Below, piece by piece: positions 1 to 64,000 of a DNA stretch of 64,000 nt. Source of the DNA: Crossiella cryophila. GTDB lineage: Bacteria; Actinomycetota; Actinomycetes; Mycobacteriales; Pseudonocardiaceae. The stretch spans positions 6,163,501 to 6,227,500 of the forward strand of contig NZ_JACHMH010000001.1 of the NCBI RefSeq assembly GCF_014204915.1. Reading direction: 5' to 3'. How positions within the stretch are numbered: position 1 is the first letter of the stretch; each line of letters begins with the position of its first letter. A program made the translations under genes and the position numbers. The notes beneath the pieces are model-generated. The model had not been told where the DNA came from and made no database searches. It was given only the letters and a program-made list of their open reading frames with translations.

Positions 1-370
1 CGTGCTCGGCCTGGCCCTCGTCGAGTCCTTCGAGCACAGCGGTCAGCGGCATGGCCAGGTCGCCGAGGCGTTCGCCGTGCGCAGCCGCGGTGAACCGGAT
101 CTCGGCGTAACGGGTGCCCTGGGCGGCCTCGTCCGCGCAGAACTCCCGGGCCATCCGGCGGAAGTCGGCCGGGATGCGCAGGCAGTCCCGGATGTGCGAG
201 TTGGCGTCGGCGAAGGCGCGGAAGCCCTGGAAGGAAGCGCCGTCACTGGTGAGGCTGTCCGGCAGCTCGATGCCGTGGGTGGTGGCGATCTCCTGGAGGG
301 TCTCCCTGCGCAGGGTGCTCTCCAGGTGCACGTGCAGGTGGGTCTTCGGCAGCGTCAGCAGGTCCCGCAT
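1..370 (-). CDS. adenosine deaminase family protein (5' part only)
   Basis: The gene enters from the left edge on the minus strand; only the first 123 or so codons are present. The N-terminus begins MRDLLTLPKTHLHVHLEST, and His13 and His15 match the zinc-binding HxH of the adenosine/adenine deaminase amidohydrolase family. These TIM-barrel enzymes hydrolytically deaminate purine nucleosides or bases in the cytosol. A TACGCT box lies 6 bases before the ATG (377-382), as in other probable leaderless genes here. Family assignment is good. Substrate (adenosine, adenine or another aminopurine) cannot be decided because the catalytic C-terminal half lies outside the window. Confidence 0.82.
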   Translation of the reverse strand, partial: MRDLLTLPKTHLHVHLESTLRRETLQEIATTHGIELPDSLTSDGASFQGFRAFADANSHIRDCLRIPADFRRMAREFCADEAAQGTRYAEIRFTAAAHGERLGDLAMPLTAVLEGLDEGQAEH

Positions 371-417
371 GGGCGCAGCGTAGGCAGTCCGGGCGGACGG
401 CGCCGCTCAATATCGGC

Positions 418-546
418 TCAGGCGGCCGCGGTCGCCTCGGTACCGGGCGCGGGCTCGAACCAGCCGAGCCAGGGGCATTCCAGCGCGAAGAAGTACTCGA
501 CCACCACAGCTGGGGTATCCGGCGGGAGATCCTCGGAAATCGGCAT
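418..546 (-). CDS. small hypothetical protein (42 aa)
   Basis: A short frame begins MPISEDLPPDTPAVVVEYFF and ends TEATAAA before a TGA. A GGAGGT lies about 14 bases before the ATG, within usable ribosome-binding distance. It sits between the deaminase start and the LysR gene end, on the same strand as both. The peptide is acidic and has a WLGWF aromatic core; I recognise no family. It could be a small peptide of unknown role or a chance frame. Confidence 0.4.
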   Translation of the reverse strand: MPISEDLPPDTPAVVVEYFFALECPWLGWFEPAPGTEATAAA

Positions 547-593
547 GTCAGAAGGGTGCTACCTCCAGCGAGGTGGAGGTCAAGAGCGCTGGG

Positions 594-1496
594 TCAAGGC
601 AGTGGGGTGAGGTGTTCGGCCGCGGTGCGGACCACCGCGTCGGCCAGTGCGGACAGCGGGGGTGAGTCCAGTTTCCACTGCTGCCAGTACAGCGGCACGT
701 CCACCGGGTGCTCCGGGGCGAGGGCGACCAGCAGTCCGTTTGCGGCCTGCTCATCGCCTTGCACGTCCGGGATCATCCCCCAGCCAAGGCCACGCAGCAC
801 CGCGGCCAGGAAGATGTCCGAGGCGGGCACCAGGTGCTGGCGGCTGCTCGGCTCGCGCCGGGTGAGGTCGCGGGCGAAGCGGTGCTGCAGGTCGTCCTTG
901 CCGTCGAAGACCACCACCGGCGCCTGCGGCAGCAACTCGGTCAGCGGGCCGCCGGTGAGCCAGCGGCGGATGAAGGCCGGGCTGGCCATCGCCTGGTAGC
1001 GCATCCGGCCCAGCGGGCGCACCGAGCAGCCCTGCACGGGTTCGGGGGTGGAGGTGACCGCGGCCAGCACCAGGCCCTCGCGCAGCAGGTCGGTGGTGTG
1101 GTCCTGGTCCTCCCTGCGCAGCGCGAAGCACACCTGGAGGTGCTCGGGGACCCTGGTCAGTGTGGTGAGGAACCAGGTGGCCAGGGAGTCGGCGTTGACC
1201 GCCACCGGCAGCACGTTCGGCCGCCCGTCCTCGGGCAGTCCCAGTTCGGCGCGGGCGTCCTGGGCCAGCAGCGCGAGCTGGCGCCCGAACCTGGCCACCA
1301 CCTCGCCGGAGTCGGTGAGCCGGATCGGTTTGGCGCGTTGCAGCAGCACCCGGCCGACCCGCTGTTCCAGGGCCTTGATCCGCTGGCTCACCGCGGACGG
1401 GGTGACGTGCAGGGCTCGAGCGGCGGCCTCGAAGGTGCCCTCGTCGACCGCGGCGAGCAGGGTGCGGACCTGGTCGAACGGCAGGTCGTCCATCAC
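594..1496 (-). CDS. lysG: LysR-family regulator of amino acid export (LysG/ArgP type)
   Basis: 300 residues, the usual LysR length. A winged helix-turn-helix covers about residues 6-64 (TFEAAARALHVTPSAVSQRI), followed by an effector-binding periplasmic-type fold. The sequence pattern and the divergent LysE-type exporter match the LysG/ArgP subgroup, which senses lysine or arginine and activates the exporter gene (lysE in corynebacteria, argO in E. coli). The shared 66-bp intergenic region carries an inverted repeat, AGTGAAGA (1510-1517) and TCTTCACT (1539-1546), a plausible binding site. The pairing makes the role likely; the actual effector is an inference. Confidence 0.88.
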   Translation of the reverse strand: MMDDLPFDQVRTLLAAVDEGTFEAAARALHVTPSAVSQRIKALEQRVGRVLLQRAKPIRLTDSGEVVARFGRQLALLAQDARAELGLPEDGRPNVLPVAVNADSLATWFLTTLTRVPEHLQVCFALRREDQDHTTDLLREGLVLAAVTSTPEPVQGCSVRPLGRMRYQAMASPAFIRRWLTGGPLTELLPQAPVVVFDGKDDLQHRFARDLTRREPSSRQHLVPASDIFLAAVLRGLGWGMIPDVQGDEQAANGLLVALAPEHPVDVPLYWQQWKLDSPPLSALADAVVRTAAEHLTPLP

Positions 1497-1509
1497 GATG
1501 GCTAATGAT

Positions 1510-1555
1510 AGTGAAGAATCTTTAGCTGGTCTGCTGGATCTTCACTCCTTAGCGT
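1510..1555 (+). promoter_or_regulatory. lysG/lysE divergent control region
   Basis: 8-bp inverted repeat AGTGAAGA/TCTTCACT with a 21-bp gap, followed by a TAGCGT -10-like box (1550-1555) placed 7 bases before the exporter GTG start. LysR proteins usually bind such interrupted dyads between divergent genes; assignment to LysG is inference. Confidence 0.5.
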
Positions 1556-1562
1556 CAAGAAC

Positions 1563-2180
1563 GTGTACGGATACTTGACACCGCTGGCCGCCGGTCTGGG
1601 CACCGGGTTGTCCCTCATCATCGCGATCGGTTCGCAGAACGCCTTCGTGCTGCGCCAAGGGCTGCGCCGCGAGCACGTGCTGCCGGTGGTGGCCATCTGC
1701 GGGATCTCCGACGCGGTGCTCATCGCCGCCGGGGTCAGCGGCATCGGCGGCCTGGTGCAGCTGTGGCCGAGCGCGCTGACCGTGGTCGGCTGGGCCGGCG
1801 CGATCTTCCTGCTCGGCTACGGCCTGCTCGCCGCCCGCCGCGCCCTGAACCCCTCGGCCATGCAGGCCGGGGTCAGCACCAGCGGATCGCCGCGCGCGGC
1901 GATCCTCACCTGTCTGGTGCTGACCTGGCTCAACCCGCACGTCTACCTGGACACGGTGCTGCTGCTCGGCTCGGTCGGCAACGGCTACGGCGCGGCCCGC
2001 TGGGTCTTCGCCGCCGGCGCGGTCGCGGGCAGCCTGCTCTGGTTCGGCGCGCTGGGCTTCGGCGCGCGCTCGCTGTCGGGGTTGTTCGCCAAGCCGGTGG
2101 CCTGGCGGGTGCTGGACTCGCTGATCGCGGTGACCATGCTGGTCCTTGGGGTCACGATGGCCGTGCGCGCCTCGGCGTGA
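1563..2180 (+). CDS. lysE: LysE/ArgO-family amino acid exporter
   Basis: 205 residues and about six hydrophobic segments. The N-terminus holds the family hallmark IAIGSQNAFVLRQGLRREH around residues 20-38. Members export basic amino acids across the cytoplasmic membrane, protecting cells from lysine or arginine overload during peptide catabolism. The GTG start at 1563 is chosen because the hallmark region needs it and because a TAGCGT box lies 7 bases upstream, predicting a leaderless message. It is transcribed divergently from the LysG-type regulator. Specificity for lysine versus arginine cannot be told from sequence alone. Confidence 0.88.
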   Translation: MYGYLTPLAAGLGTGLSLIIAIGSQNAFVLRQGLRREHVLPVVAICGISDAVLIAAGVSGIGGLVQLWPSALTVVGWAGAIFLLGYGLLAARRALNPSAMQAGVSTSGSPRAAILTCLVLTWLNPHVYLDTVLLLGSVGNGYGAARWVFAAGAVAGSLLWFGALGFGARSLSGLFAKPVAWRVLDSLIAVTMLVLGVTMAVRASA

Positions 2181-2193
2181 CGGCCATCGTGAC
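2151..2193. terminator. bidirectional hairpin between convergent lysE and phoD
   Basis: Perfect 14-bp inverted repeat (GTCACGATGGCCGT and its complement) with a 15-base loop. It overlaps the last codons of lysE and ends 7 bases before the stop of the converging phosphatase gene. There is no long U tract, as is common for actinomycete terminators. Confidence 0.6.
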
Positions 2194-2200
2194 CAGGGGT

Positions 2201-3742
2201 TCAGCGCCGCCGGTACTGCGCGGCCGAGCCGATCGTGGCCGGGTCCTCGTAGCTGCCCGGCTTGCCGCGGTCGACGTGGAAGGTGGTCAGCGTGCTCACC
2301 GGCGAGTCGGCCACCTTCCGGTCGCCGATCACCCGCATGTGCGTTGACCAGCGCCGCGGCGTGACCTCGTAGACGTCGTAGCCGTAGCGGTTGCCCTCGA
2401 AGTACTTCAGGTGCGGGTTGGCCTTGCCCATCACCGGCCCGTTGGTGGCGTTCCACTCCGCGGAGTAGGCGCCGGAGGTGACCGAGTGCGCGGTGAACTC
2501 GGTGCCGATCACCGGGGCGTCGGGGTTGTCGAAGTCCGGGCGGATGTCATCGACGAAGGCGGAGTGCCAGTCGCCGGTGATCACCACCAGGTCCTGCAGG
2601 TTCTTGCGGTGGGCCTGGCCGAGCACGCTGTTGCGCTCGGTCCGGAAGCCGTCCCACTGGTCGGTGAAGTAGTAGCCGCCCGCGGGTTTGGCCAGCTGGC
2701 TGAGCATGATCGAGTTGACCCAGCAGTGCCAGGCGTCGCTGGGCGAGTCGATCTGGCGGCCCAGCCAGGCCCGCTGGTCGGCGCCCAGGATGGTGCCATC
2801 GGCCAGGTTCTGCGCCGAGCGGTACTGGCGCAGGTCCAGGATGGTCAGGTCGAGCAGGTCGCCCCAGCGGCGCTGCTGGTGGATCCGGATGTCGGGCAGG
2901 CCGGTCTCCGCGCGCGCGGGCATGTGCTCGTACCAGGCCTGGTAGGCCGCGGCGCGGCGCTTGACGAACGGGGCGTCGCCGGTGGTGCCGCTGTGGTCGT
3001 TGACCACCTCGTGGTCGTCCCAGGTCAGGAACCACGGGTGCGCGGCGTGCGCCTCGCGCAGCGACGGGTCGCCCTTGTAGAGGGCATGCCGCTTGCGGTA
3101 GTCGGCCAGGGTGAGGATCTCCGGGCCGTCGTGGTCGCGGATGTGGCTGCCGCCGACCTGGCCGTGCTCGTAGATGTAGTCGCCGAGGTGCACCACGAAG
3201 TCCAGGTTCTCCCTGGCGATGCCGCGGTGCGCGGCGTAGAGGCCGTCGTGGAAGGCCTGGCAGTTGGCCGAGGCGAACCGGACCTTGTCCACCTTGCCGA
3301 CCGGGGCGGTGCGGGTGCGGCCGACCCGGCTGCGCTGGCCGAGGGCCTCGAAGGCGTAGTAGTAGGTGCGGCCGGGGCGCAGCCCGTGCACCGGGACGTG
3401 CACCGCGTGGCCCAGCAGCGAGGTGGCCGGGGCGGTGCCGCAGACGACCTTGCGGCGCAGCTCGCGGTCCTCGGCCACGGTCCACTTGACCTCGACCGCG
3501 GCCGGTAGCGGCTGTTCGGCGGCCAGGGGGTCCGGGGCCAGGCGGGTCCAGAGCACCACGCTGGTGGGCATCGGGTCGCCGGAGGCCACGCCGAGGGTGA
3601 ACGGCTTGGGGTCCCAGCTCACGCCGAGATCGGCCGCGGCGGCGTAGGCCTGGGCCGGGCTGAGCGCGGCCGAGAGCGGCCAGACCGCGCCGAGGGCGCC
3701 TGCGGTGGCGGCGCCGCGGAGCAGGGTGCGTCGGTTCAGCAT
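2201..3742 (-). CDS. phoD: secreted alkaline phosphatase D (PhoD)
   Basis: 513 residues. The N-terminus MLNRRTLLRG plus a hydrophobic stretch ending SPAQA is a twin-arginine signal, expected because PhoD enzymes are exported folded with Fe/Ca cofactors. A fibronectin-like PhoD N-domain (about 45-150) precedes the metallophosphatase domain, with ASANCQ (157-162), HLGDYIYE (185-192), WDDHEVVND (241-249) and TGDWHS (389-394) supplying metal ligands. It hydrolyses phosphomonoesters or diesters outside the cell to obtain phosphate. The ATG overlaps the stop of the upstream gene (TGATG), so the two are translationally coupled. A longer frame to 4345 exists, but its N-terminal part is not protein-like. 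Confidence 0.9.
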   Translation of the reverse strand: MLNRRTLLRGAATAGALGAVWPLSAALSPAQAYAAAADLGVSWDPKPFTLGVASGDPMPTSVVLWTRLAPDPLAAEQPLPAAVEVKWTVAEDRELRRKVVCGTAPATSLLGHAVHVPVHGLRPGRTYYYAFEALGQRSRVGRTRTAPVGKVDKVRFASANCQAFHDGLYAAHRGIARENLDFVVHLGDYIYEHGQVGGSHIRDHDGPEILTLADYRKRHALYKGDPSLREAHAAHPWFLTWDDHEVVNDHSGTTGDAPFVKRRAAAYQAWYEHMPARAETGLPDIRIHQQRRWGDLLDLTILDLRQYRSAQNLADGTILGADQRAWLGRQIDSPSDAWHCWVNSIMLSQLAKPAGGYYFTDQWDGFRTERNSVLGQAHRKNLQDLVVITGDWHSAFVDDIRPDFDNPDAPVIGTEFTAHSVTSGAYSAEWNATNGPVMGKANPHLKYFEGNRYGYDVYEVTPRRWSTHMRVIGDRKVADSPVSTLTTFHVDRGKPGSYEDPATIGSAAQYRRR

Positions 3743-4272
3743 CAGCGGGCTCCCACGGTCAGGCTGAGGTTGTCGGCGTAGCCGTCGTTGGAGCTGCCGC
3801 TGCCGGAGCGGGTGAACAGCAGCGTGATCCGGGCGTGCGTGCTGCCTGCGGGCACCGGTCCGGTGGTGGTCTGCTCGAACAGTCCGGTGCGCAGGCCGCG
3901 TTCCTGGGCGGTGACCGGGCCGAGCACGGCCAGGCCGATCGGGTAGCCGGTGCGGTCGAGGAACTCCACCGACAACCGGACCCCGTCCTGCTGGGTGGCG
4001 AACCCGCCGAGCCAGCCGGCGAGCCGGAAGACCGCACCCGCTGGCAGCCGGACGGTCTGGGTGAGCCGGGTGCGCGGGCTGGTGCCGCCGCCGAGGAACT
4101 GGGCGCCGCGTTCGGCCGGGCCCGGGTCCAGTGCGGTGGGGTAGCCGCCGCCCGCGGCGTACCGGATGATCGCGGGCGCGCCCTCCACGGTCTGCCAGCC
4201 CGGCACCGCCGGGGTCGGCTCCCCCGTGCCGCCGGTGCCGCGTTCGACATCGCCGTTGTCGATGAGATTCAC
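3742..4272 (-). CDS. jelly-roll/carbohydrate-binding-like protein upstream of phoD
   Basis: 176 residues, GTG start preceded by GGAGGCAGG. The sequence opens MNLIDNGDVERG and later has AGAVFRLAGWLGGF and ITLLFTRSGSG, a beta-strand pattern resembling the 'NLI.NG.FE' carbohydrate-binding jelly-roll domains found in bacterial extracellular proteins. Unlike those, it has no signal peptide, so its location is unclear; it might be carried out with Tat-exported PhoD. Its stop codon overlaps the phoD start. Function unknown; the fold assignment is by pattern only. Confidence 0.6.
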   Translation of the reverse strand: MNLIDNGDVERGTGGTGEPTPAVPGWQTVEGAPAIIRYAAGGGYPTALDPGPAERGAQFLGGGTSPRTRLTQTVRLPAGAVFRLAGWLGGFATQQDGVRLSVEFLDRTGYPIGLAVLGPVTAQERGLRTGLFEQTTTGPVPAGSTHARITLLFTRSGSGSSNDGYADNLSLTVGAR

Positions 4273-4373
4273 CTGCTACCTGCCTCCTAGTTCGGGAACG
4301 GCGGGATTGTGCCGACCGTAGGAGGGGAACAGGTGAACGGAACATGGCTCTTTGGTCGCTGGTTTTTCAGTAT

Positions 4374-5954
4374 TCAGCCGATCCGCAGGTCCCGCCGCTG
4401 CACCAGGACCAGTCCGGCGCCCGCCAGCACCGCGGCCACCGCCAGCAGGACCAGGGCGGAGGGCAGGTCGAAGGACTCGGCGGGCAGCAGGGCCAGGTGC
4501 CGGAACGGGGAGAGGTCCAGCAGCCAGGTCGGCAGGTCGATCAGCGGGCCGAACAGGGCCAGCACGAACCCGGCCAGTGGCAGCGTGGTGCCCAGGGTGA
4601 CCGCCCAGCGCGGCAGTACCGCGATGAGCAGGGTGGCCAGTCCGGCGAAGACCGCGGCCGCGGGCAGGCTGTTGAGTGCCGCGGCCACCAGCACCGAGGT
4701 GTCGTGGCCGCCGGTGGCCCACCAGGACAGCGCGGCCGCCGACCCGGCCAGGGTGGCCACCAGGGTCGCGGCCAGCAGGCCGGTGAGCAGGTGCGCGCCG
4801 AGCCAGCGGGCCCTGGTCAGCGGGCGGGCCAGCAGCACCTCGGCCTGGCCGGTGCGTTCGGCCTCCCTGGCGCTGACCACGCCCTGGGCGGCGACCAGCG
4901 CGATGAGCAGGGCGATGATCTGGAACAGGGTGGCCAGGAACGCCTCGGTGAACCGGCGCTCGCCACCGGCCACGGCCGCGAGCATGGCGCTGAACTGCGG
5001 GTTGCCCGCCAGCACGGTGGAGACGCCGTCCACGATCGCGCCGATGGAGGCGGCCAGCACACCCAGTCCGGCGGCCCAGCCCAGGATCATGCCGGTGTGC
5101 AGGCGCAGGGTGAGCAGTTCGATGGTGCGCAGCGAGCGGCCGTGCGCGGGGCCGGGGCGGGCGTGCAGCAGTCCGGCGCCCAGGTCGCGGCGGGCCTCCA
5201 TGGCCAGTGCGGCGGTGGTGGTCAGCACGGCCAGGCCGAGCAGCAACAGCAGGGGCCAGGCGCGGTTGGTGGTGTAGGCGTCGACGTACTGGGCCCAGCC
5301 GAGTGGGCTGAGCCAGCGCAGCCAGGACACCTCGGTGTTGGCATCGGCCAGGGTGCGCAGCACGTACCCGGTGGCCAGCGCCGCGCCGGTGAGGCCGCTG
5401 ACCGCGCGCCGGGAGGTGGCCAGCTGGCTGAACAGCGCGGCGATGCCGAGGTGGGCGAGTCCGGCCCCGGCGCAGGCCGCGCCGAAGAGCACCGCGCCCA
5501 GCGCGGGGGTGCCCTCGACGAGCATGACCAGGGTGATCACCGCGCCCAGCAGCAGCGTGCCCGCGCCGACCACGAGCAGTGCGGCGGTCAGCGGGGCGGT
5601 GCGCCGCACGGATCCGGCCCACACCGCCTCGCGCAGCCCGTTCTCCTCATCGCCCCTGGTCAGCACGGCGAGGGTGAGGGCGGCGTACAGCGCGATGACC
5701 ACGCACTCGAACTGGCCCATCCGCCAGGTCACGAACCCGCCGAGGCTGCCGATGTCGCCGGGTTTGCCCAGGGTGGCGTACAGCGCGGGCTGACTGGCCA
5801 GTCCGGCGATGGCGGCCTCGCGCTGGGCCGGGTCGGGGAATGCCTCCTGGTAGGCGGCGATGCCGACGATCATCAGCACCGCGATGGCCGCGCCCCAGGA
5901 CAGGGTGCGCACCCAGACCCGGCCCAGGGTCAGCCGCAGCAGCAGCGCGTTCAC
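4374..5954 (-). CDS. ABC-2 type exporter, membrane subunit (double-length)
   Basis: 526 residues with about twelve hydrophobic segments in two halves, which is twice the size of a simple ABC-2 permease. It begins MNALLLRLTLGRVWVRTLSW, and the central loop AQGVVSAREAERTGQAEVLLARPLTRARW is typical of actinobacterial polyketide/antibiotic ABC exporters. It forms the membrane channel for the ATPase encoded upstream; the genes overlap by 4 bases (ATGA). The substrate is unknown, probably a hydrophobic drug or metabolite. No regulator lies next to the pair. Confidence 0.85.
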   Translation of the reverse strand: MNALLLRLTLGRVWVRTLSWGAAIAVLMIVGIAAYQEAFPDPAQREAAIAGLASQPALYATLGKPGDIGSLGGFVTWRMGQFECVVIALYAALTLAVLTRGDEENGLREAVWAGSVRRTAPLTAALLVVGAGTLLLGAVITLVMLVEGTPALGAVLFGAACAGAGLAHLGIAALFSQLATSRRAVSGLTGAALATGYVLRTLADANTEVSWLRWLSPLGWAQYVDAYTTNRAWPLLLLLGLAVLTTTAALAMEARRDLGAGLLHARPGPAHGRSLRTIELLTLRLHTGMILGWAAGLGVLAASIGAIVDGVSTVLAGNPQFSAMLAAVAGGERRFTEAFLATLFQIIALLIALVAAQGVVSAREAERTGQAEVLLARPLTRARWLGAHLLTGLLAATLVATLAGSAAALSWWATGGHDTSVLVAAALNSLPAAAVFAGLATLLIAVLPRWAVTLGTTLPLAGFVLALFGPLIDLPTWLLDLSPFRHLALLPAESFDLPSALVLLAVAAVLAGAGLVLVQRRDLRIG

Positions 5955-6871
5955 TTCCCCGCCTCGGTGTAGTAGCCGAGGAAGAGTTCCTCCAGGGTGG
6001 GCGGGCGGCTGGTCAGGGTGTGCACGCCCGCGGTCGCGAGTGCGGCCAGCAACCGGTCCATGGTGCCGGGCTGGGCGCGGCAGGTGAGCCGGTAGCGGCC
6101 GGTCTCCGGTTCGGTGAGGATCGCCTCGGTGACCCCTGGCAGCCCGTCGACCTGCACCGGTCCGGCCAGTTCGGCCTCCACGGTGTAGGCGGAGAGGTGC
6201 CGCAGCTCGTTGAGCGTGCCGCTGTCCACGAGCTGTCCGGCGCGGACCACGCCGACCCGGTCGCAGATGGACTCGACCTCGCCGAGGATGTGCGAGGACA
6301 GGAACAGCGTGCGGCCTTCCGCACGGGCCTCACGCACGCACTCCCGGAAGGTCTCCCCCATCAACGGGTCCAGTCCGCTGGTCGGCTCGTCCAGGATGAG
6401 CAGTTCGGCGCCGGTGGCGAAGGCGGCGACCAGGGCGACCTTCTGCCGGTTGCCCTTGGAGTAGGTGCGGCAGCGCAGCGAGGGGTCGAGCTGGAAGCGT
6501 TCGATCAGCTCGGCGCGGCGGGCCTGGTCGCCGGGGGTGCCGTGCAGGTGCAGCAGGGTGTCGATGGCCTGGCCACCGGTGAGCTGCGGCCAGAGCGCGA
6601 CATCGCCTGGCACGTAGGCGATCCGCTGGTGCAGGGCCATCGCCTGCCGCCGCACGTCCAGGCCGAGCACAGTGGCCCGGCCGGACGTGGGGCGCAGCAG
6701 ATCGAGCAGGATCCTGATGGTGGTGGTCTTACCGGCCCCGTTGGGACCCAGGAAACCGAAAACCTCGCCGGTGCGGACCTGGAGGGTCAGCGCGTCCAGT
6801 GCGCGCCGCCGCCCGTAGTCCTTGGTGAGGCTGTCGATCTCGATCGCGACATCGCCCATGGGCGAGATCAT
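5951..6871 (-). CDS. ABC exporter ATP-binding subunit
   Basis: 306 residues. Walker A GPNGAGKTT at about 42-50, an atypical signature YSKGNRQK at 137-144 in place of LSGGQ, Walker B LLILDEPTSGLD at 157-168 and switch His in SSHIL. It energises the overlapping permease gene. The divergent signature is characteristic of the polyketide-exporter branch of DrrA-like ATPases. The first ATG has GAGG only a few bases upstream; an ATG four codons later (6859) is an alternative start. Probably follows the alpha/beta hydrolase gene in one transcript (13-base gap). Confidence 0.88.
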   Translation of the reverse strand: MISPMGDVAIEIDSLTKDYGRRRALDALTLQVRTGEVFGFLGPNGAGKTTTIRILLDLLRPTSGRATVLGLDVRRQAMALHQRIAYVPGDVALWPQLTGGQAIDTLLHLHGTPGDQARRAELIERFQLDPSLRCRTYSKGNRQKVALVAAFATGAELLILDEPTSGLDPLMGETFRECVREARAEGRTLFLSSHILGEVESICDRVGVVRAGQLVDSGTLNELRHLSAYTVEAELAGPVQVDGLPGVTEAILTEPETGRYRLTCRAQPGTMDRLLAALATAGVHTLTSRPPTLEELFLGYYTEAGK

Positions 6872-6884
6872 CCACCTCGCGAGT

Positions 6885-7643
6885 TCAGCTCGCGCGTCGG
6901 ATCGGTATCCAGGTGGACACGGCGTCGTTACGCAGGAACTCGCCGACGATCTCCCGGCACAGCAGGGGTTTCTCCTCCAGCAGCGCGTGCGAGGTGCCGG
7001 GCACCACGGCCAGCTCCGCGGCCGGGATGCCGCGGTAGAGGGCGAGGGTGTGTTCCAGGCTGATGATGTCGTCGTCGGCGGCCACGACCAGGGTGCGCGC
7101 GCTGATCCCGGCCAGCTCCGCGGTGCCGAGCAGGGTCTCCTGACTGGCGGACTCGGCGAGTTTGCCCGCCACCACCTGGAGGTGCTCGGGTGGGTGCGGG
7201 GCCACCTCGGCGTAGGCCCGGGTGATCACCTCGGGGATCTCGCCGCCCGGTTCGGGTGTGAACAGCCAGCCGGTGTGCTCGTGCACCCCGCTGACCAGCA
7301 CCAGTTTGCGCACCAGGTCCGGCCGCCGGTGCGCCAGCAGCAGCGCGACCACCGCGCCGTCGCTGTACCCGGCCAGGTGCACCGGGGCGCCGATGACGGT
7401 GTCGATGAAGGCGATCATGTCCTCGGCCATGAGGTCGTGGCTGATCGGCCCGCCGACGTCGGGGGTGTGGCCGTGGCCGCGGCGTTCGGGCAGGTGCACC
7501 CGGAAGTGCTCGGCCAGGCCGTCCAGGTTGCCCGCGAAGCAGCGGGCGTCGGTCATGCCGCCGTGCAGCAGCACCAGCGGCTCGCCGTCACCGCGGACCT
7601 CGTACCAGGTGGGGACTCCGTTGACGGTCACCGTGTTCGGCAT
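6885..7643 (-). CDS. alpha/beta hydrolase
   Basis: 252 residues. Oxyanion segment LLHGGMTD near 25-32, nucleophile Ser94 in the elbow GYSDG, acid Asp around 191-192 (AADDD) and His219 in GTSHALLE complete a serine-hydrolase triad. No signal peptide, so cytosolic. It precedes the ABC exporter in the same direction, so the hydrolase may act on the exporter's substrate or simply share a transcript. Esterase, lactonase or amidase activity cannot be distinguished. Confidence 0.82.
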   Translation of the reverse strand: MPNTVTVNGVPTWYEVRGDGEPLVLLHGGMTDARCFAGNLDGLAEHFRVHLPERRGHGHTPDVGGPISHDLMAEDMIAFIDTVIGAPVHLAGYSDGAVVALLLAHRRPDLVRKLVLVSGVHEHTGWLFTPEPGGEIPEVITRAYAEVAPHPPEHLQVVAGKLAESASQETLLGTAELAGISARTLVVAADDDIISLEHTLALYRGIPAAELAVVPGTSHALLEEKPLLCREIVGEFLRNDAVSTWIPIRRAS

Positions 7644-7658
7644 GCTCGCCTCGCGCCC

Positions 7659-8150
7659 TCAGTCCGCGAGCCGGTAGGCCAGTTCGGTGTCCCAGTTGTT
7701 CATGTCGGGTTCGACCTGCGGGTTGGTCAGGTAGCTCTCCATCCGGCAGCCCCAGTGCTCACCCCGCTCGGAGGTGGTCATGTCCCAGGTCAGGCCCTGG
7801 GTCTCGGCCCAGGCGAACAGGCCGGTGATCGTCTCGATCAGCCCGTCCACGTGCCCGTGGTGGATGAGGGTGACGTAGCGCCCGGCGGGCAGCTCGCCCG
7901 GTTTGATCTCGCCCTCGCCGGGCTGTGGTTCGGCCACCGGCACCCCGGCCTCCACCACCAGCTCGGCCTCCATGTCGATCACGTGGTAGCGGAGGAACGG
8001 GGCACCGGCGATCTCCTGACCACGGCCCAGGAGCAGGCCGACGATCTCGCCGATCCGGTCGGCGACGAGATGGAAGGTGGTCATGGTGACCGTGGCGGTC
8101 ACCCCCAGGTAGGGCTGGGCGGCGCGGGTCTGGATCTGCGGCTCGGTCAA
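7659..8150 (-). CDS. GyrI-like small-molecule-binding domain protein
   Basis: 163 residues from the TTG at 8150, which has GAAGGGG 8-14 bases upstream; a longer frame reaches 8213 but its start is less convincing. VTATVTMTTFHLVADRIGEIVGLL followed by a second repeat with YVTLIHHGHVDGLIETI is the duplicated SHS2-like fold of GyrI/AraC-effector-binding proteins. Such stand-alone domains bind or hydrolyse drugs and act as ligand sensors. It lies between a hydrolase and a beta-lactamase, which suits a xenobiotic role; no enzyme motif proves one. Confidence 0.7.
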   Translation of the reverse strand: MTEPQIQTRAAQPYLGVTATVTMTTFHLVADRIGEIVGLLLGRGQEIAGAPFLRYHVIDMEAELVVEAGVPVAEPQPGEGEIKPGELPAGRYVTLIHHGHVDGLIETITGLFAWAETQGLTWDMTTSERGEHWGCRMESYLTNPQVEPDMNNWDTELAYRLAD

Positions 8151-8228
8151 CGGAGGTCCCCTTCGAGTTCGGGTGTCGCTCACCCGACGAACGAGCCTGC
8201 CGCAGATCGACACCCCGCGCCGGACAAC

Positions 8229-9110
8229 TCAGCCCAGCGTGTCGGCCAGCACCGCGGCGGCCTTGGCGACCAGCGGACTGTCCGGCTTGGCCGCCTGCTC
8301 GGGTTTGGTGGTGTAGACCGCGAGCAGGATCGGCGTGCCCGCCGGGGTCCAGGCGATGCCGACGTCGTTGTTGGTGCCGTAGGAGCCGGTGCCGGTCTTG
8401 TCGGCCAGCTTCCAGTCCTTGGGCAGTCCGGCGCGGAAGCGGTCGCCGCTGGTGGTGTTGGCCAGCATCCAGTCGGTGACCCGCTGCCGGTCGGGTGCGG
8501 TGAGCGCGTCGCCGAGCAGCACGCGGCGGTAGGTGCCCGCGATGGCGCGCGGGCTGGTGGTGTCGGTGATCCGCCAGGGTTCGGCGGTGTTCAGCTCGGT
8601 CTCCCACCGGTCCAGCCGGGTGCGGTGATCACCGATGGAGCGGCAGAACCGGGTGATGCCGGTGGGGCCGCCGATCTCGCGGAGCAGGAAGTTGGCCGCG
8701 GAGTTGTCGCTGTAGCAGATGCTGGCCGCGCTGAGTTCGGCGATGGTCATGCCGTTGGCCAGGTGCTCCGGGGTGCCGGTGATCGGCGAGTAGGTGACCA
8801 GGTCGGCCTGGGTGTAGTGGATCCGCTTGGCCAGCACCTCGCCGTGCTGGTCAAGGTCACGCAGGATCGCGGCCGAGACCAGCGGTTTCCAGCTGGAGCA
8901 GAGCGGGAACAGCTCGTCGGCCCGGTAGGCCACGGTCCGGCCGGTGCCCAGGTTGCGGCCGTAGACACCCAGGCGGGCGCCGTGTGCGCGTTCCAGCTCG
9001 CGCAGCCGTCCGGTCGCGCCAGGGGCCGCGGCCGCGGCGATCCCGCCGGGGATGGCGGCGGCCAGTGCCGCGCCGGTGGCCAGTCCGAGAAACGATCGCC
9101 GGGTCCGCAT
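8229..9110 (-). CDS. bla: class A beta-lactamase, Tat-exported
   Basis: 293 residues. Tat signal MRTRRSFLGLATG followed by an Ala-rich cleavage region. Active-site motifs are in order: CSSWK with Ser72 and Lys75 (Ambler S70xxK73), SDN at 134-136, Glu170 in RWETELN (Ambler E166 region, where WEPELN is usual), and KTG at 238-240. All catalytic residues are present, so hydrolysis of penicillins in the periplasm-like space is expected. The ATG at 9110 is preferred for its GAAGGA site and the Tat motif; upstream starts to 9182 would hide the signal. Such enzymes are common intrinsic resistance factors in soil actinomycetes. Confidence 0.92.
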   Translation of the reverse strand: MRTRRSFLGLATGAALAAAIPGGIAAAAAPGATGRLRELERAHGARLGVYGRNLGTGRTVAYRADELFPLCSSWKPLVSAAILRDLDQHGEVLAKRIHYTQADLVTYSPITGTPEHLANGMTIAELSAASICYSDNSAANFLLREIGGPTGITRFCRSIGDHRTRLDRWETELNTAEPWRITDTTSPRAIAGTYRRVLLGDALTAPDRQRVTDWMLANTTSGDRFRAGLPKDWKLADKTGTGSYGTNNDVGIAWTPAGTPILLAVYTTKPEQAAKPDSPLVAKAAAVLADTLG

Positions 9111-9133
9111 CCGCACGTCCTTCACCTTGTGGA

Positions 9134-9924
9134 TCATTGCCCTCGCCATTGAACACGTCCGCGGCGCAGTGCGGTGATCCACTCCAGCGCGCTGTCCGGA
9201 CCCGGCAACGCGGCGATCCGGCCAGTGCCCGGGTGAACAGGTCGCCGGACTCGCGGTTGAAGATCGTGCCCAGGGTGAAGTAGAAGCCCGGCCGGCCGGG
9301 GATGACCCAGTCCGGGACCTCGGTCCGCGGCCGAGGGAGGAGTGGGCGGAAGGCGCGGGCGGTGGCGGGCAGTGGGTCGGCCGGATCGCGGAAGGACAGC
9401 GGCAGCCCGGTCAGCACCAGGTGGCGCAGCATGTCCAGCCCGGGATCCGGCGGCAGTCCCTGGGCGGCCCGCCACTCGTGCAACGGTCCGCCGACGACCG
9501 CGTCGGTGGCGAAGCCGCCCGCGGGCATGCAGGTCATCGAGGCGCAGGGCAGCCCGAGCCGGTCGGCCGCGATGGCCGCCGCGTAGTCGGTCTCGTCCCG
9601 GACCAGGACATCCGGCTGCCACTGCGCGAGCAGGTCCAGCAGGCCGGGCAGGCGTTCGCCGGTGAGCCGCCGGGCGAAGCCCTCCCGCAGGTCGCGGCGT
9701 TCGCGTTCCGGGTCAAGGGGTGCCAGCGCGGTGATCGCGGCGGCGTTGTCCGGGCTGCCGGAGCCGACCGCGAAGGCGGTGAACCCGGCCGCGGCCACCA
9801 CCGCACGCAGTCCGGGACCACTGGCGAAGGCCACGGTGTGCCCGGCCGCCAGTGCCGCGGCGGCCAGTGGGGTCAGCGGGTCGAAGTGGCCGTTGCCGCC
9901 GGCGAAGGTGAACAGGATGCGCAC
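9134..9924 (-). pseudogene. truncated MGT-type glycosyltransferase
   Basis: The start MRILFTFAGGNGHFDPLTPLA and the later RPGFYFTLGTIFN are clear hallmarks of GT1 family (macrolide/antibiotic) glycosyltransferases. About 240 codons of the acceptor-binding N-domain are intact. Near 9222 the frame shifts by one base (FTRALAG then IAALPG continues in the neighbouring frame) and reaches a stop at 9134. The sugar-nucleotide-binding C-terminal domain, normally about 150 residues with a HGG motif, is absent. Without it the product should be inactive. The remaining unshifted frame runs into the beta-lactamase gene. I regard this as a decayed gene. Confidence 0.75.
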
Positions 9925-9930
9925 GACGGA

Positions 9931-10785
9931 TCAGCCTGCCGCCTCGACCCGGCGGCCGCCACGGTTGGCAGGCCGGCCTGAGCCGAAGACCTCGACCTGG
10001 TCGGCCAGCCAGTCGGCATAGCTTCGTGGTGGGCGGCCGAGCACGCGGGTGACGGTGGTGATCCCGAGGTCGAGCCAGCGGCGGTAGTCCGGGTCGTCCA
10101 GGGTCGCCGCCCACGTCGCCTTGGCGGCCAGCCACTGTTCGATCTCCTGCTCGGCCATCCCCTGCCGCCGGGCGTGCTCGGCGGCCTGCTCCGGGGTCTG
10201 TTCCGCGAAGGGGATGTCCCGGCCGAGTGCCTGTCCGATCAGCCGGAGCTGCTCGCGCAGGCTGATCGGCTCGCCGTGCACCGTCAGCGTCTGACCGGCG
10301 TGCCCGTCCTCGAACAGTGCCGCCACCGCGATCGCGGCCAGGTCGTCCTCGTCGATGAAGGGAACCGCGCTGTCCGGGTACGGCTCGCGGATGACCTCGC
10401 CCGCGCGGATCGCCGCCGCCAGGCTGGCGCGGGAACGCGGATAGCCCGCCCGCAGGGTCTGGTTCATGATCGGCGAGGGTTGCAGGTGGGTCCACCACGC
10501 CCCGCTGCGTTCCACCACCACCTCGATCGCCAGCCAGTACCACGACTCCGGCTCGAACTCGATCTCCATGTCGGGCCCGTGCGAGGACAGCACCGCGATC
10601 CGCGCCACCCCGCCCGCCCTGGCCAGCGTGACCGCCTCCCGGACCGTTGCCGGGAGTGCCCCGGCCAGGAACAGCCGCTCGATCCCGGCGAAGGCGGCCG
10701 GAGTTTCCCCTGGCCGTGCGACATCGCCCACCACGATCTCCGTGCCCGGCGGCCAGCCCGCTGTCTCCGACGGCGGCGCCAGCAC
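9931..10785 (-). CDS. NmrA-like NAD(P)-binding protein with uncertain 5' end
   Basis: 284 residues from the GTG at 10785. TEIVVGDVARPG, RIAVLSSHG and VPFIDEDDLAAIAVAAL match NmrA/SDR-like atypical reductases, cytosolic redox sensors or reductases. This start removes the first Rossmann strand. In frame upstream, GRRLAARLLAEGRPARVL resembles the helix that normally follows the glycine motif, so the protein may begin nearer 10872, where only CTG is available, overlapping the MarR stop. The usual GxxGxxG is not visible there. Either a non-standard start is used or the 5' end is damaged. Same strand as, and directly after, the MarR gene. Confidence 0.65.
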   Translation of the reverse strand: MLAPPSETAGWPPGTEIVVGDVARPGETPAAFAGIERLFLAGALPATVREAVTLARAGGVARIAVLSSHGPDMEIEFEPESWYWLAIEVVVERSGAWWTHLQPSPIMNQTLRAGYPRSRASLAAAIRAGEVIREPYPDSAVPFIDEDDLAAIAVAALFEDGHAGQTLTVHGEPISLREQLRLIGQALGRDIPFAEQTPEQAAEHARRQGMAEQEIEQWLAAKATWAATLDDPDYRRWLDLGITTVTRVLGRPPRSYADWLADQVEVFGSGRPANRGGRRVEAAG

Positions 10786-10868
10786 CCGCGCCGGTCGCCC
10801 CTCGGCGAGCAGGCGGGCGGCGAGCCGGCGTCCGAACGTCGGTTCGCCGTCCTTCCTGTTCGAGGCTG

Positions 10869-11366
10869 TCAGAACACACTGTCCCCCAAGGAGATCAGCA
10901 GGGTGCGCAGGATGGCGGCGAGATCGGTGCGCTGCGCCGGGGTGAGCGCGGCGAGCAGGTATTCCTCGGTGGCGAGGTGATCGGGCAGGGCCTGGTCGAT
11001 CAGCGCCTTGCCCTCAGGGGTGAGCTGGACGTGCACCACCCGGCCGTCGGTGGGGCTGGGTTCGCGGGTGATCAGGCCGCGGGACTGCAGGCGGTCCAGG
11101 CGCTGGGTGATGGCGCCGGAGGTGACCATCGAGGAGCGCATCAGCTCGGCCGGGGTGAGCCGGTGCGGCGGGTTGTTGCGGCGCAGGGTGGCCAGCACGT
11201 CGAAGGAGGGGCGGTCCAGGCCGTGCGCGGCGAAGGTCTTGTCCATCGAGGCGCCGGTGAGCCGGTTCGCCCTGGCCAGTCTGCCGAGCACGGCCATGGG
11301 TGAGACATCGAGGTCAGGACGCTGGGCGGCCCACTGGGCGAGCACGCGGTCGACGTGATCTGTCAC
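10869..11366 (-). CDS. MarR-family repressor
   Basis: 165 residues. The winged helix covers LTPAELMRSSMVTSGAITQRL and the wing DGRVVHVQLTPEG, standard MarR features; dimerisation helices flank it. Starts at GTG 11366 with a TAGGAT box 6 bases upstream, so the message is probably leaderless. It is divergent from an EamA transporter, and palindromes in the 42-bp gap overlap both starts. MarR proteins release DNA on binding phenolic or drug-like ligands, so it probably represses itself, the transporter and the following NmrA-like gene. Confidence 0.88.
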   Translation of the reverse strand: MTDHVDRVLAQWAAQRPDLDVSPMAVLGRLARANRLTGASMDKTFAAHGLDRPSFDVLATLRRNNPPHRLTPAELMRSSMVTSGAITQRLDRLQSRGLITREPSPTDGRVVHVQLTPEGKALIDQALPDHLATEEYLLAALTPAQRTDLAAILRTLLISLGDSVF

Positions 11367-11372
11367 ATCTCC

Positions 11373-11416
11373 ATCCTAGATGTCTTAGCGATGAGATACA
11401 TTGTCTTAGTGCTAAG
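11373..11416. promoter_or_regulatory. MarR operator and face-to-face promoters
   Basis: Contains the perfect dyad CTTAG-TG-CTAAG (11405-11416) and an imperfect one ATGTCTTAGCGATGAGATACAT (11380-11401). A -10 for marR (TAGGAT, minus strand, 11373-11378) and one for the transporter (TACATT, 11397-11402) lie between or within them. Binding would block both promoters. Confidence 0.6.
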
Positions 11417-12278
11417 CAATCGCCTGGGGGTCGTGCTGGCCACCGCACTCGCCCCCGCAGTCTGGGGATCCACCTACCTCGTCACCACCGAACTACTGCC
11501 ACCCGACCGACCACTGCTGGCCTCGGTGCTCCGCGCCCTGCCAGCGGGTTTGCTGCTCATCCTGATCACCCGGCGATTACCGCGCGGCCAGTGGTGGTGG
11601 CGGGCGGCGATCCTGGGCGCGCTCAACATCGGCGTGTTCAACGCGATGCTGTTCATCGCCGCCTACCGGCTGCCCGGGGGTGTCGCGGCCACCCTGGGCG
11701 CGATCCAGCCGCTGCTGGTGGCCGGTTTCGCCGCCGGACTGCTCGGCCAGAAGCTCACCACCCGGACCCTGGTCGCCGGGCTGGCCGGGTTCGCCGGGGT
11801 CAGCCTGCTGGTACTGCGCGCCGACGCCCACCTGGACGGGGTCGGCATCGCGGCCGCACTCGGCGGCGCGGTGGTGATGGCCCTGGGCGTGGTGCTGAGC
11901 AAGCGCTGGCGGGCCGACGCCCCGATGCTCGCGGTCACCGGCTGGCAACTGGCCTTCGGCGGACTGCTGCTGGTCCCGGTCACCCTGTTCGTGGAGGGCC
12001 CACCGCCCGCGGTGCTGACCGGGCCCAACCTGCTCGGCTACGCCTACCTGGCCATCATCGGCTCGGCCATCGCCTACGCGCTGTGGTTCCGCGGCATCCA
12101 CGCCCTCTCCCCCACCGAGGTCACCTTCCTCGGCCTGCTCAGCCCACTGGTGGCCACCCTGCTCGGCTGGCTCGTGCTCGGCCAGCAACTCACCCCGGTC
12201 CAGGGCCTCGGCGGCCTGGTCGTACTGGCCGCGGTGGTCACCGCCCAACTCCCCTCCCGCACTCTCGTCAGGAGCTGA
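11409..12278 (+). CDS. EamA/DMT-superfamily transporter
   Basis: 289 residues with ten hydrophobic segments in two EamA repeats. The first repeat opens LATALAPAVWGSTYLVTTELLPP and the second includes LLGYAYLAIIGSAIAYALWF, the drug/metabolite transporter pattern for small-molecule efflux. I choose GTG 11409 because TACATT sits exactly 6 bases upstream and the MarR palindrome then overlaps the start; ATG 11391 would lie inside the operator. Expression is probably induced when the divergent MarR protein binds its ligand. Substrate unknown. Confidence 0.85.
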   Translation: MLSNRLGVVLATALAPAVWGSTYLVTTELLPPDRPLLASVLRALPAGLLLILITRRLPRGQWWWRAAILGALNIGVFNAMLFIAAYRLPGGVAATLGAIQPLLVAGFAAGLLGQKLTTRTLVAGLAGFAGVSLLVLRADAHLDGVGIAAALGGAVVMALGVVLSKRWRADAPMLAVTGWQLAFGGLLLVPVTLFVEGPPPAVLTGPNLLGYAYLAIIGSAIAYALWFRGIHALSPTEVTFLGLLSPLVATLLGWLVLGQQLTPVQGLGGLVVLAAVVTAQLPSRTLVRS

Positions 12279-12284
12279 TCTCCC

Positions 12285-12914
12285 TTGCGTATCACCGTGT
12301 TCGGCGCCACCGGAGCCACCGGCAGCCGCGTTGTCGCCGAGGCCGTCACCCGCGGCCACCAGGTCACCGCGGTGGCCCGCTCGGCCGCCCGCTTCCCGGA
12401 CCTGCACCCCGGCGCCACCCACCGCGCCGCCGACGCCACCGACCCGGCCGCGATCGCCGCCCTGGCCGCCGAGACGGACCTGGTGATCACCGCGACCCGC
12501 CCGCGACCAGGCAGGGAACCCGAACTGGTCCAGGTCACCGAAGCCCTGTTCACCGGCCTGCGCGAGCGCGGTGTCCGGCTGCTGCTGGTCGGCGGCTCGG
12601 CCAGCCTGCGGGTGGCCACCGGCGAACTGCTGGTCGACACCGCCGAGTTCCCCACCCACCTGCGGCCGATCGCGTTGGCCTGCAAGGACCAGCACGCCGT
12701 GGCCGAGGCGAGCACCGGGGTGGACTGGACCTACCTGAGCCCGCCGATGCTGCTGGAGCCCGGGGTGCGCACCGGCCGCTACCGGGTCGGCAAGGACGAC
12801 CTGCTGATCAACGAGCAGGGCGAGTCCGCGATCTCCATGGAGGACTTCGCGGTGGCACTGCTGGACGAGGCCGAGCAGCCGCGGCACCGGGGCCGGTTCA
12901 CCGTGGCCTACTGA
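12285..12914 (+). CDS. NAD(P)H-binding reductase/epimerase-like protein
   Basis: 209 residues. The N-terminal MRITVFGATGATGSRVV holds the GxxGxxG dinucleotide motif of atypical SDRs, and LLLVGGSASL and WTYLSPPMLLEPG fit the YwnB/anaerobilin-reductase-like branch. TTG start at 12285 with AGGAG 9 bases upstream and a 6-base gap from the EamA gene, so the two are co-transcribed and probably under the same MarR control. Cytosolic oxidoreductase; substrate unknown. Confidence 0.82.
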   Translation: MRITVFGATGATGSRVVAEAVTRGHQVTAVARSAARFPDLHPGATHRAADATDPAAIAALAAETDLVITATRPRPGREPELVQVTEALFTGLRERGVRLLLVGGSASLRVATGELLVDTAEFPTHLRPIALACKDQHAVAEASTGVDWTYLSPPMLLEPGVRTGRYRVGKDDLLINEQGESAISMEDFAVALLDEAEQPRHRGRFTVAY

Positions 12915-12924
12915 CCGGCCGCGC

Positions 12925-12955
12925 TTGACCTTGACCTTGGGTCAAGCCCAATCCT
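12925..12955 (+). promoter_or_regulatory. MerR-type promoter with 19-bp spacer
   Basis: TTGACC (12925-12930), a 19-bp spacer, then AATCCT (12950-12955), 7 bases before the next ATG. The spacer contains the dyad CTTGACC-TTG-GGTCAAG (12930-12946). An over-long spacer with a central dyad is the hallmark of promoters untwisted by MerR-family activators. No MerR gene is adjacent. Confidence 0.6.
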
Positions 12956-12962
12956 GAAGCGC

Positions 12963-14150
12963 ATGACACACAACATCAACTCCCGGATCTCCCGGCGGGT
13001 GGGGGCCACCGCGCTGGCCGTCACCCTGCTGGCCGGAGCGGCCGTCGGCAGTGCGTTGCCGGCGGCCGCGGGCCAGCCGCACCGCCCCGAGCTGCAGCAG
13101 GCCATCGAATCCCTGGTGGACGCCGGTTTCGGCGGGGTGCAGCTGCGGGTGCACGACCAGCGCGGCGACTGGGTCGGCAGCGCCGGACTGCGCAAGCTCG
13201 GCGAGCCAGGGAAGCCGCCGACCAACGGGCGGTTCCGGATCGGCAGCAACACCAAGGTCTTCACCGCCACCCTGGTGCTGCAACTGGTGGCCGAGGGCAA
13301 GGTCGGCCTGGACTCCCCGGCCGCGGACTACCTGCCGCAGTTCGCCCTGGACCGGCGGATCACCGTGCGGATGCTGCTGGCGCACACCAGCGGACTGTTC
13401 AACCACACCGGCGAGTACTACCCCGACGGCACGGTCGTACCGGGAATCCCCTGGCAGGGCAAGGAATGGGTGGACCTGCGCTTCCACACCTACCAGCCCG
13501 CCGAGCTGCTCCGCTACGCACTGGCCAAGCCGCCGCGGTTCGCCCCCGGCACGGACTGGAACTACGCCAACACCAACTACGTGGCCGCCCGGCTGCTGGT
13601 CGAACAGGTCACCGGCCGCCCATTCGCCGAGGAACTCCAGCGACGCATCCTGCGCCCGCTCGGCCTGCGCGACACCGTGTCCCCGGGCGCCGCACCGGAG
13701 ATCACCGGACCGCACGCGCACAGCTACTACCGCTACCAGGACGCCGGGCAGTGGCAGCTGATCGACGTCACCCGGCAGAACCCGTCCTGGATCTCCAGCG
13801 CCGGTGACATGATCTCCACCACCAGGGACCTGCGCACCTTCTTCGCCGGACTGCTGGGCGGCAGGCTGCTCCCGGCCCCGCTGCTGACCCAGATGCGCAC
13901 CCCGCACCCCAAGAGCGGCTTCGGCCTCGGCCTGCGGGTGCTGGAAGCGGGCCCGAGCTGCGGCGGCACCCTGCTGTACCACAACGGTGGTGTCATCGGC
14001 TCCGGCACGCTGCTCTACAGCACGCCCGACGGCAGCCGGACCATGGAGGCATCGCTGACGGCAGGGGACTCCGCGGCCGACCCGTCGGCGGTCTTCCAGC
14101 AGGCGCAGGAGAAGCTGGTCAACCTGGTCTTCTGCGGCAAGCTCAGCTGA
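12963..14150 (+). CDS. secreted serine hydrolase, beta-lactamase/D-alanyl carboxypeptidase family
   Basis: 395 residues. A signal peptide (RRVGATALAVTLLAG ending LPAAAG) exports it. Catalytic motifs of the class C/peptidase S12 fold are Ser95-x-x-Lys98 in GSNTK, Tyr201-Ala-Asn in NYANTNY, and YHNGG near 333-337 replacing KTG. The family includes D-amino-acid peptidases, esterases and beta-lactamases; HNG in place of KTG favours a peptidase or esterase over a true lactamase. Controlled by a probable MerR-type promoter immediately upstream and likely leaderless. Confidence 0.87.
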   Translation: MTHNINSRISRRVGATALAVTLLAGAAVGSALPAAAGQPHRPELQQAIESLVDAGFGGVQLRVHDQRGDWVGSAGLRKLGEPGKPPTNGRFRIGSNTKVFTATLVLQLVAEGKVGLDSPAADYLPQFALDRRITVRMLLAHTSGLFNHTGEYYPDGTVVPGIPWQGKEWVDLRFHTYQPAELLRYALAKPPRFAPGTDWNYANTNYVAARLLVEQVTGRPFAEELQRRILRPLGLRDTVSPGAAPEITGPHAHSYYRYQDAGQWQLIDVTRQNPSWISSAGDMISTTRDLRTFFAGLLGGRLLPAPLLTQMRTPHPKSGFGLGLRVLEAGPSCGGTLLYHNGGVIGSGTLLYSTPDGSRTMEASLTAGDSAADPSAVFQQAQEKLVNLVFCGKLS

Positions 14151-14751
14151 TCCGCAGGTGTGCCAGGTAGGCGGCCGGTCCACCGCGGGCGTGGCACTGC
14201 GCCCCGGGCCGGACGTGTTCGATCCCGGCCCGGGTGAGCCGCAGGGTGGTGGTGGCGCGTCTGCCCCAGCTGGGGTGGCCGTCTCCGGCGTCCAGGACGT
14301 GTACTTCCGGCGGGAACTCCGCTCGCGCACTCGCCGGGTCGGCCACCGGTGCGTGGCCGGTGCGGTTGGCGCTGCTCACCCGCAGTGGCTGGGTGAGCAG
14401 CGGCCGCAGCGGTGCCCAGCAGGAGCCGAAGACCAGCACGAACCCCTCCCGCGCCGCGTCCAGGACCCAGCGCGGCGCGGCCGGGGTGATCGGGAGCAGC
14501 GCCGTCACCCGCTCCTCGACCAGGAGGTGCCTGGCCAGGGCGAGGCCGCGGGAGTCGAGGTCGAGGGCCGCGGCCAGTTCCGCCCACGGCCCGTCCCCGA
14601 CCAGCCACAACGCCACCGCCTGGCCGGCGGGGCGGCCCTTGGCGGCGTTGACCGCCTCGGCGGTGGTGGCGGCCACCACCGAGGTCAGCGGGTACGGGTT
14701 GGGCAGGACCACCGCCGCACCCCTGGCCAGCGCCGCCACCACCCCGGTCAC
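14143..14751 (-). CDS. Sua5/YciO/YrdC-family protein (divergent)
   Basis: 202 residues, GTG start. VVLPNPYPLTSVVAAT, NAAKGRPAGQAVALW, and SSANRTGHAP correspond to the P-T-T, K-x-R and S-x-N motifs that bind threonine, ATP and bicarbonate in YrdC-domain enzymes making threonylcarbamoyl-AMP. Key positions are altered (NPYPLTS where PTET.YGL is usual), so this is unlikely to be the essential tRNA t6A enzyme and may be a secondary paralogue. Its 3' end overlaps the end of the serine hydrolase by 8 bases, and its start lies 15 bases after the preceding gene. Confidence 0.68.
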   Translation of the reverse strand: MTGVVAALARGAAVVLPNPYPLTSVVAATTAEAVNAAKGRPAGQAVALWLVGDGPWAELAAALDLDSRGLALARHLLVEERVTALLPITPAAPRWVLDAAREGFVLVFGSCWAPLRPLLTQPLRVSSANRTGHAPVADPASARAEFPPEVHVLDAGDGHPSWGRRATTTLRLTRAGIEHVRPGAQCHARGGPAAYLAHLRIS

Positions 14752-14766
14752 CTCAGTGACGACGGA

Positions 14767-15684
14767 TCACCGCTGGAAGGTCCAGAAAGCGCGGGCGCCG
14801 GGGCCGACGGTGAGGGTCGAGTTGCCGAGCCGGTGCTCCTGCCGCGTGCCCAGGGGCCGGTTCAGGGTGAAGTCGATGCTGCGCAGGCCGATCTCGGCCG
14901 GCGGCACGGCGTCCAGGCGCATCGTGGTGCCACCGCGGGTCACCAGCACCCCGCTGGGAGTCGGCACGACCACGAAGCCGCCGTTCTTGAGCAGCGGCAG
15001 CGTGACGTTGAGGTCCCGCGCGGTGATGGCGAGGTGGATGGCGGAGACGTCTCGCATCAGGAAGTCGCGGTACTTCTCCGAGAGGTAGCGGTCCCGGCTG
15101 ACGTCACCGGGGTAGGCGGGCGGTCCGATCTTGGCGCGCGGATCGCTGAGGAACTCCTCCCGGTACTCCATGCCCCAGGCGTTCAAGGACTCGTACTTCT
15201 CGGCGCTGGTGAAGATGGCGTCGAACCACGGCACCGGCTTGCCGTCGCCCCAGTCAATGGTCTGCAGGAAGTCCACCGGCTTGCCGCCCTGGTCGATCAG
15301 GCGCTGGCGGACCGTCTTGAGGTCGCCCGCGTGCTCGGGGGAGACACCGAAACCGGTGGCGCCGAGCTTGCCGTCCTCGCCCGGCAGGTCACCCACGCCG
15401 AACAGTTCGACGTAGGTCTCCCGGCCCATCAGGTAGCGCCCGGTCCACTTCTGCCCACCGGCGCCGGTGGTGGTGCGCACACTGAAGTTGGCGAACTCCT
15501 TCATGTACGCGGAGTGCTCGATCGCGTCAGCGGTCTCCCGGTCGAGCACCCCGTAACCGTGGTTGAAGAACAAAAGCTGCCGTCCGGGGGTCTCCGCCGA
15601 GGCCGTCCCGGTGACACCGGTGAGGGCGAGCGGGACGGCCAGCGCGGCGGCCGTGAGCGCGCGTAATACCCGTCGAAGCATCAT
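14767..15684 (-). CDS. secreted DUF5829-like protein
   Basis: 305 residues. The N-terminus MMLRRVLRALTAAALAVPLALTG...ASA is a Sec signal peptide. The mature part contains LLFFNHGYGVLDRETADAI and WTGRYLMGRETYVELFG, which I associate with the DUF5829 family of actinobacterial exported proteins that have a VOC/glyoxalase-like repeat pattern. No catalytic residues can be pointed to. A TAGCAT box 6 bases before the ATG predicts a leaderless transcript. The YrdC-like gene follows in the same direction. Confidence 0.65.
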   Translation of the reverse strand: MMLRRVLRALTAAALAVPLALTGVTGTASAETPGRQLLFFNHGYGVLDRETADAIEHSAYMKEFANFSVRTTTGAGGQKWTGRYLMGRETYVELFGVGDLPGEDGKLGATGFGVSPEHAGDLKTVRQRLIDQGGKPVDFLQTIDWGDGKPVPWFDAIFTSAEKYESLNAWGMEYREEFLSDPRAKIGPPAYPGDVSRDRYLSEKYRDFLMRDVSAIHLAITARDLNVTLPLLKNGGFVVVPTPSGVLVTRGGTTMRLDAVPPAEIGLRSIDFTLNRPLGTRQEHRLGNSTLTVGPGARAFWTFQR

Positions 15685-15742
15685 GGCCGGATGCTAGGTC
15701 GCGTTGACCTGCGCCGTTGGCGGTTCGGGTAAACCCGGACCC

Positions 15743-16558
15743 CTACTTCGCGCCGAGCCCGAAGTCCTTGCGCTTGATCTTGGCCCGGCGACCGTCCGGG
15801 TGGTGGAAAACGATGCCCTCGGCGAGCTGTCCCGGGGCGAACCTGCTGTCCAGCGTCGCCAGGAACTCCCGGAGCTGCTCGAAGTCACGCGGCACCTCCG
15901 AGATCGTCGGCGCCTGGAGGTTGAACGGCACGCACAGGTGCTCCGCCAGGGCGAGGGGATTGCCCTGGACCCGGGGGCCGAGTGCCTCGCACGGGTGCTC
16001 GCCGTCGGGCCAGCCGGAGACGTCGGTGTTGTCGGCCGCGGTGTGGATCCACTTGTCCTCGGCCGAGTCCTCGCTGGTGTCGACGTACCAGCCGTCGACG
16101 ATGCCGAGTTTCCTTTGCTCCTTGCTCGGGTTGCGCCGCTTCTCCACCCGGACCAGCCTGCCTGCCCGCACGGTGAGCCGGACGTTGGTGCCGTCGAGCT
16201 TCTCGGTGCCGACGCCCGCGCCGTCGAAGACCCACGCGCACTCCGCCCGCGGCCGGTCCACCACCCGGAATCGTTCGTCCCGCTCGAAGAGCGTGGGGAT
16301 CTTCTCCATGACCTGCTTTCCCTTCGAGACTTGCCCGATCAGTTCCTCATAGGTGATGACCCCGCCGACCAGCCCGGCGGCCAGCGCCCGCACCAGGTCC
16401 GCCACCGAGGTGTCCGCCTCGACGGCGACGTGCTTGAGCGCCTTCTTCTCCGCCGGGGAGATCCAGGCGACCAGCCGCGACCAGCCTTCGGGTGGCGTCC
16501 ACCGGGCCAGCGCGGCCGGATCTTTGCGGGGTCGTCCCCTTCCCCTGGCCTCATCCAT
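15743..16558 (-). CDS. RNA ligase (DUF5565-like) with an added N-terminal RHH-like segment
   Basis: 271 residues. The ligase domain starts near residue 84 (MEKIPTLFERD), with the nucleotidyl-accepting Lys120 in EKLDGTN (motif I), EGIVFHH near 248-254 (motif IV) and KIKRKDFG near 261-268 (motif V). This is the ATP-dependent RNA/DNA ligase superfamily. The first 83 residues (RGRPRKDP; ISPAEKKALKHVAVEADTS) resemble ribbon-helix-helix DNA-binding regions and are not usual for this family. Met84 (16309) has its own AAGGGAAA site, so a short ligase-only product is possible. Divergent from a NACHT gene. RNA repair or defence is an inference. Confidence 0.75.
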   Translation of the reverse strand: MDEARGRGRPRKDPAALARWTPPEGWSRLVAWISPAEKKALKHVAVEADTSVADLVRALAAGLVGGVITYEELIGQVSKGKQVMEKIPTLFERDERFRVVDRPRAECAWVFDGAGVGTEKLDGTNVRLTVRAGRLVRVEKRRNPSKEQRKLGIVDGWYVDTSEDSAEDKWIHTAADNTDVSGWPDGEHPCEALGPRVQGNPLALAEHLCVPFNLQAPTISEVPRDFEQLREFLATLDSRFAPGQLAEGIVFHHPDGRRAKIKRKDFGLGAK

Positions 16559-16564
16559 GGGGAA

Positions 16565-16594
16565 ACCGTAGTTCGGTCTTTGCTGCTGTGTCAA
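16565..16594 (-). promoter_or_regulatory. consensus-like leaderless promoter of the RNA ligase gene
   Basis: On the minus strand TTGACA (16589-16594), 18-bp spacer, TACGGT (16565-16570), then 6 bases to the ATG at 16558. It is the clearest sigma-70-type promoter in the window and lies in the AT-richer gap shared with the divergent NACHT gene. Confidence 0.65.
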
Positions 16595-16694
16595 TTGGCA
16601 TAACAGTAAATGGCGAGTCGCCTGAACGGCCCAAGCTGCCTCAGTGCTGCGGGCGGGAGGATGGAGCCGAGCGAGCCTGAGGGGGAATCGCTTG

Positions 16695-18815
16695 ATGGCG
16701 AGGTCAGAGCCGGACCGGGTGCACAACGAGATCACCACGAAGACCGCGTCCCAGGTGACGCAGATCGGGGTGGTGCACGGTGGCCAGCACATCCACCTGA
16801 CGGTCGGCGCGCCTGCCGACCCGCTGGTGGCGGCCGCCGAGGACCTGGCCCGTGCGGTGCGGGCCCAGTGGCGGGCGGAGGAAGAGCGGCTGCGGATCTC
16901 GGTGCCGTTTCCGCTGCCGGTCCGGTGGCGGCGCGCGGATGAGGTGCCGGCCGACCACTGGGCCACCATCCGCTGTCTGCCTGCCGGGGCCGCCGCCGAG
17001 CCGTTGGCCCTGGACGGCGGGCTGGACAAGGTCGTGGAGGTCTACCAGCGGGTGCCGTCCGGGCGGCTGGTGGTGCTGGGCAAACCTGGGTCCGGCAAGA
17101 CAATCCTGACCCTGCGGTTCGTGCTGGATCTGCTGGCGGAGCGCACCGGCGCCGAGGCCGTGCCGGTCATCTTCAGTCTGGCCGCCTGGGATCCGACCGC
17201 GATCACGCTGGAGAGCTGGCTGGTCAGCCGGTTGCGCAACGACTACCCGGTACTGGCCGCCGGGCGGTCCGCGGCCGTCGAGCTGGTCAGGGACCGCCGG
17301 GTGCTGCCGGTGCTGGACGGGTTCGACGAGATCGCGCACGGTCTGCACGCCACCGCGCTGGCCGAGCTGAACGCCACCGCGATGCCGCTGCTGCTCACCG
17401 GCCGCACCGAGCAGTACGTGGCGGCGGTGGCCAATGCCCGGGTGCTCTCCGCCGCGGCCGTGGTCGAGCTGGCCGATCTGACCCCGGCGGATCTGACCGA
17501 CTACCTGTCACGCATCGCTCGTGCGGACGGCGGATGGGCTGCGGTCCTGCACGAATTGCACGACAGCCCCCGGAGCGCGGCGGGAACGGAGCTGGCCGCG
17601 GTGCTGAGCACCCCGTTGATGGTCGCGATGGCCCGGGGTGTCTACAGCGACGTGCCCGGCAAGGACCCGGCCGAACTGCTGGACCGTGGCCGGTTCGGTT
17701 CCCGCGCGGCCATCGAGACCTACCTCATCGGCGCGTTCACCACCGCCGCCTACCAGCGTCCGCCGGAGCCCGGCCACCGGCGCTGGGACCCTGAGCTGGC
17801 CGAACGCTGGCTGGGTTATCTCGCCTGGCACCTGAACCGGCTTGGCAAACCCGACCTCCAGTGGTGGCAACTCGGCGGCAGCCTGCGCCGCTGGATCCGG
17901 GTACTGGTGGTCGGGCTGGTGTCCGGTCTGGCGACCGGGCTGATGGTGGCGGTCGTGGACACCCTGGGGTCCGGGAGCGTGCGCGGGCTGGCCAACGGGC
18001 TGTTGCAGGGTCTGTTGACCGGGACAGCCTTCAGTGTCGTGCACTGGGGAGTGCTGTGGCTCGCCCCCGGCGCGCTGGAACCGGCCAGGGTGCGGATGCG
18101 ACTGCGTGGGGCGGCCGGTCTGCCGCGTGTGCAGCTCTGCCGGCGCGTGCGGTGGGCACTGGTGCTCGGGCTGCTCTTCGGTGTGGCGTCCGCCTGCGTG
18201 CGTCAGATCCAGACCGCGCTGGTCCTGGGCACTTTCGAGCCGTTCGGTGTCCTGATCGTGGACGCGATCGTCTATGTGCCGCTGTACGGGCTCGCCGCCG
18301 CGGCCACCGCCCTGGTCACGGCCTGGCTGGAAACCCCGCTGGATACCAAGGCCGCCCTCAGCCCGACCTCCCTGCTCCGGACCAGCCGGGAGCACGAGAC
18401 CATCCGGCTGCTCGTCGTGGTCCCGGTGTTCCTGCTGGTGATGGGGTTCGGCACCGGAGCTCTCGTCGCACTCATCCGGGCACCCGCGGCCGAGTTCGGG
18501 ATCGGCGTCCTCTGGAACCTGCCCTTCGCGCTGGCGGTGGGCACCAGCACCGGTCTCAGCGCGGCGTTCGGCTATGTGCTCAGTGCGACCGCCTGGGGTC
18601 AGTGGCTGGCGCTGTCCCGGGTGTGGCTGCCGCTGACCGGCAGGCTGCCCTGGTCGTTGCCCGCCTTCCTGGCCGACGCGCGTCAGCGGGGTGTGCTGCG
18701 GCAGGCGGGGTCGGCCTACCAGTTCCGTCATGCCCGCTGCCAGGACCACCTCGCCCATGCCTACCAGGCACGACGGCAGGAAGTGCCACTCGGTGGCGAG
18801 GTGGACCGGGCCTGA
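16695..18815 (+). CDS. NACHT-domain ATPase with C-terminal membrane helices
   Basis: 706 residues from ATG 16695, which has GGGGGAA upstream. The N-terminus NEITTKTASQVTQIGVVHGG resembles the 'N.isG.v.g.vvQag.i.Gg' leader of actinobacterial NACHT proteins. Walker A GKPGSGKT is at 129-136, Walker B is in VLPVLDGFDEI, and LLLTGRTEQY follows as sensor region. From about residue 400 there are several hydrophobic segments, and a short soluble tail ends the protein. STAND NTPases act as switches that oligomerise after sensing a trigger; membrane-tethered forms in actinomycetes may act in phage defence or signalling. The trigger and effector are unknown. Confidence 0.8.
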   Translation: MARSEPDRVHNEITTKTASQVTQIGVVHGGQHIHLTVGAPADPLVAAAEDLARAVRAQWRAEEERLRISVPFPLPVRWRRADEVPADHWATIRCLPAGAAAEPLALDGGLDKVVEVYQRVPSGRLVVLGKPGSGKTILTLRFVLDLLAERTGAEAVPVIFSLAAWDPTAITLESWLVSRLRNDYPVLAAGRSAAVELVRDRRVLPVLDGFDEIAHGLHATALAELNATAMPLLLTGRTEQYVAAVANARVLSAAAVVELADLTPADLTDYLSRIARADGGWAAVLHELHDSPRSAAGTELAAVLSTPLMVAMARGVYSDVPGKDPAELLDRGRFGSRAAIETYLIGAFTTAAYQRPPEPGHRRWDPELAERWLGYLAWHLNRLGKPDLQWWQLGGSLRRWIRVLVVGLVSGLATGLMVAVVDTLGSGSVRGLANGLLQGLLTGTAFSVVHWGVLWLAPGALEPARVRMRLRGAAGLPRVQLCRRVRWALVLGLLFGVASACVRQIQTALVLGTFEPFGVLIVDAIVYVPLYGLAAAATALVTAWLETPLDTKAALSPTSLLRTSREHETIRLLVVVPVFLLVMGFGTGALVALIRAPAAEFGIGVLWNLPFALAVGTSTGLSAAFGYVLSATAWGQWLALSRVWLPLTGRLPWSLPAFLADARQRGVLRQAGSAYQFRHARCQDHLAHAYQARRQEVPLGGEVDRA

Positions 18816-18822
18816 CGGCGAG

Positions 18823-19968
18823 TCACTTGGCCATGAGTTGGTCCAATTGGCGTTCGGCGCGTTCGGCGCGGGCCAGGGTTTGGGCGCGGGCCTCGTCCAG
18901 GGCAGCCAGGCGTTCCTCGGCGGTGGTGCGGGCGGATTCGACCGCGGCGGCCAGGTCCCTGGTGTGGGTTTCGCGCAGGGCGCGGAGTTCGGCTCGGGTG
19001 TGGTCGAGTTCCTCGCGGGCGTCCTTGGCGGACTGGTCGGCGCGGTCGGCTCGGGTGATGGCCTCGGTGCGGGCCTGCTCGGCCTTGGTGATCTGGATCT
19101 GGGCGGTGCGTTCGGCGTGCTGGGTGGCGGTGGCGGCTTCCTGTTTGATCTGGGCGATGGTGTTGGTGGCCTCGCGCTGGGCGCGTTCCACCGCGGCCGC
19201 GGCATCGCGTTGTACCTGGTCGATGGAGGCGGCGGCGTCGCGCTGGGCTTGTTCGACGTCCTTGGCGGCCTGGCGGCGGGCCTGTTCGGCCTGGGCCACC
19301 GATTCCTCGCGGGCGCGCTCGATCTCCGCGGCGGTGTCCCGGCGGATGCCCTGGATGAGGACCTCGGCCTCGTTGCGGGCGGCGAGGACTTCTTCGGTGG
19401 CCTGACGGGTGGCGGTCTGGGCCTGCGCCTCGGCGTGGTCGCGGGCGGCCAGGGCGGTGATCGCCTCCTGCTCGGCGGACTCGGCGGCACCGGCCGCGTC
19501 ATCGGCGGCGGCTTCGGCCTGGGCGCGGGCGGCCTCGGCTTCGCGGCGGGCAGAGTCGGCGGCGAGCGCGGTGGACTCGGCCTCGGCGATCCGGCGGGCG
19601 GCGTCGGCCTGGACCGCCTGCATCTGAGCCTCGGCGGCGCTGGGGTCGGCCAGGGTGGACAGTTCGGTGACCGCGGAGTTGAGGGTCTGGTTGAGCTGGC
19701 CGGCCAGGGTGCGGAACTGGGTCAGAAGCTCGTCAGCGCGTAGCCGGGCCGCGGTAACGGGTCCAGCCTGTTTCGTCACGGTGACGATGGATTCCGCAGC
19801 TTCTTCGCCCTGTTGCTGGCGTTGACGTTCTCGCCAGGCCCGCCAGCGGGTGTGTTCGGGCAGGTCGCAGTACTCCGAGGGGCGTCCTGGGCCGCCGGTG
19901 CGGGCGATCGGGCGGCTACAGCCCGGGTAGTTGCATATTCCGGCCTCACGGGTCACTTCGACGTTCAC
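18823..19968 (-). CDS. zinc-binding coiled-coil protein (KfrA-like)
   Basis: 381 residues from GTG 19968. Near the N-terminus CNYPGC...YCDLPEH supplies three Cys and one His in a zinc-ribbon-like arrangement, followed by a basic RWRAWRERQRQQQ stretch. From about residue 60 to the end the sequence is an almost unbroken Ala/Glu/Arg/Gln heptad pattern, a long coiled coil. This resembles KfrA-type DNA-binding/segregation proteins and the actinobacterial coiled-coil proteins of mobile elements. It converges on the NACHT gene with a 7-base gap. Its promoter side carries a 51-bp inverted repeat. Role unproven. Confidence 0.65.
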   Translation of the reverse strand: MNVEVTREAGICNYPGCSRPIARTGGPGRPSEYCDLPEHTRWRAWRERQRQQQGEEAAESIVTVTKQAGPVTAARLRADELLTQFRTLAGQLNQTLNSAVTELSTLADPSAAEAQMQAVQADAARRIAEAESTALAADSARREAEAARAQAEAAADDAAGAAESAEQEAITALAARDHAEAQAQTATRQATEEVLAARNEAEVLIQGIRRDTAAEIERAREESVAQAEQARRQAAKDVEQAQRDAAASIDQVQRDAAAAVERAQREATNTIAQIKQEAATATQHAERTAQIQITKAEQARTEAITRADRADQSAKDAREELDHTRAELRALRETHTRDLAAAVESARTTAEERLAALDEARAQTLARAERAERQLDQLMAK

Positions 19969-20056
19969 CGGGGAATCGTAGCGTTGTTTACGTCGCGAGC
20001 ACACGTAACGACACGAAACGAAACCGGATGTCGGGGATTTGGGCGATGCAGACGAA

Positions 20057-20107
20057 AGCCCTGGTTGACCTCCGATAAGTGAACATTATCGGAGGTCAAC
20101 CAGGGCT
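20057..20107. repeat. perfect 22-bp inverted repeat (hairpin), 7-base loop
   Basis: The left arm 20057-20078 begins AGCCCTGGTTGACCTCCGAT and the right arm 20086-20107 is its exact complement; the loop is GTGAACA. It lies 58 bases beyond the stop of the DrrB-like gene and about 90 bases before the start of the coiled-coil gene. It may be a strong terminator for the exporter operon, or a binding site for a palindrome-reading protein. No U tract follows. Confidence 0.8.
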
Positions 20108-20165
20108 GGGTTGAGCTGGTCGGTCAGGTTGACTTTGGTTTGCGTTGCGTTGGTGCGACTAAACG

Positions 20166-20945
20166 TTATTGTGACGTATCAGCGTTGTAGCGACGGAGCG
20201 CGCAGAAGTAGCCGATGGCGGTCAGGAGTAGGCACCAGCCGATGGCGAAGATCCAGCTGGTGCCGATCGGCGTGCCGGTCAGCAGGCCGCGCAGGGTGTC
20301 GATGATCGGGGTGAACGGCTGGTACTGGGCGACCAGCGCCACCCCGTCGGACATGGCCGCGGTCGGGATGAACGCACTGCTGAGGAACGGCAGGAACTGG
20401 AGCGGGAAGGCCGCGGTGTTGGCGCCGCCCACGGTCTTGGTGGCCAGGCCGATGGCCACCGCGAGCCAGGTGAAGGCGATGATCACCAGGGACACCAGGC
20501 CGAGCACGGCCAGCCACTCCCCCACGCCCGCGGTCGGCCGGAAGCCCATCAGCACGGCCAGCACGATGATTAGGGCGACGCTGACCAGGGTGCGGATCAG
20601 GCTGCCCAGCACCTGGCCGCTGAGCACCGAGCCGCGACTGATCGACATGGTGCGGAAGCGGGCGATGATGCCCTCCTGCATGTCCATGCACACCTTGATC
20701 GCCACCGCACTGCCGCTGGCGCTGCCGATGGCCATCACGATGATGCCCGGCGTCAGGTAGTCCAGGTAGTTGCCGGTGCGGGCGACCGGGGACATCGCGT
20801 TGCCGAAGACGAAGACGAACAACAGCATCATCAGCAGCGGCATCATGATCGAGCTGACCGTCATCAGCGGGTAGCGCTGGGCGTGCCGGAGATCGCGGCG
20901 CAGCATGGTGATCGAGTCGCGCGCGGCGTAGGTCAGGGTGCTCAT
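20166..20945 (-). CDS. DrrB-type ABC exporter permease
   Basis: 259 residues with six hydrophobic segments, a simple ABC-2 permease. It starts MSTLTYAARDSITMLRRDLRH and has MQEGIIARFRTMSISRGSVL, a loop typical of daunorubicin-resistance DrrB proteins. It pairs with the overlapping ATPase gene (4-base overlap at 20942) to export a hydrophobic drug or lipid. The strong hairpin at 20057-20107 follows in the right position to end the transcript. Confidence 0.87.
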   Translation of the reverse strand: MSTLTYAARDSITMLRRDLRHAQRYPLMTVSSIMMPLLMMLLFVFVFGNAMSPVARTGNYLDYLTPGIIVMAIGSASGSAVAIKVCMDMQEGIIARFRTMSISRGSVLSGQVLGSLIRTLVSVALIIVLAVLMGFRPTAGVGEWLAVLGLVSLVIIAFTWLAVAIGLATKTVGGANTAAFPLQFLPFLSSAFIPTAAMSDGVALVAQYQPFTPIIDTLRGLLTGTPIGTSWIFAIGWCLLLTAIGYFCALRRYNADTSQ

Positions 20946-21907
20946 CGGGCCAGTTCCTTGTCAGCCTCGGCCGGGTGGCCGGTGAGGGCGAAGAAGACGT
21001 CGTCCAGGTCGGGGGTGTGCACGGTGAGCCGGTCGACCTCGATCGAGTGGCCGTCCAGGCGGTCCAGCACCGCGCGCAGCTCGGTCACGCTGCCGTCGCT
21101 GGGGATCTGCAGGGTGCGTTCGTCCGGATCGCCGCTGCCGGCCGGGAAGATCCGCGCGGCCGCGGCCAGCTCCTCGCTGGTGGGGAACTGGAGCCGGACG
21201 AAGCCACCGGGGATGCGGCGTTTCAGCTCGTCCGCGGTGCCCTCGGCGACCAGCCTGCCGTGGTCGAGCACGCCGATCCGGTCAGCGAGCTGGTCGGCCT
21301 CGTCCAGGTACTGGGTGGTCAGCAGCAGGGTCACGCCCTGGTCGGCGACCAGGTCCCTGATGATCTGCCACATGGTGTGCCTGCTGCGCGGGTCCAGGCC
21401 GGTGGTGGGCTCGTCGAGGAAGATCACCCGTGGTGAGCCGACCAGGGTCATGGCCAGGTCCAGGCGCCTGCGCATACCGCCGGAGTAGCCCGCCGCGATC
21501 TTGTCCCCGGCCTTGACCAGGTCGAACAGCTCCAGCAACGCGGCGGCGCGGCAACGGCCCGCGGCCGGGGCGAGGTGGTTGAGGTCGGCCATGAGCTGGA
21601 GGTTCTCCCGGCCGGTGAGCAGGTTGTCCACCGCGGAGAACTGTCCGGTGACGCCGATCGCGGTGCGCACCTTGGCCGCCTCGGTGACCACGTCGTGCCC
21701 GGCCACCCGCAGCCTCCCGCCGTCCGGGCTGATCAGGGTGGACAGGATGCGGACCGCGGTGGTCTTGCCTGCCCCGTTCGGGCCGAGCAGGGCGTAGATG
21801 GTGCCCTCGGCGACGTCGAGGTCCAGGCCGTCGAGCACGAGGTGGTCGCCGTAGGACTTGCGCAGACCGGTGGCGGTGATCGCCGACCGGCCGGTCGGGA
21901 TGCTCAT
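20942..21907 (-). CDS. DrrA-type ABC exporter ATPase
   Basis: 321 residues. Walker A GPNGAGKTT near 43-51, signature YSGGMRRRLDLA and Walker B VIFLDEPTTGLDPRSR are all canonical, followed by LLLTTQYLDEADQLADR. The roughly 100-residue C-terminal extension ending TGHPAEADKELAR is typical of DrrA. It powers the DrrB-like partner for efflux of drugs such as anthracyclines. An EXLDI protein gene lies 153 bp upstream in the same direction and may report on or control the system. Confidence 0.88.
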   Translation of the reverse strand: MSIPTGRSAITATGLRKSYGDHLVLDGLDLDVAEGTIYALLGPNGAGKTTAVRILSTLISPDGGRLRVAGHDVVTEAAKVRTAIGVTGQFSAVDNLLTGRENLQLMADLNHLAPAAGRCRAAALLELFDLVKAGDKIAAGYSGGMRRRLDLAMTLVGSPRVIFLDEPTTGLDPRSRHTMWQIIRDLVADQGVTLLLTTQYLDEADQLADRIGVLDHGRLVAEGTADELKRRIPGGFVRLQFPTSEELAAAARIFPAGSGDPDERTLQIPSDGSVTELRAVLDRLDGHSIEVDRLTVHTPDLDDVFFALTGHPAEADKELAR

Positions 21908-22060
21908 GATGAACCCATTTCGTTTCCGTTTGCGAATGTCGATGGGTGCGCTGAACCGGCGTCGCCAGTGCGGACACGGCGAACTCAGGGCAGCGCGAAG
22001 AAACCTGGTTTATCGGCCGTGCTCACGGCCGGGTGCGAAAACCGCCGGTGCGACAGCGGA

Positions 22061-22636
22061 TCAGATGTCGAGGTCCTCGACCGGCGGGTGCTCGGCGGCG
22101 CGGGCGATCAGCTTGTACAGCTCCGCCGGGATCTTCTCCCGCAGCTGCTCCACGGTCTCGACCACCTCGAGGGTGGCCTCACCCTCGGCGAAACCCCAGG
22201 TCTGGTCGCCGAGGCCGAGGAAGCTGGTCCAGCTCTGGTTCTGGCCCATGCCGATCAGGCCGCGCCAGCCGCCCGCGGTCGAACTCGCCCCGGCCGGGTC
22301 GGCCGGCGTCCAGTTCGAGGTCCAGTCCGGCGAGCGGTCCACGTGCAGCGCGAACTTGCCGGTGCGGGAGCGGTAGACGCGGTAGACCTCCATCCGCTGA
22401 TCGGAGGCCGCACCCCACTCCCCGAGCAGCACCCCGGAGAAGCGCACCTTGCGGCCGACCCCGGGTCCGACCTTGACCACGATCTCGTCGAAGCCCGCGG
22501 CCCGGCCCTCTTCGATGTCTACGTACCGCCGCAGGGCGGCCACGATCGCGGCGGACAGACTGCCCCCGGCGAGTGCCTGCGCTCGCTGGAACAGCTCCAG
22601 ATCCTCACCGGACACGTAGATCGTCTTGTTCGGCAC
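22061..22636 (-). CDS. EXLDI-family protein with RHH-like N-terminus
   Basis: 191 residues, GTG start. The C-terminus VEDLDI carries the E-x-L-D-I signature of the EXLDI family. The N-terminus (PNKTIYVSGEDLELFQRAQ then SAAIVAALRRYVD) has the strand-helix-helix pattern of ribbon-helix-helix proteins. The middle holds aromatic-rich segments of unknown fold. It precedes the DrrAB genes on the same strand, a natural partnership for an autoregulated sensor. A TACGTA-containing dyad lies in its promoter. Biochemical function of the family is not known to me. Confidence 0.72.
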   Translation of the reverse strand: MPNKTIYVSGEDLELFQRAQALAGGSLSAAIVAALRRYVDIEEGRAAGFDEIVVKVGPGVGRKVRFSGVLLGEWGAASDQRMEVYRVYRSRTGKFALHVDRSPDWTSNWTPADPAGASSTAGGWRGLIGMGQNQSWTSFLGLGDQTWGFAEGEATLEVVETVEQLREKIPAELYKLIARAAEHPPVEDLDI

Positions 22637-22667
22637 GACTGCATCCTAGCCCCCATCCCCTGGCTTG

Positions 22668-22689
22668 CTATACGTATGAGTGTACGTAG
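22668..22689. promoter_or_regulatory. TACGTA dyad, probable EXLDI operator
   Basis: CTATACGTATGAGTGTACGTAG has two TACGTA half-sites in inverted arrangement, 32 bp before the EXLDI start. RHH repressors bind such short repeated palindromes, so autoregulation is a reasonable inference. Confidence 0.45.
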
Positions 22690-22756
22690 ATGGCGTGGAC
22701 AGCGCAATGCTCGCGTTGTCCACGCCATTCATGCAGGTGAGTGGGTTGGGAGTGGA

Positions 22757-23707
22757 TCAGGCGAAGGCGTTCACGCCGGTGAGTTCGGCGGAGAGCGTCC
22801 ACAGCCGGGCGGCCTGGACCGGGTCGATCGCGTAGTCGCGCACGCCCACCCGGGTGCCGTCGGCCGGGGCGGGTCCGGCGATCTCGCAGTCCTCCAGGTA
22901 GACCCCGCCGAGGCCGTCCAGCCGGGGCGCGGTCGCGGCCCAGACCTGGGTGGCCGCACCCTGCTCGATGGTCTTGACCGCGCCGATGAAGTTGCCGTCC
23001 TCGTCGGTGGCCGGGTGCGCGCGCAGCTCATCCCGGCTGAGGTGGCGGATCAGCGGGGTCTGGATCAGGCCGGGGTGCAGGGCGAAGGCGCGGATGCCGC
23101 GGTCCTTGGCCAGGGCGTCCAGGTGGATCGCCAGCAGCGAATTCGCGGTTTTGGACTGGCCGTAGGCGGCCCACTTCTCGTAGCCCTGCTCGAAGTGCGG
23201 GTCGTGCCAGCGGATGCCGCTGTAGAAGTGGCCGCGGGAGGAGACCGAGACGATCCGCGCGCCCGGCCGCACCGCCGGCCAGAGCCGGTTGATCAGGGCG
23301 AAGTGGCCGAGGTGGTTGGTGGCGAACATGGTCTCCCAGCCGGGGCCGACCGTGGTCTGCGGTGCGGCCATCAGGCCGGCGTTGGTGATCACGATGTCCA
23401 GGCCGCGGCCGGTGGCCAGGAAGCGCTCGGCGAAGGCGCGCACGCTGTCGAGGTCGGCGAGATCGACCTCACCGACCTCGACAGCGGGGATCCCGGCCAG
23501 CGCCGCCCTGGCGGTGTCCGGACGGCGGGCCGGGACCAGCACCTGGGCGCCGGCCGCGGTCAGGGCCCTGGTGGTTTCCAGTCCGATGCCCGAGTAGCCG
23601 CCGGTGACCAGGGCGAACTTGCCGGAGAGATCGATACCGGCGAGGACTTCGGTGGCCGTGCTGGTCGCGTCGAACCCCGAGCCGATCTTGTGCTGGGCGG
23701 TGGTCAT
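22757..23707 (-). CDS. short-chain dehydrogenase/reductase (retinol dehydrogenase-like)
   Basis: 316 residues. TGGYSGIG (35-42) binds NAD(P), NAG follows in VITNAGLM, and the catalytic Tyr-Lys pair is in YGQSK with Ser in SVSSRG. Size and ALHPGLIQTPLIRHL match the WWOX/retinol dehydrogenase-like SDR group, often annotated as light-dependent protochlorophyllide reductase-like. Cytosolic, reduces or oxidises an unknown carbonyl/alcohol. It starts directly behind a 19-bp-spacer MerR-type promoter and should be leaderless. The hydrolase gene upstream is separated by that promoter. Confidence 0.87.
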   Translation of the reverse strand: MTTAQHKIGSGFDATSTATEVLAGIDLSGKFALVTGGYSGIGLETTRALTAAGAQVLVPARRPDTARAALAGIPAVEVGEVDLADLDSVRAFAERFLATGRGLDIVITNAGLMAAPQTTVGPGWETMFATNHLGHFALINRLWPAVRPGARIVSVSSRGHFYSGIRWHDPHFEQGYEKWAAYGQSKTANSLLAIHLDALAKDRGIRAFALHPGLIQTPLIRHLSRDELRAHPATDEDGNFIGAVKTIEQGAATQVWAATAPRLDGLGGVYLEDCEIAGPAPADGTRVGVRDYAIDPVQAARLWTLSAELTGVNAFA

Positions 23708-23713
23708 GACTCG

Positions 23714-23744
23714 ACGCTAGGGGCTGGAGCACGCTCCAGCGCAA
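23714..23744 (-). promoter_or_regulatory. MerR-type promoter of the SDR gene
   Basis: On the minus strand TTGCGC (23739-23744), a 19-bp spacer and TAGCGT (23714-23719), 6 bases before the ATG. The dyad GCTGGAGC-GT-GCTCCAGC fills the spacer. This is the standard architecture for activation by a MerR-family regulator; the only MerR gene seen is far away at 59450. Confidence 0.65.
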
Positions 23745-23751
23745 GCCCGGC

Positions 23752-24630
23752 TCAGCCGGCGGCGAGCTTGTCCAGGAACTCCGCGATCAGGGTGGCGATC
23801 TCCTGGAGGTGCTCCTCCAGGGCGAAGTGGCCGGTCTCGAACAGGTGGAACTGGGCCTCGGGCAGGTCGCGCAGGTAGGCGCGGGCGCCTGCCTCGGTGA
23901 AGAACGGGTCGTGGCGGCCCCAGGTGATCAGGGTGGGCGGGGTGTGCGTGCGCAGCCACTGCTGCCAGTCCGGGTAGCGGGTCAGGTTGTGGTGGTAGTC
24001 GAAGGTCAGTGCGAGCTGGACGCGCTGGTTGAGCGGGAGGTCGAGCAGGCGCAGGTCCAGCGCGGAGCTGTCCGGGTCGACCAGTTCCGGGTTCCGCACA
24101 CCGGTGAGGTACTGGAAGTCCAGGCCGGCCCTGGTGAGTTCGCGGCGAATGATCTCCTCCGCGCCGGGCTGGCCGGGGCGCAGGTCGAGGAGCTGCTGGA
24201 ACAGCTCGGAGATGCCCTCCTGGTAGGCGTTGCCGTTCTGCACGATCAGGCCGGTGACCCGCTCGGGGCGGGCCTGGGCCAGGCGGAAGCCGACCGGGGC
24301 GCCGTAGTCGAAGACGTAGAGGGCGTAGCTGCGCAGGTCGAGGACGTCGACGAAGCCGGTGATCACCTCGGCGAGGTGGTCGAAGGTGTAGCTGAACTCC
24401 GCCGGGTCGGGGGTGTCGCTGTGGCCGAAGCCGGGCAGGTCAGGGGCGATCAGGTGGTAGTCGCTGCCCAGGGACTCGAACAGGCGGCGGAACTGGTGCG
24501 AGCTGGTCGGGAAGCCGTGCAGCAGCAGCAAGGTCGGGGCGTCGGCCGGTCCGGCCTCGCGGTAGAAGATCCGCAGCCCGTCCACCTCGACGTGGCGGTG
24601 GGCGATCCGGGGCAGGGTCAGCGCGGTCAT
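23752..24630 (-). CDS. alpha/beta hydrolase of the epoxide hydrolase/haloalkane dehalogenase type
   Basis: 292 residues. Oxyanion segment LLLLHGFPTSSHQFR, nucleophile Asp108 in VFDYGAP (Asp instead of Ser), and His in TGHFALEEH near the C-terminus. Asp nucleophiles are used by epoxide hydrolases and haloalkane dehalogenases. The dehalogenase halide-binding Trp next to the nucleophile is replaced by Tyr, so epoxide hydrolase-like activity is more likely. The divergent CGNR gene shares an 85-bp region with three GCATTAG/CTAATG elements. Confidence 0.83.
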   Translation of the reverse strand: MTALTLPRIAHRHVEVDGLRIFYREAGPADAPTLLLLHGFPTSSHQFRRLFESLGSDYHLIAPDLPGFGHSDTPDPAEFSYTFDHLAEVITGFVDVLDLRSYALYVFDYGAPVGFRLAQARPERVTGLIVQNGNAYQEGISELFQQLLDLRPGQPGAEEIIRRELTRAGLDFQYLTGVRNPELVDPDSSALDLRLLDLPLNQRVQLALTFDYHHNLTRYPDWQQWLRTHTPPTLITWGRHDPFFTEAGARAYLRDLPEAQFHLFETGHFALEEHLQEIATLIAEFLDKLAAG

Positions 24631-24656
24631 GTCACATGCCTTTCAAGCGGTTGGAT

Positions 24657-24711
24657 GCATTAGTCATAGCCGGTCGAGACCTAATGGGTCAAGTGGGTGC
24701 GGTAGCATTAG
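24657..24711. promoter_or_regulatory. GCATTAG repeats between hydrolase and CGNR genes
   Basis: GCATTAG at 24657-24663, CTAATG (inverted) at 24681-24686 and GCATTAG again at 24705-24711. The last copy overlaps a TAGCAT -10 box placed 7 bases before the CGNR ATG. Probable shared operator; the CGNR protein is a candidate ligand. Confidence 0.45.
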
Positions 24712-24715
24712 GGGC

Positions 24716-25264
24716 ATGGTGGACTTCCCGCTGACCGGCGAGCAGCTGGCATTGGACCTGCTCAACACCCGTCCGGTGCTGCCGACCGGGCCGACGGATC
24801 TGCTGGCGACACCGGCGGGTCTGCGCGAATGGCTGGCCATCCAGGCCGACCGGCTGACGGTCCCGGCGGAGGCCGAGTCGGTGCGCGCGGTGGTGCTGGC
24901 GGTGCGGGAGCTGGCCGCGAGCGGGCTGACCGCGCTGCGTCAGGGGACGCGGCCGCCGGAGTCGGTGCTGGCCGGGTTGACCGAGCTGCAGCGGGCCGCG
25001 CCGGTGTTCCTGGCGTTGAGCTGGGACGACGGGGTGGTGGCCACGCCGGAGCGGGCGGGGTCGGCGCAGCGGCGGGTGGGCGCGGAACTGGCGCAGGCGG
25101 TGGCCGAGTTGTTCGCCGGGCCGGTGGAGAGCGTGCGCGAGTGCGAGAGCGAGGACTGCGTGCTGCTGTTCCTGCCCGCGCATCCGCGGCGGCGGTGGTG
25201 CTCGGCGCAGCGCTGCGGGAACCGGGCCCGGGTGGCCCGGTATTACCAGCGGCACAAGGGTTAG
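24716..25264 (+). CDS. CGNR zinc-finger/ABATE-domain regulator
   Basis: 182 residues. The N-terminal part (FPLTGEQLALDLLNT ... LREWL) is the stress-responsive ABATE domain. The C-terminal RECESEDCVLLFLP...RRRWCSAQRCGNRARVARYY is the CGNR zinc finger, with the four cysteines and the CGNR tetrad intact. Such proteins are presumed nucleic-acid-binding regulators. Divergent from the epoxide-hydrolase-like gene, which it may control. Its TAG stop overlaps the stop of the convergent AraC gene within TTAG. Confidence 0.85.
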   Translation: MVDFPLTGEQLALDLLNTRPVLPTGPTDLLATPAGLREWLAIQADRLTVPAEAESVRAVVLAVRELAASGLTALRQGTRPPESVLAGLTELQRAAPVFLALSWDDGVVATPERAGSAQRRVGAELAQAVAELFAGPVESVRECESEDCVLLFLPAHPRRRWCSAQRCGNRARVARYYQRHKG

Positions 25265-26388
25265 CCGCGGCGGTACCGGCCGGGCGGGGTGCCGAAGGCG
25301 CGCTTGAACGCGGTGGCGAAGGCGAACTCGGAGGTGTAGCCGACCCGGGCGGCGATGCTGGTCAGTGGGTCGGTGCCGGTGCGCAGCAGGCGGGCGGCCG
25401 TCGTCATTCGCCACCAGGTGAGGTAGGTCAGTGGGGGCTGGCCGACCAGTGTGGTGAAGCGGCGGGCGAAGGGGGCGCGGGAGAGTCCGGCCTCGGCGGC
25501 GAGTTTCGCGACGGTCCAGGGGTGGGCCGGGTTCTGGTGGATGGCTTGCAGGGCGGCGGTGGTCGCGGGGTCGCGTAGGGCGGCGGACCAGCCGGGGGTG
25601 GTGGTCGCGGTGAGGGTGGCGCGGAGCAGGTAGAGCAGGAGGGTGTCGAGTAGGGCGGGGATGAGGGCGGTGGTGCCTTGGGTGGGGGTGGTGAGTTCGT
25701 GGGCGAGGAGGGTGCGGGCGGCGGTGAGTTCTGGGGATTGGGTGTGGGCGGGGAGGTGGATGGCCGGCGGGAGGGTGGGGAGGAGGGGGTGGGTTTGGGT
25801 GGGGGTTAGTTCGTAGGCGCCGCAGAGGGTGATGGTGGTGATGGGGCCGGTGCCGGGGGTGGTGGCGCGGATGTGGGTGGGGAGGGGTTTGGGGAGGGGC
25901 GGGGACTTGGTGGTGCGGCCGGAGTTGGCGGAGGCGAGCTGTGGTGGCGCGGGGGCAAAGAGGCTGGCGCCGGTGGTCTCCGGTGGCGTGAACATGGGGC
26001 GGCCGAGAGTGGTGATCGGGTTGGCAAGGCTGGGGTCGGTGGTCTCCGGTGGGGCGGGGGCCTGGCTGCCGGGGGCGGTGTTGGAGAAGGTGGCTTGCGG
26101 AGCGGTGGTGCTCGGCGGCGCGAGGTAGGCCGCTGGAGGCAGGCTCTGTTCGGGGGTGAGCGCGGCGAGGGTGTGGGCGGGGCTGTGGGGTAGGAACAGG
26201 ATGTCGCCGGTGGACAGGGTGAGCTGTGTGGGTGACTGGAGTTGGCAGGTGCCGTCCAGGATCACGTGGAAGCCGATCGCGCCGGGGACCTCGGGGTAGT
26301 GCTGGTGCCACTGGCCGTGCCAGGTCACGTGGGCTGACCGGGGAGTGCCGGTGCGCAGGGCGGTGATCACGTCGCTGAGTACGTCCAC
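25261..26388 (-). CDS. AraC-family regulator (cupin type) with Pro/Thr-rich insert
   Basis: 375 residues, longer than the usual 290-310. The N-terminal cupin half (GAIGFHVILDGTCQL, LSTGDILFLPHSPAHTL) and the C-terminal double HTH (WTVAKLAAEAGLSRAPFARRF; SIAARVGYTSEFAFATAFKR) are normal. Between them, about residues 75-165, lies an Ala/Pro/Thr-rich stretch with repeated PPETT that looks disordered. It is divergent from the quinone oxidoreductase gene, its probable target. The insert may be an expanded linker. Confidence 0.85.
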   Translation of the reverse strand: MDVLSDVITALRTGTPRSAHVTWHGQWHQHYPEVPGAIGFHVILDGTCQLQSPTQLTLSTGDILFLPHSPAHTLAALTPEQSLPPAAYLAPPSTTAPQATFSNTAPGSQAPAPPETTDPSLANPITTLGRPMFTPPETTGASLFAPAPPQLASANSGRTTKSPPLPKPLPTHIRATTPGTGPITTITLCGAYELTPTQTHPLLPTLPPAIHLPAHTQSPELTAARTLLAHELTTPTQGTTALIPALLDTLLLYLLRATLTATTTPGWSAALRDPATTAALQAIHQNPAHPWTVAKLAAEAGLSRAPFARRFTTLVGQPPLTYLTWWRMTTAARLLRTGTDPLTSIAARVGYTSEFAFATAFKRAFGTPPGRYRRG

Positions 26389-26430
26389 GCGAGTCAGGGT
26401 AGGAGACGATCGCGTAGGAGAGCGCGCTTT

Positions 26431-27990
26431 TCACACATTGTTCGTCTTGGGTGGGGCTTCTAGGTTCGGGGTGTGTTGAGTGTGCGCGTGCATGAGCACG
26501 GTGATGCGTCGGTGATCCGGGTGGATGAGGTGCCGATGCCGGTGCCCGGTCCGGGTGAGGTGCTGGTGGCGGTGGTGGCGACCTCGTTCAATCCGACCGA
26601 GGTGGCGTTGCGGAGTGGGGCGTTGCGGGAGTTGTTCCCGGTGCCGTTGCCGTTCACCTTGGGCTGGGATGTCTCGGGAGTTGTCGCTGCGCTTGGGGAT
26701 GGGGTCGCGGAGTTCTCGGTTGGGGATCGGGTCGCGGGGTGGGTGGATGGGGGTGCTGCGGCGGAGTTCGTGGCCGCGCCGGTGGATCGGGTGGTGCGGG
26801 TTCCGGATGCGGTCGAGCTGGTGTCGGCGGCGGGGGTTCCGTTGGCGGGATTGACCGCTTGGCAGGTTGTTGCGGCGGCGGGGATTGTTGCGGGGGAACG
26901 GGTTTTGGTGAATGGGGCTGGGGGTGGGATTGGGGGGTTTGTGGTGCAGTTGGTCAAGCGGGCCGGGGCGTATGTGATCGCTACGGCCAGTGCGCGGAGT
27001 GCGGACGCGGTGCGGCGGTTGGGGGCCGATGAGGTGGTCGACTACACCGTGGCACCGGTGGATTCGCCGGTGGATGTGGTGTTGAACCTCATGCCGGTCA
27101 GTGCGGTGGAGGGGGTTCGGCTGGCGGGGCTGGGGCGGCGGTTGGTGTCGGCGGCGACCGTGGTGGACGCGCCGAACGCGCGGCATGTGGTGGCGCGGCC
27201 GGATCGGGGGCAGCTGGCCGAGTTGTTGCGGGTGGTGTCGGTGGAGGTCGGGGCGGTGCGGGGATTGGCCGAGATGGCCGAGGTGCATCGGCTCAGCGAG
27301 GCGGGGTTGGTGCGGGGGAAGGTGTTGCTGACTACTGGGCGCCGGGGTGATCAGGCCGGTTTCGTAGGCCAGGACCACGAGCTGGGCCCGGTCGCGGGCG
27401 TGCAGTTTCGTGAGCAGCCTGCTCACGTGGGTGCGGGCGGTGGCCGGGCTGATGTGCAGCAGGGCGGCCATCTCGTCGTTGGAGCAGCCCGCGCCGACCT
27501 TGGCCAGGACCTCGCGTTCGCGGTCGGTCAGGGTGGCCAGCCGGTTGGGGTCGGGGCGGGGTGGGCTGGCGGCGGCGGCCTGCATGACGCGGCGGGTGAC
27601 GGCCGGGGAGAGCAGGGCGTCGCCGCCGGCCACGATGCGGACCGCGGCGCGGAGTTCGTCCGGGCCGGTGTCCTTGAGCAGGAACCCGGCGGCGCCCGCC
27701 CGGACGGCTTCCAGGAGGTGGTCGTCGGTGTCGAAGGTGGTCAGCACGATGACCTTGACCTCGCGCAGGGCCGGGTCGGCGACGATCCTGCGGGTGGCGG
27801 TCAGGCCGTCGGAGCCGGGCATGCGGATGTCCATCAGGACCACGTCGGGGCGTTCCTGGCGGACCAGGGACAGGCCCGAGTCGCCGCTGTCGGCGTCGCC
27901 GATCACGGTGATGTCCTCGGCGCGGTCCAGCAGCGCGCGCAGGCCCTCGCGGACCAGGTACTGGTCGTCGACCAGGACTACCCGGATCAT
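26431..27990 (-). CDS. LuxR-family response regulator whose frame runs on antisense to the oxidoreductase
   Basis: The first 215 or so residues are a normal NarL-type regulator: phospho-acceptor Asp54 in VVLMDIRMPGS, LTTFDTDDHL, Lys in FLLKDTGPDEL, and a LuxR HTH (LTDREREVLAKVGAG ... ATARTHVSRLLTKL). Homology ends near 27344 at AYETGLITP, where such proteins usually stop. Here no stop occurs and the frame continues about 300 codons, antisense to the oxidoreductase, to 26431. The tail is His/Pro/Arg-rich and not protein-like. The kinase gene overlaps upstream by 4 bases, so the two form a two-component system. Confidence 0.75.
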   Translation of the reverse strand: MIRVVLVDDQYLVREGLRALLDRAEDITVIGDADSGDSGLSLVRQERPDVVLMDIRMPGSDGLTATRRIVADPALREVKVIVLTTFDTDDHLLEAVRAGAAGFLLKDTGPDELRAAVRIVAGGDALLSPAVTRRVMQAAAASPPRPDPNRLATLTDREREVLAKVGAGCSNDEMAALLHISPATARTHVSRLLTKLHARDRAQLVVLAYETGLITPAPSSQQHLPPHQPRLAEPMHLGHLGQSPHRPDLHRHHPQQLGQLPPIRPRHHMPRVRRVHHGRRRHQPPPQPRQPNPLHRTDRHEVQHHIHRRIHRCHGVVDHLIGPQPPHRVRTPRTGRSDHIRPGPLDQLHHKPPNPTPSPIHQNPFPRNNPRRRNNLPSGQSRQRNPRRRHQLDRIRNPHHPIHRRGHELRRSTPIHPPRDPIPNRELRDPIPKRSDNSRDIPAQGERQRHREQLPQRPTPQRHLGRIERGRHHRHQHLTRTGHRHRHLIHPDHRRITVLMHAHTQHTPNLEAPPKTNNV

Positions 27991-28182
27991 GGCCTGCCTC
28001 GCATCGGGATCTGCGCCTCCACCAGGAATCCTCCCCCGCCCGGCGCGCTGGTGCGCAACTCGCCGCCGAGCAGGGCCAGGCGCTCGCGCATGCCCATGAT
28101 GCCCCAGCCGCCGCCGTCCGCGGTGGCCGACGGGCCGTGGCCGTCGTCTCGGATGCTCAGGTGCAGGTGTTCGGGGCGGTAG
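26473..28182 (+). CDS. NADPH:quinone oxidoreductase-like protein whose frame runs on antisense to the response regulator
   Basis: The first 290 residues are a zinc-independent MDR/quinone oxidoreductase: VRVHEHGDASVIRVDEVP, LGWDVSGVVAALG, and the NADPH site VLVNGAGGGIGGFVVQL. The family end GKVLLTTG falls near 27338. The frame then continues, without a stop, antisense through the LuxR gene into the kinase gene until 28182. The added 280 residues look like reverse-strand sequence, not a domain. The true product may be an elongated protein, or a base was lost near 27340. Divergent AraC protein is the probable regulator. Confidence 0.7.
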   Translation: MLSVRVHEHGDASVIRVDEVPMPVPGPGEVLVAVVATSFNPTEVALRSGALRELFPVPLPFTLGWDVSGVVAALGDGVAEFSVGDRVAGWVDGGAAAEFVAAPVDRVVRVPDAVELVSAAGVPLAGLTAWQVVAAAGIVAGERVLVNGAGGGIGGFVVQLVKRAGAYVIATASARSADAVRRLGADEVVDYTVAPVDSPVDVVLNLMPVSAVEGVRLAGLGRRLVSAATVVDAPNARHVVARPDRGQLAELLRVVSVEVGAVRGLAEMAEVHRLSEAGLVRGKVLLTTGRRGDQAGFVGQDHELGPVAGVQFREQPAHVGAGGGRADVQQGGHLVVGAARADLGQDLAFAVGQGGQPVGVGAGWAGGGGLHDAAGDGRGEQGVAAGHDADRGAEFVRAGVLEQEPGGARPDGFQEVVVGVEGGQHDDLDLAQGRVGDDPAGGGQAVGAGHADVHQDHVGAFLADQGQARVAAVGVADHGDVLGAVQQRAQALADQVLVVDQDYPDHGLPRIGICASTRNPPPPGALVRNSPPSRARRSRMPMMPQPPPSAVADGPWPSSRMLRCRCSGR

Positions 28183-29132
28183 GTCAGGGTGATCTCCACG
28201 GTGCGGGCCGCGGCGTGGCGGCGGATGTTGCTCAGCGCTTCCTGGACCACGCGGTAGGCGGTGGCGTCGGCCAGGGCGGGCAGGGGGCTCGCGGGACCTT
28301 CGGTGCGTACCCGCACGGTCAGTCCCGCGGTGGTGGCGGAGTCGGTGAGTTCGGGCAGCCTGGCCAGGCCGGGGACCGGGGCGTCCGGGTCGGACTCCCC
28401 CGCGCGCAAGGCACCCAGGGTGGCGCGGAGTTCGTGGACGACCTCGCTGCAGGCGGTGCGGACGGCGGTGAGTGAGCGTTCGGCCCGGTCGGGGTCCTCG
28501 CGCAGGGTTTCCCTGGCCACGTCGGTGTGCAGGGAGATCACCGCGACGGTGTGCGCGAGCAGGTCGTGCAGGTCGCGGGCGATCCGCAGTCGTTCCTGCT
28601 CAACCCGGGCGGCGGCCTCACGTTCGCGTTCCAACTCGGCGGCGTGGGCCTGTTTGGCCAGTTCGGCGCGCCAGCCGCGGCGGGAGCGGACCGCGTCGCC
28701 CAGGGCGATCACCGCGGCGAACAGGGCGATCCAGCCGCCGAAGTCCAGGCCCAGCACGTAGGCCGGGTCGTCGCCCTCGCCGAGCCGGGCCACTGTGGAG
28801 ATCACCATGACCGCGGCGGCCACGCCGATGGCGGCGCGGGTGCGGCCCTGTTCGGCGGCGGAGTACAGCGGGGCGGCCAGTGGCACGGCCAGGCCGATCG
28901 GCGGCAGTTCCAGGATGTAGTAGCCGATCAGCGTGGCCGTGCTGAGCAGCATGATCAGCACCGGGTAGCGGCGGCGCAGGAACATCAGTCCGGCCAGCAC
29001 GCCGACGAAGACGAAGGCGAGCGGGCTGGGCTGGCCGGTGCGGCCGATGTTGGCGATGATCGGCGCGCTGACCGCGATCACCACCAGCACCGCCAGGGCC
29101 GCGTCGGTCAGCAGCGGGCGGCGGGTCAGCAT
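27987..29132 (-). CDS. sensor histidine kinase (NarL-partner type)
   Basis: 381 residues from ATG 29132 (a GTG at 29180 is an alternative that overlaps the preceding gene). About five membrane segments (ALAVLVVIAVSAPII onward) lead into a coiled linker. HisKA_3 has the phospho-accepting His in RIARDLHDLLAHTVAV. The ATPase domain has YRVVQEALSNIRRHA (N box), DDGHG and GWGIMGMRERLALLGG (G boxes). It phosphorylates the overlapping LuxR-type regulator. The signal is unknown, presumably sensed in the membrane since no large external loop is seen. Confidence 0.87.
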   Translation of the reverse strand: MLTRRPLLTDAALAVLVVIAVSAPIIANIGRTGQPSPLAFVFVGVLAGLMFLRRRYPVLIMLLSTATLIGYYILELPPIGLAVPLAAPLYSAAEQGRTRAAIGVAAAVMVISTVARLGEGDDPAYVLGLDFGGWIALFAAVIALGDAVRSRRGWRAELAKQAHAAELEREREAAARVEQERLRIARDLHDLLAHTVAVISLHTDVARETLREDPDRAERSLTAVRTACSEVVHELRATLGALRAGESDPDAPVPGLARLPELTDSATTAGLTVRVRTEGPASPLPALADATAYRVVQEALSNIRRHAAARTVEITLTYRPEHLHLSIRDDGHGPSATADGGGWGIMGMRERLALLGGELRTSAPGGGGFLVEAQIPMRGRP

Positions 29133-29160
29133 GGCGTCCACTGTGGACCAGAGCGGGTGC

Positions 29161-29661
29161 TCACGCCACGTCCCGGCCACGCTGGAAGCGGAGCAGGCCG
29201 GTGAAGGCCAGGGCGGCGGTGACGATGGTGAAAGCGATCCGGAAGTAGTGGCCGAAGACGAACTCGTCGGCGGTCTGGCGCAGGAACTCCGCCGAGTGCA
29301 CGGCAAGGCCCTCGGTGAACATGATCGTGTTGCGCGGCCAGAAGTACAGCGCGGAGAACACGAACTCCCCTGCCAGCAAGGTGATCAGGCTGGCCACGAA
29401 CCACCAGCGGGCTCGCGGGCGCCGCCACAGGGTGATCGCCGCGAGCACCGCGGTGAGCGTGGTGGCCATGCCGAGCGGGCGGAAGATGTGGCCGGGGCCG
29501 ACGACCTGGAAGAAGGCCATCGACTCGGCGAGGGAGGTCGGTGGGTCGCGGAAGATGTTGGGGTAGAGCAGCGCGGTTTCCACCAGCACGCCGCCGCAGG
29601 CGATCATCGCGACCCAGACGTAGGTGATCGAGATCGTGCCGGCGAGTCGGGCGCGGTTCAT
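29161..29661 (-). CDS. four-helix integral membrane protein, DUF1772-like
   Basis: 166 residues with four hydrophobic segments. The first is YVWVAMIACGGVLVETALLYPNI in outline and the last IAFTIVTAALAFTGLL. The FGHYFRIAFT segment and overall layout resemble DUF1772/anthrone-oxygenase-like membrane proteins, but the match is weak. It precedes the kinase and response regulator in the same direction, so it may belong to their operon as a sensor accessory. The kinase start is close to or overlaps its stop. Confidence 0.62.
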   Translation of the reverse strand: MNRARLAGTISITYVWVAMIACGGVLVETALLYPNIFRDPPTSLAESMAFFQVVGPGHIFRPLGMATTLTAVLAAITLWRRPRARWWFVASLITLLAGEFVFSALYFWPRNTIMFTEGLAVHSAEFLRQTADEFVFGHYFRIAFTIVTAALAFTGLLRFQRGRDVA

Positions 29662-29788
29662 GGGGTCCCCCTGGGTGTTCTGCGTGTGTTGTGTCCAGAA
29701 CGGTAGGGAGTCCGGGGCGGGTTGGCGTCCGTTGTGGATCTCGGGTGCGATACGCGTTTCGACGTACGGGTGTACGTGCCGGGGTACG

Positions 29789-30256
29789 TCAGGTTGCGAG
29801 GGTGGCGGCGAAGCGGCGGAACTCGGCCTGGAGTTGCTCGTCGGGCCGGCCTTGCTGATCGGCCAGGCGGTCGAGCAGGCCGATCAGCTCCCGCACCCCG
29901 GGCTCGTCGCCGGTCTCGGCCATGGCGCCGAGCAGGCGGTGCGCGCCGGGGTTGGCGTCCAGGGTGCCCGCGGCCAGCTTCGCGGCCAGGTCGGTGGTCA
30001 CCAGCCGGGCGGCCTGGCGCGGGTCGGGGGCGGGGTGGGCGAGTTCGGTGAAGAAGTCCGCCAGCAGGGGCTGGGCGTCCACGGCGGTGAGGGTGCGGGC
30101 GGAGTGCCCCGCGAGGATCTTGGTGGCGGGGCCGTCCTGGCCGGCGACCAGGAGGTCGCAGGCCAGGTGGACGGCCGCGGCGGGATCGATGTCCTCGAGC
30201 ACCAGGTGGCTGTGCGCCAGGTCGAGGCGGTGCTGGAGTTCCGCGGGCAGGGTCAC
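29789..30256 (-). CDS. hypothetical all-helical protein
   Basis: 155 residues from GTG 30256, overlapping the stop of the DinB-like gene by 4 bases (GTGA). Sequence features are amphipathic helices with repeated small motifs (LACDLLVAGQDGPATKILAG; GAHRLLGAMAETGDEPGVREL), suggesting a helical-repeat or bundle fold. No catalytic or membrane features. Tight coupling points to a function with the DinB protein. A longer frame upstream is antisense-like and not accepted. Confidence 0.6.
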   Translation of the reverse strand: MTLPAELQHRLDLAHSHLVLEDIDPAAAVHLACDLLVAGQDGPATKILAGHSARTLTAVDAQPLLADFFTELAHPAPDPRQAARLVTTDLAAKLAAGTLDANPGAHRLLGAMAETGDEPGVRELIGLLDRLADQQGRPDEQLQAEFRRFAATLAT

Positions 30257-30795
30257 GGTGTCAGGCCTCCGGTGTGGGCTTGGTGCAGGTGGCGGAGCTG
30301 GCCGATCTCGGCGACGTTCTTGGTCAGTTCGACGGTGACCCAGCCGGCGATGTCGACCAGGGTGAAGTCCGGGCCCCAGGGCAGGGTGGCGGTGCGCTCC
30401 TTTGAGTCCAGGTCGGCGTCGGTGAGCGGGAGCAGGCTGGCCCGCCAGTCCTCCTTGAGCCCGCGGAGCCAGGCGATGGTGGACTCGGCGGTGCCGGGCC
30501 AGGTGATCTCCGCGCGGGCCGGGGCGCCGTTGGCGAAGAGGTGGCCGTGGGTGGTGGTCCACCAGAAGCCGATGTGCCAGGTGAGCCAGCCGATGGTGGT
30601 GGGTGGGGCGGGACTGGGTTCGGGTTCGGACCAGTCGGCGTGCCAGGTTCCGGTCTGGTCCGGGCGGACGGACCAGCTGCCGGGGGCGGGTTCCCACCGG
30701 CAGGCGGCGTCATCCAGGTCGGTCAGGTGGTGCTCGAACAGGGACCAGGCGATGTCGAGCTGCTTGAGCAGCAGTTCGACCCGGGCGGCAGTCAT
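30253..30795 (-). CDS. DinB-family protein
   Basis: 180 residues. TIGWLTWHIGFWWTTTHGHLF, with LDIAWSLFEHHL before it and VDIAGWVTVELTKNVAEIGQLRHL after it, gives the four-helix DinB/YfiT-like bundle; His residues in WHIG, HH and the C-terminal helix can form the metal triad. Family members include mycothiol- or bacillithiol-dependent transferases acting in detoxification. Actinomycetes use mycothiol, so a thiol S-transferase role is a fair guess. Start is the ATG just upstream of the helix; the helical partner follows with a 4-base overlap. Confidence 0.8.
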   Translation of the reverse strand: MTAARVELLLKQLDIAWSLFEHHLTDLDDAACRWEPAPGSWSVRPDQTGTWHADWSEPEPSPAPPTTIGWLTWHIGFWWTTTHGHLFANGAPARAEITWPGTAESTIAWLRGLKEDWRASLLPLTDADLDSKERTATLPWGPDFTLVDIAGWVTVELTKNVAEIGQLRHLHQAHTGGLTP

Positions 30796-30839
30796 GCGTG
30801 CAGCGTGTCGGCGGCGCCCGGGGTCGGCAACCTGATTTG

Positions 30840-31766
30840 TCAGTCCGTCAGCAGGACGAGCTTGCCGCGGACGTGGCCGCTGTCGCTGTCCCGGTGCGCG
30901 GCGGCGGCGTCCTTGAGTGGGTAGGTGCGGGCGATCGGCAGGGTGATCTTGCCCTCGGCGACCAGGGCGACCGCGTCGGCCAGGGCCTCGGGGACCTCCT
31001 CGGCGGGGCCGCCGTAGCTGGCCCGGACGCCGAAGTCGGCGGCCTGGCCGTCGGCGATGGTGACCACCCGCTCGGGGCCGCCGGTCAGGGTGAGCAGGGC
31101 GGGCAGGCCGCCGCGGCCGGAGAGGTCGATGGCCGCGTCCACGCCCAGCGGGGCGATGTCCTTGACCCTGGTCACCAGGCCGGGGCCGTAGCTGACCGGG
31201 ATCGCGCCGAGTTCGCGCAGGTAGTCGTGGTTGGCCTCGCCCGCGGTGCCGATCACGATCAGGCCCTGGTGCCTGGCCAGCTGCACGGTGAGGGTGCCGA
31301 CCCCGCCCGCCGCGCCGTCGATGAGTACCGTCTCCCCCGGTTGCGCGCCGACCAGGGCGAGCACCCGGTAGGCGGTGGTGGCCACCACGGGCAGGCCGGC
31401 GGCGGTGGCCCAGTCGAGTTCGGCGGGTTTGCGGGTGAGTTTGGCCGGGCTGGCCAGGGTGTAGGTGGCGTAGCTGCCGGTGGCGGCCGAGCCGAGCACC
31501 TCATCGCCAACGGCGAACTCGGTGACGTCAGGGCCGAGGGCGTCGATCACCCCGGCCACGTCGGAGCCGGGCACGGCGGGGAAGGCGGCGGGCAGGCCGG
31601 GGAAGGCGCCGCTGCGCACCTTGCTGTCGAAGGGGTTGACGCCCGCGGCCTTCACCCGCAGCCGGACCTGGCCGGGGCCTGGTTCGGGCCGGTCGATCTC
31701 GGTGGGGTGCAGCACCTCGGGGCCGCCGTGTTCGGTGAAGACGATGGCCGGGTCGCGCTCTGGCAT
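30840..31766 (-). CDS. NADP-dependent zinc-independent oxidoreductase (quinone reductase-like)
   Basis: 308 residues from ATG 31766. VPGSDVAGVIDALG (GroES-like part) and VLIDGAAGGVGTLTVQLA (NADPH site AxxGxxG) identify the MDR superfamily without the structural zinc ligands. End GKLVLLTD is family-typical. Cytosolic reductase for quinones or enones, often induced by electrophiles. It is a distinct paralogue of the genes at 26473 and 43915. It follows the APH gene by about 88 bp on the same strand. Confidence 0.85.
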   Translation of the reverse strand: MPERDPAIVFTEHGGPEVLHPTEIDRPEPGPGQVRLRVKAAGVNPFDSKVRSGAFPGLPAAFPAVPGSDVAGVIDALGPDVTEFAVGDEVLGSAATGSYATYTLASPAKLTRKPAELDWATAAGLPVVATTAYRVLALVGAQPGETVLIDGAAGGVGTLTVQLARHQGLIVIGTAGEANHDYLRELGAIPVSYGPGLVTRVKDIAPLGVDAAIDLSGRGGLPALLTLTGGPERVVTIADGQAADFGVRASYGGPAEEVPEALADAVALVAEGKITLPIARTYPLKDAAAAHRDSDSGHVRGKLVLLTD

Positions 31767-31854
31767 GGGGGTCCGTTCGGGGCTCGGTGGGTGGGTCTGG
31801 TCCGAGCCTGCGCTGTGCCGGGGTGGCACGCCAGCCACGATCGGGTCGAGTGGG

Positions 31855-32787
31855 TCAGGTCGGGTATTGGGTCAACGCTTCGGCGATGGTGCGCTGTTCC
31901 GGGTCGATCCGGAGCTTGCCGTCCTCGATGTCCCACAGGCAGTTCTGCAGCACCCGGCCCAGCGTCCAGCGGGTGGCCCGCTCCCGGTCCAGGCCGAGTC
32001 GTTCGGTCATCAGGTCGAAGCGGCGGCGCAGTGCGCGGTGCGGGTCACCGGTGGCCACCAGGTCGGCCCAGCGGTTGCTCAGCGCGGGTTGCAGGTCGAA
32101 TCCCGGGTCGCCTGCCAGGGGTTTGGGGTCAATGGCGAGCCAGGGTTCGCGGTCGGTTCCGGGCAGCGGGGCCAGCACGTTGTCGTAGTGCAGGTCCCAG
32201 TGCAGCAGCCGGTCGCCTGGCTCGTCGAGCACCTCGGCGACCGCGGCCGCGTACCCGCGCACCAGTTCGGCCTCGGCCGGGTCGGGCAGCTGGGCGGCCG
32301 CGGCCGGGGTGTCGGCGACCATGGCCGCGGCGATGTCGGCCAGCCGCCGCAGTTCCGGCGGGGCTGGCAGGGCGACCAGGCGGCCGAGCAGGTCGGTGAG
32401 GATGGTCAGGGCCTGCTCGTCGTCGGGAAGGACGGTGAGCGGGCGGGTGGCGTCCAGGCGTTCGAGCAGCATGGTGCAGGTGGGCTCGTCGTGCCTGAGC
32501 AGCCGCACCACGCCGTCGCCGTCCCAGCCGCGCAGCCCGACGGGTTCGCCGATGTTCTCCTCGTTGACCCGCTGCAGCTTCAGCACGGCCAGGCTGTCGT
32601 CGGCCTGGCGCACCGGCAGCACCAGCGAGGCCATACCGTGCGCGGGATCGCCGTCCAGGCGCAGTTCCCAGCGGTCCAGGAAGTCCGCGACCAGCGCGGG
32701 CAGGGCTTCGATCCACGCCAGGCCGTCGGCCCCGTCGTGTTGCTGGTGCAGGGCGGCGAAGGCGGGCGGTACCTCGATCAGCGTCAT
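31855..32787 (-). CDS. aminoglycoside 6-O-phosphotransferase family (streptomycin/hydroxyurea kinase)
   Basis: 310 residues. LHWDLHYDNVLA is the Brenner catalytic loop (HxDxxxxN) and IDPKPLAGDPGFDL contains the DPK metal site and the typical APH(6) context. LAVLKLQRVNEEN gives the ATP-binding lysine, and MLLERLDATRPL matches streptomycin 6-kinases. It should phosphorylate an aminoglycoside such as streptomycin, or hydroxyurea, inactivating it in the cytosol. Substrate preference cannot be fixed by motif alone. A TA-rich AATAAT lies 8 bases before the ATG. Confidence 0.85.
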   Translation of the reverse strand: MTLIEVPPAFAALHQQHDGADGLAWIEALPALVADFLDRWELRLDGDPAHGMASLVLPVRQADDSLAVLKLQRVNEENIGEPVGLRGWDGDGVVRLLRHDEPTCTMLLERLDATRPLTVLPDDEQALTILTDLLGRLVALPAPPELRRLADIAAAMVADTPAAAAQLPDPAEAELVRGYAAAVAEVLDEPGDRLLHWDLHYDNVLAPLPGTDREPWLAIDPKPLAGDPGFDLQPALSNRWADLVATGDPHRALRRRFDLMTERLGLDRERATRWTLGRVLQNCLWDIEDGKLRIDPEQRTIAEALTQYPT

Positions 32788-32822
32788 CAGGTCCGATTAT
32801 TGGACCCCGGCCAAACGGTTTT

Positions 32823-33059
32823 TCAGGCGCGCTTGCGGCGTTCCAGCACCGCGATCAGCCCGAACCCGACCCCGATCACCAGCAGCGGCACCACATAGCC
32901 CATGGTCCCGGTCTGCTCGCCGAAGATCCACCGGAACGGCCCGCTGTGCTGTCCCTCGATGAACCAGCGGATCAGCGGCACCGCGCCCAGGGTGATCCCG
33001 ACGATCGCGATCACGCCCTGGGCACCGTCGATCGCGCTGACGCTCTTGGCCATGTGCAC
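32823..33059 (-). CDS. small membrane protein (78 aa)
   Basis: Two hydrophobic segments, GVIAIVGITLGAVPLIRWF and VVPLLVIGVGFGLIAVL, with a basic RRKRA C-terminus that should stay cytoplasmic. GTG 33059 and ATG 33053 are both possible starts; a GAGGGAGG-like site precedes them. Divergent from a TetR regulator, with two operators in the 80-bp gap, so it is probably repressed by that protein. No family recognised. Confidence 0.65.
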   Translation of the reverse strand: MHMAKSVSAIDGAQGVIAIVGITLGAVPLIRWFIEGQHSGPFRWIFGEQTGTMGYVVPLLVIGVGFGLIAVLERRKRA

Positions 33060-33072
33060 TCCTCCCTCGGGT

Positions 33073-33126
33073 CAATACGGTCGTACTGTAGGGCAGACCG
33101 CGTGGATCTTCAATACGAGCGTATTG
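33073..33126. promoter_or_regulatory. paired TetR operators
   Basis: Perfect dyad CAATACG-AG-CGTATTG (33111-33126) and a related CAATACGGTCGTACTG (33073-33088), 38 bp apart. The nearer one lies over the region before the TetR -10 (TAGGCT, 33128-33133). Autoregulation and control of the small membrane protein are likely. Confidence 0.65.
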
Positions 33127-33139
33127 GTAGGCTGGACCG

Positions 33140-33724
33140 GTGGCACGGACCGATGTCGAGGAGCAGAAGGCGCAGATCGCCGAGGCGCTGTGGCGGCTGG
33201 CCGCCCGCGCCGGGCTGGAGGCGGTGAGCGTGCGCGAGGTGGCCGCCGAGGCCGGCGTGTCGGTCGGTCGGGTGCAGCACTACTTCCGCTCCAAGGACGC
33301 GATGCTGCTCTACGGGCTCAAGCTGGCCGGGCAGCGGATGGAGACCCGGATCGCGGACCGACTGACCGGGCTGGCCGGGTCACCGGAGCAGCTGCTGCGG
33401 GCCGCACTGGAGGAGGTGCTCGGCGACGATGCGGACACCCGGCAGGCGATCCGGGTCAACGTGGCCTTCCTCGGCCGGGCGATGGAGGACGTGGAGATCG
33501 CCGACGTGCTCTTCCAGGACAACGCCGAACTGCGCGCGCTGGCCGCCTACGTGGTGCGGATCGCCCAGTCGCAGGGCCGGGCGGCCGGGCTGGATCCGGA
33601 GCGGGAGGCGCGGATCATCTGGTCGCTGGCCGACGCGCTGACCATCGAACTGGCCTGCGGTCAGCTCAGCGCGGCCGAGGCGGGGGACACTATGCGCTAC
33701 CACCTGGACCGGGTGCTGCGGTAG
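33140..33724 (+). CDS. TetR-family repressor
   Basis: 194 residues, GTG start with TAGGCT 6 bases upstream. The HTH is ALEAVSVREVAAEAGVSVGRVQHYFRSKDAMLLYGL in outline, the TetR signature; the remainder is a helical ligand domain resembling the BetI/TetR_C_6 type (VNVAFLGRAMEDVEIADVLF). It probably represses the divergent small membrane protein gene through the palindromes between them. Ligand unknown. Its 3' end overlaps the convergent ArsR gene by 35 bases. Confidence 0.88.
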   Translation: MARTDVEEQKAQIAEALWRLAARAGLEAVSVREVAAEAGVSVGRVQHYFRSKDAMLLYGLKLAGQRMETRIADRLTGLAGSPEQLLRAALEEVLGDDADTRQAIRVNVAFLGRAMEDVEIADVLFQDNAELRALAAYVVRIAQSQGRAAGLDPEREARIIWSLADALTIELACGQLSAAEAGDTMRYHLDRVLR

Positions 33725-34010
33725 CGAGTACGGCCTCAAGCAGGCCGGGGCACAGCACGTCCAGGTCGTCGTAACGCAGCCGCAGGTAGTGCCGCCGACC
33801 GTGCACGCGCTGGGAGACCACGCCGCTCTCCCGCAGGATCCGCCAATGCGTGGTCATCGTCGACGGGGCGGCGCCGACGTCGATCGCCCCGCAGTAGGTC
33901 TCGCCCTGGGCGGCGAGGATCCGCACGGCCGCCAGCCGGATCGGATGACCGAGCGCGGCCAGCACCTTGTCCACGGACATCTGGCCGAGATCGGGATGGA
34001 GAGCGGACAC
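33690..34010 (-). CDS. ArsR-family repressor
   Basis: 106 residues from GTG 34010 (ATG 33980 is an alternative). VDKVLAALGHPIRLAAVRILA opens a winged HTH, and DVGAAPSTMTTHWRILRESGVVSQRVHGRRHYLRL is the recognition helix plus wing. No ELCVCD metal site is present, so it probably senses something other than arsenic or cadmium. Divergent from an SDR gene with a dyad in the gap, it is likely the SDR's regulator. The stop lies inside the convergent TetR gene. Confidence 0.83.
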   Translation of the reverse strand: MSALHPDLGQMSVDKVLAALGHPIRLAAVRILAAQGETYCGAIDVGAAPSTMTTHWRILRESGVVSQRVHGRRHYLRLRYDDLDVLCPGLLEAVLATAAPGPGGSA

Positions 34011-34028
34011 GATCCGACTATACCTCCG

Positions 34029-34043
34029 TACGACATTGTCGTA
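34029..34043. promoter_or_regulatory. ArsR-type operator
   Basis: Dyad TACGAC-ATT-GTCGTA, followed by further TACGA half-sites to about 34070 (CGTATATCCGTAC). Lies between the divergent ArsR and SDR genes. Confidence 0.5.
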
Positions 34044-34095
34044 ATGTACGACTCTCTCGTATATCCGTACTGAGAACTGGTCGGAGAACTGAACC

Positions 34096-34854
34096 ATGAC
34101 GCCTGCGAACAGCGGCCTCGCCAACCGGACCGCCATCGTCACCGGCGCGGGCAGCGGCATCGGCCGGGCCACCGCCCGTGCCCTGGCGGACCAGGGCTGC
34201 CGGGTCCTCGCCGTCGGCCGCACCCAAGCCCGGCTGACCGGGACGGCGGGCGATCGGGACACGATCCGCCCGTATCCGATCGACATCACCGCTCCTGGCG
34301 CCGCCGCCCAGGTGATCGACACGGTCGGCCGGGAGTTCGGCGGCCTCGACATCCTGATCAACAACGCCGGCGTCGTCGACCAGACACCGATCGGCGGCAT
34401 CGACCCCACGGTGTTGCAGCGTCACCTGGCCGTCAATCTGATCGCGCCGATCGCCCTGACCCAGCAGGCACTCCCCCTGCTCGAAGCCGCGCACGGCACG
34501 GTGGTGAACGTCAGCACCGCCGTTGGGCAACGCGGCTGGGTCCCGATGTCCTCCTACGGCGCGAGCAAGGCCGCCCTGGACTTCCTCACCAGAACCTGGG
34601 CGGTCGAACTGGCTCCCAGGGGCATCCGGGTCGTCGCCGTCGCACCGGGTCCCATCAACACTCCGATGCTCGCCAACAACGACTACGGCGAGGCGGACAC
34701 CGCCGAGATGCACAAGAACCTCGGCCGGGTGCCCCTCGGACGCCCAGGGCGGCCCGAAGAAGTCGCCTGGTGGATCGTGAACATGGTGCGACCGGAGGCC
34801 GGCTTCGTCACCGGCGTGGTGCTGCCCGTCGACGGCGGCTACAGCGTCGCCTGA
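34096..34854 (+). CDS. SDR-family oxidoreductase
   Basis: 252 residues, classical SDR. TGAGSGIGRA (cofactor), NNAG, Ser in VNVSTAV, and Tyr/Lys in SYGASKAAL are present. PGPINTPML and the C-terminal GFVTGVVLPVDGGYS are typical of 3-oxoacyl-ACP reductase-like enzymes. It reduces a carbonyl with NADPH in the cytosol; substrate unknown. ATG at 34096 has GGAGAACTGAACC upstream. Likely induced when the divergent ArsR repressor leaves its operator. Confidence 0.88.
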   Translation: MTPANSGLANRTAIVTGAGSGIGRATARALADQGCRVLAVGRTQARLTGTAGDRDTIRPYPIDITAPGAAAQVIDTVGREFGGLDILINNAGVVDQTPIGGIDPTVLQRHLAVNLIAPIALTQQALPLLEAAHGTVVNVSTAVGQRGWVPMSSYGASKAALDFLTRTWAVELAPRGIRVVAVAPGPINTPMLANNDYGEADTAEMHKNLGRVPLGRPGRPEEVAWWIVNMVRPEAGFVTGVVLPVDGGYSVA

Positions 34855-34904
34855 TTCGCCAGGGGTGGCGGCGGGGGCGACCTGGCAGCCATTAGGGTTT
34901 CCGC

Positions 34905-35666
34905 ATGTCGGTGCGCGTGGAGCGACAGGGCCCGGTCAGCACGGTGGTGCTGTCCCGCCCGGACAAACGCAACGCGGTGGACGGTCCGACCGCGGCGGCG
35001 CTGGCCGCGGCCTTCCGGGAGTTCGACGCCGATCCGGCTGCGGCGGTGGCCGTGTTGTGGGGCGAGGGCGGCACCTTCTGCGCCGGCGCGGATCTCACCG
35101 CGATCGGCACCGAGCGCGGCAACCAGGTCAGCGCGGACGGGGACGGGCCGATGGGGCCGACCCGGCTGCGGCTGGGCAAGCCGGTGATCGCCGCGGTCAG
35201 CGGGTACGCGGTGGCCGGTGGGCTGGAACTGGCGCTGTGGTGCGATCTTCGGGTGGTCGAGGCCGATGCCACCTTCGGCGTGTTCTGCCGCCGCTGGGGG
35301 GTGCCGTTGATCGACGGCGGCACGGTCCGGCTGCCCCGGCTGATCGGCGCCTCCCGGGCGATGGACCTCATCCTCACCGGGCGGCCGGTGGACGCGGCCG
35401 AGGCCGAGCGGATCGGGCTGGCCAACCGGGTGGTGCCGCCGGGACAGGCGCGGGCCGCGGCCGAGGAACTGGCCGAGCGGCTGGCCCGGTTCCCGCAGAC
35501 CTGCCTGCGCCAGGACCGGTTGTCGGTGCTGGAACAGGACGGCCTCACCGAGGAGGCCGCGATCGGCAACGAGCTGCGGCACGGCCTGGTCTCGTTGGCC
35601 ACCGACACCCTGGACGGCGCGCGGCGGTTCACCGCCGGGGCCGGGCGGCATGGCGAGTTCGAGTAG
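34905..35666 (+). CDS. enoyl-CoA hydratase/isomerase (crotonase) family
   Basis: 253 residues. The oxyanion-hole strands FCAGADLTAI and GYAVAGGLELALWCDLRV are conserved. At the position of the first catalytic Glu the sequence has FCRRWGVPLIDGGTVRLPRL, which matches the actinobacterial crotonases annotated simply as enoyl-CoA hydratase-related. Acts on acyl-CoA thioesters in the cytosol. TAGGGT lies 6 bases before the ATG, predicting a leaderless message. Followed after 9 bases by the SNF2 helicase gene, so possibly co-transcribed. Confidence 0.87.
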   Translation: MSVRVERQGPVSTVVLSRPDKRNAVDGPTAAALAAAFREFDADPAAAVAVLWGEGGTFCAGADLTAIGTERGNQVSADGDGPMGPTRLRLGKPVIAAVSGYAVAGGLELALWCDLRVVEADATFGVFCRRWGVPLIDGGTVRLPRLIGASRAMDLILTGRPVDAAEAERIGLANRVVPPGQARAAAEELAERLARFPQTCLRQDRLSVLEQDGLTEEAAIGNELRHGLVSLATDTLDGARRFTAGAGRHGEFE

Positions 35667-35675
35667 GGATCGGGT

Positions 35676-38228
35676 GTGCGGCTGACTGAGGAAGAACTCG
35701 GGCAGTGGGTGGCGGAGTTCCGGCCGGGCTCGCCGCCGCGCACCGGGCGGGTGCGGCTGGCCGAGGACGAGTGGCTGCCGGTGGCCGAGGCGTTGCCGGT
35801 GCTCAGCCGGGCCCGGCGCAATCCGGCGGCGCATCCGGCCGCGGCCTACTGGGGCACGGTGGCGGTCTTCGGGCTGCAACTGGTCACCGCGGGCCGGGCC
35901 AGCGCGCTGACCACGGCGGATGAGGAACGGGTGCGGCGCTTCGCCGAGGCGATGCCGGAGCGGGCCGGGTTCGGCGATCCGGTGGACCTGGTCCGGGAGT
36001 TCCTGGACGCGGTGGCCGACGGCATGAACGCGGCCGCGCCGGTGCTGCCGTCCCTGCCCGCGCTGACCTCGCTGTCCGAGCTGACCACCTGGAAACCCAA
36101 GCCGGAGCCGCCGGTCGCGCCCGAGGTGCGGGTCTCGCTGCGGATCGAGTTCGGGCGCACCCGACTGTTCCGCGCGGTGCTGCAGGTGCACAGCCTCATC
36201 GACCCGGCACTGGTCGCCGACGCCGCCGAGGTCTGGGCCGGGCGGGTGGACGGGCTGGGCCCGGAGGTCAAGGCCGGGGTGCTGGCCGCGATCCGGCGCA
36301 GCGCGGTGGCCTGGCCGCCGGTGGGTCGGCTGCTGGAAACCGAGGCGCCCGAGGACATCCAGCTCGCCGACGAGGAGGTGCTGCGACTGCTCGGCGGGGT
36401 GCCGGGGATCGAGGTGCACTGGCCCAAGGAGCTGGGGCGCGGGCTGAGCGCGCGGGCGGAGGTGGCGGCCACCGCGGAGCGGCCGTCCTTCTTCGGCGGG
36501 GACAAGGCATTCGCCTTCCAGTGGCGGCTCGCCTTGGGTGATGACCCGTTGACCGAGGCCGAGCTGGAGCAGCTCACCGAATCGCGGCGGCCGGTGGTGC
36601 GGCTGCGCGAGAAGTGGACGCTGGTGCCGCCGGACCTGCGGCGCAAGGCCGACAAGCCGACCATCGCGGTGCTCGGCGGGATGGACGCCCTGGAGGTCGC
36701 GCTCACCGGGTCGGCGGTGGTGGCCGGGCAGCGGCTGCCGGTGCGGGCCGCCGGGTGGCTGGAACACATGCGCGGACGGATCGCCGAGCCCGACACCGGC
36801 CGCGAACCCGTGCAGCCGCCGGTGGAGCTGGCCGCGACGTTGCGGGACTACCAGTTGCGCGGGTTGCGCTGGCTGGCCCGGATGACCGAACTCGGGCTGG
36901 GCGGCTGCCTGGCCGATGACATGGGACTGGGCAAGACGATCACGGTGATCGCGCTGCACCTGCACCGCCGCCCGGACTTCCCCGGACCGACGCTGGTGGT
37001 GTGCCCGGCCTCGCTGCTGGGAAACTGGGAACGGGAGATCCACCGGTTCGCGCCAGGGGTCGAAGTCCGCCGCTACCACGGGAACGGGCGCAGCCTGGAG
37101 GGTGTCGAGGGCGGGTTCGTGCTCACCACCTACGGCACCATGCGCCTGGACTCCGCGGTGCTGGCCGGGTTCGCCTGGGGCCTGGTGGTGGCCGATGAGG
37201 CCCAGCACGTGAAGAACCCGCGCTCGGGCACGGCCAAGGCGTTGCGCACCATCCCGGCCCCGGCCCGGGTCGCGCTGACCGGCACGCCGGTGGAGAACAC
37301 CCTGGCCGAACTGTGGGCCGTGCTGGACTGGACCACGCCTGGCCTGCTGGGCAGCCTGCCCGCCTTCCGCACCCGGTGGGCCAAGCGGATCGAGGGCGCC
37401 AAGGACACCGCGGTGGCCGACCGGTTCGCCCGCCTCGTGCGGCCGTTCCTGTTGCGCCGCCGCAAATCCGACCCCGGCATCGCCCCCGAGCTGCCACCCA
37501 AGACCGAGACCGACCAGCCGGTGTCACTGACCAGGGAACAGGCCGCGCTCTACCAGGCGACCGTGCGGGAGAGCCTGGCCGCGATCAAGGACAGCGACGG
37601 GCCGATGGCACGCCGGGGCCGGATCGTCTCGCTGCTGATCGCGCTCAAGCAGATCTGCAACCACCCGGCGCAGTTCCTCAAGGAGGCCGAACCCAAGCTG
37701 GAGAACCGCTCCGGCAAGCTGGAACTGCTCGACGAACTCCTGGCCACCATCCTGGCCGAGGACGGCGCGGTGCTCGTCTTCACCCAGTACGTGACCATGG
37801 CCCGGCTGCTCGAACAACACCTGGACGCCCGCGGCATCCCCACCCAGTTGCTGCACGGCGGCACCCCGGTCCCCCAGCGCGAACAGCTCGTGCAGCGGTT
37901 CCAGGACGGGGAGGTGCCGGTGTTCCTGTTGTCGCTCAAGGCCGCGGGCACCGGGCTCAACCTGACCAGGGCCGATCACGTGGTGCACTACGACCGGTGG
38001 TGGAACCCGGCGGTGGAGGACCAGGCCACCGACCGCGCCTACCGGATCGGGCAGACCCGGCCCGTGCAGGTGCACCGGCTGATCGCCGAGGGCACGGTGG
38101 AGGACCGGATCGCCGAGCTGATCGCGGCCAAGAAGGACCTGGCCGACTCGGTGCTCTCCGCCGGTGAGGCCGCCTTCACCGAACTCACCGACGCCGAACT
38201 GGCCGACCTGGTCGAACTGCGCCGCTAG
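35676..38228 (+). CDS. SNF2-family DEAD/DEAH-box helicase
   Basis: 850 residues, GTG start. A long actinobacterial N-terminal region (about 1-380) precedes two RecA-like domains. Motifs: I DDMGLGKT near 411-418, Ia VVCPASLLGNWE, II DEAQ near 506-509, III ALTGTPVENTLAELW, V GTGLNLT and VI DRAYRIGQTRPV. The Q..R of motif VI and overall order are those of SNF2 translocases (RapA/HepA and HARP-like), ATP-driven double-strand DNA translocases that remodel protein-DNA or RNA polymerase complexes. It shares a CTAG with the stop of the convergent SRPBCC gene. Confidence 0.92.
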   Translation: MRLTEEELGQWVAEFRPGSPPRTGRVRLAEDEWLPVAEALPVLSRARRNPAAHPAAAYWGTVAVFGLQLVTAGRASALTTADEERVRRFAEAMPERAGFGDPVDLVREFLDAVADGMNAAAPVLPSLPALTSLSELTTWKPKPEPPVAPEVRVSLRIEFGRTRLFRAVLQVHSLIDPALVADAAEVWAGRVDGLGPEVKAGVLAAIRRSAVAWPPVGRLLETEAPEDIQLADEEVLRLLGGVPGIEVHWPKELGRGLSARAEVAATAERPSFFGGDKAFAFQWRLALGDDPLTEAELEQLTESRRPVVRLREKWTLVPPDLRRKADKPTIAVLGGMDALEVALTGSAVVAGQRLPVRAAGWLEHMRGRIAEPDTGREPVQPPVELAATLRDYQLRGLRWLARMTELGLGGCLADDMGLGKTITVIALHLHRRPDFPGPTLVVCPASLLGNWEREIHRFAPGVEVRRYHGNGRSLEGVEGGFVLTTYGTMRLDSAVLAGFAWGLVVADEAQHVKNPRSGTAKALRTIPAPARVALTGTPVENTLAELWAVLDWTTPGLLGSLPAFRTRWAKRIEGAKDTAVADRFARLVRPFLLRRRKSDPGIAPELPPKTETDQPVSLTREQAALYQATVRESLAAIKDSDGPMARRGRIVSLLIALKQICNHPAQFLKEAEPKLENRSGKLELLDELLATILAEDGAVLVFTQYVTMARLLEQHLDARGIPTQLLHGGTPVPQREQLVQRFQDGEVPVFLLSLKAAGTGLNLTRADHVVHYDRWWNPAVEDQATDRAYRIGQTRPVQVHRLIAEGTVEDRIAELIAAKKDLADSVLSAGEAAFTELTDAELADLVELRR

Positions 38229-38803
38229 CTGCCCGCCTCGGCGGCGATGCGATCCAGGGCGGCCCGCCACTGCTCGCGGGCCCACTCGCGGGCGTCGGCG
38301 TCCGGGAGCTTCTCCACCTGGGCGTGCACCGCGGTCCTGCGCTCGCCGAGCAGGCTGACCTGCACCGTGGCCGGGGTGTCCCAGTCGGCCGGCTGCCAGG
38401 TGAAGCGGACCCGGTCCACCGGTTTGACCACCCGGATCTCGCCGCTGACCCCGCCGCCCTCGTACCGGTTGCCCGGCTCGAACCGGACCGGGCCGCCCAG
38501 CCACAGCTCCGGGCGCTCGGTGATCACCTTCCACACCACGTCCGCGCCCGCGGACACACTGCGCTGCACGCCGACCTGGAAGCCGGTGGCGGTCTGCCCG
38601 ACCGCCCGCTTGCCGCGTGCCTGCTCGTAGGTCACCGTGATCGACTGCTGCCACCAGCTGCTGACCTGCGGGTACACCGCGGCCAGGTGCGCGACGATGC
38701 CCTTGTGGTCCCAGTCGGCGGCGCCCGCGGCATCCAGCAGGGAGAGCCACTCGGTCCAGTCACGGCCGGTCGCGGTGCGGACGGCGTCGTCCTTGTTGGT
38801 CAT
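38225..38803 (-). CDS. DUF4287/SRPBCC-domain protein
   Basis: 192 residues from ATG 38803 (GAGGACC site). The N-terminal half, TGRDWTEWLSLLDAAGA and VSSWWQQSITVTYEQARG, is the DUF4287 module. The C-terminal half, GFQVGVQRSVSAGADVVWKVI and PVDRVRFTWQPADW, is an SRPBCC/START-like hydrophobic cavity (AHSA1 type). The combination is common in actinomycetes and is thought to bind small hydrophobic ligands; no enzyme activity is established. A longer frame to 38866 lacks a good start. Confidence 0.82.
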   Translation of the reverse strand: MTNKDDAVRTATGRDWTEWLSLLDAAGAADWDHKGIVAHLAAVYPQVSSWWQQSITVTYEQARGKRAVGQTATGFQVGVQRSVSAGADVVWKVITERPELWLGGPVRFEPGNRYEGGGVSGEIRVVKPVDRVRFTWQPADWDTPATVQVSLLGERRTAVHAQVEKLPDADAREWAREQWRAALDRIAAEAGS

Positions 38804-38964
38804 GGTCCTCAGCCTCGTTCGGGGGGAAGAAACCCCAGCCAGAACAGTCTTGCCGGTAGTGCGCATTGTCGCCTCCGGTGCCTAGTCAGGGCCACGTCCA
38901 GGGCTGACTCGGACCAGCCTGACCGCCGGAATTCACCATCCGGCCACCAAGACTGCCTCATTCT

Positions 38965-38994
38965 TCCCTATCACTCCCTATCGCGTGCTACAGT
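38965..38994 (+). promoter_or_regulatory. promoter with two TCCCTATC direct repeats
   Basis: TCCCTATC at 38965-38972 and 38975-38982, spaced exactly 10 bp (one helical turn), over the -35 region, then TACAGT (38989-38994) as -10. It precedes the excisionase-like regulator at 39025, which probably binds the repeats. Confidence 0.5.
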
Positions 38995-39024
38995 GGCGTT
39001 CGTACGGGAACCAAGGGAGTTGTT

Positions 39025-39456
39025 GTGGACGACGAGCTGTACACCGTGGACCACGTCGCCGACGTGCTCGGGCTGCACGTGAAGACCGTGCGCAACTATG
39101 TGCGCGAGGGACGACTCAAGGCGGTCCGGATCGGCAAGCAGTACCGCATCGCCCGCCGCGACCTGGAGGCGTTCACCGGCCGCACCGCCGAAGCGCCCGC
39201 CAGGGAGACCGCGGTGCGGCACCGGCACGCCGAGGCATCCACCGTGGTGCAGATCGAGGCGATCAGCTTCGAGCTGATGAGCGCGGTCAGCGGCGCCATC
39301 ACCGGTTCCCTGCAGGGCCGCGACTTCCACGCCCAGCCGATGCGCGTGCAGACCTACTACGACCAGGAACGAGCCAGCATGAAGATCATCCTCAACGGGC
39401 CGGTCGGCGACACCGCCGCGCTGCTCGACCTCGTCAACCACCTGCTGACCCGATGA
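39025..39456 (+). CDS. excisionase-type HTH DNA-binding regulator
   Basis: 143 residues, GTG start. YTVDHVADVLGLHVKTVRNYVREGRLKAVRIGKQYRIARRDLEAF in outline is the winged MerR/excisionase-like (HTH_17) DNA-binding domain; the rest (IEAISFELMSAVSGAI, MKIILNGPVGDTAALLDLV) looks like a sensing or dimer domain. In actinomycetes such proteins regulate the gene behind them. Here that is an alpha/beta hydrolase whose ATG overlaps the stop (ATGA). Direct repeats in its own promoter suggest autoregulation. Confidence 0.83.
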   Translation: MDDELYTVDHVADVLGLHVKTVRNYVREGRLKAVRIGKQYRIARRDLEAFTGRTAEAPARETAVRHRHAEASTVVQIEAISFELMSAVSGAITGSLQGRDFHAQPMRVQTYYDQERASMKIILNGPVGDTAALLDLVNHLLTR

Positions 39457-40307
39457 ACGCCATCTACCGCACCCCGGAGAGCCAACGTCTGCTCGCCGAG
39501 CGCTACCGCGCCCTGCTGACCCGCTGGCCGGTACCGTCGGACCAGGAGACGGTGTCCACTTCGGACGGTGACACCTTCGTCATCTCCAGCGGCCCGGCCG
39601 ACGCGCCGCCGCTGGTGCTGCTGCACGGTTCCGGCGGCAACGCCACCGCCTGGCTGGAGGTGGCCGCGGCGTGGTCGGAGCACTTCCGGCTGCACGCCAT
39701 CGACATCCCCGGCGAGCCCGGCCTGAGCAACCCTGACCGGATGCCGATGACCTCGGGTGCGCACGTGCGCTGGCTGAGCGAGGTGCTCGGGGCGCTGGGG
39801 GTGCGGCGAGCCCCGTTCGTGGCCACCTCGCTGAGCGGGCAGATCGCGCTGGACCAGGCGGTGCACCGGCCGGAGCAGGTGGAACGGCTGGCCCTGGTGT
39901 GCCCCAGCGGCATCGGCAGGCAGACCTTCGGCTGGCTGCCCAAGGCGCTGCTGTACGGACTGCAGGGGGAAGCCGGGCGGCGCAAGCTGTTCCGGCTGAT
40001 CATGGGCACCTCGACGCTGCCCGCGGAGATGGAGGAGTACCTGCTCTTCGTCAACCGGCACTTCCGGCCGCGCCGGGACAAGATCCGGGTGGCCACCGAC
40101 GAGGAGCTGGCCGGGCTGGACCTGCCGATGATGGTCGGGATCGGCGGGAAGGACGTGCTGCTGGACTCGGCGCAGACGCAGAGCAGGCTGGCCGGGTTCG
40201 TGCCGCGGGCGAAGGTGCACCTGTCGCCGGGGACCGGGCACTATGTGCCGGTGTCCAGCCTGCCGGTGCTGGAGTTCCTGCTCTCCCAGCAGGAATCCCG
40301 CGCCTGA
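39453..40307 (+). CDS. alpha/beta hydrolase coupled to HTH regulator
   Basis: 284 residues from ATG 39453 inside the upstream stop. LVLLHGSGGNATAWLE forms the oxyanion region, Ser128 in TSLSGQ is the nucleophile (Gly two before it is replaced by Ser126), Asp around 233 in GIGGKDVLLD and His in GTGHYVPV complete the triad. The protein is likely a cytosolic esterase or lactonase; the pairing suggests substrate-dependent induction. A long frame from 38985 is only an upstream extension in the wrong context. Confidence 0.85.
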   Translation: MNAIYRTPESQRLLAERYRALLTRWPVPSDQETVSTSDGDTFVISSGPADAPPLVLLHGSGGNATAWLEVAAAWSEHFRLHAIDIPGEPGLSNPDRMPMTSGAHVRWLSEVLGALGVRRAPFVATSLSGQIALDQAVHRPEQVERLALVCPSGIGRQTFGWLPKALLYGLQGEAGRRKLFRLIMGTSTLPAEMEEYLLFVNRHFRPRRDKIRVATDEELAGLDLPMMVGIGGKDVLLDSAQTQSRLAGFVPRAKVHLSPGTGHYVPVSSLPVLEFLLSQQESRA

Positions 40308-40322
40308 GCCGAGGGAGTCGGG

Positions 40323-41243
40323 GTGTATCCGGAGATCGAGCCGCACGAGCACGGGTTCCTGGAGGTCGGCGACGGCCACCGGGTGTACTGGGAGGTGTGC
40401 GGCAATCCGGCTGGCCTGCCCGCGGTGGTGCTGCACGGCGGTCCCGGCTCGGGCTGCACGCCGAGCTGGCGGCAGTACCTCGACCCGGCCAGGTACCGGA
40501 TCGTGCTGTTCGACCAGCGTGGCTGCGGGCGCAGCACCCCGCACGCCGGTGAATCCGAGTCGGCCTTGCGGGCCAACACCACCGCGCACCTGCTCGCCGA
40601 CATCGAGGCGCTCCGCGAACTGCTCGGGGTGCGGCGGTGGCTGGTGTTCGGCGCCTCGTGGGGTTGCGTGCTCGGGCTGCGCTACGCACAGACCTTCCCG
40701 GAACGGGTGGCCGCGGCGGTGTTCTTCGCCCTGGCCACCGGCAGCCGGGCCGAGACCGACCTGCTCACCCACGGTCTCGGCCCGGTGTTTCCCGAGGCGT
40801 GGCAACGGTTCTCCGCCGGACTCGACGGCGATCTGTCCGCCGCCTACCACCGGTTGCTGACCGATCCGGACCCGGAGGTGTGTGCCGAGGCCGCGCGGCG
40901 GTGGTGCGCATGGGAGGACGCGATCGTGCCCACCTCGCCGCCGTCCCCTCGGTTCCGGGACCCGCGGTTCCGGCTGGGTTTCGCCCGGCTGGTCACCCAC
41001 TACTGGGCCAACGGGAGTTTCCTGGCCGACGGGATCGCGCTGCGGGAGGCCGGAAAGCTCGCCGGGATCCCGGCCGTGCTGGTGCAGGGGACCATGGATC
41101 TGTCCAACCTGCTCGGCACGCCGTGGCTGCTGCACCAGGCCTGGCCGGGCAGCGAGCTGGTCATGATCGAGCACGCCGGACACGGCTCGGGCGGCGGCAT
41201 GGCCGCGGCCCTGGTCGCCGCGACCGACCGGTTCGCCGGCTAG
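40323..41243 (+). CDS. pip: proline iminopeptidase (prolyl aminopeptidase) family
   Basis: 306 residues. HGGPGSG (38-44) and FDQRGCGRSTPH are the S33 family hallmarks; nucleophile Ser112 in GASWGC (usually GGSWGS), acid Asp in QGTMDLSNL and His in EHAGHGSGG. It removes N-terminal proline from peptides in the cytosol. A few positions differ from classical PIP, so another amino-terminal or amide substrate is possible. GTG start with AGCCGAGGGAGTCGG upstream. Stop shares CTAG with the convergent LysE/RhtB gene. Confidence 0.88.
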   Translation: MYPEIEPHEHGFLEVGDGHRVYWEVCGNPAGLPAVVLHGGPGSGCTPSWRQYLDPARYRIVLFDQRGCGRSTPHAGESESALRANTTAHLLADIEALRELLGVRRWLVFGASWGCVLGLRYAQTFPERVAAAVFFALATGSRAETDLLTHGLGPVFPEAWQRFSAGLDGDLSAAYHRLLTDPDPEVCAEAARRWCAWEDAIVPTSPPSPRFRDPRFRLGFARLVTHYWANGSFLADGIALREAGKLAGIPAVLVQGTMDLSNLLGTPWLLHQAWPGSELVMIEHAGHGSGGGMAAALVAATDRFAG

Positions 41244-41851
41244 AGCAGGCGTTCCAGCAGCAACAGGGCGCCGATGAGGATCATCGCCACGCCGGAGATC
41301 CGGGAGACCAGGCGGGCGACCGCGGGCCGGGCGCGCAGCAGGCCGTCGGCGGCGGCGCCGACCGCCAGGTAGACCGCGCCGCAGGTGGCGGTGAAGGTCA
41401 GGCCCAGTGCGGCGAGCTGGAGCGGCAATGGCCAGCTCGCGGCGGGGTCGGTGAACTGGGGCAGCATGGCCACGAAGACCAGCAGGCCCTTGGGGTTGAG
41501 GCCGCTGACCGCCATGCCCTGGGCGAGGGTGCGCAGCCTGCCGCCGGCGGGGACCTCGGCCGCGCCGGGTGGTGTGGCCGGACTCCGGACGATCTTGGAG
41601 CCCAGCCACACCAGGTACACCCCGCCGACGACGGTCAGCGTGGCCAGTGCCGCCGGGGTGGCGGAGATCAACAAGCCCAGTCCGGCGGCGACCACCAGGG
41701 TCATCGCCAGGTAGCCGAGCACGATGCCGCCGGCGGCCGGGACCACCTGGCGGCGCAGGCCGGCGTTGATGGCGAAGGCCCAGTCCGGGCCGGGCACCGC
41801 GATAAGCAGGGCGGCCACGCCCCAGAAGGTGAGCAGCGAAGCGACAGGCAC
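41240..41851 (-). CDS. LysE/RhtB-family amino acid exporter
   Basis: 203 residues from GTG 41851, six hydrophobic segments. FWGVAALLIAVPGPDWAFAINAGLRR is the RhtB-type N-terminus in outline (PGPDWAF in place of the LysE SQNAF), and GMAVSGLNPKGLLVFVAMLPQF is a second conserved stretch. Exports neutral amino acids or homoserine lactone-like compounds. Divergent from an Lrp-family regulator, which probably controls it in response to the amino acid. Confidence 0.87.
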   Translation of the reverse strand: MPVASLLTFWGVAALLIAVPGPDWAFAINAGLRRQVVPAAGGIVLGYLAMTLVVAAGLGLLISATPAALATLTVVGGVYLVWLGSKIVRSPATPPGAAEVPAGGRLRTLAQGMAVSGLNPKGLLVFVAMLPQFTDPAASWPLPLQLAALGLTFTATCGAVYLAVGAAADGLLRARPAVARLVSRISGVAMILIGALLLLERLL

Positions 41852-41950
41852 GGGGTTTCCACTTTCCGCGGGGGATCTGGTTGTGCCTGAAAAGCTATGC
41901 GTCAACTCGCCAAAGGTGCTTCCAACAATTGCCCCCGCGGACCTGCTGCA

Positions 41951-41965
41951 TGGAAGAATCTTCCA
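41951..41965. promoter_or_regulatory. Lrp-type dyad TGGAAGA-A-TCTTCCA
   Basis: Perfect 7-bp arms, one central base, ending one base before the Lrp ATG at 41967. In the 115-bp gap between the divergent Lrp and LysE/RhtB genes. Probable autorepression site. Confidence 0.55.
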
Positions 41966-41966
41966 C

Positions 41967-42422
41967 ATGGACGCCGTGGACCGGAAGATCCTTGCCGTGT
42001 TGCAGGAAGAGGGGCGGCTGACGCTCACCGAGCTGGCCCAGCGGGTACAGCTCAGCGTCTCGCCCTGTCACCGGCGGCTGCGGGCGCTGGAGCGCGACGG
42101 CACCATCCGCGGGTACCGCGCGGTGGTGGACCCGGCGGCGCTGGGCCTGAACTTCGAGGCGCTGGTCTTCGTCACCATGCGCCAGGAGGACCGGGAGACG
42201 CTGCTGAGTTTTGAGGACGCGCTCACCCGGATCCCGAACGTGCTGCTGGCCCAACGGCTTTTCGGCGATCCCGACTACCTGCTGCGGATCGTCACCGCCG
42301 ACCTGGCCGCCTACCAGCAGCTGGAGGACGATGTGCTCTCCGCGCTGCCCGGGGTGCAGCGGCTCAACTCCACCCTGGTGATGAAGCGGGTGGTCAACGA
42401 CCGGTCGCTGCCGGCTTCCTGA
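41967..42422 (+). CDS. Lrp/AsnC-family regulator
   Basis: 151 residues. DAVDRKILAVLQEEGRLTLTELAQRVQLSVSPCHRRLRALERDGTI in outline is the Lrp HTH; the RAM ligand domain includes ALVFVTMRQEDRE and GDPDYLLRIVTADL. The protein forms octamers that sense amino acids. The divergent exporter makes it a local BkdR/LysM-like regulator of amino acid efflux. Its 3' end overlaps the convergent SDR gene by 29 bases. Confidence 0.9.
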   Translation: MDAVDRKILAVLQEEGRLTLTELAQRVQLSVSPCHRRLRALERDGTIRGYRAVVDPAALGLNFEALVFVTMRQEDRETLLSFEDALTRIPNVLLAQRLFGDPDYLLRIVTADLAAYQQLEDDVLSALPGVQRLNSTLVMKRVVNDRSLPAS

Positions 42423-43236
42423 CCGCGGTCTCCCGCTGCGCCTCGGCCTGGGCCAGCCGCGCGGCCAGCGCGGTGGTGACCTGCTCGTAGGCGTCCGCGC
42501 CCAGCAGCAGCCGGGTGGGCGGTTCGGGGCTGGCGACCGCCTCGATGATGGTCTCGGCGTAGTGCGCCGGGTCGCCGAACTCGTAGCCGGAATCACCGGA
42601 GAGCAGCGCGCGCAGCTGGGCCACCGGGCCGTCGGCGTAGGCCGGCAGCTCCTCGGTCACCGCCATGCCGGCGCCGATGAACTCGGTGGCGGTGCCGCCC
42701 GGTTCGACCAGGGTGGTGCGGATGCCGAAGGGGGCGATCTCCGGGGCCAGGCTCTCGTAGAAGCCCTCGATGCCCCACTTGCTGGCGTGGTACGGGCTGG
42801 ACCCGGCGAAGGCCATCTGCCCGCCCATGCTGGAAAGCTGCACCAGATGCCCGCCGCCCTGGGCGCGCAGGTGCGGCAGCGCGGCGCGGGCGAGCTGGAT
42901 GGAGCCGAGCAGGTTGGTGTCGAGCTGGCGGGTCAGCTGCTCGTCGGTGAACTCCTCGGTGGCGCCGAGCACGCCATAGCCGGCGTTGCTGACCACCACG
43001 TCGATCCGGCCCAGCTCGGCGAAGGCCGCGTCGACCACCGCGCGCAGTTGTGCGGTGTCGGTGACGTCCAGGCGGCGCACCCAGAGCTGCTCGCCGTAGC
43101 GGGCGGCCAGGTCGTCGAGCTGTTCGGGGCGGCGCAGGGTGGCCGCGACGCGGTGGCCGCGGGCCAGGAGTTGTTCGGTGAGCACGCGGCCGAAGCCGGT
43201 GGAGGTGCCGGTGATGAACCAGGTGCTGGCAGACAT
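42394..43236 (-). CDS. SDR-family oxidoreductase
   Basis: 280 residues from ATG 43236. WFITGTSTGFGR holds the cofactor glycines, VVSNAGYG the NAG, and QLSSMGGQMAF...SPYHASKWGIEGF the Ser/Tyr/Lys triad. This matches the 'oxidoreductase with SDR fold' group common in actinomycetes. Divergent from a TetR regulator across a gap with two palindromes, so it is probably induced by the TetR ligand. Substrate unknown. Confidence 0.88.
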   Translation of the reverse strand: MSASTWFITGTSTGFGRVLTEQLLARGHRVAATLRRPEQLDDLAARYGEQLWVRRLDVTDTAQLRAVVDAAFAELGRIDVVVSNAGYGVLGATEEFTDEQLTRQLDTNLLGSIQLARAALPHLRAQGGGHLVQLSSMGGQMAFAGSSPYHASKWGIEGFYESLAPEIAPFGIRTTLVEPGGTATEFIGAGMAVTEELPAYADGPVAQLRALLSGDSGYEFGDPAHYAETIIEAVASPEPPTRLLLGADAYEQVTTALAARLAQAEAQRETAVRKPAATGR

Positions 43237-43260
43237 GGGGACCTCTTCAGGAGACGTACC

Positions 43261-43314
43261 TAACTGGGTAGTTACAGGTAAGCACAGGATCCACAGTGTG
43301 TCCATAACCGGTTA
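43261..43314. promoter_or_regulatory. TetR operators between SDR and TetR genes
   Basis: TAACT-GGGT-AGTTA at 43261-43274 and TAACCGGTTA at 43305-43314 with GTTACC beyond. The TetR -10 (TAGAGT, 43334-43339) is 6 bases from its ATG. Confidence 0.58.
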
Positions 43315-43345
43315 GTTACCCCTGTTGACCGGGTAGAGTCGCGGT

Positions 43346-43912
43346 ATGCCACCGGACTCCACCGCGACCAAGGCCCGTCTGCTGGACGCGGCCAGTGCCG
43401 AGTTCACCCGCTACGGCATCGCCGGCGCCAGGGTGGACCGGATCGCGGAGCAGGCCAAGGCGAACAAGCGGCTGATCTACGTCTACTTCGGCAACAAGGA
43501 CGAGCTGTTCGACATCGTGCTGGCCCGCTCCACCGCGGCCATCTCCGACCTGGTCCCGTTCACCCCTGAGGACCTGCCGGACTACGCGGTGCGCCTGTTC
43601 GACGCGCTGCTGGTCAACCAGGACGTGTTGCGGCTCAACGCCTGGCGGCAGCTGGAGCGGCCGCTGACCGCGGCCGAGCGAATGGCCGACCTGGCCTACA
43701 AGCAGGCACCCCTCGCCGCCGCGCAGCAGGCGGGCGCCCTGGACGCCGGGCTGGATCCGGAGGATCTGCTGATCCTGGTGATCGGGCTGGCGATGGCCTG
43801 GTTCACCCACTTCGGCTCGGCGGTGGCCGAGAGCGTGCACGACGAGGCGGCGCGGGTGTCCCGGCACCGGGAGGCGATCCGGGAAGCCGTGCGCCGCCTC
43901 GTCGGCGGCTGA
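43346..43912 (+). CDS. TetR-family repressor
   Basis: 188 residues. ATKARLLDAASAEFTRYGIAGARVDRIAEQAKANKRLIYVYFGNKDELF in outline is a classical TetR HTH. The C-terminal domain contains LNAWRQLERPLTAAERMADLAYKQ, seen in the TetR_C_35 group of actinobacterial repressors. Likely controls the divergent SDR gene and itself. ATG preceded at 6 bases by TAGAGT. Confidence 0.9.
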   Translation: MPPDSTATKARLLDAASAEFTRYGIAGARVDRIAEQAKANKRLIYVYFGNKDELFDIVLARSTAAISDLVPFTPEDLPDYAVRLFDALLVNQDVLRLNAWRQLERPLTAAERMADLAYKQAPLAAAQQAGALDAGLDPEDLLILVIGLAMAWFTHFGSAVAESVHDEAARVSRHREAIREAVRRLVGG

Positions 43913-43914
43913 CC

Positions 43915-44841
43915 TCAGTCCAGGGTCAGCACGACCTTGCCGCTGCCGTGGCCGGTCTCGACCTCGCGGTGGGCGTCCTGGATCTGGTGCATCGGGTAGG
44001 CCCGGCGGACCGGGAACCGCAGCCTGCCCTCGGCGTAGAGCTTGGCCAACCTGCCGAGGCGTTCGGCGGACCTGGTGCCGTTGACCAGCTGAACTCCCAG
44101 GTCAGCCGCCCTGTCGTGGTCCACCAGCGTGACGATCTGCCTCGGCTCGGACACCAGGGTCAGCGACAGGTCCAGTGCCACTCCCCCGGCCCCGTCCAGC
44201 ACCGCGTCCACCCCGTTCGGGACGAGGTCCGTCAGCTGCGCGGCCAGGGTGTCTCCGTAGATCACCGGGGTGGCGCCGAGCGAGCGCAGGTAGTCCTGGT
44301 TGGCGGCACTGGCGGTGCCGATCACCCTGGCGCCGCGGAGCTGGGCGAGTTGCACGGCGGCGGTGCCCACCGACCCGGCGGCGGCGTGCACGAGCAGGGT
44401 GTCGCCGAGCTTGATGTCGAGCTGGTCCAGGGCGAGGGTGGCGGTCTGGGTGCCCGCGGTGAAACCACCGGCGACCTCCCAGGGCATCTCCGGGGGCTTG
44501 GGGGTGACCGCGTCGGCGGGGACCACCACGTACTCGGCCTGGGCGTTGAGCACGGAGAAGCCCAGCACCTCCGCGCCCGGCGCGATCCCGGTGACCTGCT
44601 CCCCCACCGCGTCGATCACCCCGGCGAACTCGTTGCCCAGTGGCTGGGGGAAGGTCACCGCGCCATACGGCGGGGTCCAGCCCGCGCGCACGGCCAGGTC
44701 GAAGGGCTGGATCCCGGCCGCCCGCACCCGCACCCTGACCTGACCGGGGCCCGGCTCCGGCAGCGGCATCTCCACCACGTCCAGTACTTCGATCCCGCCG
44801 AACCTGGTGGCCGCGGCGGCTCGCATCGTTTTGGTTGTCAT
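43915..44841 (-). CDS. quinone oxidoreductase under a SoxR-type promoter
   Basis: 308 residues from ATG 44841. LGNEFAGVIDAVGEQVTG and TLLVHAAAGSVGTAAVQLA show a zinc-independent MDR enzyme with an intact NADPH motif; the end GSGKVVLTLD is typical. It reduces quinones or enones. Its promoter contains CCTCAAGTTAACTGGAGG, differing by one base from a perfect SoxR dyad. In streptomycetes SoxR induces such reductases in response to redox-active antibiotics. An upstream frame extension to 44967 lies inside the AraC gene and is rejected. Follows the GlxA-type regulator by 34 bp. Confidence 0.87.
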   Translation of the reverse strand: MTTKTMRAAAATRFGGIEVLDVVEMPLPEPGPGQVRVRVRAAGIQPFDLAVRAGWTPPYGAVTFPQPLGNEFAGVIDAVGEQVTGIAPGAEVLGFSVLNAQAEYVVVPADAVTPKPPEMPWEVAGGFTAGTQTATLALDQLDIKLGDTLLVHAAAGSVGTAAVQLAQLRGARVIGTASAANQDYLRSLGATPVIYGDTLAAQLTDLVPNGVDAVLDGAGGVALDLSLTLVSEPRQIVTLVDHDRAADLGVQLVNGTRSAERLGRLAKLYAEGRLRFPVRRAYPMHQIQDAHREVETGHGSGKVVLTLD

Positions 44842-44848
44842 GACTGGA

Positions 44849-44879
44849 AGTCCACTACCTCCAGTTAACTTGAGGTCAA
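44849..44879 (-). promoter_or_regulatory. SoxR box/MerR-type promoter
   Basis: Minus strand: TTGACC (44874-44879), 19-bp spacer, TGGACT (44849-44854), then 7 bases to ATG 44841. The near-palindrome CCTCAAGTTAACTGGAGG spans 44858-44875. The -35 overlaps the stop codon of the upstream AraC gene. Confidence 0.68.
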
Positions 44880-45853
44880 GCGGTGAAGGCGCGCCGGTAG
44901 TCGGTGGGTGCGATGCCGACGTGCGCGGTGAAGTGCCGCCGCAGGTTCGCCCCGGAACCCAGCCCACAGCGCTCGCCGACCTGCTCGACCGAGAGCGCTG
45001 TCGTCTCCAGCAGGGCCTGGGCGTGTGCGAGGCGCTGGCTGAGCAGCCATTGCAGCGGGGTGGTGCCGGTGGCCTCGTGCAGGCGGCGGAAGAAGGTGCG
45101 CTGACTCATCCCGGCGCGGCGGGCCAGTTCGGCCACGGTCAGCGGCCGGTCCAGGTGGTGGGTGGCCCATTCCAGCACCGGGGCGATGCTGTCGTCGTCG
45201 GTGGCGGGCACGTGCCGGGTGACGAACTGGGCCTGGCCGCCGGTGCGGTGCGCGGGCACGCACAGCCGCCGGGCGAGCTGGTTGGCCACGTGCGCGCCGA
45301 GGTCCTGGCGCACCAGGTACAGGCACAGGTCGAGCCCGGCGGCCGCGCCCGCGCTGGTCAGGATCTGGCCCTCGTCGATGTAGAGCACCGAATCGTCGAC
45401 CTCGACCTTCGGGTAGCGGCGGGCGAGTTCGGCGGTGTAGGACCAGTGCGCGGTGGCCCGGCGGCCGTCCAGCAGCCCGGCCTCGGCGAGTACGAACGCG
45501 CCGTTGCACAGCGCGGCGATCCGGGCGCCGCTGTCCGCGGCGGCCTGGAGTTCCTTGACCAGCAACGGATCCAGCGGCTCGGTGCCGTGCAGCACGGTCT
45601 CGGGGACCGAGGGCACCAGGATGGTGTTCGCGCCGTGCAGGCCCTCCAGGCCGTGCTCGGGGTTGAGCACGAAACCACGACTGGCCCTGGGCAGGTCGGG
45701 GCGGGTGCCGCACAGGCGCATCTCGTACCAGGGGTCGGCCAGGTCGGGGTACTCGACGCCGAAGACCACGCAGGCCAGGCCGACCTCGTAGACGTCCCAC
45801 AGCGTGGGTGCGTTGTCGTCGGTGACCACGATCGCCACGGTTCCCACGCTCAT
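44876..45853 (-). CDS. GlxA-family AraC regulator (DJ-1/PfpI sensor domain)
   Basis: 325 residues. The N-terminal DJ-1/PfpI-like domain includes ALCNGAFVLAEAGLLDGRRAT with the conserved nucleophile-position Cys. The C-terminal double HTH is LTVAELARRAGMSQRTFFRRLHEATGTTP and LSVEQVGERCGLGSGANLRRHF. GlxA-type regulators sense small molecules and activate catabolic or detoxification genes. Divergent from the imine reductase and directly upstream of the quinone reductase; either may be a target. TAGGCT lies 6 bases before the ATG. Confidence 0.9.
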   Translation of the reverse strand: MSVGTVAIVVTDDNAPTLWDVYEVGLACVVFGVEYPDLADPWYEMRLCGTRPDLPRASRGFVLNPEHGLEGLHGANTILVPSVPETVLHGTEPLDPLLVKELQAAADSGARIAALCNGAFVLAEAGLLDGRRATAHWSYTAELARRYPKVEVDDSVLYIDEGQILTSAGAAAGLDLCLYLVRQDLGAHVANQLARRLCVPAHRTGGQAQFVTRHVPATDDDSIAPVLEWATHHLDRPLTVAELARRAGMSQRTFFRRLHEATGTTPLQWLLSQRLAHAQALLETTALSVEQVGERCGLGSGANLRRHFTAHVGIAPTDYRRAFTA

Positions 45854-45968
45854 GCCGCCAGCCTATGGCAGTAATCGTGCGGATATCGGCATTTCTGCCA
45901 CTGTCGATCGGGATCGCCGGGTGTGAGGCTGATCGGGTCAGTCAGCGAAACCCTTGGGGGACAACACC

Positions 45969-46829
45969 ATGACGAACTCCGACGTGACCGTGCTGGGCCT
46001 GGGTCAGATGGGCTCGGCACTGGCCGCCGCCCTGCTGCGCGCCGGTCACCAGACCACCGTGTGGAACCGCACCGCGGCCAAGGCCACCGCCCTGGCCGCC
46101 GAGGGCGCGCAGGTCGCGGCCACCGCGGCGCAGGCCCAGGCGGCCAGTCCGGTGATCATCGCCTGCGTGCTCGACTACCCGGCCCTGCACGAGATCCTGG
46201 ACCCGGCCGCGCTGGCCGGACGCACCCTGGTCAACCTCACCTCCGGCTCCCCCGAACAGGCCCGCGAGACCGCGGCCTGGGCGGCCGGACACGGGATCGG
46301 CTACCTCGACGGCGGGATCATGATCACCCCGCCCGGCATCAGCAACCCGGCCTCCATGCTGCTCTACAGCGGCCCCCGGACCGCCTTCACCGACACCGGG
46401 AAACTGTTGTCCGCCTTCGGGGAGGCGATCTACCTCGGCGCGGACCCCGGCGTGGCCTCGCTGTACGACACCGCGCTGCTGGGGATCATGTGGGCGAGCA
46501 TGACCGGCTGGCTGCACGCCGCCGCCCTGGTCACCGCCGACGGCGCCACCGCGGCCGAGTTCACGCCCCTGGCCATCCGCTGGCTCGGCGATGTCAGCGG
46601 GTTCGTGCGCGCCTACGCCCAGCAGGTCGACGAGCGGGCCTACCCCGGCTTCGACGCGACCATCGACGTGCAGGCGGCCACCATCGAGCACCTGGTGCAC
46701 GCCAGCGAGGTCCGCGGCATCGACGCCGCACTGCCGAAGTTGTTGCGGGACTACGCGAAACGCGCGGTCGCCCAGGGCCACGGCGGCGACGGCTGGGCCA
46801 GGGTGATCGAACTGCTCCGGGCCGCCTAG
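45969..46829 (+). CDS. imine reductase-like NAD(P)-dependent enzyme
   Basis: 286 residues from ATG 45969 (GGGGGAC site). VLGLGQMGSALAAALLRAGH is the Rossmann motif of the beta-hydroxyacid dehydrogenase/imine reductase superfamily. LYDTALLGIMWASM has Asp (about 168) at the position where imine reductases carry Asp or Tyr as proton donor; the Asp form is associated with R-selective enzymes. Lys of the dehydrogenase branch is absent. It reduces cyclic imines using NADPH. Divergent from the GlxA-type regulator. Stop shares CTAG with the convergent monooxygenase gene. Confidence 0.87.
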   Translation: MTNSDVTVLGLGQMGSALAAALLRAGHQTTVWNRTAAKATALAAEGAQVAATAAQAQAASPVIIACVLDYPALHEILDPAALAGRTLVNLTSGSPEQARETAAWAAGHGIGYLDGGIMITPPGISNPASMLLYSGPRTAFTDTGKLLSAFGEAIYLGADPGVASLYDTALLGIMWASMTGWLHAAALVTADGATAAEFTPLAIRWLGDVSGFVRAYAQQVDERAYPGFDATIDVQAATIEHLVHASEVRGIDAALPKLLRDYAKRAVAQGHGGDGWARVIELLRAA

Positions 46830-47953
46830 TCCGGTTCGGCTGCCTGGAAGGCGGCCAGCAGGGCGTGCGGCACGTCCTCGCCGAAGAGGGACTCCTGGAG
46901 CCGATCGCTGTCCGCGGCGGTGTCGGCGGCGCGCGGGAACATGGCCTGCTCGTAGGCGGTGAGCGCGGCCTCGACGTCCCCGGGGTGCGCGGCCAGGGCC
47001 TGGCCGAGTTGTGCGCCGTCGAGCATGGCCAGGTTCGCGCCCTCGCCGTTGGGGGCGGTGAGGTGGGCGGCGTCGCCGAGCAGGGTCACCCCCGGCACCC
47101 GCGCCCACCGGTGCCCGTCCGGCAACGCGTGGTGCGGGCGGTGCACCAGCGGGGTGTCGCCGTCGGTGATCAGCGCGGTCAGCTCAGGGGCCCAGCCGTG
47201 GAACTCCTGGGCGATCCGCGCGGCCGCGGCGGCGTCGGTGAAGTCGATGGCGGCGAACCAGTCCAGGGCCTTGGTGAGCAGCACGTAGGTGTGCAGGGTG
47301 TCGCCGCTTTCCCGGTGCGCGTGGATCTCCCGGTCCGGCTCGACCGCCATCAGCGACCCGCCGCCGACCGCGCTCGCCGCGGCGGGGTGCCGGGTGTCGG
47401 CGTTGTACAGGCAGGTCTCGACGAAGGAGGTGCCGGTGTACTCGGGCACGGCGGCGGAGAGCAGCGGCCGGATCCTGGACCACGCGCCGTCCGCACCGAC
47501 CAGCAGTCCGGTGTGGACGGTGCTGCCGTCGGCGAAGGTGACCTCGTGCCGGCCATCGCCGAGGGTGCGGGCGGCGCTGACCTTGTGTCCCCATTGGACG
47601 GTCCCGGCGGGCAGCGAGTCGAGCAGCAGCTGCCGGAGGTCGCCGCGCTGCACCTCGGGTCGGCCGCCGGTGCCGTCGTCGAGCTTCTCGAACAGCACGG
47701 CGCCCGCCCGGTCCAGGATCCGCATGGCCTGGCGGCCGTCCAGGACCAGGCCGCGGAACTCCGCCATCAGGTCGGCCGCCTGTAACGCGAGCTGGCCGTT
47801 GTAGTCGTGGATGTCGAGCATCCCGCCCTGGGCTCGGGCACTGGGTGCGGGTTCGGCCTCGTGCACGGTGGCCGCGATGCCGTGCAGGTGCAGCACCCGG
47901 GCCAGGGTGAGTCCGCCGAGTCCGGCCCCGATGATCGTGACGTGGGTGGTCAT
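46826..47953 (-). CDS. Tet(X)-like FAD-dependent monooxygenase
   Basis: 375 residues. FAD motif TIIGAGLGGLTLARVLHLHGI at the N-terminus, the middle DG motif GADGAWSRIRPLLS, and LLGDAAHLTAPNGEGANLAM (GD motif) are all intact. The sequence pattern, including the EAEPAPSARAQGGMLDIHDYNGQLA stretch in outline, resembles the Tet(X)/tetracycline destructase branch of class A flavin monooxygenases. The divergent TetR protein has a tetracycline-repressor-like C-domain, supporting a role in drug inactivation, but substrate is not proven. Overlapping operator at 47966. Confidence 0.85.
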   Translation of the reverse strand: MTTHVTIIGAGLGGLTLARVLHLHGIAATVHEAEPAPSARAQGGMLDIHDYNGQLALQAADLMAEFRGLVLDGRQAMRILDRAGAVLFEKLDDGTGGRPEVQRGDLRQLLLDSLPAGTVQWGHKVSAARTLGDGRHEVTFADGSTVHTGLLVGADGAWSRIRPLLSAAVPEYTGTSFVETCLYNADTRHPAAASAVGGGSLMAVEPDREIHAHRESGDTLHTYVLLTKALDWFAAIDFTDAAAAARIAQEFHGWAPELTALITDGDTPLVHRPHHALPDGHRWARVPGVTLLGDAAHLTAPNGEGANLAMLDGAQLGQALAAHPGDVEAALTAYEQAMFPRAADTAADSDRLQESLFGEDVPHALLAAFQAAEPD

Positions 47954-47965
47954 GAAACCCCTCTC

Positions 47966-47999
47966 TGGAATGTCGTTCCAATGTTGGAACGGCATTCCA
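47966..47999. promoter_or_regulatory. large TetR operator palindrome
   Basis: 34-bp dyad: TGGAATGTCGTTCCA and TGGAACGGCATTCCA in inverted arrangement, 14 of 15 positions pairing. Located 13 bp from the monooxygenase ATG and 20 bp from the TetR ATG, so binding would block both. Confidence 0.72.
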
Positions 48000-48018
48000 G
48001 ATGTGTCAAGATGGCGGC

Positions 48019-48708
48019 ATGGCAACGCGGTCGGGCCGATCCCAGCGACGTACCGAGGCACTCTCCCGGGAGCGCATCGTCACGGCGGCGATCGAGCTGC
48101 TCGACGCGGCGGGTGAGAGCGGGCTGACCTTCCGGGTGCTCACCGAACGCCTGGCCACCGGGCCGGGGGCGATCTACTGGCACGTGGCGAACAAGGGCGA
48201 GCTGGTCGGCGCCGCGACCGAGGCCGTCATCACCGCCGCGCTGGCCACCGCACCCGCGGACTCGCCGCGGGCGGAGATCCGGGCCGTGGCGCTCGGGCTG
48301 TTCGAGGCGATCGAGCAGCACCCGTGGCTGGCCACCCAGCTCTCCGCACAGCTCTCCGGCAACCCGTGGGGCGCGGTGACCCCGCGGATCTTCGAGTGCG
48401 TCGGCCGCCAGATCCGCGCACTGGACGTGCCAGAGCAGGACTGGTTCACCGCGACCTCCGCGCTGGTGCACTACATCCTCGGCGCGGCAGGCCAGAACGC
48501 GGCGAACGCCCAGGTGGCCGGATCCGAGTCGGACCGGGCCGAGTTCCTGGCGAACGCCCAGGCGGAGTGGGACAGGCTCGATCCCGGGGAGTACTCGTTC
48601 CTGCGGGCCGTGGCCGGGCAGATGCGCGAGCACGACGACCGCGAGCAGTTCCTGGCCGGGATCGACCTGGTGCTCGCCGGGGTGCACGCGCTCCGCCCGA
48701 AGGGGTAG
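48019..48708 (+). CDS. TetR-family repressor with TetR_C domain
   Basis: 229 residues from ATG 48019. SRERIVTAAIELLDAAGESGLTFRVLTERLATGPGAIYWHVANKGEL in outline is the HTH, with the tetracycline-repressor-specific GPGAIYWHV. The remaining helices (WFTATSALVHYILGAAGQNAAN) fit the TetR_C ligand pocket. Likely represses the divergent Tet(X)-like gene until a drug-like ligand binds. Confidence 0.9.
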   Translation: MATRSGRSQRRTEALSRERIVTAAIELLDAAGESGLTFRVLTERLATGPGAIYWHVANKGELVGAATEAVITAALATAPADSPRAEIRAVALGLFEAIEQHPWLATQLSAQLSGNPWGAVTPRIFECVGRQIRALDVPEQDWFTATSALVHYILGAAGQNAANAQVAGSESDRAEFLANAQAEWDRLDPGEYSFLRAVAGQMREHDDREQFLAGIDLVLAGVHALRPKG

Positions 48709-48760
48709 ACCCGGCGTTATTGGTTGGACTCCCCCGCCGGGCCCGGACTTCACTGTCCGG

Positions 48761-49702
48761 ATGCGCCTTCCCGACGGCTACTCCCTGGAGCGGCCCAGCC
48801 TCGCCGAGGTCCCGGAGATCCTCGCCCTGGTCCACGCCAGCGATATCGCCGCGGTGGGGTTCCCCGACTTCGACGAGTCCGAGGTGACCGCGACGCTGAC
48901 CGCCCCCGGCTTCGACCCGGCCACCGACTCCTGGCTGGTCCGCGACCGCGAACGCGAGCTGACGGGCTGGGGCTATCTGGACAGTCCCAATGACAGCGCC
49001 GGGGAGATGTTCTGCGAGGCCTACGCCCGGCCAGGCGCGGACCCGGCGGTGCAGGCCACGTTGATCACGCTGCTGCTGGACCGGATCGCCGCCCGCACCA
49101 AGGCCGCGGGACGATCCGAGGTGATCGCCAAGGCGGGAGCGGTGCCGACCGAGGAGGCGTACCTGCGGGTGCTCGCGGCGGCCGGGTTCGAGCTGGAACG
49201 CCAGCACGCCCGGATGGCCAGGCCACTGACCGGGACCGAGCAACCACCCGAACCCGTGCCGGGCTACACCCTGCGGCCGCTGCGGACCGAGGAGCTGCGC
49301 GACTGCCACGAGGTGCTGCGCACAACCTTCGCCGAGACCGCCCACCCACTGCACAGCACCTTCGCGGAGTTCGCGGCCACGCCCGGCATCCAGTGGGCGG
49401 ACAGCCTGGCGGCCGAGGCGGACGGCGGTGGCCTGGCCGGGGTGTCGGTGTGCTCGAACCAGGCGGTGGCCGACAACGAGGGCTGGATCAAGTGGCTCGG
49501 CGTGCTGCCCGAACACCGCGGGCGTGGCCTGGCCTCGGCGTTGCTGCGCGCCGGCTTCGCCGGGTACGCGGCCGAGGGCCGAACCAAGGTCGGGCTGGGC
49601 GTGGACACCACCAACCCGACCGGCGCGTACCGGCTGTACGAGTCCGTGGGCATGACCGCGGCCTACCGGACGAACATCTACCGGCAGACCATCCGCCGCT
49701 GA
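48761..49702 (+). CDS. double GNAT-domain N-acetyltransferase (mycothiol synthase-like)
   Basis: 313 residues composed of two GNAT folds. The first (about 1-155) is degenerate, with no complete acetyl-CoA loop. The second has KWLGVLPEHRGRGLASALLRAGF, the Q/R-x-x-G-x-G/A motif, then LGVDTTNPTGAYRLYESVGM. The tandem design resembles MshD mycothiol synthase, but conserved motifs are too general to assign substrate. Not in a tight operon: 52 bp after the TetR gene and 57 bp before the next monooxygenase. Confidence 0.85.
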   Translation: MRLPDGYSLERPSLAEVPEILALVHASDIAAVGFPDFDESEVTATLTAPGFDPATDSWLVRDRERELTGWGYLDSPNDSAGEMFCEAYARPGADPAVQATLITLLLDRIAARTKAAGRSEVIAKAGAVPTEEAYLRVLAAAGFELERQHARMARPLTGTEQPPEPVPGYTLRPLRTEELRDCHEVLRTTFAETAHPLHSTFAEFAATPGIQWADSLAAEADGGGLAGVSVCSNQAVADNEGWIKWLGVLPEHRGRGLASALLRAGFAGYAAEGRTKVGLGVDTTNPTGAYRLYESVGMTAAYRTNIYRQTIRR

Positions 49703-49759
49703 CCTGCACCGTCAGTCGATGGTGCGCGACTGGTCAGCGGCCCCGGCCAGGCTGCCGCC

Positions 49760-50932
49760 ATGACCAGCAACCGCAACGTCCTGATCTCCGGCGCCAGCAT
49801 CGCCGGACCCGCACTGGCCTTCTGGCTGCGCCGCTACGGCTTCAACCCCACCGTCGTCGAACGCGCCCCCGTGCTGCGCCCCGGCGGGTTCGCGGTGGAC
49901 TTCCGCGGCCCGGTGCACCTGGAGGTGCTGCGCCGGATGGACATCCTGGCGGAGGTCAGGGCCAACCAGACCGATGCCGGCGAGATGATCGTGGTGGACC
50001 GGGACGGGCGCCAGCAGGCCAGGCTGCCCGCCTACCTCACCGCGGGCGAGGTGGAGATCCTGCGCGGCGACCTGAGCCGGATCATCCACGACCGCACCAA
50101 GGACGACGTGGAGTACGTCTTCGGCGACTCGATCACCTCGCTCACCGAAACTCCCGACGGCGTTGAGGTGACCTTCGAACGCGGTGCGCCGCGCACCTTC
50201 GACCTGGTCGTCGGCGCGGACGGGCTGCACTCCAACGTGCGGCGGCTGACCTTCGGCGCGGAGGAGCAGTTCCTGCGTCACCTCGGCTACTACGTGTGCG
50301 GCTTCTCCATGCCCGGCCACCCCGGCCTGGACAAGCACAACCGCATCTACAACGAACCCGGTCGAGGGGCCGCGCTCGGCGGTGTCGAGGCCGGCACGCT
50401 GATGGTCTTCGCCAGCGACCCCCTCGACTACGACCGGCGGGACCCGCAGCAGCAGATGAAGCTCGTCGAGCGGGCCTACGCCGGGATGGGCTGGCAGGTG
50501 CCCAAGATCATCGACGCCATGTGGGAGGCGCCGGACTTCTACTTCGACTCGATCAGCCAGATCCACCTCGACCGGCTCTCCCAGGGACGGGTCGTGCTGC
50601 TGGGCGACGCCGGGTACGGGGCGACCTGCGGCGGGCTGGGCACCGGGCTGGCCGTGGTGTGCGCGCACGTGCTGGCCGGGGAACTCCAGGCCGCCGACGG
50701 TGATCACCGGGTGGCGTTCCGGCGGTACGAGCAGATCGTGCGGGACTACGCCACCGGGTGCCAGAAGACCTCGGACAACGCCGGGCCGTTCCTGGCCCCG
50801 CGCACCGCCTTCGGCATCCGGCGGCGCAACCTGATGTACAAGGCGCTCGCCTCGCCCAGGCTTAGTGCATTTTTCAACAAACTGACCACGAAGGCCGCTT
50901 CCGGTCTGCAACTTCCGGCCTATCCGCGTTGA
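49760..50932 (+). CDS. FAD-dependent monooxygenase
   Basis: 390 residues. VLISGASIAGPALAFWLRRYGF is the dinucleotide motif (SGASIAG variant common in actinomycetes), GADGLHSNVRRLTFG the DG motif and VVLLGDAGYGATCGGLGTGLAV the GD motif. Class A flavoprotein hydroxylase; aromatic or polyketide substrates are usual. CAGGCT lies 6 bases before the ATG. The C-terminal part LMYKALASPRLSAFFNKL is basic/helical, perhaps membrane-associated. The last 60 bases of the gene are noticeably AT-richer. Confidence 0.88.
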   Translation: MTSNRNVLISGASIAGPALAFWLRRYGFNPTVVERAPVLRPGGFAVDFRGPVHLEVLRRMDILAEVRANQTDAGEMIVVDRDGRQQARLPAYLTAGEVEILRGDLSRIIHDRTKDDVEYVFGDSITSLTETPDGVEVTFERGAPRTFDLVVGADGLHSNVRRLTFGAEEQFLRHLGYYVCGFSMPGHPGLDKHNRIYNEPGRGAALGGVEAGTLMVFASDPLDYDRRDPQQQMKLVERAYAGMGWQVPKIIDAMWEAPDFYFDSISQIHLDRLSQGRVVLLGDAGYGATCGGLGTGLAVVCAHVLAGELQAADGDHRVAFRRYEQIVRDYATGCQKTSDNAGPFLAPRTAFGIRRRNLMYKALASPRLSAFFNKLTTKAASGLQLPAYPR

Positions 50933-51104
50933 CCTGGTTCGCAGACCTCTCACTAATTGCTCCAGCTGGTCGTATTCGCATGTGAGCCTGATCGCCCCGT
51001 CAGGCCATCCATGCAGGTCAGGGCTTTATCAAATCATGGTCAAGCCTTTTTCCGGGCTAGTGTTCGGACCGTTGCCGGAAGGCTGCGGACTTCTGGCCAC
51101 ATTC

Positions 51105-51125
51105 TGGGACACATCGTGGGACACA
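51105..51125 (+). repeat. TGGGACACA direct repeats before the lux-like operon
   Basis: TGGGACACA at 51105-51113 and 51117-51125, a 12-bp period, 41 bp before the GNAT start. The 230-bp gap after the monooxygenase gene (50933-51165) is AT-richer than its surroundings and holds no gene. The repeats may be an activator site for the LuxCE operon. Confidence 0.5.
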
Positions 51126-51165
51126 CCTGCCGAGCAGCGTGCTGCCCCGAGAACGGAGAGCTGAG

Positions 51166-52299
51166 TTGGGGCCTGTGTTCGAGCCGGCGAGCGTCGACGA
51201 CATCGACGAGTTACTCCGGCTCTACCGCAAGGTCTACGGCCGCGCCTACGCGCTGCCGCTGGGCACCGATCCGCAGGTGATGGCCGCCGAGATCACCTCT
51301 GACCGGACGAGCTGGCTGGTGGCCAGGGACAACGGCGACCTGGTCGCCTCCATCGTGGGCAACGTCGAACCCGCCGACCGGCTCGGCAAGATGCAGGGCC
51401 TGGTCGTCCACCCCGAGCACCGCGGTGGCGGCCTGGCCCAGCAGGCGGTCAGCTCGCTGGCGGAGCTGATCCTCTCCGATGGGCGCGCGGACTCCGTCTA
51501 CGGCACCGCGCGCACCACCTCCACCGCCCCGCAACGGGTCTGCCTGCGCAGCGGGTTCAAGGCGCTGGGCATCTTCCCGAACCTGCGCAAGGCCGCCCGG
51601 CACGAGACCATGGTGCTGCTGGCCCGGCACCAGGACGGCGTGCTCGAACAGCGCCACCCGGTGGAGCGGGTCCCGGCCAGCCTCGGCCCGTTGCTGGACG
51701 CGGTCGAGCAGGTCGTGGGTCTGCCCACCCGGCCAGAGCTGGTGCCGGATGTGGAGGTGCCGGTGCGGCGTGGGGAGAGTGCGCCGGAGGTCGAGCTGAT
51801 CAGCGCGCCGCGGTTCGTGCTGCGCCGCTACAACGAGCAGCTCACCAACGCCGACCGGCGCTTCTATCCCTTCCACACCCCGAACGTGCTGCTGGCCGCG
51901 GCCGACGGCTCCTACGAGGTGTTCGCGCACCTGTCCGGCAACGACGGCTACTGCACGCTGATCGGGGCCAACCCGGACGCGATGGCGGTGGCCCGGCACC
52001 TGGACCTGCTCATCGAGCAGCTCAACGACTACGGCGCCTTCTACATCGAGACCCTGGTGCCCCTGCACGCCTTCGACGAGCTGGGCCAGCTGCTCGCGCA
52101 CGGCTTCCTGCCCGCGGCCGCCTACCCGGCGATGCGCCGCGACGGCGAGCTGTTCCGGGACTACGTGGTCATGGCGCGCACCATGCAGCCGCTGGACTTC
52201 CGCGGCCTGGCCATCGACGCGGCCTTCCAGCCGTTCACCGAGCAGTACATCGAAGCCTGGAAACAGATGTATCTCAACACACGCGGGGTGTTCCGGTGA
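51166..52299 (+). CDS. GNAT acetyltransferase with C-terminal extension, first gene of LuxC/LuxE operon
   Basis: 377 residues from TTG 51166 (GGAGAG 7 bases upstream). GNAT domain at about 1-150: SIVGNVEPADRLGKMQGLVVHPEHRGGGLAQQAV in outline has the acetyl/acyl-CoA loop HRGGGLA. From about 195 a second domain (LRRYNEQLTNADRRFYPFHT; DGYCTLIGANPDAMAVARHL; DYGAFYIETLVPLHAFDEL) again looks GNAT-like but lacks the loop. The next gene's GTG overlaps the stop by 4 bases. The tight operon implies it acts with the acyl-activating and acyl-reducing proteins, perhaps transferring an acyl group. Confidence 0.8.
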   Translation: MGPVFEPASVDDIDELLRLYRKVYGRAYALPLGTDPQVMAAEITSDRTSWLVARDNGDLVASIVGNVEPADRLGKMQGLVVHPEHRGGGLAQQAVSSLAELILSDGRADSVYGTARTTSTAPQRVCLRSGFKALGIFPNLRKAARHETMVLLARHQDGVLEQRHPVERVPASLGPLLDAVEQVVGLPTRPELVPDVEVPVRRGESAPEVELISAPRFVLRRYNEQLTNADRRFYPFHTPNVLLAAADGSYEVFAHLSGNDGYCTLIGANPDAMAVARHLDLLIEQLNDYGAFYIETLVPLHAFDELGQLLAHGFLPAAAYPAMRRDGELFRDYVVMARTMQPLDFRGLAIDAAFQPFTEQYIEAWKQMYLNTRGVFR

Positions 52300-53462
52300 G
52301 TTCCTACCTCGGACCGGTCACGGTCCCCGACCCGGCCGCGCTGGACGCGGTGCAGCGGCTGTGCGACCTGGCCGCGCCGTACGCGGCCGGCGCTGACGCG
52401 GACGAGTTGTTCGTGGCGGCGATGAACGAGTCCAACGCCTGGCATGCCGCGCGCTCGCCGTTCTTCGCCTCGCTGTGGCAGAGCAAGGGCCGCGCCGTGC
52501 TGGAGTCCGCTGAGGACCTGGCGCGGCAGCCGTTCGTGCACGCCAACTTCTTCAAGATGCACGAGGTCGTCTCCATCCCGCGCGATGAGGTCAAGTTGCA
52601 CGTGACCTCCTCCGGCACCACGGGCCAGAAGTCGCAGATGTTCTTCGACGAGTGGACCCTGCGCGCCGGGCAGCGGATGGTGGCCCGGATCTTCGACCAC
52701 TACGGCTGGATCGACGACAGCCGCGCGGTGGACTACCTGATCTACACCTACCAGCCCCGGCCGGGCCTGAACCTGGGCGCCTCCTTCACCGACAACTACC
52801 TGTGCGAGTTCGCCCCGGTCAACCGGGTCGAGCACGCCCTGCCCAGCACCGGCACCGGACACGAGTTCGACGCCTTCGGCGCGATCCGCTCCCTGCTGCG
52901 CTCGGCCGAAGACGGTGTGCCGGTGCGGATCCTGGGCTTCCCGGCGTTCCTGTCCTTCACCCTGGACCGGATGCGCAACATGGGCATGAAGCCGATCCAG
53001 CTCGACCCGGCCTCGCTGGTGGTCTTCGGCGGCGGCTGGAAGGGCAACGCGGACAAGCAGATCAGCAAACCCGAGCTGTACGGCAAGATCGCCGAGCAGC
53101 TGGGCATCCCGGACGAGCGGATCCGGGACGGCTTCGGCTCGGTGGAACATTCGGTGCCCTACATGGAATGCGCCAACCACAACATGCACGTGCCGGTCTG
53201 GTCCCGGGTGCTGATCCGCTCGGTGCGCGACCTGTCCCCGCTGGGCTACGGCGAACCCGGTTACCTCCAGTTCGTCTCCCCGTTCATCACCTCCGCACCC
53301 GCGCAGAGCGTGCTGATGGGCGATCTCGCCTCGCTGCACACTCCCGCGGAATGCGGCTGCGGCGCCCCGACCCCGTGGATCCGGATCCTGGGCCGCGCCG
53401 GGCTGAGCCGCAACAAGAGCTGCGCCATCGCCGCCGCCGAACTCTTGAAGGACAAGTCGTGA
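52296..53462 (+). CDS. luxE: LuxE-family acyl-protein synthetase
   Basis: 388 residues. The adenylation motif TSSGTTGQKS lies near 103-112, FGGGWKGNADKQ mid-protein and DGFGSVEHSVPYMEC further on, all LuxE-specific. A C-terminal NKSCAIAAAELL places Cys376 about a dozen residues from the end, where luminous-bacteria LuxE carries its acyl-accepting cysteine. LuxE activates a fatty acid with ATP, holds it as a thioester and passes it to LuxC for reduction to aldehyde. Overlaps both neighbours by 4 bases. No luciferase genes are nearby, so the aldehyde has another use. Confidence 0.88.
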   Translation: MSSYLGPVTVPDPAALDAVQRLCDLAAPYAAGADADELFVAAMNESNAWHAARSPFFASLWQSKGRAVLESAEDLARQPFVHANFFKMHEVVSIPRDEVKLHVTSSGTTGQKSQMFFDEWTLRAGQRMVARIFDHYGWIDDSRAVDYLIYTYQPRPGLNLGASFTDNYLCEFAPVNRVEHALPSTGTGHEFDAFGAIRSLLRSAEDGVPVRILGFPAFLSFTLDRMRNMGMKPIQLDPASLVVFGGGWKGNADKQISKPELYGKIAEQLGIPDERIRDGFGSVEHSVPYMECANHNMHVPVWSRVLIRSVRDLSPLGYGEPGYLQFVSPFITSAPAQSVLMGDLASLHTPAECGCGAPTPWIRILGRAGLSRNKSCAIAAAELLKDKS

Positions 53463-55981
53463 ACCAGCACTACTGGCAGGGCGAGTGGGTCGAGGACGCC
53501 GAGGCCGACCGCAGGCTGGACACCCTGGAGGAGCTGACCCAGCAGGTGCTCGGCGGGGAACCGCTGAGCCCGCTGCTGGTGCTGGCCGCCGCCGACAAGC
53601 TGGTCACCCAGCTCCGTGACACCCAGAGCCCGGTGCGCCGGCGCCTGGCCGACCGGCTGGCCGCCTGGCAGGTGCCCGCGGCCGAGATCGAGCAGACCCT
53701 CACCCAGCTCACCGGTGCGCTGGGGCGGGACACCCTGGAACGCAAGGTGGTCCGCGAACTCGGCGGCATCGACCCTGGTCGGCTGACCCGGTTCGACTTC
53801 CGGCAGGAGATCTTCGAGGCGTGGGCGCCGGTCGGGCTGCTCGCGCACATCGCCCCCGGCAACGCCCCCGCCGCCGGTGCGATGAGCGCCCTGGAGGGGC
53901 TGCTTTCCGGCAACCTCAACGTGATCAAGACCAGTGGCGACGACTCGCGGTTCACCGCCGAACTGCTCGCCGCGCTGGCCGAGGCCGACCCGACCGGGCA
54001 GATCGCGCGCCGGGTGATCGTGCTGCACTACTCCTCCAGCCGCAAGGACTGGCTGGAGCGGATGTGCGCGCCCGCCGACGCGGTGGCCGCCTGGGGTGGC
54101 GAGGAAGCCCTGGCCGGGGTGGCCTCGGTGCTGCGCCCCGGCTGCCGCCTGGTCGACTGGGGCCCGAAGCTCTCCTTCGCCTACCTCACCAAGGCGACCT
54201 GGGCCGAGCCGGACACGTTGCGCGCGGTCGCCGGGGACGTCTGCCTGCTCGACCAGCAGGCCTGCTCCAGCCCGCAGGTGATCTACCTCGACACCGAGGA
54301 CGACGCGGAGGTCTTCGCCTTCGCCGAGCGCTTCGCCGCCGTGCTGGCCGAGACCGTGGCCGCCACCGAGGTCCGCGCGCCCAGTGACCCGGAATGGGCC
54401 GAGATCACCAACACCGTGCTGGTCACCGAGCTGGAGGAACACCTCGGGCTGACCAAGGTGCACGCCGCCGCGGACGGCTCCTGGCGGGTGCTCGCCGACA
54501 CCCGCTCGGCCCTGCGTGCCTCCCCGCTGTTCCGCACGGTGTGGGTGAAATCGTTGTCCCGCAGGAACATCGGCCAGGTGCTGCGGCCGATGCGCCGCTA
54601 CCTGCAGACCGTGGGCCTTGGCGCGGACCGCGACGAGGTGGCCGCGCTGACCCGGGCGCTGATCGGCGCGGGCGTGCAGCGGATCACCATGCCCGGCCGG
54701 ATGCTGGGCAGCTACGACGGCGAACCGCACGACGGGGTCTACGCCCTGCAGCGCTACAGCCGCCGGGTCGATGTGCAACTGGACGCGCGGTTCACCGGGC
54801 ACGCCTGCCTGGACGACCTGGTCTCCTCCCGCCCGCTGCCGCCGCCCGCGGTGCCGGTGACCACCAAGGCCCGCTTCGATGAGTTGCAGACCGACCTGAG
54901 CCGGGCCGAGGTGTTCTTCCGCAGCGGCGGCACCACCGGCGAGCCGAAGCTGTCCGCGTTCAGCTGGGCCGACTACGACGAGCACATGCGGCACGGCGCC
55001 GAGGGCCTGCTCGCCGCCGGGCTGGACCCGCGCACCGACCGCACGATGAACCTGTTCTTCGGCGGTCAGCTCTACGGCGGGTTCCTCAGCTTCTTCTCCG
55101 CGCTGGAACGCCTTGGCGCGGTGCAGTTCCCGATGGCCGGTCAGCAGAACCTGCACGACCTGGTCGCCAAGTCCATTGTGGACAATCGGGTGGACACCCT
55201 GCTGGGCATGCCCAGCTATCTGCTGCGGTTGTTCGACGAGTCCGGCGACACCCTGCGCAACTACCGGGGTGTGCGCAAGATCTTCTACGGCGGCGAGCAC
55301 TTCAGCGAGGCCCAGCGGCAGTGGCTGACCGAGGAGTTCGGCGTCGAGGTCATCCGCAGTGCCGCCTACGGCAGTGTGGACGGCGGCCCGCTGGGCTACC
55401 AGTGCCCGGACTCCCCGGCCAGGGTGCACCACCTCTTCGCCGGCATCCAGACCCTGGAGATCCTGGACCGGGAGGAGGATCGCCCGGTCGGGCCCGGTGA
55501 GACCGGCCGCCTGGTGTTCACCGCGCACACCCGCCGCGGGCAGCGCCTGGACCGCTACGAGATCGGCGACCTGGGCCGCTGGCTGGCCGACGACTGCCCG
55601 TGCGGTCGCCGGACGCCGCGGTTCGAGTTGCTGGGCCGCTCCGGGGATGTCTTCCGCAGTGGCGGGCACTTCCTCAACTACCGGCGGTTCGTCGCGGTGG
55701 CCGATGAGGCCTTCGCCTACGCCGGTGACCTGCAGATCGTCCTCGATGAGCAGGACGAGCGGGAGAGCCTGACCATCCGCCTGGAGCGGGGCCGGGCCAA
55801 CCTGGACCCGAACGCGGTGCAGGCGGAGTTCCTGGCCCGCTACCCGGAGCTGACCATCACCGCGGTCCGGGACAACCTGGTGGACCTGCGCGTGCAGCTG
55901 ACCGATCCGAAGACCTTCGACCGGACCGGGGCCAGCGGCAAGCTGGTCGCGGTGGTCGACCGGCGCGCTCGCAACAGCTGA
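53459..55981 (+). CDS. LuxC acyl-CoA reductase fused to a second LuxE/PaaK-like domain
   Basis: 840 residues, GTG start overlapping the luxE stop. Residues 1-440 are LuxC-like: EAWAPVGLLAHIAPGNAPAAG, NLNVIKTSGDDSRF and the catalytic Cys269 in LLDQQACSSPQ. Residues about 450-840 are an adenylating LuxE/PaaK-type domain with FRSGGTTGEPK (485-495), FYGGEHFSE, AAYGSVDGGPLGYQC and GRSGDVFRSGGHFLNY. Unlike the separate LuxE it lacks the C-terminal acyl-accepting Cys. The fusion would reduce an activated carboxylic acid to an aldehyde with NADPH. It ends before a strong hairpin. Confidence 0.85.
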   Translation: MNQHYWQGEWVEDAEADRRLDTLEELTQQVLGGEPLSPLLVLAAADKLVTQLRDTQSPVRRRLADRLAAWQVPAAEIEQTLTQLTGALGRDTLERKVVRELGGIDPGRLTRFDFRQEIFEAWAPVGLLAHIAPGNAPAAGAMSALEGLLSGNLNVIKTSGDDSRFTAELLAALAEADPTGQIARRVIVLHYSSSRKDWLERMCAPADAVAAWGGEEALAGVASVLRPGCRLVDWGPKLSFAYLTKATWAEPDTLRAVAGDVCLLDQQACSSPQVIYLDTEDDAEVFAFAERFAAVLAETVAATEVRAPSDPEWAEITNTVLVTELEEHLGLTKVHAAADGSWRVLADTRSALRASPLFRTVWVKSLSRRNIGQVLRPMRRYLQTVGLGADRDEVAALTRALIGAGVQRITMPGRMLGSYDGEPHDGVYALQRYSRRVDVQLDARFTGHACLDDLVSSRPLPPPAVPVTTKARFDELQTDLSRAEVFFRSGGTTGEPKLSAFSWADYDEHMRHGAEGLLAAGLDPRTDRTMNLFFGGQLYGGFLSFFSALERLGAVQFPMAGQQNLHDLVAKSIVDNRVDTLLGMPSYLLRLFDESGDTLRNYRGVRKIFYGGEHFSEAQRQWLTEEFGVEVIRSAAYGSVDGGPLGYQCPDSPARVHHLFAGIQTLEILDREEDRPVGPGETGRLVFTAHTRRGQRLDRYEIGDLGRWLADDCPCGRRTPRFELLGRSGDVFRSGGHFLNYRRFVAVADEAFAYAGDLQIVLDEQDERESLTIRLERGRANLDPNAVQAEFLARYPELTITAVRDNLVDLRVQLTDPKTFDRTGASGKLVAVVDRRARNS

Positions 55982-55987
55982 GCGCGC

Positions 55988-56025
55988 GGAGGGCGGGCCG
56001 GAACCCCGAGCCCGGTCCGCCCTCC
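55988..56025. terminator. bidirectional terminator after LuxC-LuxE gene
   Basis: 14-bp arms GGAGGGCGGGCCGG and CCGGTCCGCCCTCC with one G-T wobble and a 10-base loop. Between the convergent LuxC-LuxE and monooxygenase genes, 7 and 9 bases from their stops. Confidence 0.75.
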
Positions 56026-56033
56026 CTCAACCT

Positions 56034-57524
56034 TCAGCTCGTCCCGAGCCAGCGCTTGAGGGCGACCGCCAGACCGGCGAGGTCGCCGGAGTCCGCGGCC
56101 CAGGCCACGAAACCGTCCGGCCGCACCAGCAGTCCGCTCAGTCCGGCGCCGTTCGCCTTGCCCCGCACCAGATCCAGGCGGTCGGCGTAGGGCCTGGCCA
56201 GTTCGGCGAGGTCCTCGTCCCCGGTGAGATCGACGAGCAGGGCCCGGCCGCCGCGGGTGTGCTCGGCCAGCCGGGTGCCGTCCTCGAACTGCAGGGCGGG
56301 CATCAGCGCGCCGGTCAGTGGATGGCCCTCGCCCAGGTCGTAGTGCTGCCACAGACCGGAGACCCGCCGCGCGTAGTAGGTCGCCCCGTCCCCGGTGCCG
56401 AGGAAGTCGGCGACCAGACCACGCAGCGCGGTGCTGTAGGGGTCACCGCGCATCACCGCCACCTGGGACCGGGTCCACTCCAGCACCCAGGCGCCGATCG
56501 GGTGCCGCTCGCCGGTGTAGGTGTCGAGCAGGCCGTCGGGCGCCCACCCGTGGACGGTGGCGGCGAGCTTCCAGCCCAGGTTGACCGCGTCGCCCAGGCC
56601 CAGGTTGAGGCCCTGGCCGCTGAACGGCGGGTGCACGTGCGCGGCGTCCCCGCACAGCAGCACCCGGCCACGCCGGTAGGTGCTGGTCTGCCTGGTGTGG
56701 TCGGTGAAGCGGGTGCCGCCGGGGGCGACCTCGGTGACCCGGACGTCCTGGCCGCTGACCCGCCGCAGACTGGCCTCCATCTCGGCCGCGGTGACCGGTG
56801 CGGCGCGGTCGGCCGGGGGCCCGTCCAGCTCGAAGGTGCGCATCCAGCCCGGTTTCGGCCCGTAGACGTACATGCCGGTGGGCGTGTGCTGCCAGCCGCT
56901 GCCCAGCAGGTCGGCCCCCACCACGGTGCCCGCCGCCTGGCGGGCGGTCATCGTCGGTTCGGCGCCGGGGAAGTCGAATCCTCCCTGACGGCGCACCAGA
57001 CTGCGGCCGCCATCGCAGCCCACCAGCCAGGCCACCCGGACCTCGCCATCGTCCAGGTGCACGGTGACCCCGTCCTCGTCGGCCTCGAACCCGGTCACCT
57101 CGACCCCGCGCCGGACCTCCAGCCCCAGCTCGGTCGCGTACTGACCGAGGAAGCGCTCCAGCTCGATCTGCTGGATGTGCAGGTACCAGTCCGGGCCGTG
57201 CCCACGCAGGCTGGGATCGTCCGGGTCGACGGGCGCGGCCGGGACCAGGATCCCGCCGAAGTGCCCGACGAACGGTGACCGCTTTCCCTTGTCCAGGAAC
57301 GGCGACTGCTCGGCCGCGGCCAGCAGTGCCGGGAGCAGTCCGCGCCGCTCGAAGGCCGCCACCGAGGCGGTGTTGATCGCCCCGGCCTTGTTCGTGGTGT
57401 CCAGCTCGCGCAGCCGTTCCACGACGAGCACCCGCACCCCGGCCAGCCGCAGCTCGGTGGCGAGCAGCAGGCCGACCGGCCCGCCGCCCGCCACCAGCAC
57501 GTCGTAGTCCAACCGCGTCGACAT
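56034..57524 (-). CDS. FAD-dependent aromatic monooxygenase (PgaE/rifampicin monooxygenase type)
   Basis: 496 residues. VLVAGGGPVGLLLATELRLAGV (FAD), GCDGGRSLVRRQGGF (DG motif) and LLCGDAAHVHPPFSGQGLNLGLGDAVNLGWKL (GD motif with the long helix of aromatic hydroxylases). The C-terminal third (LLVDLTGDEDLAELARPYADRL; LLVRPDGFVAWAA) is the thioredoxin-like domain of the polyketide-hydroxylase group. Candidates for substrate are aromatic polyketides or rifamycin-like drugs. Divergent from a TetR regulator sharing two operators. Confidence 0.88.
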   Translation of the reverse strand: MSTRLDYDVLVAGGGPVGLLLATELRLAGVRVLVVERLRELDTTNKAGAINTASVAAFERRGLLPALLAAAEQSPFLDKGKRSPFVGHFGGILVPAAPVDPDDPSLRGHGPDWYLHIQQIELERFLGQYATELGLEVRRGVEVTGFEADEDGVTVHLDDGEVRVAWLVGCDGGRSLVRRQGGFDFPGAEPTMTARQAAGTVVGADLLGSGWQHTPTGMYVYGPKPGWMRTFELDGPPADRAAPVTAAEMEASLRRVSGQDVRVTEVAPGGTRFTDHTRQTSTYRRGRVLLCGDAAHVHPPFSGQGLNLGLGDAVNLGWKLAATVHGWAPDGLLDTYTGERHPIGAWVLEWTRSQVAVMRGDPYSTALRGLVADFLGTGDGATYYARRVSGLWQHYDLGEGHPLTGALMPALQFEDGTRLAEHTRGGRALLVDLTGDEDLAELARPYADRLDLVRGKANGAGLSGLLVRPDGFVAWAADSGDLAGLAVALKRWLGTS

Positions 57525-57538
57525 CCGACAATGTCCTT

Positions 57539-57604
57539 AAGATAGATCGATGTATCTTACGGCCTTCACGGTAGGACACTGCGATAAGATAGGCAAGTCT
57601 ATCT
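57539..57604. promoter_or_regulatory. two TetR operators (AGATA...TATCT)
   Basis: AAGATA-8-TATCTT at 57539-57558 and AGATAG-GCAAGT-CTATCT at 57587-57604, flanking the divergent starts of the monooxygenase (57524) and TetR (57620) genes. Confidence 0.65.
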
Positions 57605-57619
57605 ACGAGGGGTGTACGG

Positions 57620-58180
57620 ATGGCTGAGCGACGTCGCGGCGCGGCACTGGAGCAGGCGTTGCTGGACGCGGCCTGGGCGGAACTCACCGCCAACGGCTAC
57701 GCCAGATTCACCATGGACGGCGTCGTCCAGCGCGCGGCCACCAGCCCACCGGTGCTCTACCGCCGCTGGTCCGACCGCGAATCACTCATCCGGGCGACCA
57801 TCACGCACGTCCTGGCCCGGTCCCGGCTCGCCCTGCCCGACACCGGCAGCCTGCGCGGCGACGTACTCGCCCTCCTGCGGGAGATCAACGCCACCCGGGT
57901 CCAGCTCATCACCGTGATGAGCGCCCACCTCGCGGGCTACCACCAGCAGACCGGCGCCAGCCCCGGCGACCTGCTCAACACCGGCGAGGACCCCGACCTC
58001 GACCTGCTCTACGAGCGCGCGATCAGCCGCGGCGAGATCACCGGCGAGGGCCTCAGCGACCGGGTGAAATCCCTGCCATTCGATCTGCTGCGGCAGGAGA
58101 TCCTGGTGACCTTCGCCCCCGTGGCCGACCACGTGCTGACCGAGATCGTCGACACGATCTTCCTGCCACTGCTGCGCTGA
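57620..58180 (+). CDS. TetR-family repressor
   Basis: 186 residues. RGAALEQALLDAAWAELTANGYARFTMDGVVQRAATSPPVLYRRWSDRESL in outline is the HTH, of the TetR_C_16 (Rv1534-like) type with VLYRRW. The C-terminal domain includes REINATRVQLITVMSAHLAG and the end FDLLRQEILVTF, also family-typical. Regulates itself and the divergent monooxygenase through the AGATA palindromes; inducer probably the enzyme's substrate. Confidence 0.9.
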   Translation: MAERRRGAALEQALLDAAWAELTANGYARFTMDGVVQRAATSPPVLYRRWSDRESLIRATITHVLARSRLALPDTGSLRGDVLALLREINATRVQLITVMSAHLAGYHQQTGASPGDLLNTGEDPDLDLLYERAISRGEITGEGLSDRVKSLPFDLLRQEILVTFAPVADHVLTEIVDTIFLPLLR

Positions 58181-58261
58181 ACGCCGAAAGGACGAGTAAC
58201 GCCCGCGGTACCGGCTGAAAGTACGAGGGGCGCGCGCCCCGGCCCGGCCAGGGTGGGGCTT

Positions 58262-59428
58262 ATGGCGTTCTTGTCTGGAACAGCGCACCGCCGGACGCGG
58301 CGGTCCGTGTCCTGGTTGCTCACCGGGGCCGCGGTCGCGGCCCTGACCCTGGCCGGTGCCGCACCGGCATCGGCGGCCGCGATCCCCGTGGTCCAGCCTC
58401 TGGTGTTCGACTCGCCGGGCTGGCGGGCGCTGCCGTTGTCCGATCGGCAGCTCTTCACCCAGTTCGCGCACGTCGCGACCACCTTCACCCGGCACGCGGC
58501 CGGGGTGTGGGCCCCGTCGTTCCGCCCCGACCGGATGCCCCGCGTCATCGGCGCCCTGCCCGAGGGTGCCGGGCCCGGCACCCGGCCGCGGTACGCCTAC
58601 GCGATCGGCCACCCGGACCCGGCCAAGCTGGGCACCGCTACGCCGGTGGATCTCCCCCGCGAACTGGGGCTGCCCGCGGTGCACCGGATCACCGACGGGC
58701 CCGCGCTGGACAAGCTGCGCGATCTCCCCTTCTACGAGGTCGACGACGCGGCCGTGGTGCACTTCAACTACGGGACCGGGGCCTCGTTCGATCCGGGCAC
58801 CTGGCTGCTGTCCCGGATCGACGTGCACGAGGCGTTCCACCACTTCCAGTCCACCTTCCGCCCCGCGGTGCCCGGCCAGCCCAACCCGCTGGACTTCCCG
58901 AGGGGACCCGCCGCGGTGCACGCCCTGGCACTGCTGGAGGACCGGGTACTGGCCGCGCCCGGCCCGGCCCGCGAACGCCTGCGCACCTTCCTGGCCATCC
59001 GCGCCACCCGCTACGCCATGGTGCCCGCGGTGGTGGACCTGGAGCGGCAGCAGGACCAGTGGGAGGGCACGGCCCGCTTCGCCGAGGACCGCTACGTCGA
59101 ACTCGGCGGGCAGACCGTCGTGCACGAGGACCAGACCCCCACCGACCGGCGCGGCTTGTTCTTCCACTTCGCCGGCAACCGCAGCTACGCCGTGGGCACC
59201 GCCACCGGCAGGCTCCTGGAACAGCTCACCGGCGAGGGCTGGCGGTGCCTGATCGCCGAGGGGAACGCACCGGCCGACGCCGCGGCCAAGCTGGTCGGCA
59301 CGCCCGAGGGCGCCGACCGTGAGCGGCTGATCGAGCTGGCCAAGCAGCGGCACGACTACCCGGCGCTGCTGGCCAGGGTCACCGCGGCCGACCTGCCCGG
59401 ACTCGACCTGGGCCGACCGGCCCGCTGA
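58262..59428 (+). CDS. secreted HExxH putative metallopeptidase
   Basis: 388 residues. A signal peptide (RRSVSWLLTGAAVAALTLAGA ending ASA) exports it. IDVHEAFHHFQ near 200 carries a HExxH zinc motif, and WEGTARFAEDRYVEL about 70 residues later supplies a Glu that could be the third ligand, as in gluzincins. Length and spacing are compatible with a metalloprotease, but I do not recognise a named family. The surface is charged and the protein has no membrane anchor. Neighbouring MerR gene converges on it. Confidence 0.7.
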   Translation: MAFLSGTAHRRTRRSVSWLLTGAAVAALTLAGAAPASAAAIPVVQPLVFDSPGWRALPLSDRQLFTQFAHVATTFTRHAAGVWAPSFRPDRMPRVIGALPEGAGPGTRPRYAYAIGHPDPAKLGTATPVDLPRELGLPAVHRITDGPALDKLRDLPFYEVDDAAVVHFNYGTGASFDPGTWLLSRIDVHEAFHHFQSTFRPAVPGQPNPLDFPRGPAAVHALALLEDRVLAAPGPARERLRTFLAIRATRYAMVPAVVDLERQQDQWEGTARFAEDRYVELGGQTVVHEDQTPTDRRGLFFHFAGNRSYAVGTATGRLLEQLTGEGWRCLIAEGNAPADAAAKLVGTPEGADRERLIELAKQRHDYPALLARVTAADLPGLDLGRPAR

Positions 59429-59435
59429 CCACGCC

Positions 59436-59475
59436 GGGACGGGAACCCGTTACGCCGCGGGCGGGTTCCCGTCCC
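59436..59475. terminator. bidirectional terminator overlapping merR 3' end
   Basis: Perfect 14-bp arms GGGACGGGAACCCG/CGGGTTCCCGTCCC with a 12-base loop, between convergent genes; the right arm encodes the last residues of the MerR protein. Confidence 0.72.
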
Positions 59476-59824
59476 GGACCGCGTCCAGGTACTCCGCGAT
59501 GGCGTCCCGGTTGCGCACCAGCGCCTCGATCCGCCCCGACATCCGGTCCCGCTCACGTTCCAGGGTGGTGATCATCTCCGGGGTGGCGTCCGGGAAGTGG
59601 ATCGCGCGGGGTTTGTTCAGGCAGGGCAGGATCTGCTTGATCAGCCGGGTGGGCAGACCGGCATCGAGGAGTCCGCGGATCTGCAGCACCCGGTCCACCG
59701 ACGGCTCGTCGTAGGAGCGGTAGCCGTTCTGGCAGCGCTCGGCCAGGATGAGGCCCTGCTCCTCGTAGTAACGCAGCAACCGCCGGGGGGTGCCCGTACG
59801 CTCCGACAACTCTCCGATCCGCAC
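59450..59824 (-). CDS. MerR-family regulator
   Basis: 124 residues. MRIGELSERTGTPRRLLRYYEEQGLI is the HTH and YRSYDEPSVDRVLQIRGLLDAGL the wing and linker. A coiled dimer helix follows (TPEMITTLERERDRMSGRIEAL). No SoxR Fe-S cysteine cluster and no metal-binding loop, so it is an organic-ligand or stress type. Divergent from the DUF1579-like gene with a 33-bp gap. It is the only MerR gene here, so it could also act on the 19-bp-spacer promoters at 12925 or 23714. Confidence 0.87.
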   Translation of the reverse strand: MRIGELSERTGTPRRLLRYYEEQGLILAERCQNGYRSYDEPSVDRVLQIRGLLDAGLPTRLIKQILPCLNKPRAIHFPDATPEMITTLERERDRMSGRIEALVRNRDAIAEYLDAVRDGNPPAA

Positions 59825-59857
59825 GTCAGCCCACCTTACCGATGAGGAGCAGGCCCG

Positions 59858-60277
59858 ATGCCCACCGCGGAGAACGCCCCCCTCAACGCCCTGCTCGGTT
59901 TATGGCGCTCCAGCGGTCAGACCCTGGACATCCCGTCGGTGCGGATCATCGGCACCGATGAGTACACCTGGTTCCCCGGCGAGCACTTCCTGCTGCACCG
60001 GGTGGACGTGCGCTTCGGCGGCGAGCACGTCGAGGCCCTGGAGATGATCGGCCCCTACGACCCGGCCACCGGCGGCTACCCGATGCGCGCCTTCGACAAC
60101 CGCGGCGTGCTCTCGGAGATGACCGCGGCGGTGGACGCCGAGGGCGTGTGGACCTTCACCGGCCCGGACACCAGGGCCACCCTGCGGATCGCCGAATCGG
60201 TGATGGCCGCCCGATGGGAACGACTGGTCCGCGGGGAGTGGACGCACTGGATGGACATGAGCTTCAGCCGCGCCTGA
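59858..60277 (+). CDS. DUF1579-like protein
   Basis: 139 residues. LNALLGLWRSSGQTL at the start and WTFTGPDTRATLRIAES toward the end form the beta-barrel-like pattern of DUF1579 ('...L.G.W...' and 'F.GP'), a lipocalin/nitrobindin-like fold. Cytosolic, function unknown. ATG with GAGGAGCAGG upstream. Divergent from merR, whose product probably controls it. Its stop abuts the stop of the convergent HxlR gene. Confidence 0.72.
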   Translation: MPTAENAPLNALLGLWRSSGQTLDIPSVRIIGTDEYTWFPGEHFLLHRVDVRFGGEHVEALEMIGPYDPATGGYPMRAFDNRGVLSEMTAAVDAEGVWTFTGPDTRATLRIAESVMAARWERLVRGEWTHWMDMSFSRA

Positions 60278-60748
60278 TCACCCGCGGTGCGCCCCCGGGC
60301 CGGGGTTGAGGTCCACGTCGGCCCTGGTCAGCTGGTCGTGCCCGGCGCCGCAGGTCAGCACCGCGTGCACGGATTCGCCACAGTCGTGGTGGGTCAGCAG
60401 CACCGAGGGCCCGGCCGGGTCGGCCACATACCGGTCGCCCCACTGCATCAGCGCCACCAGCACCGGGTACAGCTCGCGGCCCTTGTCGGTGAGGTGGTAC
60501 TCCGGGCGGGCGCGCTGACCGGGCTCCTGGTAACTGTCGCGGTGCAGCACACCGTGTTCGACCAGGGTGGCCAGGCGCTGGGTGAGCAGGTTGCGGGCAC
60601 AGCCGATCCGGCGCTGGAACTCCTCGAACCGGGTGATGCCGAAGAATGCCTCGCGCAGCACCAGCAGCGACCACTTCTCGCCGACCACGGCGAGTGTGCG
60701 CGCCACTGAGCAGTTGTTGTCGGTGCTGACCTCGGCGACCTCGGGCAT
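60278..60748 (-). CDS. HxlR-family regulator
   Basis: 156 residues. CSVARTLAVVGEKWSLLVLREAFFGITRFEEFQRRIGCARNLLTQRL in outline is the HxlR winged HTH, with the wing YHLTDKGREL. The C-terminal tail has CGESVHAVLTCGAGHDQLTRADV, with two cysteines and a histidine that may form a redox or zinc site. HxlR proteins often sense aldehydes, quinones or disulphide stress. The neighbour upstream is the intron-split hydrolase gene. Confidence 0.87.
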   Translation of the reverse strand: MPEVAEVSTDNNCSVARTLAVVGEKWSLLVLREAFFGITRFEEFQRRIGCARNLLTQRLATLVEHGVLHRDSYQEPGQRARPEYHLTDKGRELYPVLVALMQWGDRYVADPAGPSVLLTHHDCGESVHAVLTCGAGHDQLTRADVDLNPGPGAHRG

Positions 60749-61539
60749 GCCACCAGCCTACCCTTGGGTTGTGAATCCGAACTGAGGTCGGGGCCACAGC
60801 GGACTCACACCCGGTTCATAACTTCCTGACAACTGCCTCCTACTGTCGGTGACGGCCACCCCACCGCCGAAGGGACCCCGCTGGTGCGACACGAAGTCAC
60901 TCCACCCCAAGTAGACGGTCCTTGAAAGGAGCCTGAACATGAGGGCCGTCTCGGATCAGTGTCCAGATCCGTCCCCACGCTCGCATGCGTCGCTGGTAAC
61001 GGCGGGGTGTGAAGCCGAGTGTGAAAGCCCAAGAGCGGCCCGTGCCATCGGGCCGCAACAGGTGAAGGGGAAGATTGGACGGGCAAACGCAAGTGAACCC
61101 TCGATGACGCCTCGTTATCCCTACACCACGCCGATGGCGACGTTCTCGGTGGTGCTAGGGCCTGGCGCGGAAGAGCGCGAAGCGGCCTCCATCCTTTGCG
61201 AGATGGAGGATTGGACACCGCAGGCCCCGGGGTTAAGAGGGTGCCCTACCCCAATCATGTCTTGAAGGAGTGGAACGTGGAAACCCCGATGGAGTCCGGG
61301 AACAACATGCCGGTAGGCCAGAGGCGACAACGGCTTAATTCTCCAGCGGGAACAGGATGATCCGAGAAGCAAAGGCCGGTAGGGCGAAAGCTCAGGGGAA
61401 ACCGGGAGCAGCGGCGGCTCCGCCGTCCCGCATAACCCGCCGGATACGGGCGGATGCCCGGCCCGAAAGGGAGCAGACGCGGATCAGGTAGGCCCGTGAA
61501 GACCACCTGTCAGGAAGTCGGAACCGAGGGACAAGTTAG

Positions 61540-63309
61540 ATGCCGAAACAGGCGGGAGCGACCGCCGAGGCGGCGCCTCTGCCAGCATCGGTGAACGGAC
61601 CCAAGGACTACGCTCGGCAATGGCACAGCATCGACTGGGCTAGAGGCGAAGCGCGAGTACGGCGACTGCGGCAGCGAATCTTCAAGGCCGCGCGGGAACA
61701 GGACCTGTCCAAGGTCCGGAACTTGCAAAAGCTTATGCTGCGGTCACACTCGAACACACTTGTCAGCGTGAAGAGGGTGACTCAGTTGAGCACCGGCCGA
61801 CGAACGGCGGGCATAGACCAGGAGACGGCACTGACTCCGACGGAGCGGGGACGGATGGTGGCGAAGATCGCTGCTGATCCGCTGTCTCGTGGAGCCCGCG
61901 CGGTCCGTCGCGTGTATATTCCGAAAGCGAATGGGAAGCAACGCCCCCTGGGGATTCCCGTGCTGCTCGACCGCGCACGTCAAGCGCGCGCCAAGAACGC
62001 ACTGGAACCCGAGTGGGAAGCCCGGTTCGACGAACGAACCTACGGTTTCCGCCCTGGGCGAGGCTGCCACGACGCGGTCGAGGCCATCTTCAACACCTGC
62101 GGCACGAAACGAGCCAAGAGGGTGTGGGTTCTCGACGCCGACCTGTCAGCCGCGTTTGACCGCATCAGCCATGAACACCTGCTCAGAGCCATAGGATCGT
62201 TCCCCGGTCGGGGGCTGATCCGAGCCTGGCTTCGAGCGGGAGTCATGGAGAACGGCCGGTTCTCTCCCACCGAGGAGGGGACGCCGCAGGGTGGCGTTAT
62301 CAGTCCTTTGCTCCTCAATATCGCGTTGAGCGGGATGAGCACGGCCGTCGGCGGCCCCAGCAATTCCGAGTCCAGCTGGGCGCGGCGGGGCAGGCCGACG
62401 CTGGTCAACTACGCCGACGACTTCGTGGTGCTTTGTCACAGCGAAGCGGAAGCGTATGGGATCAAGGAGTCGCTGGCGCGATGGTTTGCTCCCAGAGGGT
62501 TGAATTTCAATGAGGAGAAGACGCGAGTCGTCCACCTTCGTGATGGATTTGATTTTCTGGGGTTCAACATCCGTCGCTACAACGACAAAATGATCATCAA
62601 GCCCAGCAAAGAGGCCGTCAAGAGGGTCCGGAAGAGGCTCCATGACGAGGTGCATTCCCTGCGGGGAGTGAACGCCAAGGCCATGGCGAAGAGGCTCAAT
62701 CCTATCATCAAGGGATGGGCTACTTACTACCGGACGGTGGTGTCCAAGAAGACGTTCAAGTCCTTGGACAGTCATATGTACAGACTCGCTTTGAAGTGGG
62801 GAAAGCATACGCACCCGAAGAAGTCGATAGCCTGGGTTGTCTCCAGGTATTTCGGCCGGTTCAATTCACTCAGGCAGGACAGGTGGGTGTTTGGTGATCG
62901 GGAAACCGGAGCCTATGTTCACAAGTTCGCTTGGGTCAGGATCGAAAGGCACATTCAGGTCAAGGGGGACAGTTCCCCTGACGATCCGAGCCTGGAGAGA
63001 TACTGGGCGAGTCGCGTACGCAAGAAGATGCCGACGACCGCGGACAGAATGTCCGTTGCGTTGGCGGACCGCCAGAAGGGGATCTGTCCGCTGTGTAAAC
63101 AGCCGCTGGTCGCCGGTGCCGAGTATGAACCAGACAATGTGCGCGACTGGGCGCGATGGTTCACGGCATCCATGAAACCGCTGCAACGGCAGCGGCTCGT
63201 GCTTCGGCGGGATGGCGGCTCGGATGAGAAACCGAATCTTCGCCTTGTACACGCTGAATGCCTGCGTCAGCTTCATGCTGCGCAAGGCAGGAAGGTTGGT
63301 AAAGCATGA
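61540..63309 (+). CDS. ltrA: group II intron-encoded reverse transcriptase/maturase with HNH endonuclease
   Basis: 589 residues. N-terminal HSIDWARGEARVRRLRQRIF and RTAGIDQE, then RT blocks including YIPKANGKQRPLGIP, VLDADLSAAFDRISH, GTPQGGVISPLLLNI and the catalytic YADD in LVNYADDFVV. The X/maturase region follows (GWATYYRTVVSKKTFKSLDSHMY in outline) and a C-terminal HNH: CPLCKQPLVAG ... LRLVHAECLRQLH. All parts look intact, so the intron may be mobile. Start ATG 61540 has GAGGGACAAG upstream. It resembles the chloroplast-like class. Confidence 0.92.
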   Translation: MPKQAGATAEAAPLPASVNGPKDYARQWHSIDWARGEARVRRLRQRIFKAAREQDLSKVRNLQKLMLRSHSNTLVSVKRVTQLSTGRRTAGIDQETALTPTERGRMVAKIAADPLSRGARAVRRVYIPKANGKQRPLGIPVLLDRARQARAKNALEPEWEARFDERTYGFRPGRGCHDAVEAIFNTCGTKRAKRVWVLDADLSAAFDRISHEHLLRAIGSFPGRGLIRAWLRAGVMENGRFSPTEEGTPQGGVISPLLLNIALSGMSTAVGGPSNSESSWARRGRPTLVNYADDFVVLCHSEAEAYGIKESLARWFAPRGLNFNEEKTRVVHLRDGFDFLGFNIRRYNDKMIIKPSKEAVKRVRKRLHDEVHSLRGVNAKAMAKRLNPIIKGWATYYRTVVSKKTFKSLDSHMYRLALKWGKHTHPKKSIAWVVSRYFGRFNSLRQDRWVFGDRETGAYVHKFAWVRIERHIQVKGDSSPDDPSLERYWASRVRKKMPTTADRMSVALADRQKGICPLCKQPLVAGAEYEPDNVRDWARWFTASMKPLQRQRLVLRRDGGSDEKPNLRLVHAECLRQLHAAQGRKVGKA

Positions 63310-63335
63310 TCCAGCGCGACCCTGGGGGCCCACTT

Positions 63336-63370
63336 GAGCCGTGTGCCGCGACGAGTGGCACGCACGGTTC
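63336..63370 (+). ncRNA. group II intron domain V
   Basis: GAGCCGTGTGCCGCGACGAG and onward to GCACGGTTC forms the short conserved hairpin of domain V (AGC-type catalytic triad region, 35 bases), the ribozyme core. Domain VI follows immediately. Confidence 0.85.
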
Positions 63371-63411
63371 TGAGGGGGGACCGCCGCAGCAATGCGGCGG
63401 TCCTACCCGAC

Positions 63412-64000
63412 TGCCCCTGCGCAAACCCGCCGTGTCCACCGTCACCGCACTCCTGCTGACGCTGAGCCCGGTGCTCGCCCAGGCCGAGGCGGAAGGACAG
63501 GGCGTGGGCATGGTGGCCTACGACCTGGGCCGGGCGGCCTTCCGCACCCCGGCCATGCCCGAGCCCCTGGAGCTGACCGCGGTGGTGCACTACCCGGTGC
63601 GGCGCAGTGCCCGGCCCGCGCCGGTGGTGCTGATGCTGCACGGCTCCTGGCACTCCTGTGTCGACGAGGCGGCCTGGCCGTGCACCACCTCCGCGCCGAT
63701 GCCCAGCCACCGCGGCTACGACTACCTCGGCCGGGCACTGGCCGACCGCGGCGTCATCGCCATCTCCATCGCGGCCAACGCGATCGAGGGCCAGTGGAAC
63801 CGCCCCGGCGGCAACGGCCCCGCCCAGCCGATGCAGCCCTACCAGGCCCGCGCGGACCTGATCAACAAGCACCTGGCGATGTGGCAGCGGCTGGCCGCCA
63901 CCGGGGACGGCGAACTGGCCGGGCGGTTCACCGATCCGGACACCGGCGCCGCCCGCGAGGTCGACTTCCGCGGGCGGGCCGACCTCACCAGGGTCGGCAC
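63412..64000 (+). CDS. secreted alpha/beta hydrolase, 5' end interrupted by the group II intron, 3' end beyond window
   Basis: In frame from the 3' exon: PLRKPAVSTVTALLLTLSPVLAQA is a signal-like N-terminus, then VVLMLHGSWHSC (oxyanion), GYDYLGRALADRGVIAISIAANAIEGQWN. The nucleophile elbow lies beyond the window. Joining the exons gives G|TG CCC CTG CGC, a GTG start with GAAGGGA upstream. Unspliced, the coding part lacks that start and its ribosome-binding site; the first internal GTG is at 63432. Probably an extracellular lipase or esterase. Confidence 0.72.

Follow-up and report, generated by a model that had tools for sequence, protein, structure and literature searches.

Which pathway is served by relatives of the luminescence enzymes LuxE and LuxC that are encoded together with a GNAT protein in the actinomycete Crossiella cryophila? 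The operon lies in a 64,000-nucleotide stretch of contig NZ_JACHMH010000001.1 (termed “the window”) and comprises three plus-strand genes, coding for a GNAT N-acyltransferase, probably tandem (51166..52299), a LuxE-type acyl-protein synthetase of 388 amino acids (52296..53462) and a LuxC-PaaK fusion of 840 amino acids (53459..55981). A preliminary description of this DNA had the genes overlap by four bases each, and GTGA is indeed found at both junctions, where the GNAT stop meets the LuxE start (52296..52299) and the LuxE stop meets the start of the fusion (53459..53462). The GNAT gene has two candidate start codons, TTG at 51166 or GTG at 51175, and de novo gene calling placed the start of the homologue at locus L007 at the residue equivalent to 51175. 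The three genes are real, and the catalytic residues that were checked are intact.

The LuxE gene product is recognized by the Pfam model LuxE (3.3e-26), and the fusion by the models LuxC (5.7e-85) and AMP-binding (6.1e-9). The fusion is composed of a LuxC domain (residues ~1-440) with Cys269 and a PaaK-like, AMP-forming ligase (~450-836) with Lys828. Both Lux domains resemble the fatty acid reductase complex LuxC/LuxE (7xc6): Cys376 of LuxE aligns to a cysteine in the LuxE chain and Cys269 of the fusion to one in the LuxC chain, and we take these two cysteines to be the acyl-carrying residues. The stand-alone LuxE thus retains its C-terminal cysteine, as noted earlier, and none of the 85 aligned rows lacks Cys376. 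Cys269 is present in 88 of 90 rows and Lys828 in 89 of 90, with gaps in the remaining two rows and one row, respectively. The preliminary description also assigned a second LuxE/PaaK-like ligase to the fusion. Its linkage to a LuxC domain with Cys269 stands, but the C-terminal domain matches PaaK-type AMP-binding models (Pfam AMP-binding, NCBIfam) and not Pfam LuxE.

The GNAT protein harbours an Acetyltransf_1 match in its N-terminal part (Pfam, 8.6e-8). In the AlphaFold model (pLDDT 90.4) both halves display, by eye, a GNAT-like order of elements, and the top Foldseek matches are single GNATs, each covering one half. Some tandem GNATs are also among the matches, with a poor superposition over the whole length. 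Judged from the model, the protein is probably a tandem GNAT.

Searches of public genomes turned up 85 stretches encoding a relative of the fusion, and the best 80 were retained as loci. The following counts refer to 90 loci, i.e., these 80 genome contigs, four plasmid loci, five Enterobacterales loci and the window; they exclude L092, L161 and L141, a degenerate locus, along with two second records (H2, H6). LuxE is present in 86 of the 90 loci, in 83 of these 86 immediately upstream of the fusion, and GNAT likewise in 86 loci. PaaK is present in 83 loci and an MFS exporter in 46, and neighbour clustering revealed no other family in more than nine. LuxE is missing from four loci and PaaK from seven, and contig ends do not account for every case (L042, L040). 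Since the fusion relatives mostly keep the same partners, the LuxE/fusion/GNAT arrangement is far beyond chance.

The two further partners are encoded in the same genome, 2.5-5 kb past the window's end. An MFS exporter (MFS_3) is located at window-equivalent positions ~66511-67692, and a stand-alone PaaK-like ligase at 67698-68984, about 12 kb from the operon, both on the minus strand. Lying outside the window, this third ligase and the exporter were not part of the preliminary description. The three window genes are accordingly most of a five-gene set, which in Crossiella forms two convergent blocks. The set is also split in L006 and L007, and it is unbroken in L008, L009, L039 and most Streptomyces loci.

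This enzyme set points to a known operon, the one for leupeptin, a short peptide that ends in an aldehyde, blocks proteases and is produced by bacterial symbionts of nematodes. The leupABCD genes of Klebsiella, Photorhabdus and Xenorhabdus (Li et al. 2020) are relayed in excerpts of PMC8283571, PMC11480411, PMC11212599 and PMC10548850. According to these excerpts, leupABCD comprises four genes over 5,831 bp with an adjoining transporter (PMC8283571), leupeptin of X. bovienii is made by separate AMP-dependent ligases and a reductase (PMC11212599), and the leup cluster is documented in P. luminescens (PMC11480411). The Enterobacterales loci among our relatives encode LuxE, LuxC-PaaK, PaaK and GNAT within ~5.7-5.8 kb. 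Compared with the operon of L110, the Crossiella proteins share 48% (LuxE), 40% (fusion) and 35% (PaaK) identity, and compared with L090, 48%, 40% and 38%; the 40% identity of the fusion to its Enterobacterales homologue spans about 760 residues, and all three core enzymes are homologous over their full length. The set of LuxE, LuxC-PaaK, stand-alone PaaK and GNAT, taken here as leup, is complete in the Crossiella genome.

The published primers provide a further point of comparison. The leupB_r primer, as given in the excerpt of PMC8283571, encodes EQLKDH, and the fusion of L155 contains EQLK at residues 19-22; seven fusions were compared, and one has the exact EQLK where it is expected. With leupB_r placed at EQLK, the amplicon length puts the start of leupA 1,163 bp upstream of leupB, and the distance from the LuxE start down to the fusion is 1,144 bp in L110 and 1,129 bp in L090. 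Among 28 loci, no site with fewer than five mismatches was found for either published leup primer. The Enterobacterales operon fits leupABCD in its size, the order of its genes and one primer site, the comparison being one with the published description; its occurrence in luminous genomes, detailed below, agrees as well.

The resemblance of the Crossiella set to leupABCD includes separate AMP-dependent ligases plus a reductase with no non-ribosomal peptide synthetase (NRPS); leupABCD itself has four genes, a matching total size and an adjacent transporter. Differences concern the actinomycete GNAT, which is longer, probably tandem and only weakly similar to its enterobacterial counterpart (25% over 97 amino acids for L110, E 4e-5; no significant match to the GNAT of L090). 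Moreover, the actinomycete set includes the MFS gene, is ordered either GNAT-first or PaaK-MFS-GNAT-LuxE-fusion, and in Crossiella is divided into two blocks.

Based on the observed gene set, homologies, intact catalytic residues and co-conservation, we consider it very likely that the operon encodes most of an NRPS-independent pathway of the leup type, which yields a peptide aldehyde resembling leupeptin (acyl-Leu-Leu-argininal or a near analogue); substrates, step order and product are inferred as follows. The GNAT protein, a proposed leucine N-acetyltransferase, would transfer acetyl from acetyl-CoA to leucine. Of the stand-alone and the LuxC-fused PaaK-type ligases, in either order, one would adenylate acetyl-Leu and couple it to leucine, and the other would then do the same with acetyl-Leu-Leu and arginine. 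LuxE would adenylate the finished peptide acid and load the peptide onto Cys376, whereupon LuxC would take it onto Cys269 and form the aldehyde by reduction with NAD(P)H; the MFS_3 exporter would then release the product. To make leupeptin, carboxyl groups must be activated three times, with a single acetylation and a single reduction besides, and the three AMP-forming domains, single GNAT protein and single reductase of the set fit this count. The earlier proposal of a dedicated aldehyde pathway unconnected to luminescence, with carboxylate activation, reduction and acyl transfer, is supported. The acyl group was also thought to pass between two ligase sites; however, peptide-bond formation is a more likely role for two of the three ligase domains than handing an acyl group to LuxC.

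At 35-48% identity to the enterobacterial enzymes, the substrates of the actinomycete proteins may have shifted. The main competing explanation retains the leup logic and changes the product to a different N-acyl peptide aldehyde, with residues other than Leu-Leu-Arg. The weak similarity of the GNAT proteins and the 35-40% identity of the ligases favour such a change, and published leup operons already vary in product: according to the excerpt of PMC11480411, Xenorhabdus and Photorhabdus yield a homoarginine derivative that K. oxytoca does not, and the leup operon of K. oxytoca is linked to a Leu-Lys pyrazinone feature. Yet conservation is highest (48%) for LuxE, which is proposed to activate the C-terminal residue, and we regard a different product as plausible but on balance rather less probable. 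The two readings overlap where the change is small, and their probabilities do not sum to one.

A reductase acting on a non-peptide carboxylic acid, aromatic or otherwise, has a precedent in actinomycetes, where GriC and GriD of grixazone biosynthesis are described as a two-protein enzyme of this type (excerpt of PMC10179220). Compared with such a pair, the recurrent set has two additional ligase domains as well as a GNAT and an exporter, and other neighbour families occur in at most nine loci, making this role very improbable. Grixazone-type reduction (PMC11429834, PMC10179220), known to us from excerpted descriptions, was set aside by gene content.

The genes are probably unrelated to light production. 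Their products reach 89.2 of 750 bits (LuxC) and 64.4 of 550 bits (LuxE) required by the NCBIfam luminescence equivalog cut-offs, and unlike in the Lux complex the reductase is fused to an extra PaaK-like ligase. As noted earlier for LuxAB, the window contains no match to the bacterial-luciferase family PF00296; 33 matches at the level of this family lie elsewhere in the genome, and some 55 kb separate the operon from the closest of them. A LuxC above the luminescence cut-off occurs in three of 12 carrier genomes examined, presumably Photorhabdus, at a locus separate from the leup-like operon. Despite the LuxE and LuxC domains and their alignment to 7xc6, a relocated lux reductase making fatty aldehyde is thus extremely unlikely, and was rejected on the low equivalog scores, the coexisting true LuxC in three genomes and the window's lack of a luciferase-family match.

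Among peptide aldehydes, antipain, chymostatin and flavopeptin belong to the same probable class of short, protease-inhibiting compounds, but are assembled by NRPSs with an R domain, which here are replaced by discrete ligases and LuxE/LuxC (excerpt of PMC10548850). The same excerpt describes the livipeptin cluster of S. lividans 66, likewise a small, non-canonical actinomycete route with an N-acyltransferase and a presumed N-acyl Leu-argininal product, which differs by employing a tRNA-dependent L/F transferase together with a C-minus NRPS.

How widely is the set distributed? With E. coli Mdh as a ruler for finding enterobacterial genomes, the fusion was detected in 15 of 377 genomes of one enterobacterial family and, for one genus of that family, in 30 of 30 genomes, with LuxE, PaaK and GNAT as neighbours wherever examined. 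A survey of the class to which G001 belongs (369 genomes) detected the set in G001 alone, and it was not found among 140 genomes of the family of G260 (Pasteurellaceae as a guess); genus and family names of these G genomes, including the Enterobacterales carriers, are our inferred assignments. The Salmonella plasmid set was not found in E. coli genomes by megablast. In the LuxC tree the Enterobacterales rows fall among Bdellovibrionota rows with long-branch warnings, and therefore no direction of transfer is claimed. Carriers also include S. eurocidicus, as well as S. noursei and S. albireticuli (L029, L034), the latter two being classical leupeptin producers.

A related pair was observed on a plasmid of S. 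europaeiscabiei (L092), where YcaO, MNIO, LuxE and a LuxC without ligase domain are encoded along with a 53-aa ribosomal peptide containing four FPFR repeats. Tentatively, LuxE-LuxC might be a portable reductase of peptide carboxylates with specificity for arginine at the C-terminus. It would cap ligase-built peptides in leup-type operons of Actinomycetota, Bdellovibrionota, Elusimicrobiota, Bacteroidota and Pseudomonadota, and would also have been recruited to a ribosomal peptide pathway at L092; we deem this possible, though unlikely. If true, actinomycetes would have a non-NRPS leupeptin route that had not been assigned before.

The preliminary description knew of no actinomycete system with this layout, and in the open-access literature we found no account of a leup-type operon in actinomycetes; the layout itself fits the published operon of Gammaproteobacteria, so that the publication named there as a refutation exists in part. 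Most likely, this kind of operon is already described as leup, and its occurrence in actinomycetes adds to it. Leupeptins are widely used protease inhibitors. A report on leupeptins from actinomycetes appeared in 1969 (title cited in the excerpt of PMC11212599), and a 2023 paper still places Streptomyces leupeptin among NRPS products (excerpt of PMC10548850). With the five-gene set, actinomycetes gain a concrete, NRPS-free candidate for leupeptin formation, and, if the assignment is true, leup chemistry would be distributed well past the Gammaproteobacteria where it was first described.

The three overlapping genes claimed in the preliminary description are present as stated and encode a GNAT protein (start TTG 51166 or GTG 51175, end 52299), LuxE (52296-53462) and a LuxC fusion protein (53459-55981), each matched by Pfam and NCBIfam models. 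Both junctions, GNAT/LuxE and LuxE/fusion, are GTGA overlaps. The AMP-forming domain at the C-terminus of the fusion had been termed a second LuxE/PaaK-like domain; such a domain is there, yet PaaK rather than LuxE models of Pfam and NCBIfam come closest. The catalytic cysteines are retained as claimed, since LuxE Cys376 and LuxC Cys269 each align with a Cys of the solved LuxC-LuxE complex 7xc6, residues which we take to carry the acyl group. FAD-binding_3 monooxygenase genes lie on either side of the operon (49760-50932 and 56034-57524). Upon neighbour clustering the former recurs only in the Crossiella loci L006 and L007, and family members of the latter, which scores 373.8 of 800 bits (below the cut-off) with the rifampin monooxygenase model, are found as well in loci L023 and L038, at their far ends.

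The first relatives carry two further recurrent genes, coding for a ligase of ~420 amino acids and an MFS protein. In the C. cryophila genome (10.06 Mb, a single contig) both are found on the minus strand just past the window end: the PaaK-like ligase at window-equivalent positions 67698-68984, and the MFS protein, which matches MFS_3, at ~66511-67692. The ligase is 89% identical to a protein of Crossiella SN42 and matches Pfam AMP-binding weakly, under the curated cut-off. A PF05893 search of the genome yields one strong LuxC, the fusion, and four weak matches of 23-26 bits; the nearest relatives of this LuxC belong to Crossiella sp. S99.2 and SN42. The stretch that separates the two blocks of the set contains a 2.5-kb group II intron (60888-63411) with a reverse transcriptase gene (61540-63309) and two Rfam intron matches, and Crossiella S99.2 (L006) is without it at the corresponding place. 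In Crossiella sp. SN42 (L007, 12568-16842) the PaaK-like ligase is retained close to the operon; this locus, in contrast to L006 and the window's genome, yielded no MFS. Allokutzneria (L008, L009) and Lentzea (L039) have all five genes in the uninterrupted order GNAT-LuxE-fusion-PaaK-MFS, and most Streptomyces loci show PaaK-MFS-GNAT-LuxE-fusion.

Conservation was assessed by tblastn over 90 loci, comprising 80 genome contigs (the top-ranked among 85 stretches encoding a relative), four plasmid loci, five Enterobacterales loci and the window; contigs sometimes end within the set, and therefore the presence counts are partly lower bounds. LuxE was found at 86 of the 90 loci; at 83 of these it immediately precedes the fusion in the same orientation, the remaining three having gaps of 216-378 bases. 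It was not found by tblastn in L042, L043, L071 and L077, and L042 is a genuine exception to adjacency, because 10 kb of upstream sequence is present. The stand-alone PaaK occurs at 83/90 loci (tblastn did not find it in L030, L036, L040, L050, L083, L084 and L085), GNAT at 86/90 (the window type at 71, another type at 15) and MFS at 46/90. The Cys of LuxE is kept in all 85 aligned rows, that of LuxC in 88/90 (two gaps), the fusion Lys in 89/90 (one gap) and the PaaK Lys in 81/82 (one gap). Named hosts of relatives belong to the Actinomycetota, Bdellovibrionota, Elusimicrobiota, Bacteroidota and Pseudomonadota.

Within the window's family, PF05893 gives at least one match at E 1e-20 in 108 of 297 genomes, with many of these matches being partial. 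Among the 29 non-own loci listed, 25 comprise LuxE, LuxC, a PaaK-like domain and a GNAT end; the others are a degenerate locus (L141) and three other LuxC proteins of 27-29% identity (L142-L144). The family thus has at least 26 carriers in 297 genomes, window included, and the own genome and four of the same genus are listed among them. A decayed copy in one relative (L160, 8780-11127) has a shortened LuxE, Pro at the LuxC Cys position and a ligase domain cut short. The operon GNAT of Azorhizobium doebereinerae (L047, 13827-15335) has a histidine-kinase-like ATPase domain (HATPase_c_2) fused to its N-terminus. In Streptomyces sp. NBC_00158 (L091, 11235-12602) three genes carry the annotation I36-family peptidase inhibitor; they lie ~2 kb or less from the five-gene set, on the opposite strand and with one gene between.

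This kind of operon is probably the one already known in Gammaproteobacteria as the leupeptin (leup) operon, reportedly described by Li et al. in 2020. The Enterobacterales operon taken here as leup, the neighbours of which were inspected in L090, L110, L112-L115 and L150-L159, consists of LuxE, LuxC-PaaK, PaaK and GNAT genes and spans ~5.7-5.8 kb where complete. The window shares 48% identity with it in LuxE, 40% in the fusion and 35-38% in PaaK, and its GNAT is weakly similar. Passages of published reports give leupABCD as four genes of 5,831 bp with an adjoining transporter, together with primers (PMC8283571), mention leup operons for P. luminescens, Xenorhabdus and K. oxytoca (PMC11480411), and attribute Xenorhabdus bovienii leupeptin to separate AMP-dependent ligases and a reductase (PMC11212599).

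In searches with an enterobacterial centre, the fusion occurs in 2/394 genomes of the order of genome G260, in 15/377 of the family of genome G777 (two matches partial) and in 30/30 of the genus of G777; the genus and family searches together gave 39 distinct carriers. Three of 12 carriers checked (G1469, G1526, G1318) possess a luminescence LuxC of 894-901 bits (cut-off 750), and none of six carriers checked from the genus of G777 exceeds this cut-off. Most simply, the luminous enterobacteria would be Photorhabdus and the genus with the operon throughout Xenorhabdus.

According to the primer given in PMC8283571, leupB_r encodes EQLKDH, and EQLK is found at residues 19-22 of the L155 fusion. 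At this place, the seven fusions printed read EQLK (L155), EQLE (L110), AELK (L150) and, in four, nothing like it. With leupB_r positioned there, the published amplicon puts the leupA start 1,163 bp before leupB; the LuxE start precedes the fusion by 1,144 bp in L110 and 1,129 bp in L090. Neither published primer matched with fewer than five mismatches in the 28 loci scanned. L090 is a leup-type four-gene set on a Salmonella enterica plasmid typed as conjugative (CP054717.1, 6656-12414), and a second Salmonella plasmid (CP053580.1) also carries the fusion.

Compared to leup of Gammaproteobacteria, the actinomycete set differs in its GNAT and includes an exporter of its own. The suggestion that no actinomycete system of this layout had been described holds for the listings and passages of the open-access literature searched, where no account of actinomycete members was found; as to the kind of operon, it probably gives way to the gammaproteobacterial precedent. 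A passage of PMC10548850 still lists Streptomyces leupeptin among NRPS products.

Biosynthesis of acetyl-Leu-Leu-argininal would call for two peptide bonds, one acetylation and one activation for reduction, and the set matches these needs with its three AMP-forming domains, a single acetyltransferase and a single reductase. LuxE would catalyse the last activation, before reduction, since it adjoins LuxC in 83/86 loci, keeps its Cys and is paired with a LuxC devoid of the PaaK domain in L092 and L161. The GNAT may be a leucine N-acetyltransferase. In its AlphaFold model (pLDDT 90.4, pTM 0.89) the second half appears GNAT-like by our own reading of the order of elements. The best Foldseek matches are single GNATs covering one half; tandem GNATs (clavulanic acid biosynthesis, histidine acetyltransferase) are also retrieved and superpose poorly as a whole (rmsd 12.6-14.5).

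The LuxE and LuxC of a pair on a Chloroflexota plasmid (L161, 6868-9269) share 39% and 33% identity with those of the window; within 8 kb of this pair the annotation shows neither PaaK nor GNAT. On a Streptomyces europaeiscabiei plasmid (L092, NZ_CP109155.1, 898-9598), LuxE and LuxC without the PaaK domain are 49% and 45% identical to the window, and in the tree this LuxC sits on a long branch among the leup-type sequences of actinomycetes. Its neighbours code for a YcaO protein, a metallo-beta-lactamase-fold protein, an MNIO of the MbnB/TglH/ChrH type and an MFS protein, and just downstream a 53-residue ORF (9437-9598) with a plausible ribosome-binding site contains four FPFR repeats. This single locus might possibly represent a pathway for ribosomal peptide aldehydes, in which cleavage behind each Arg would turn the FPFR repeats into well-suited substrates for a reductase of arginine carboxylates.
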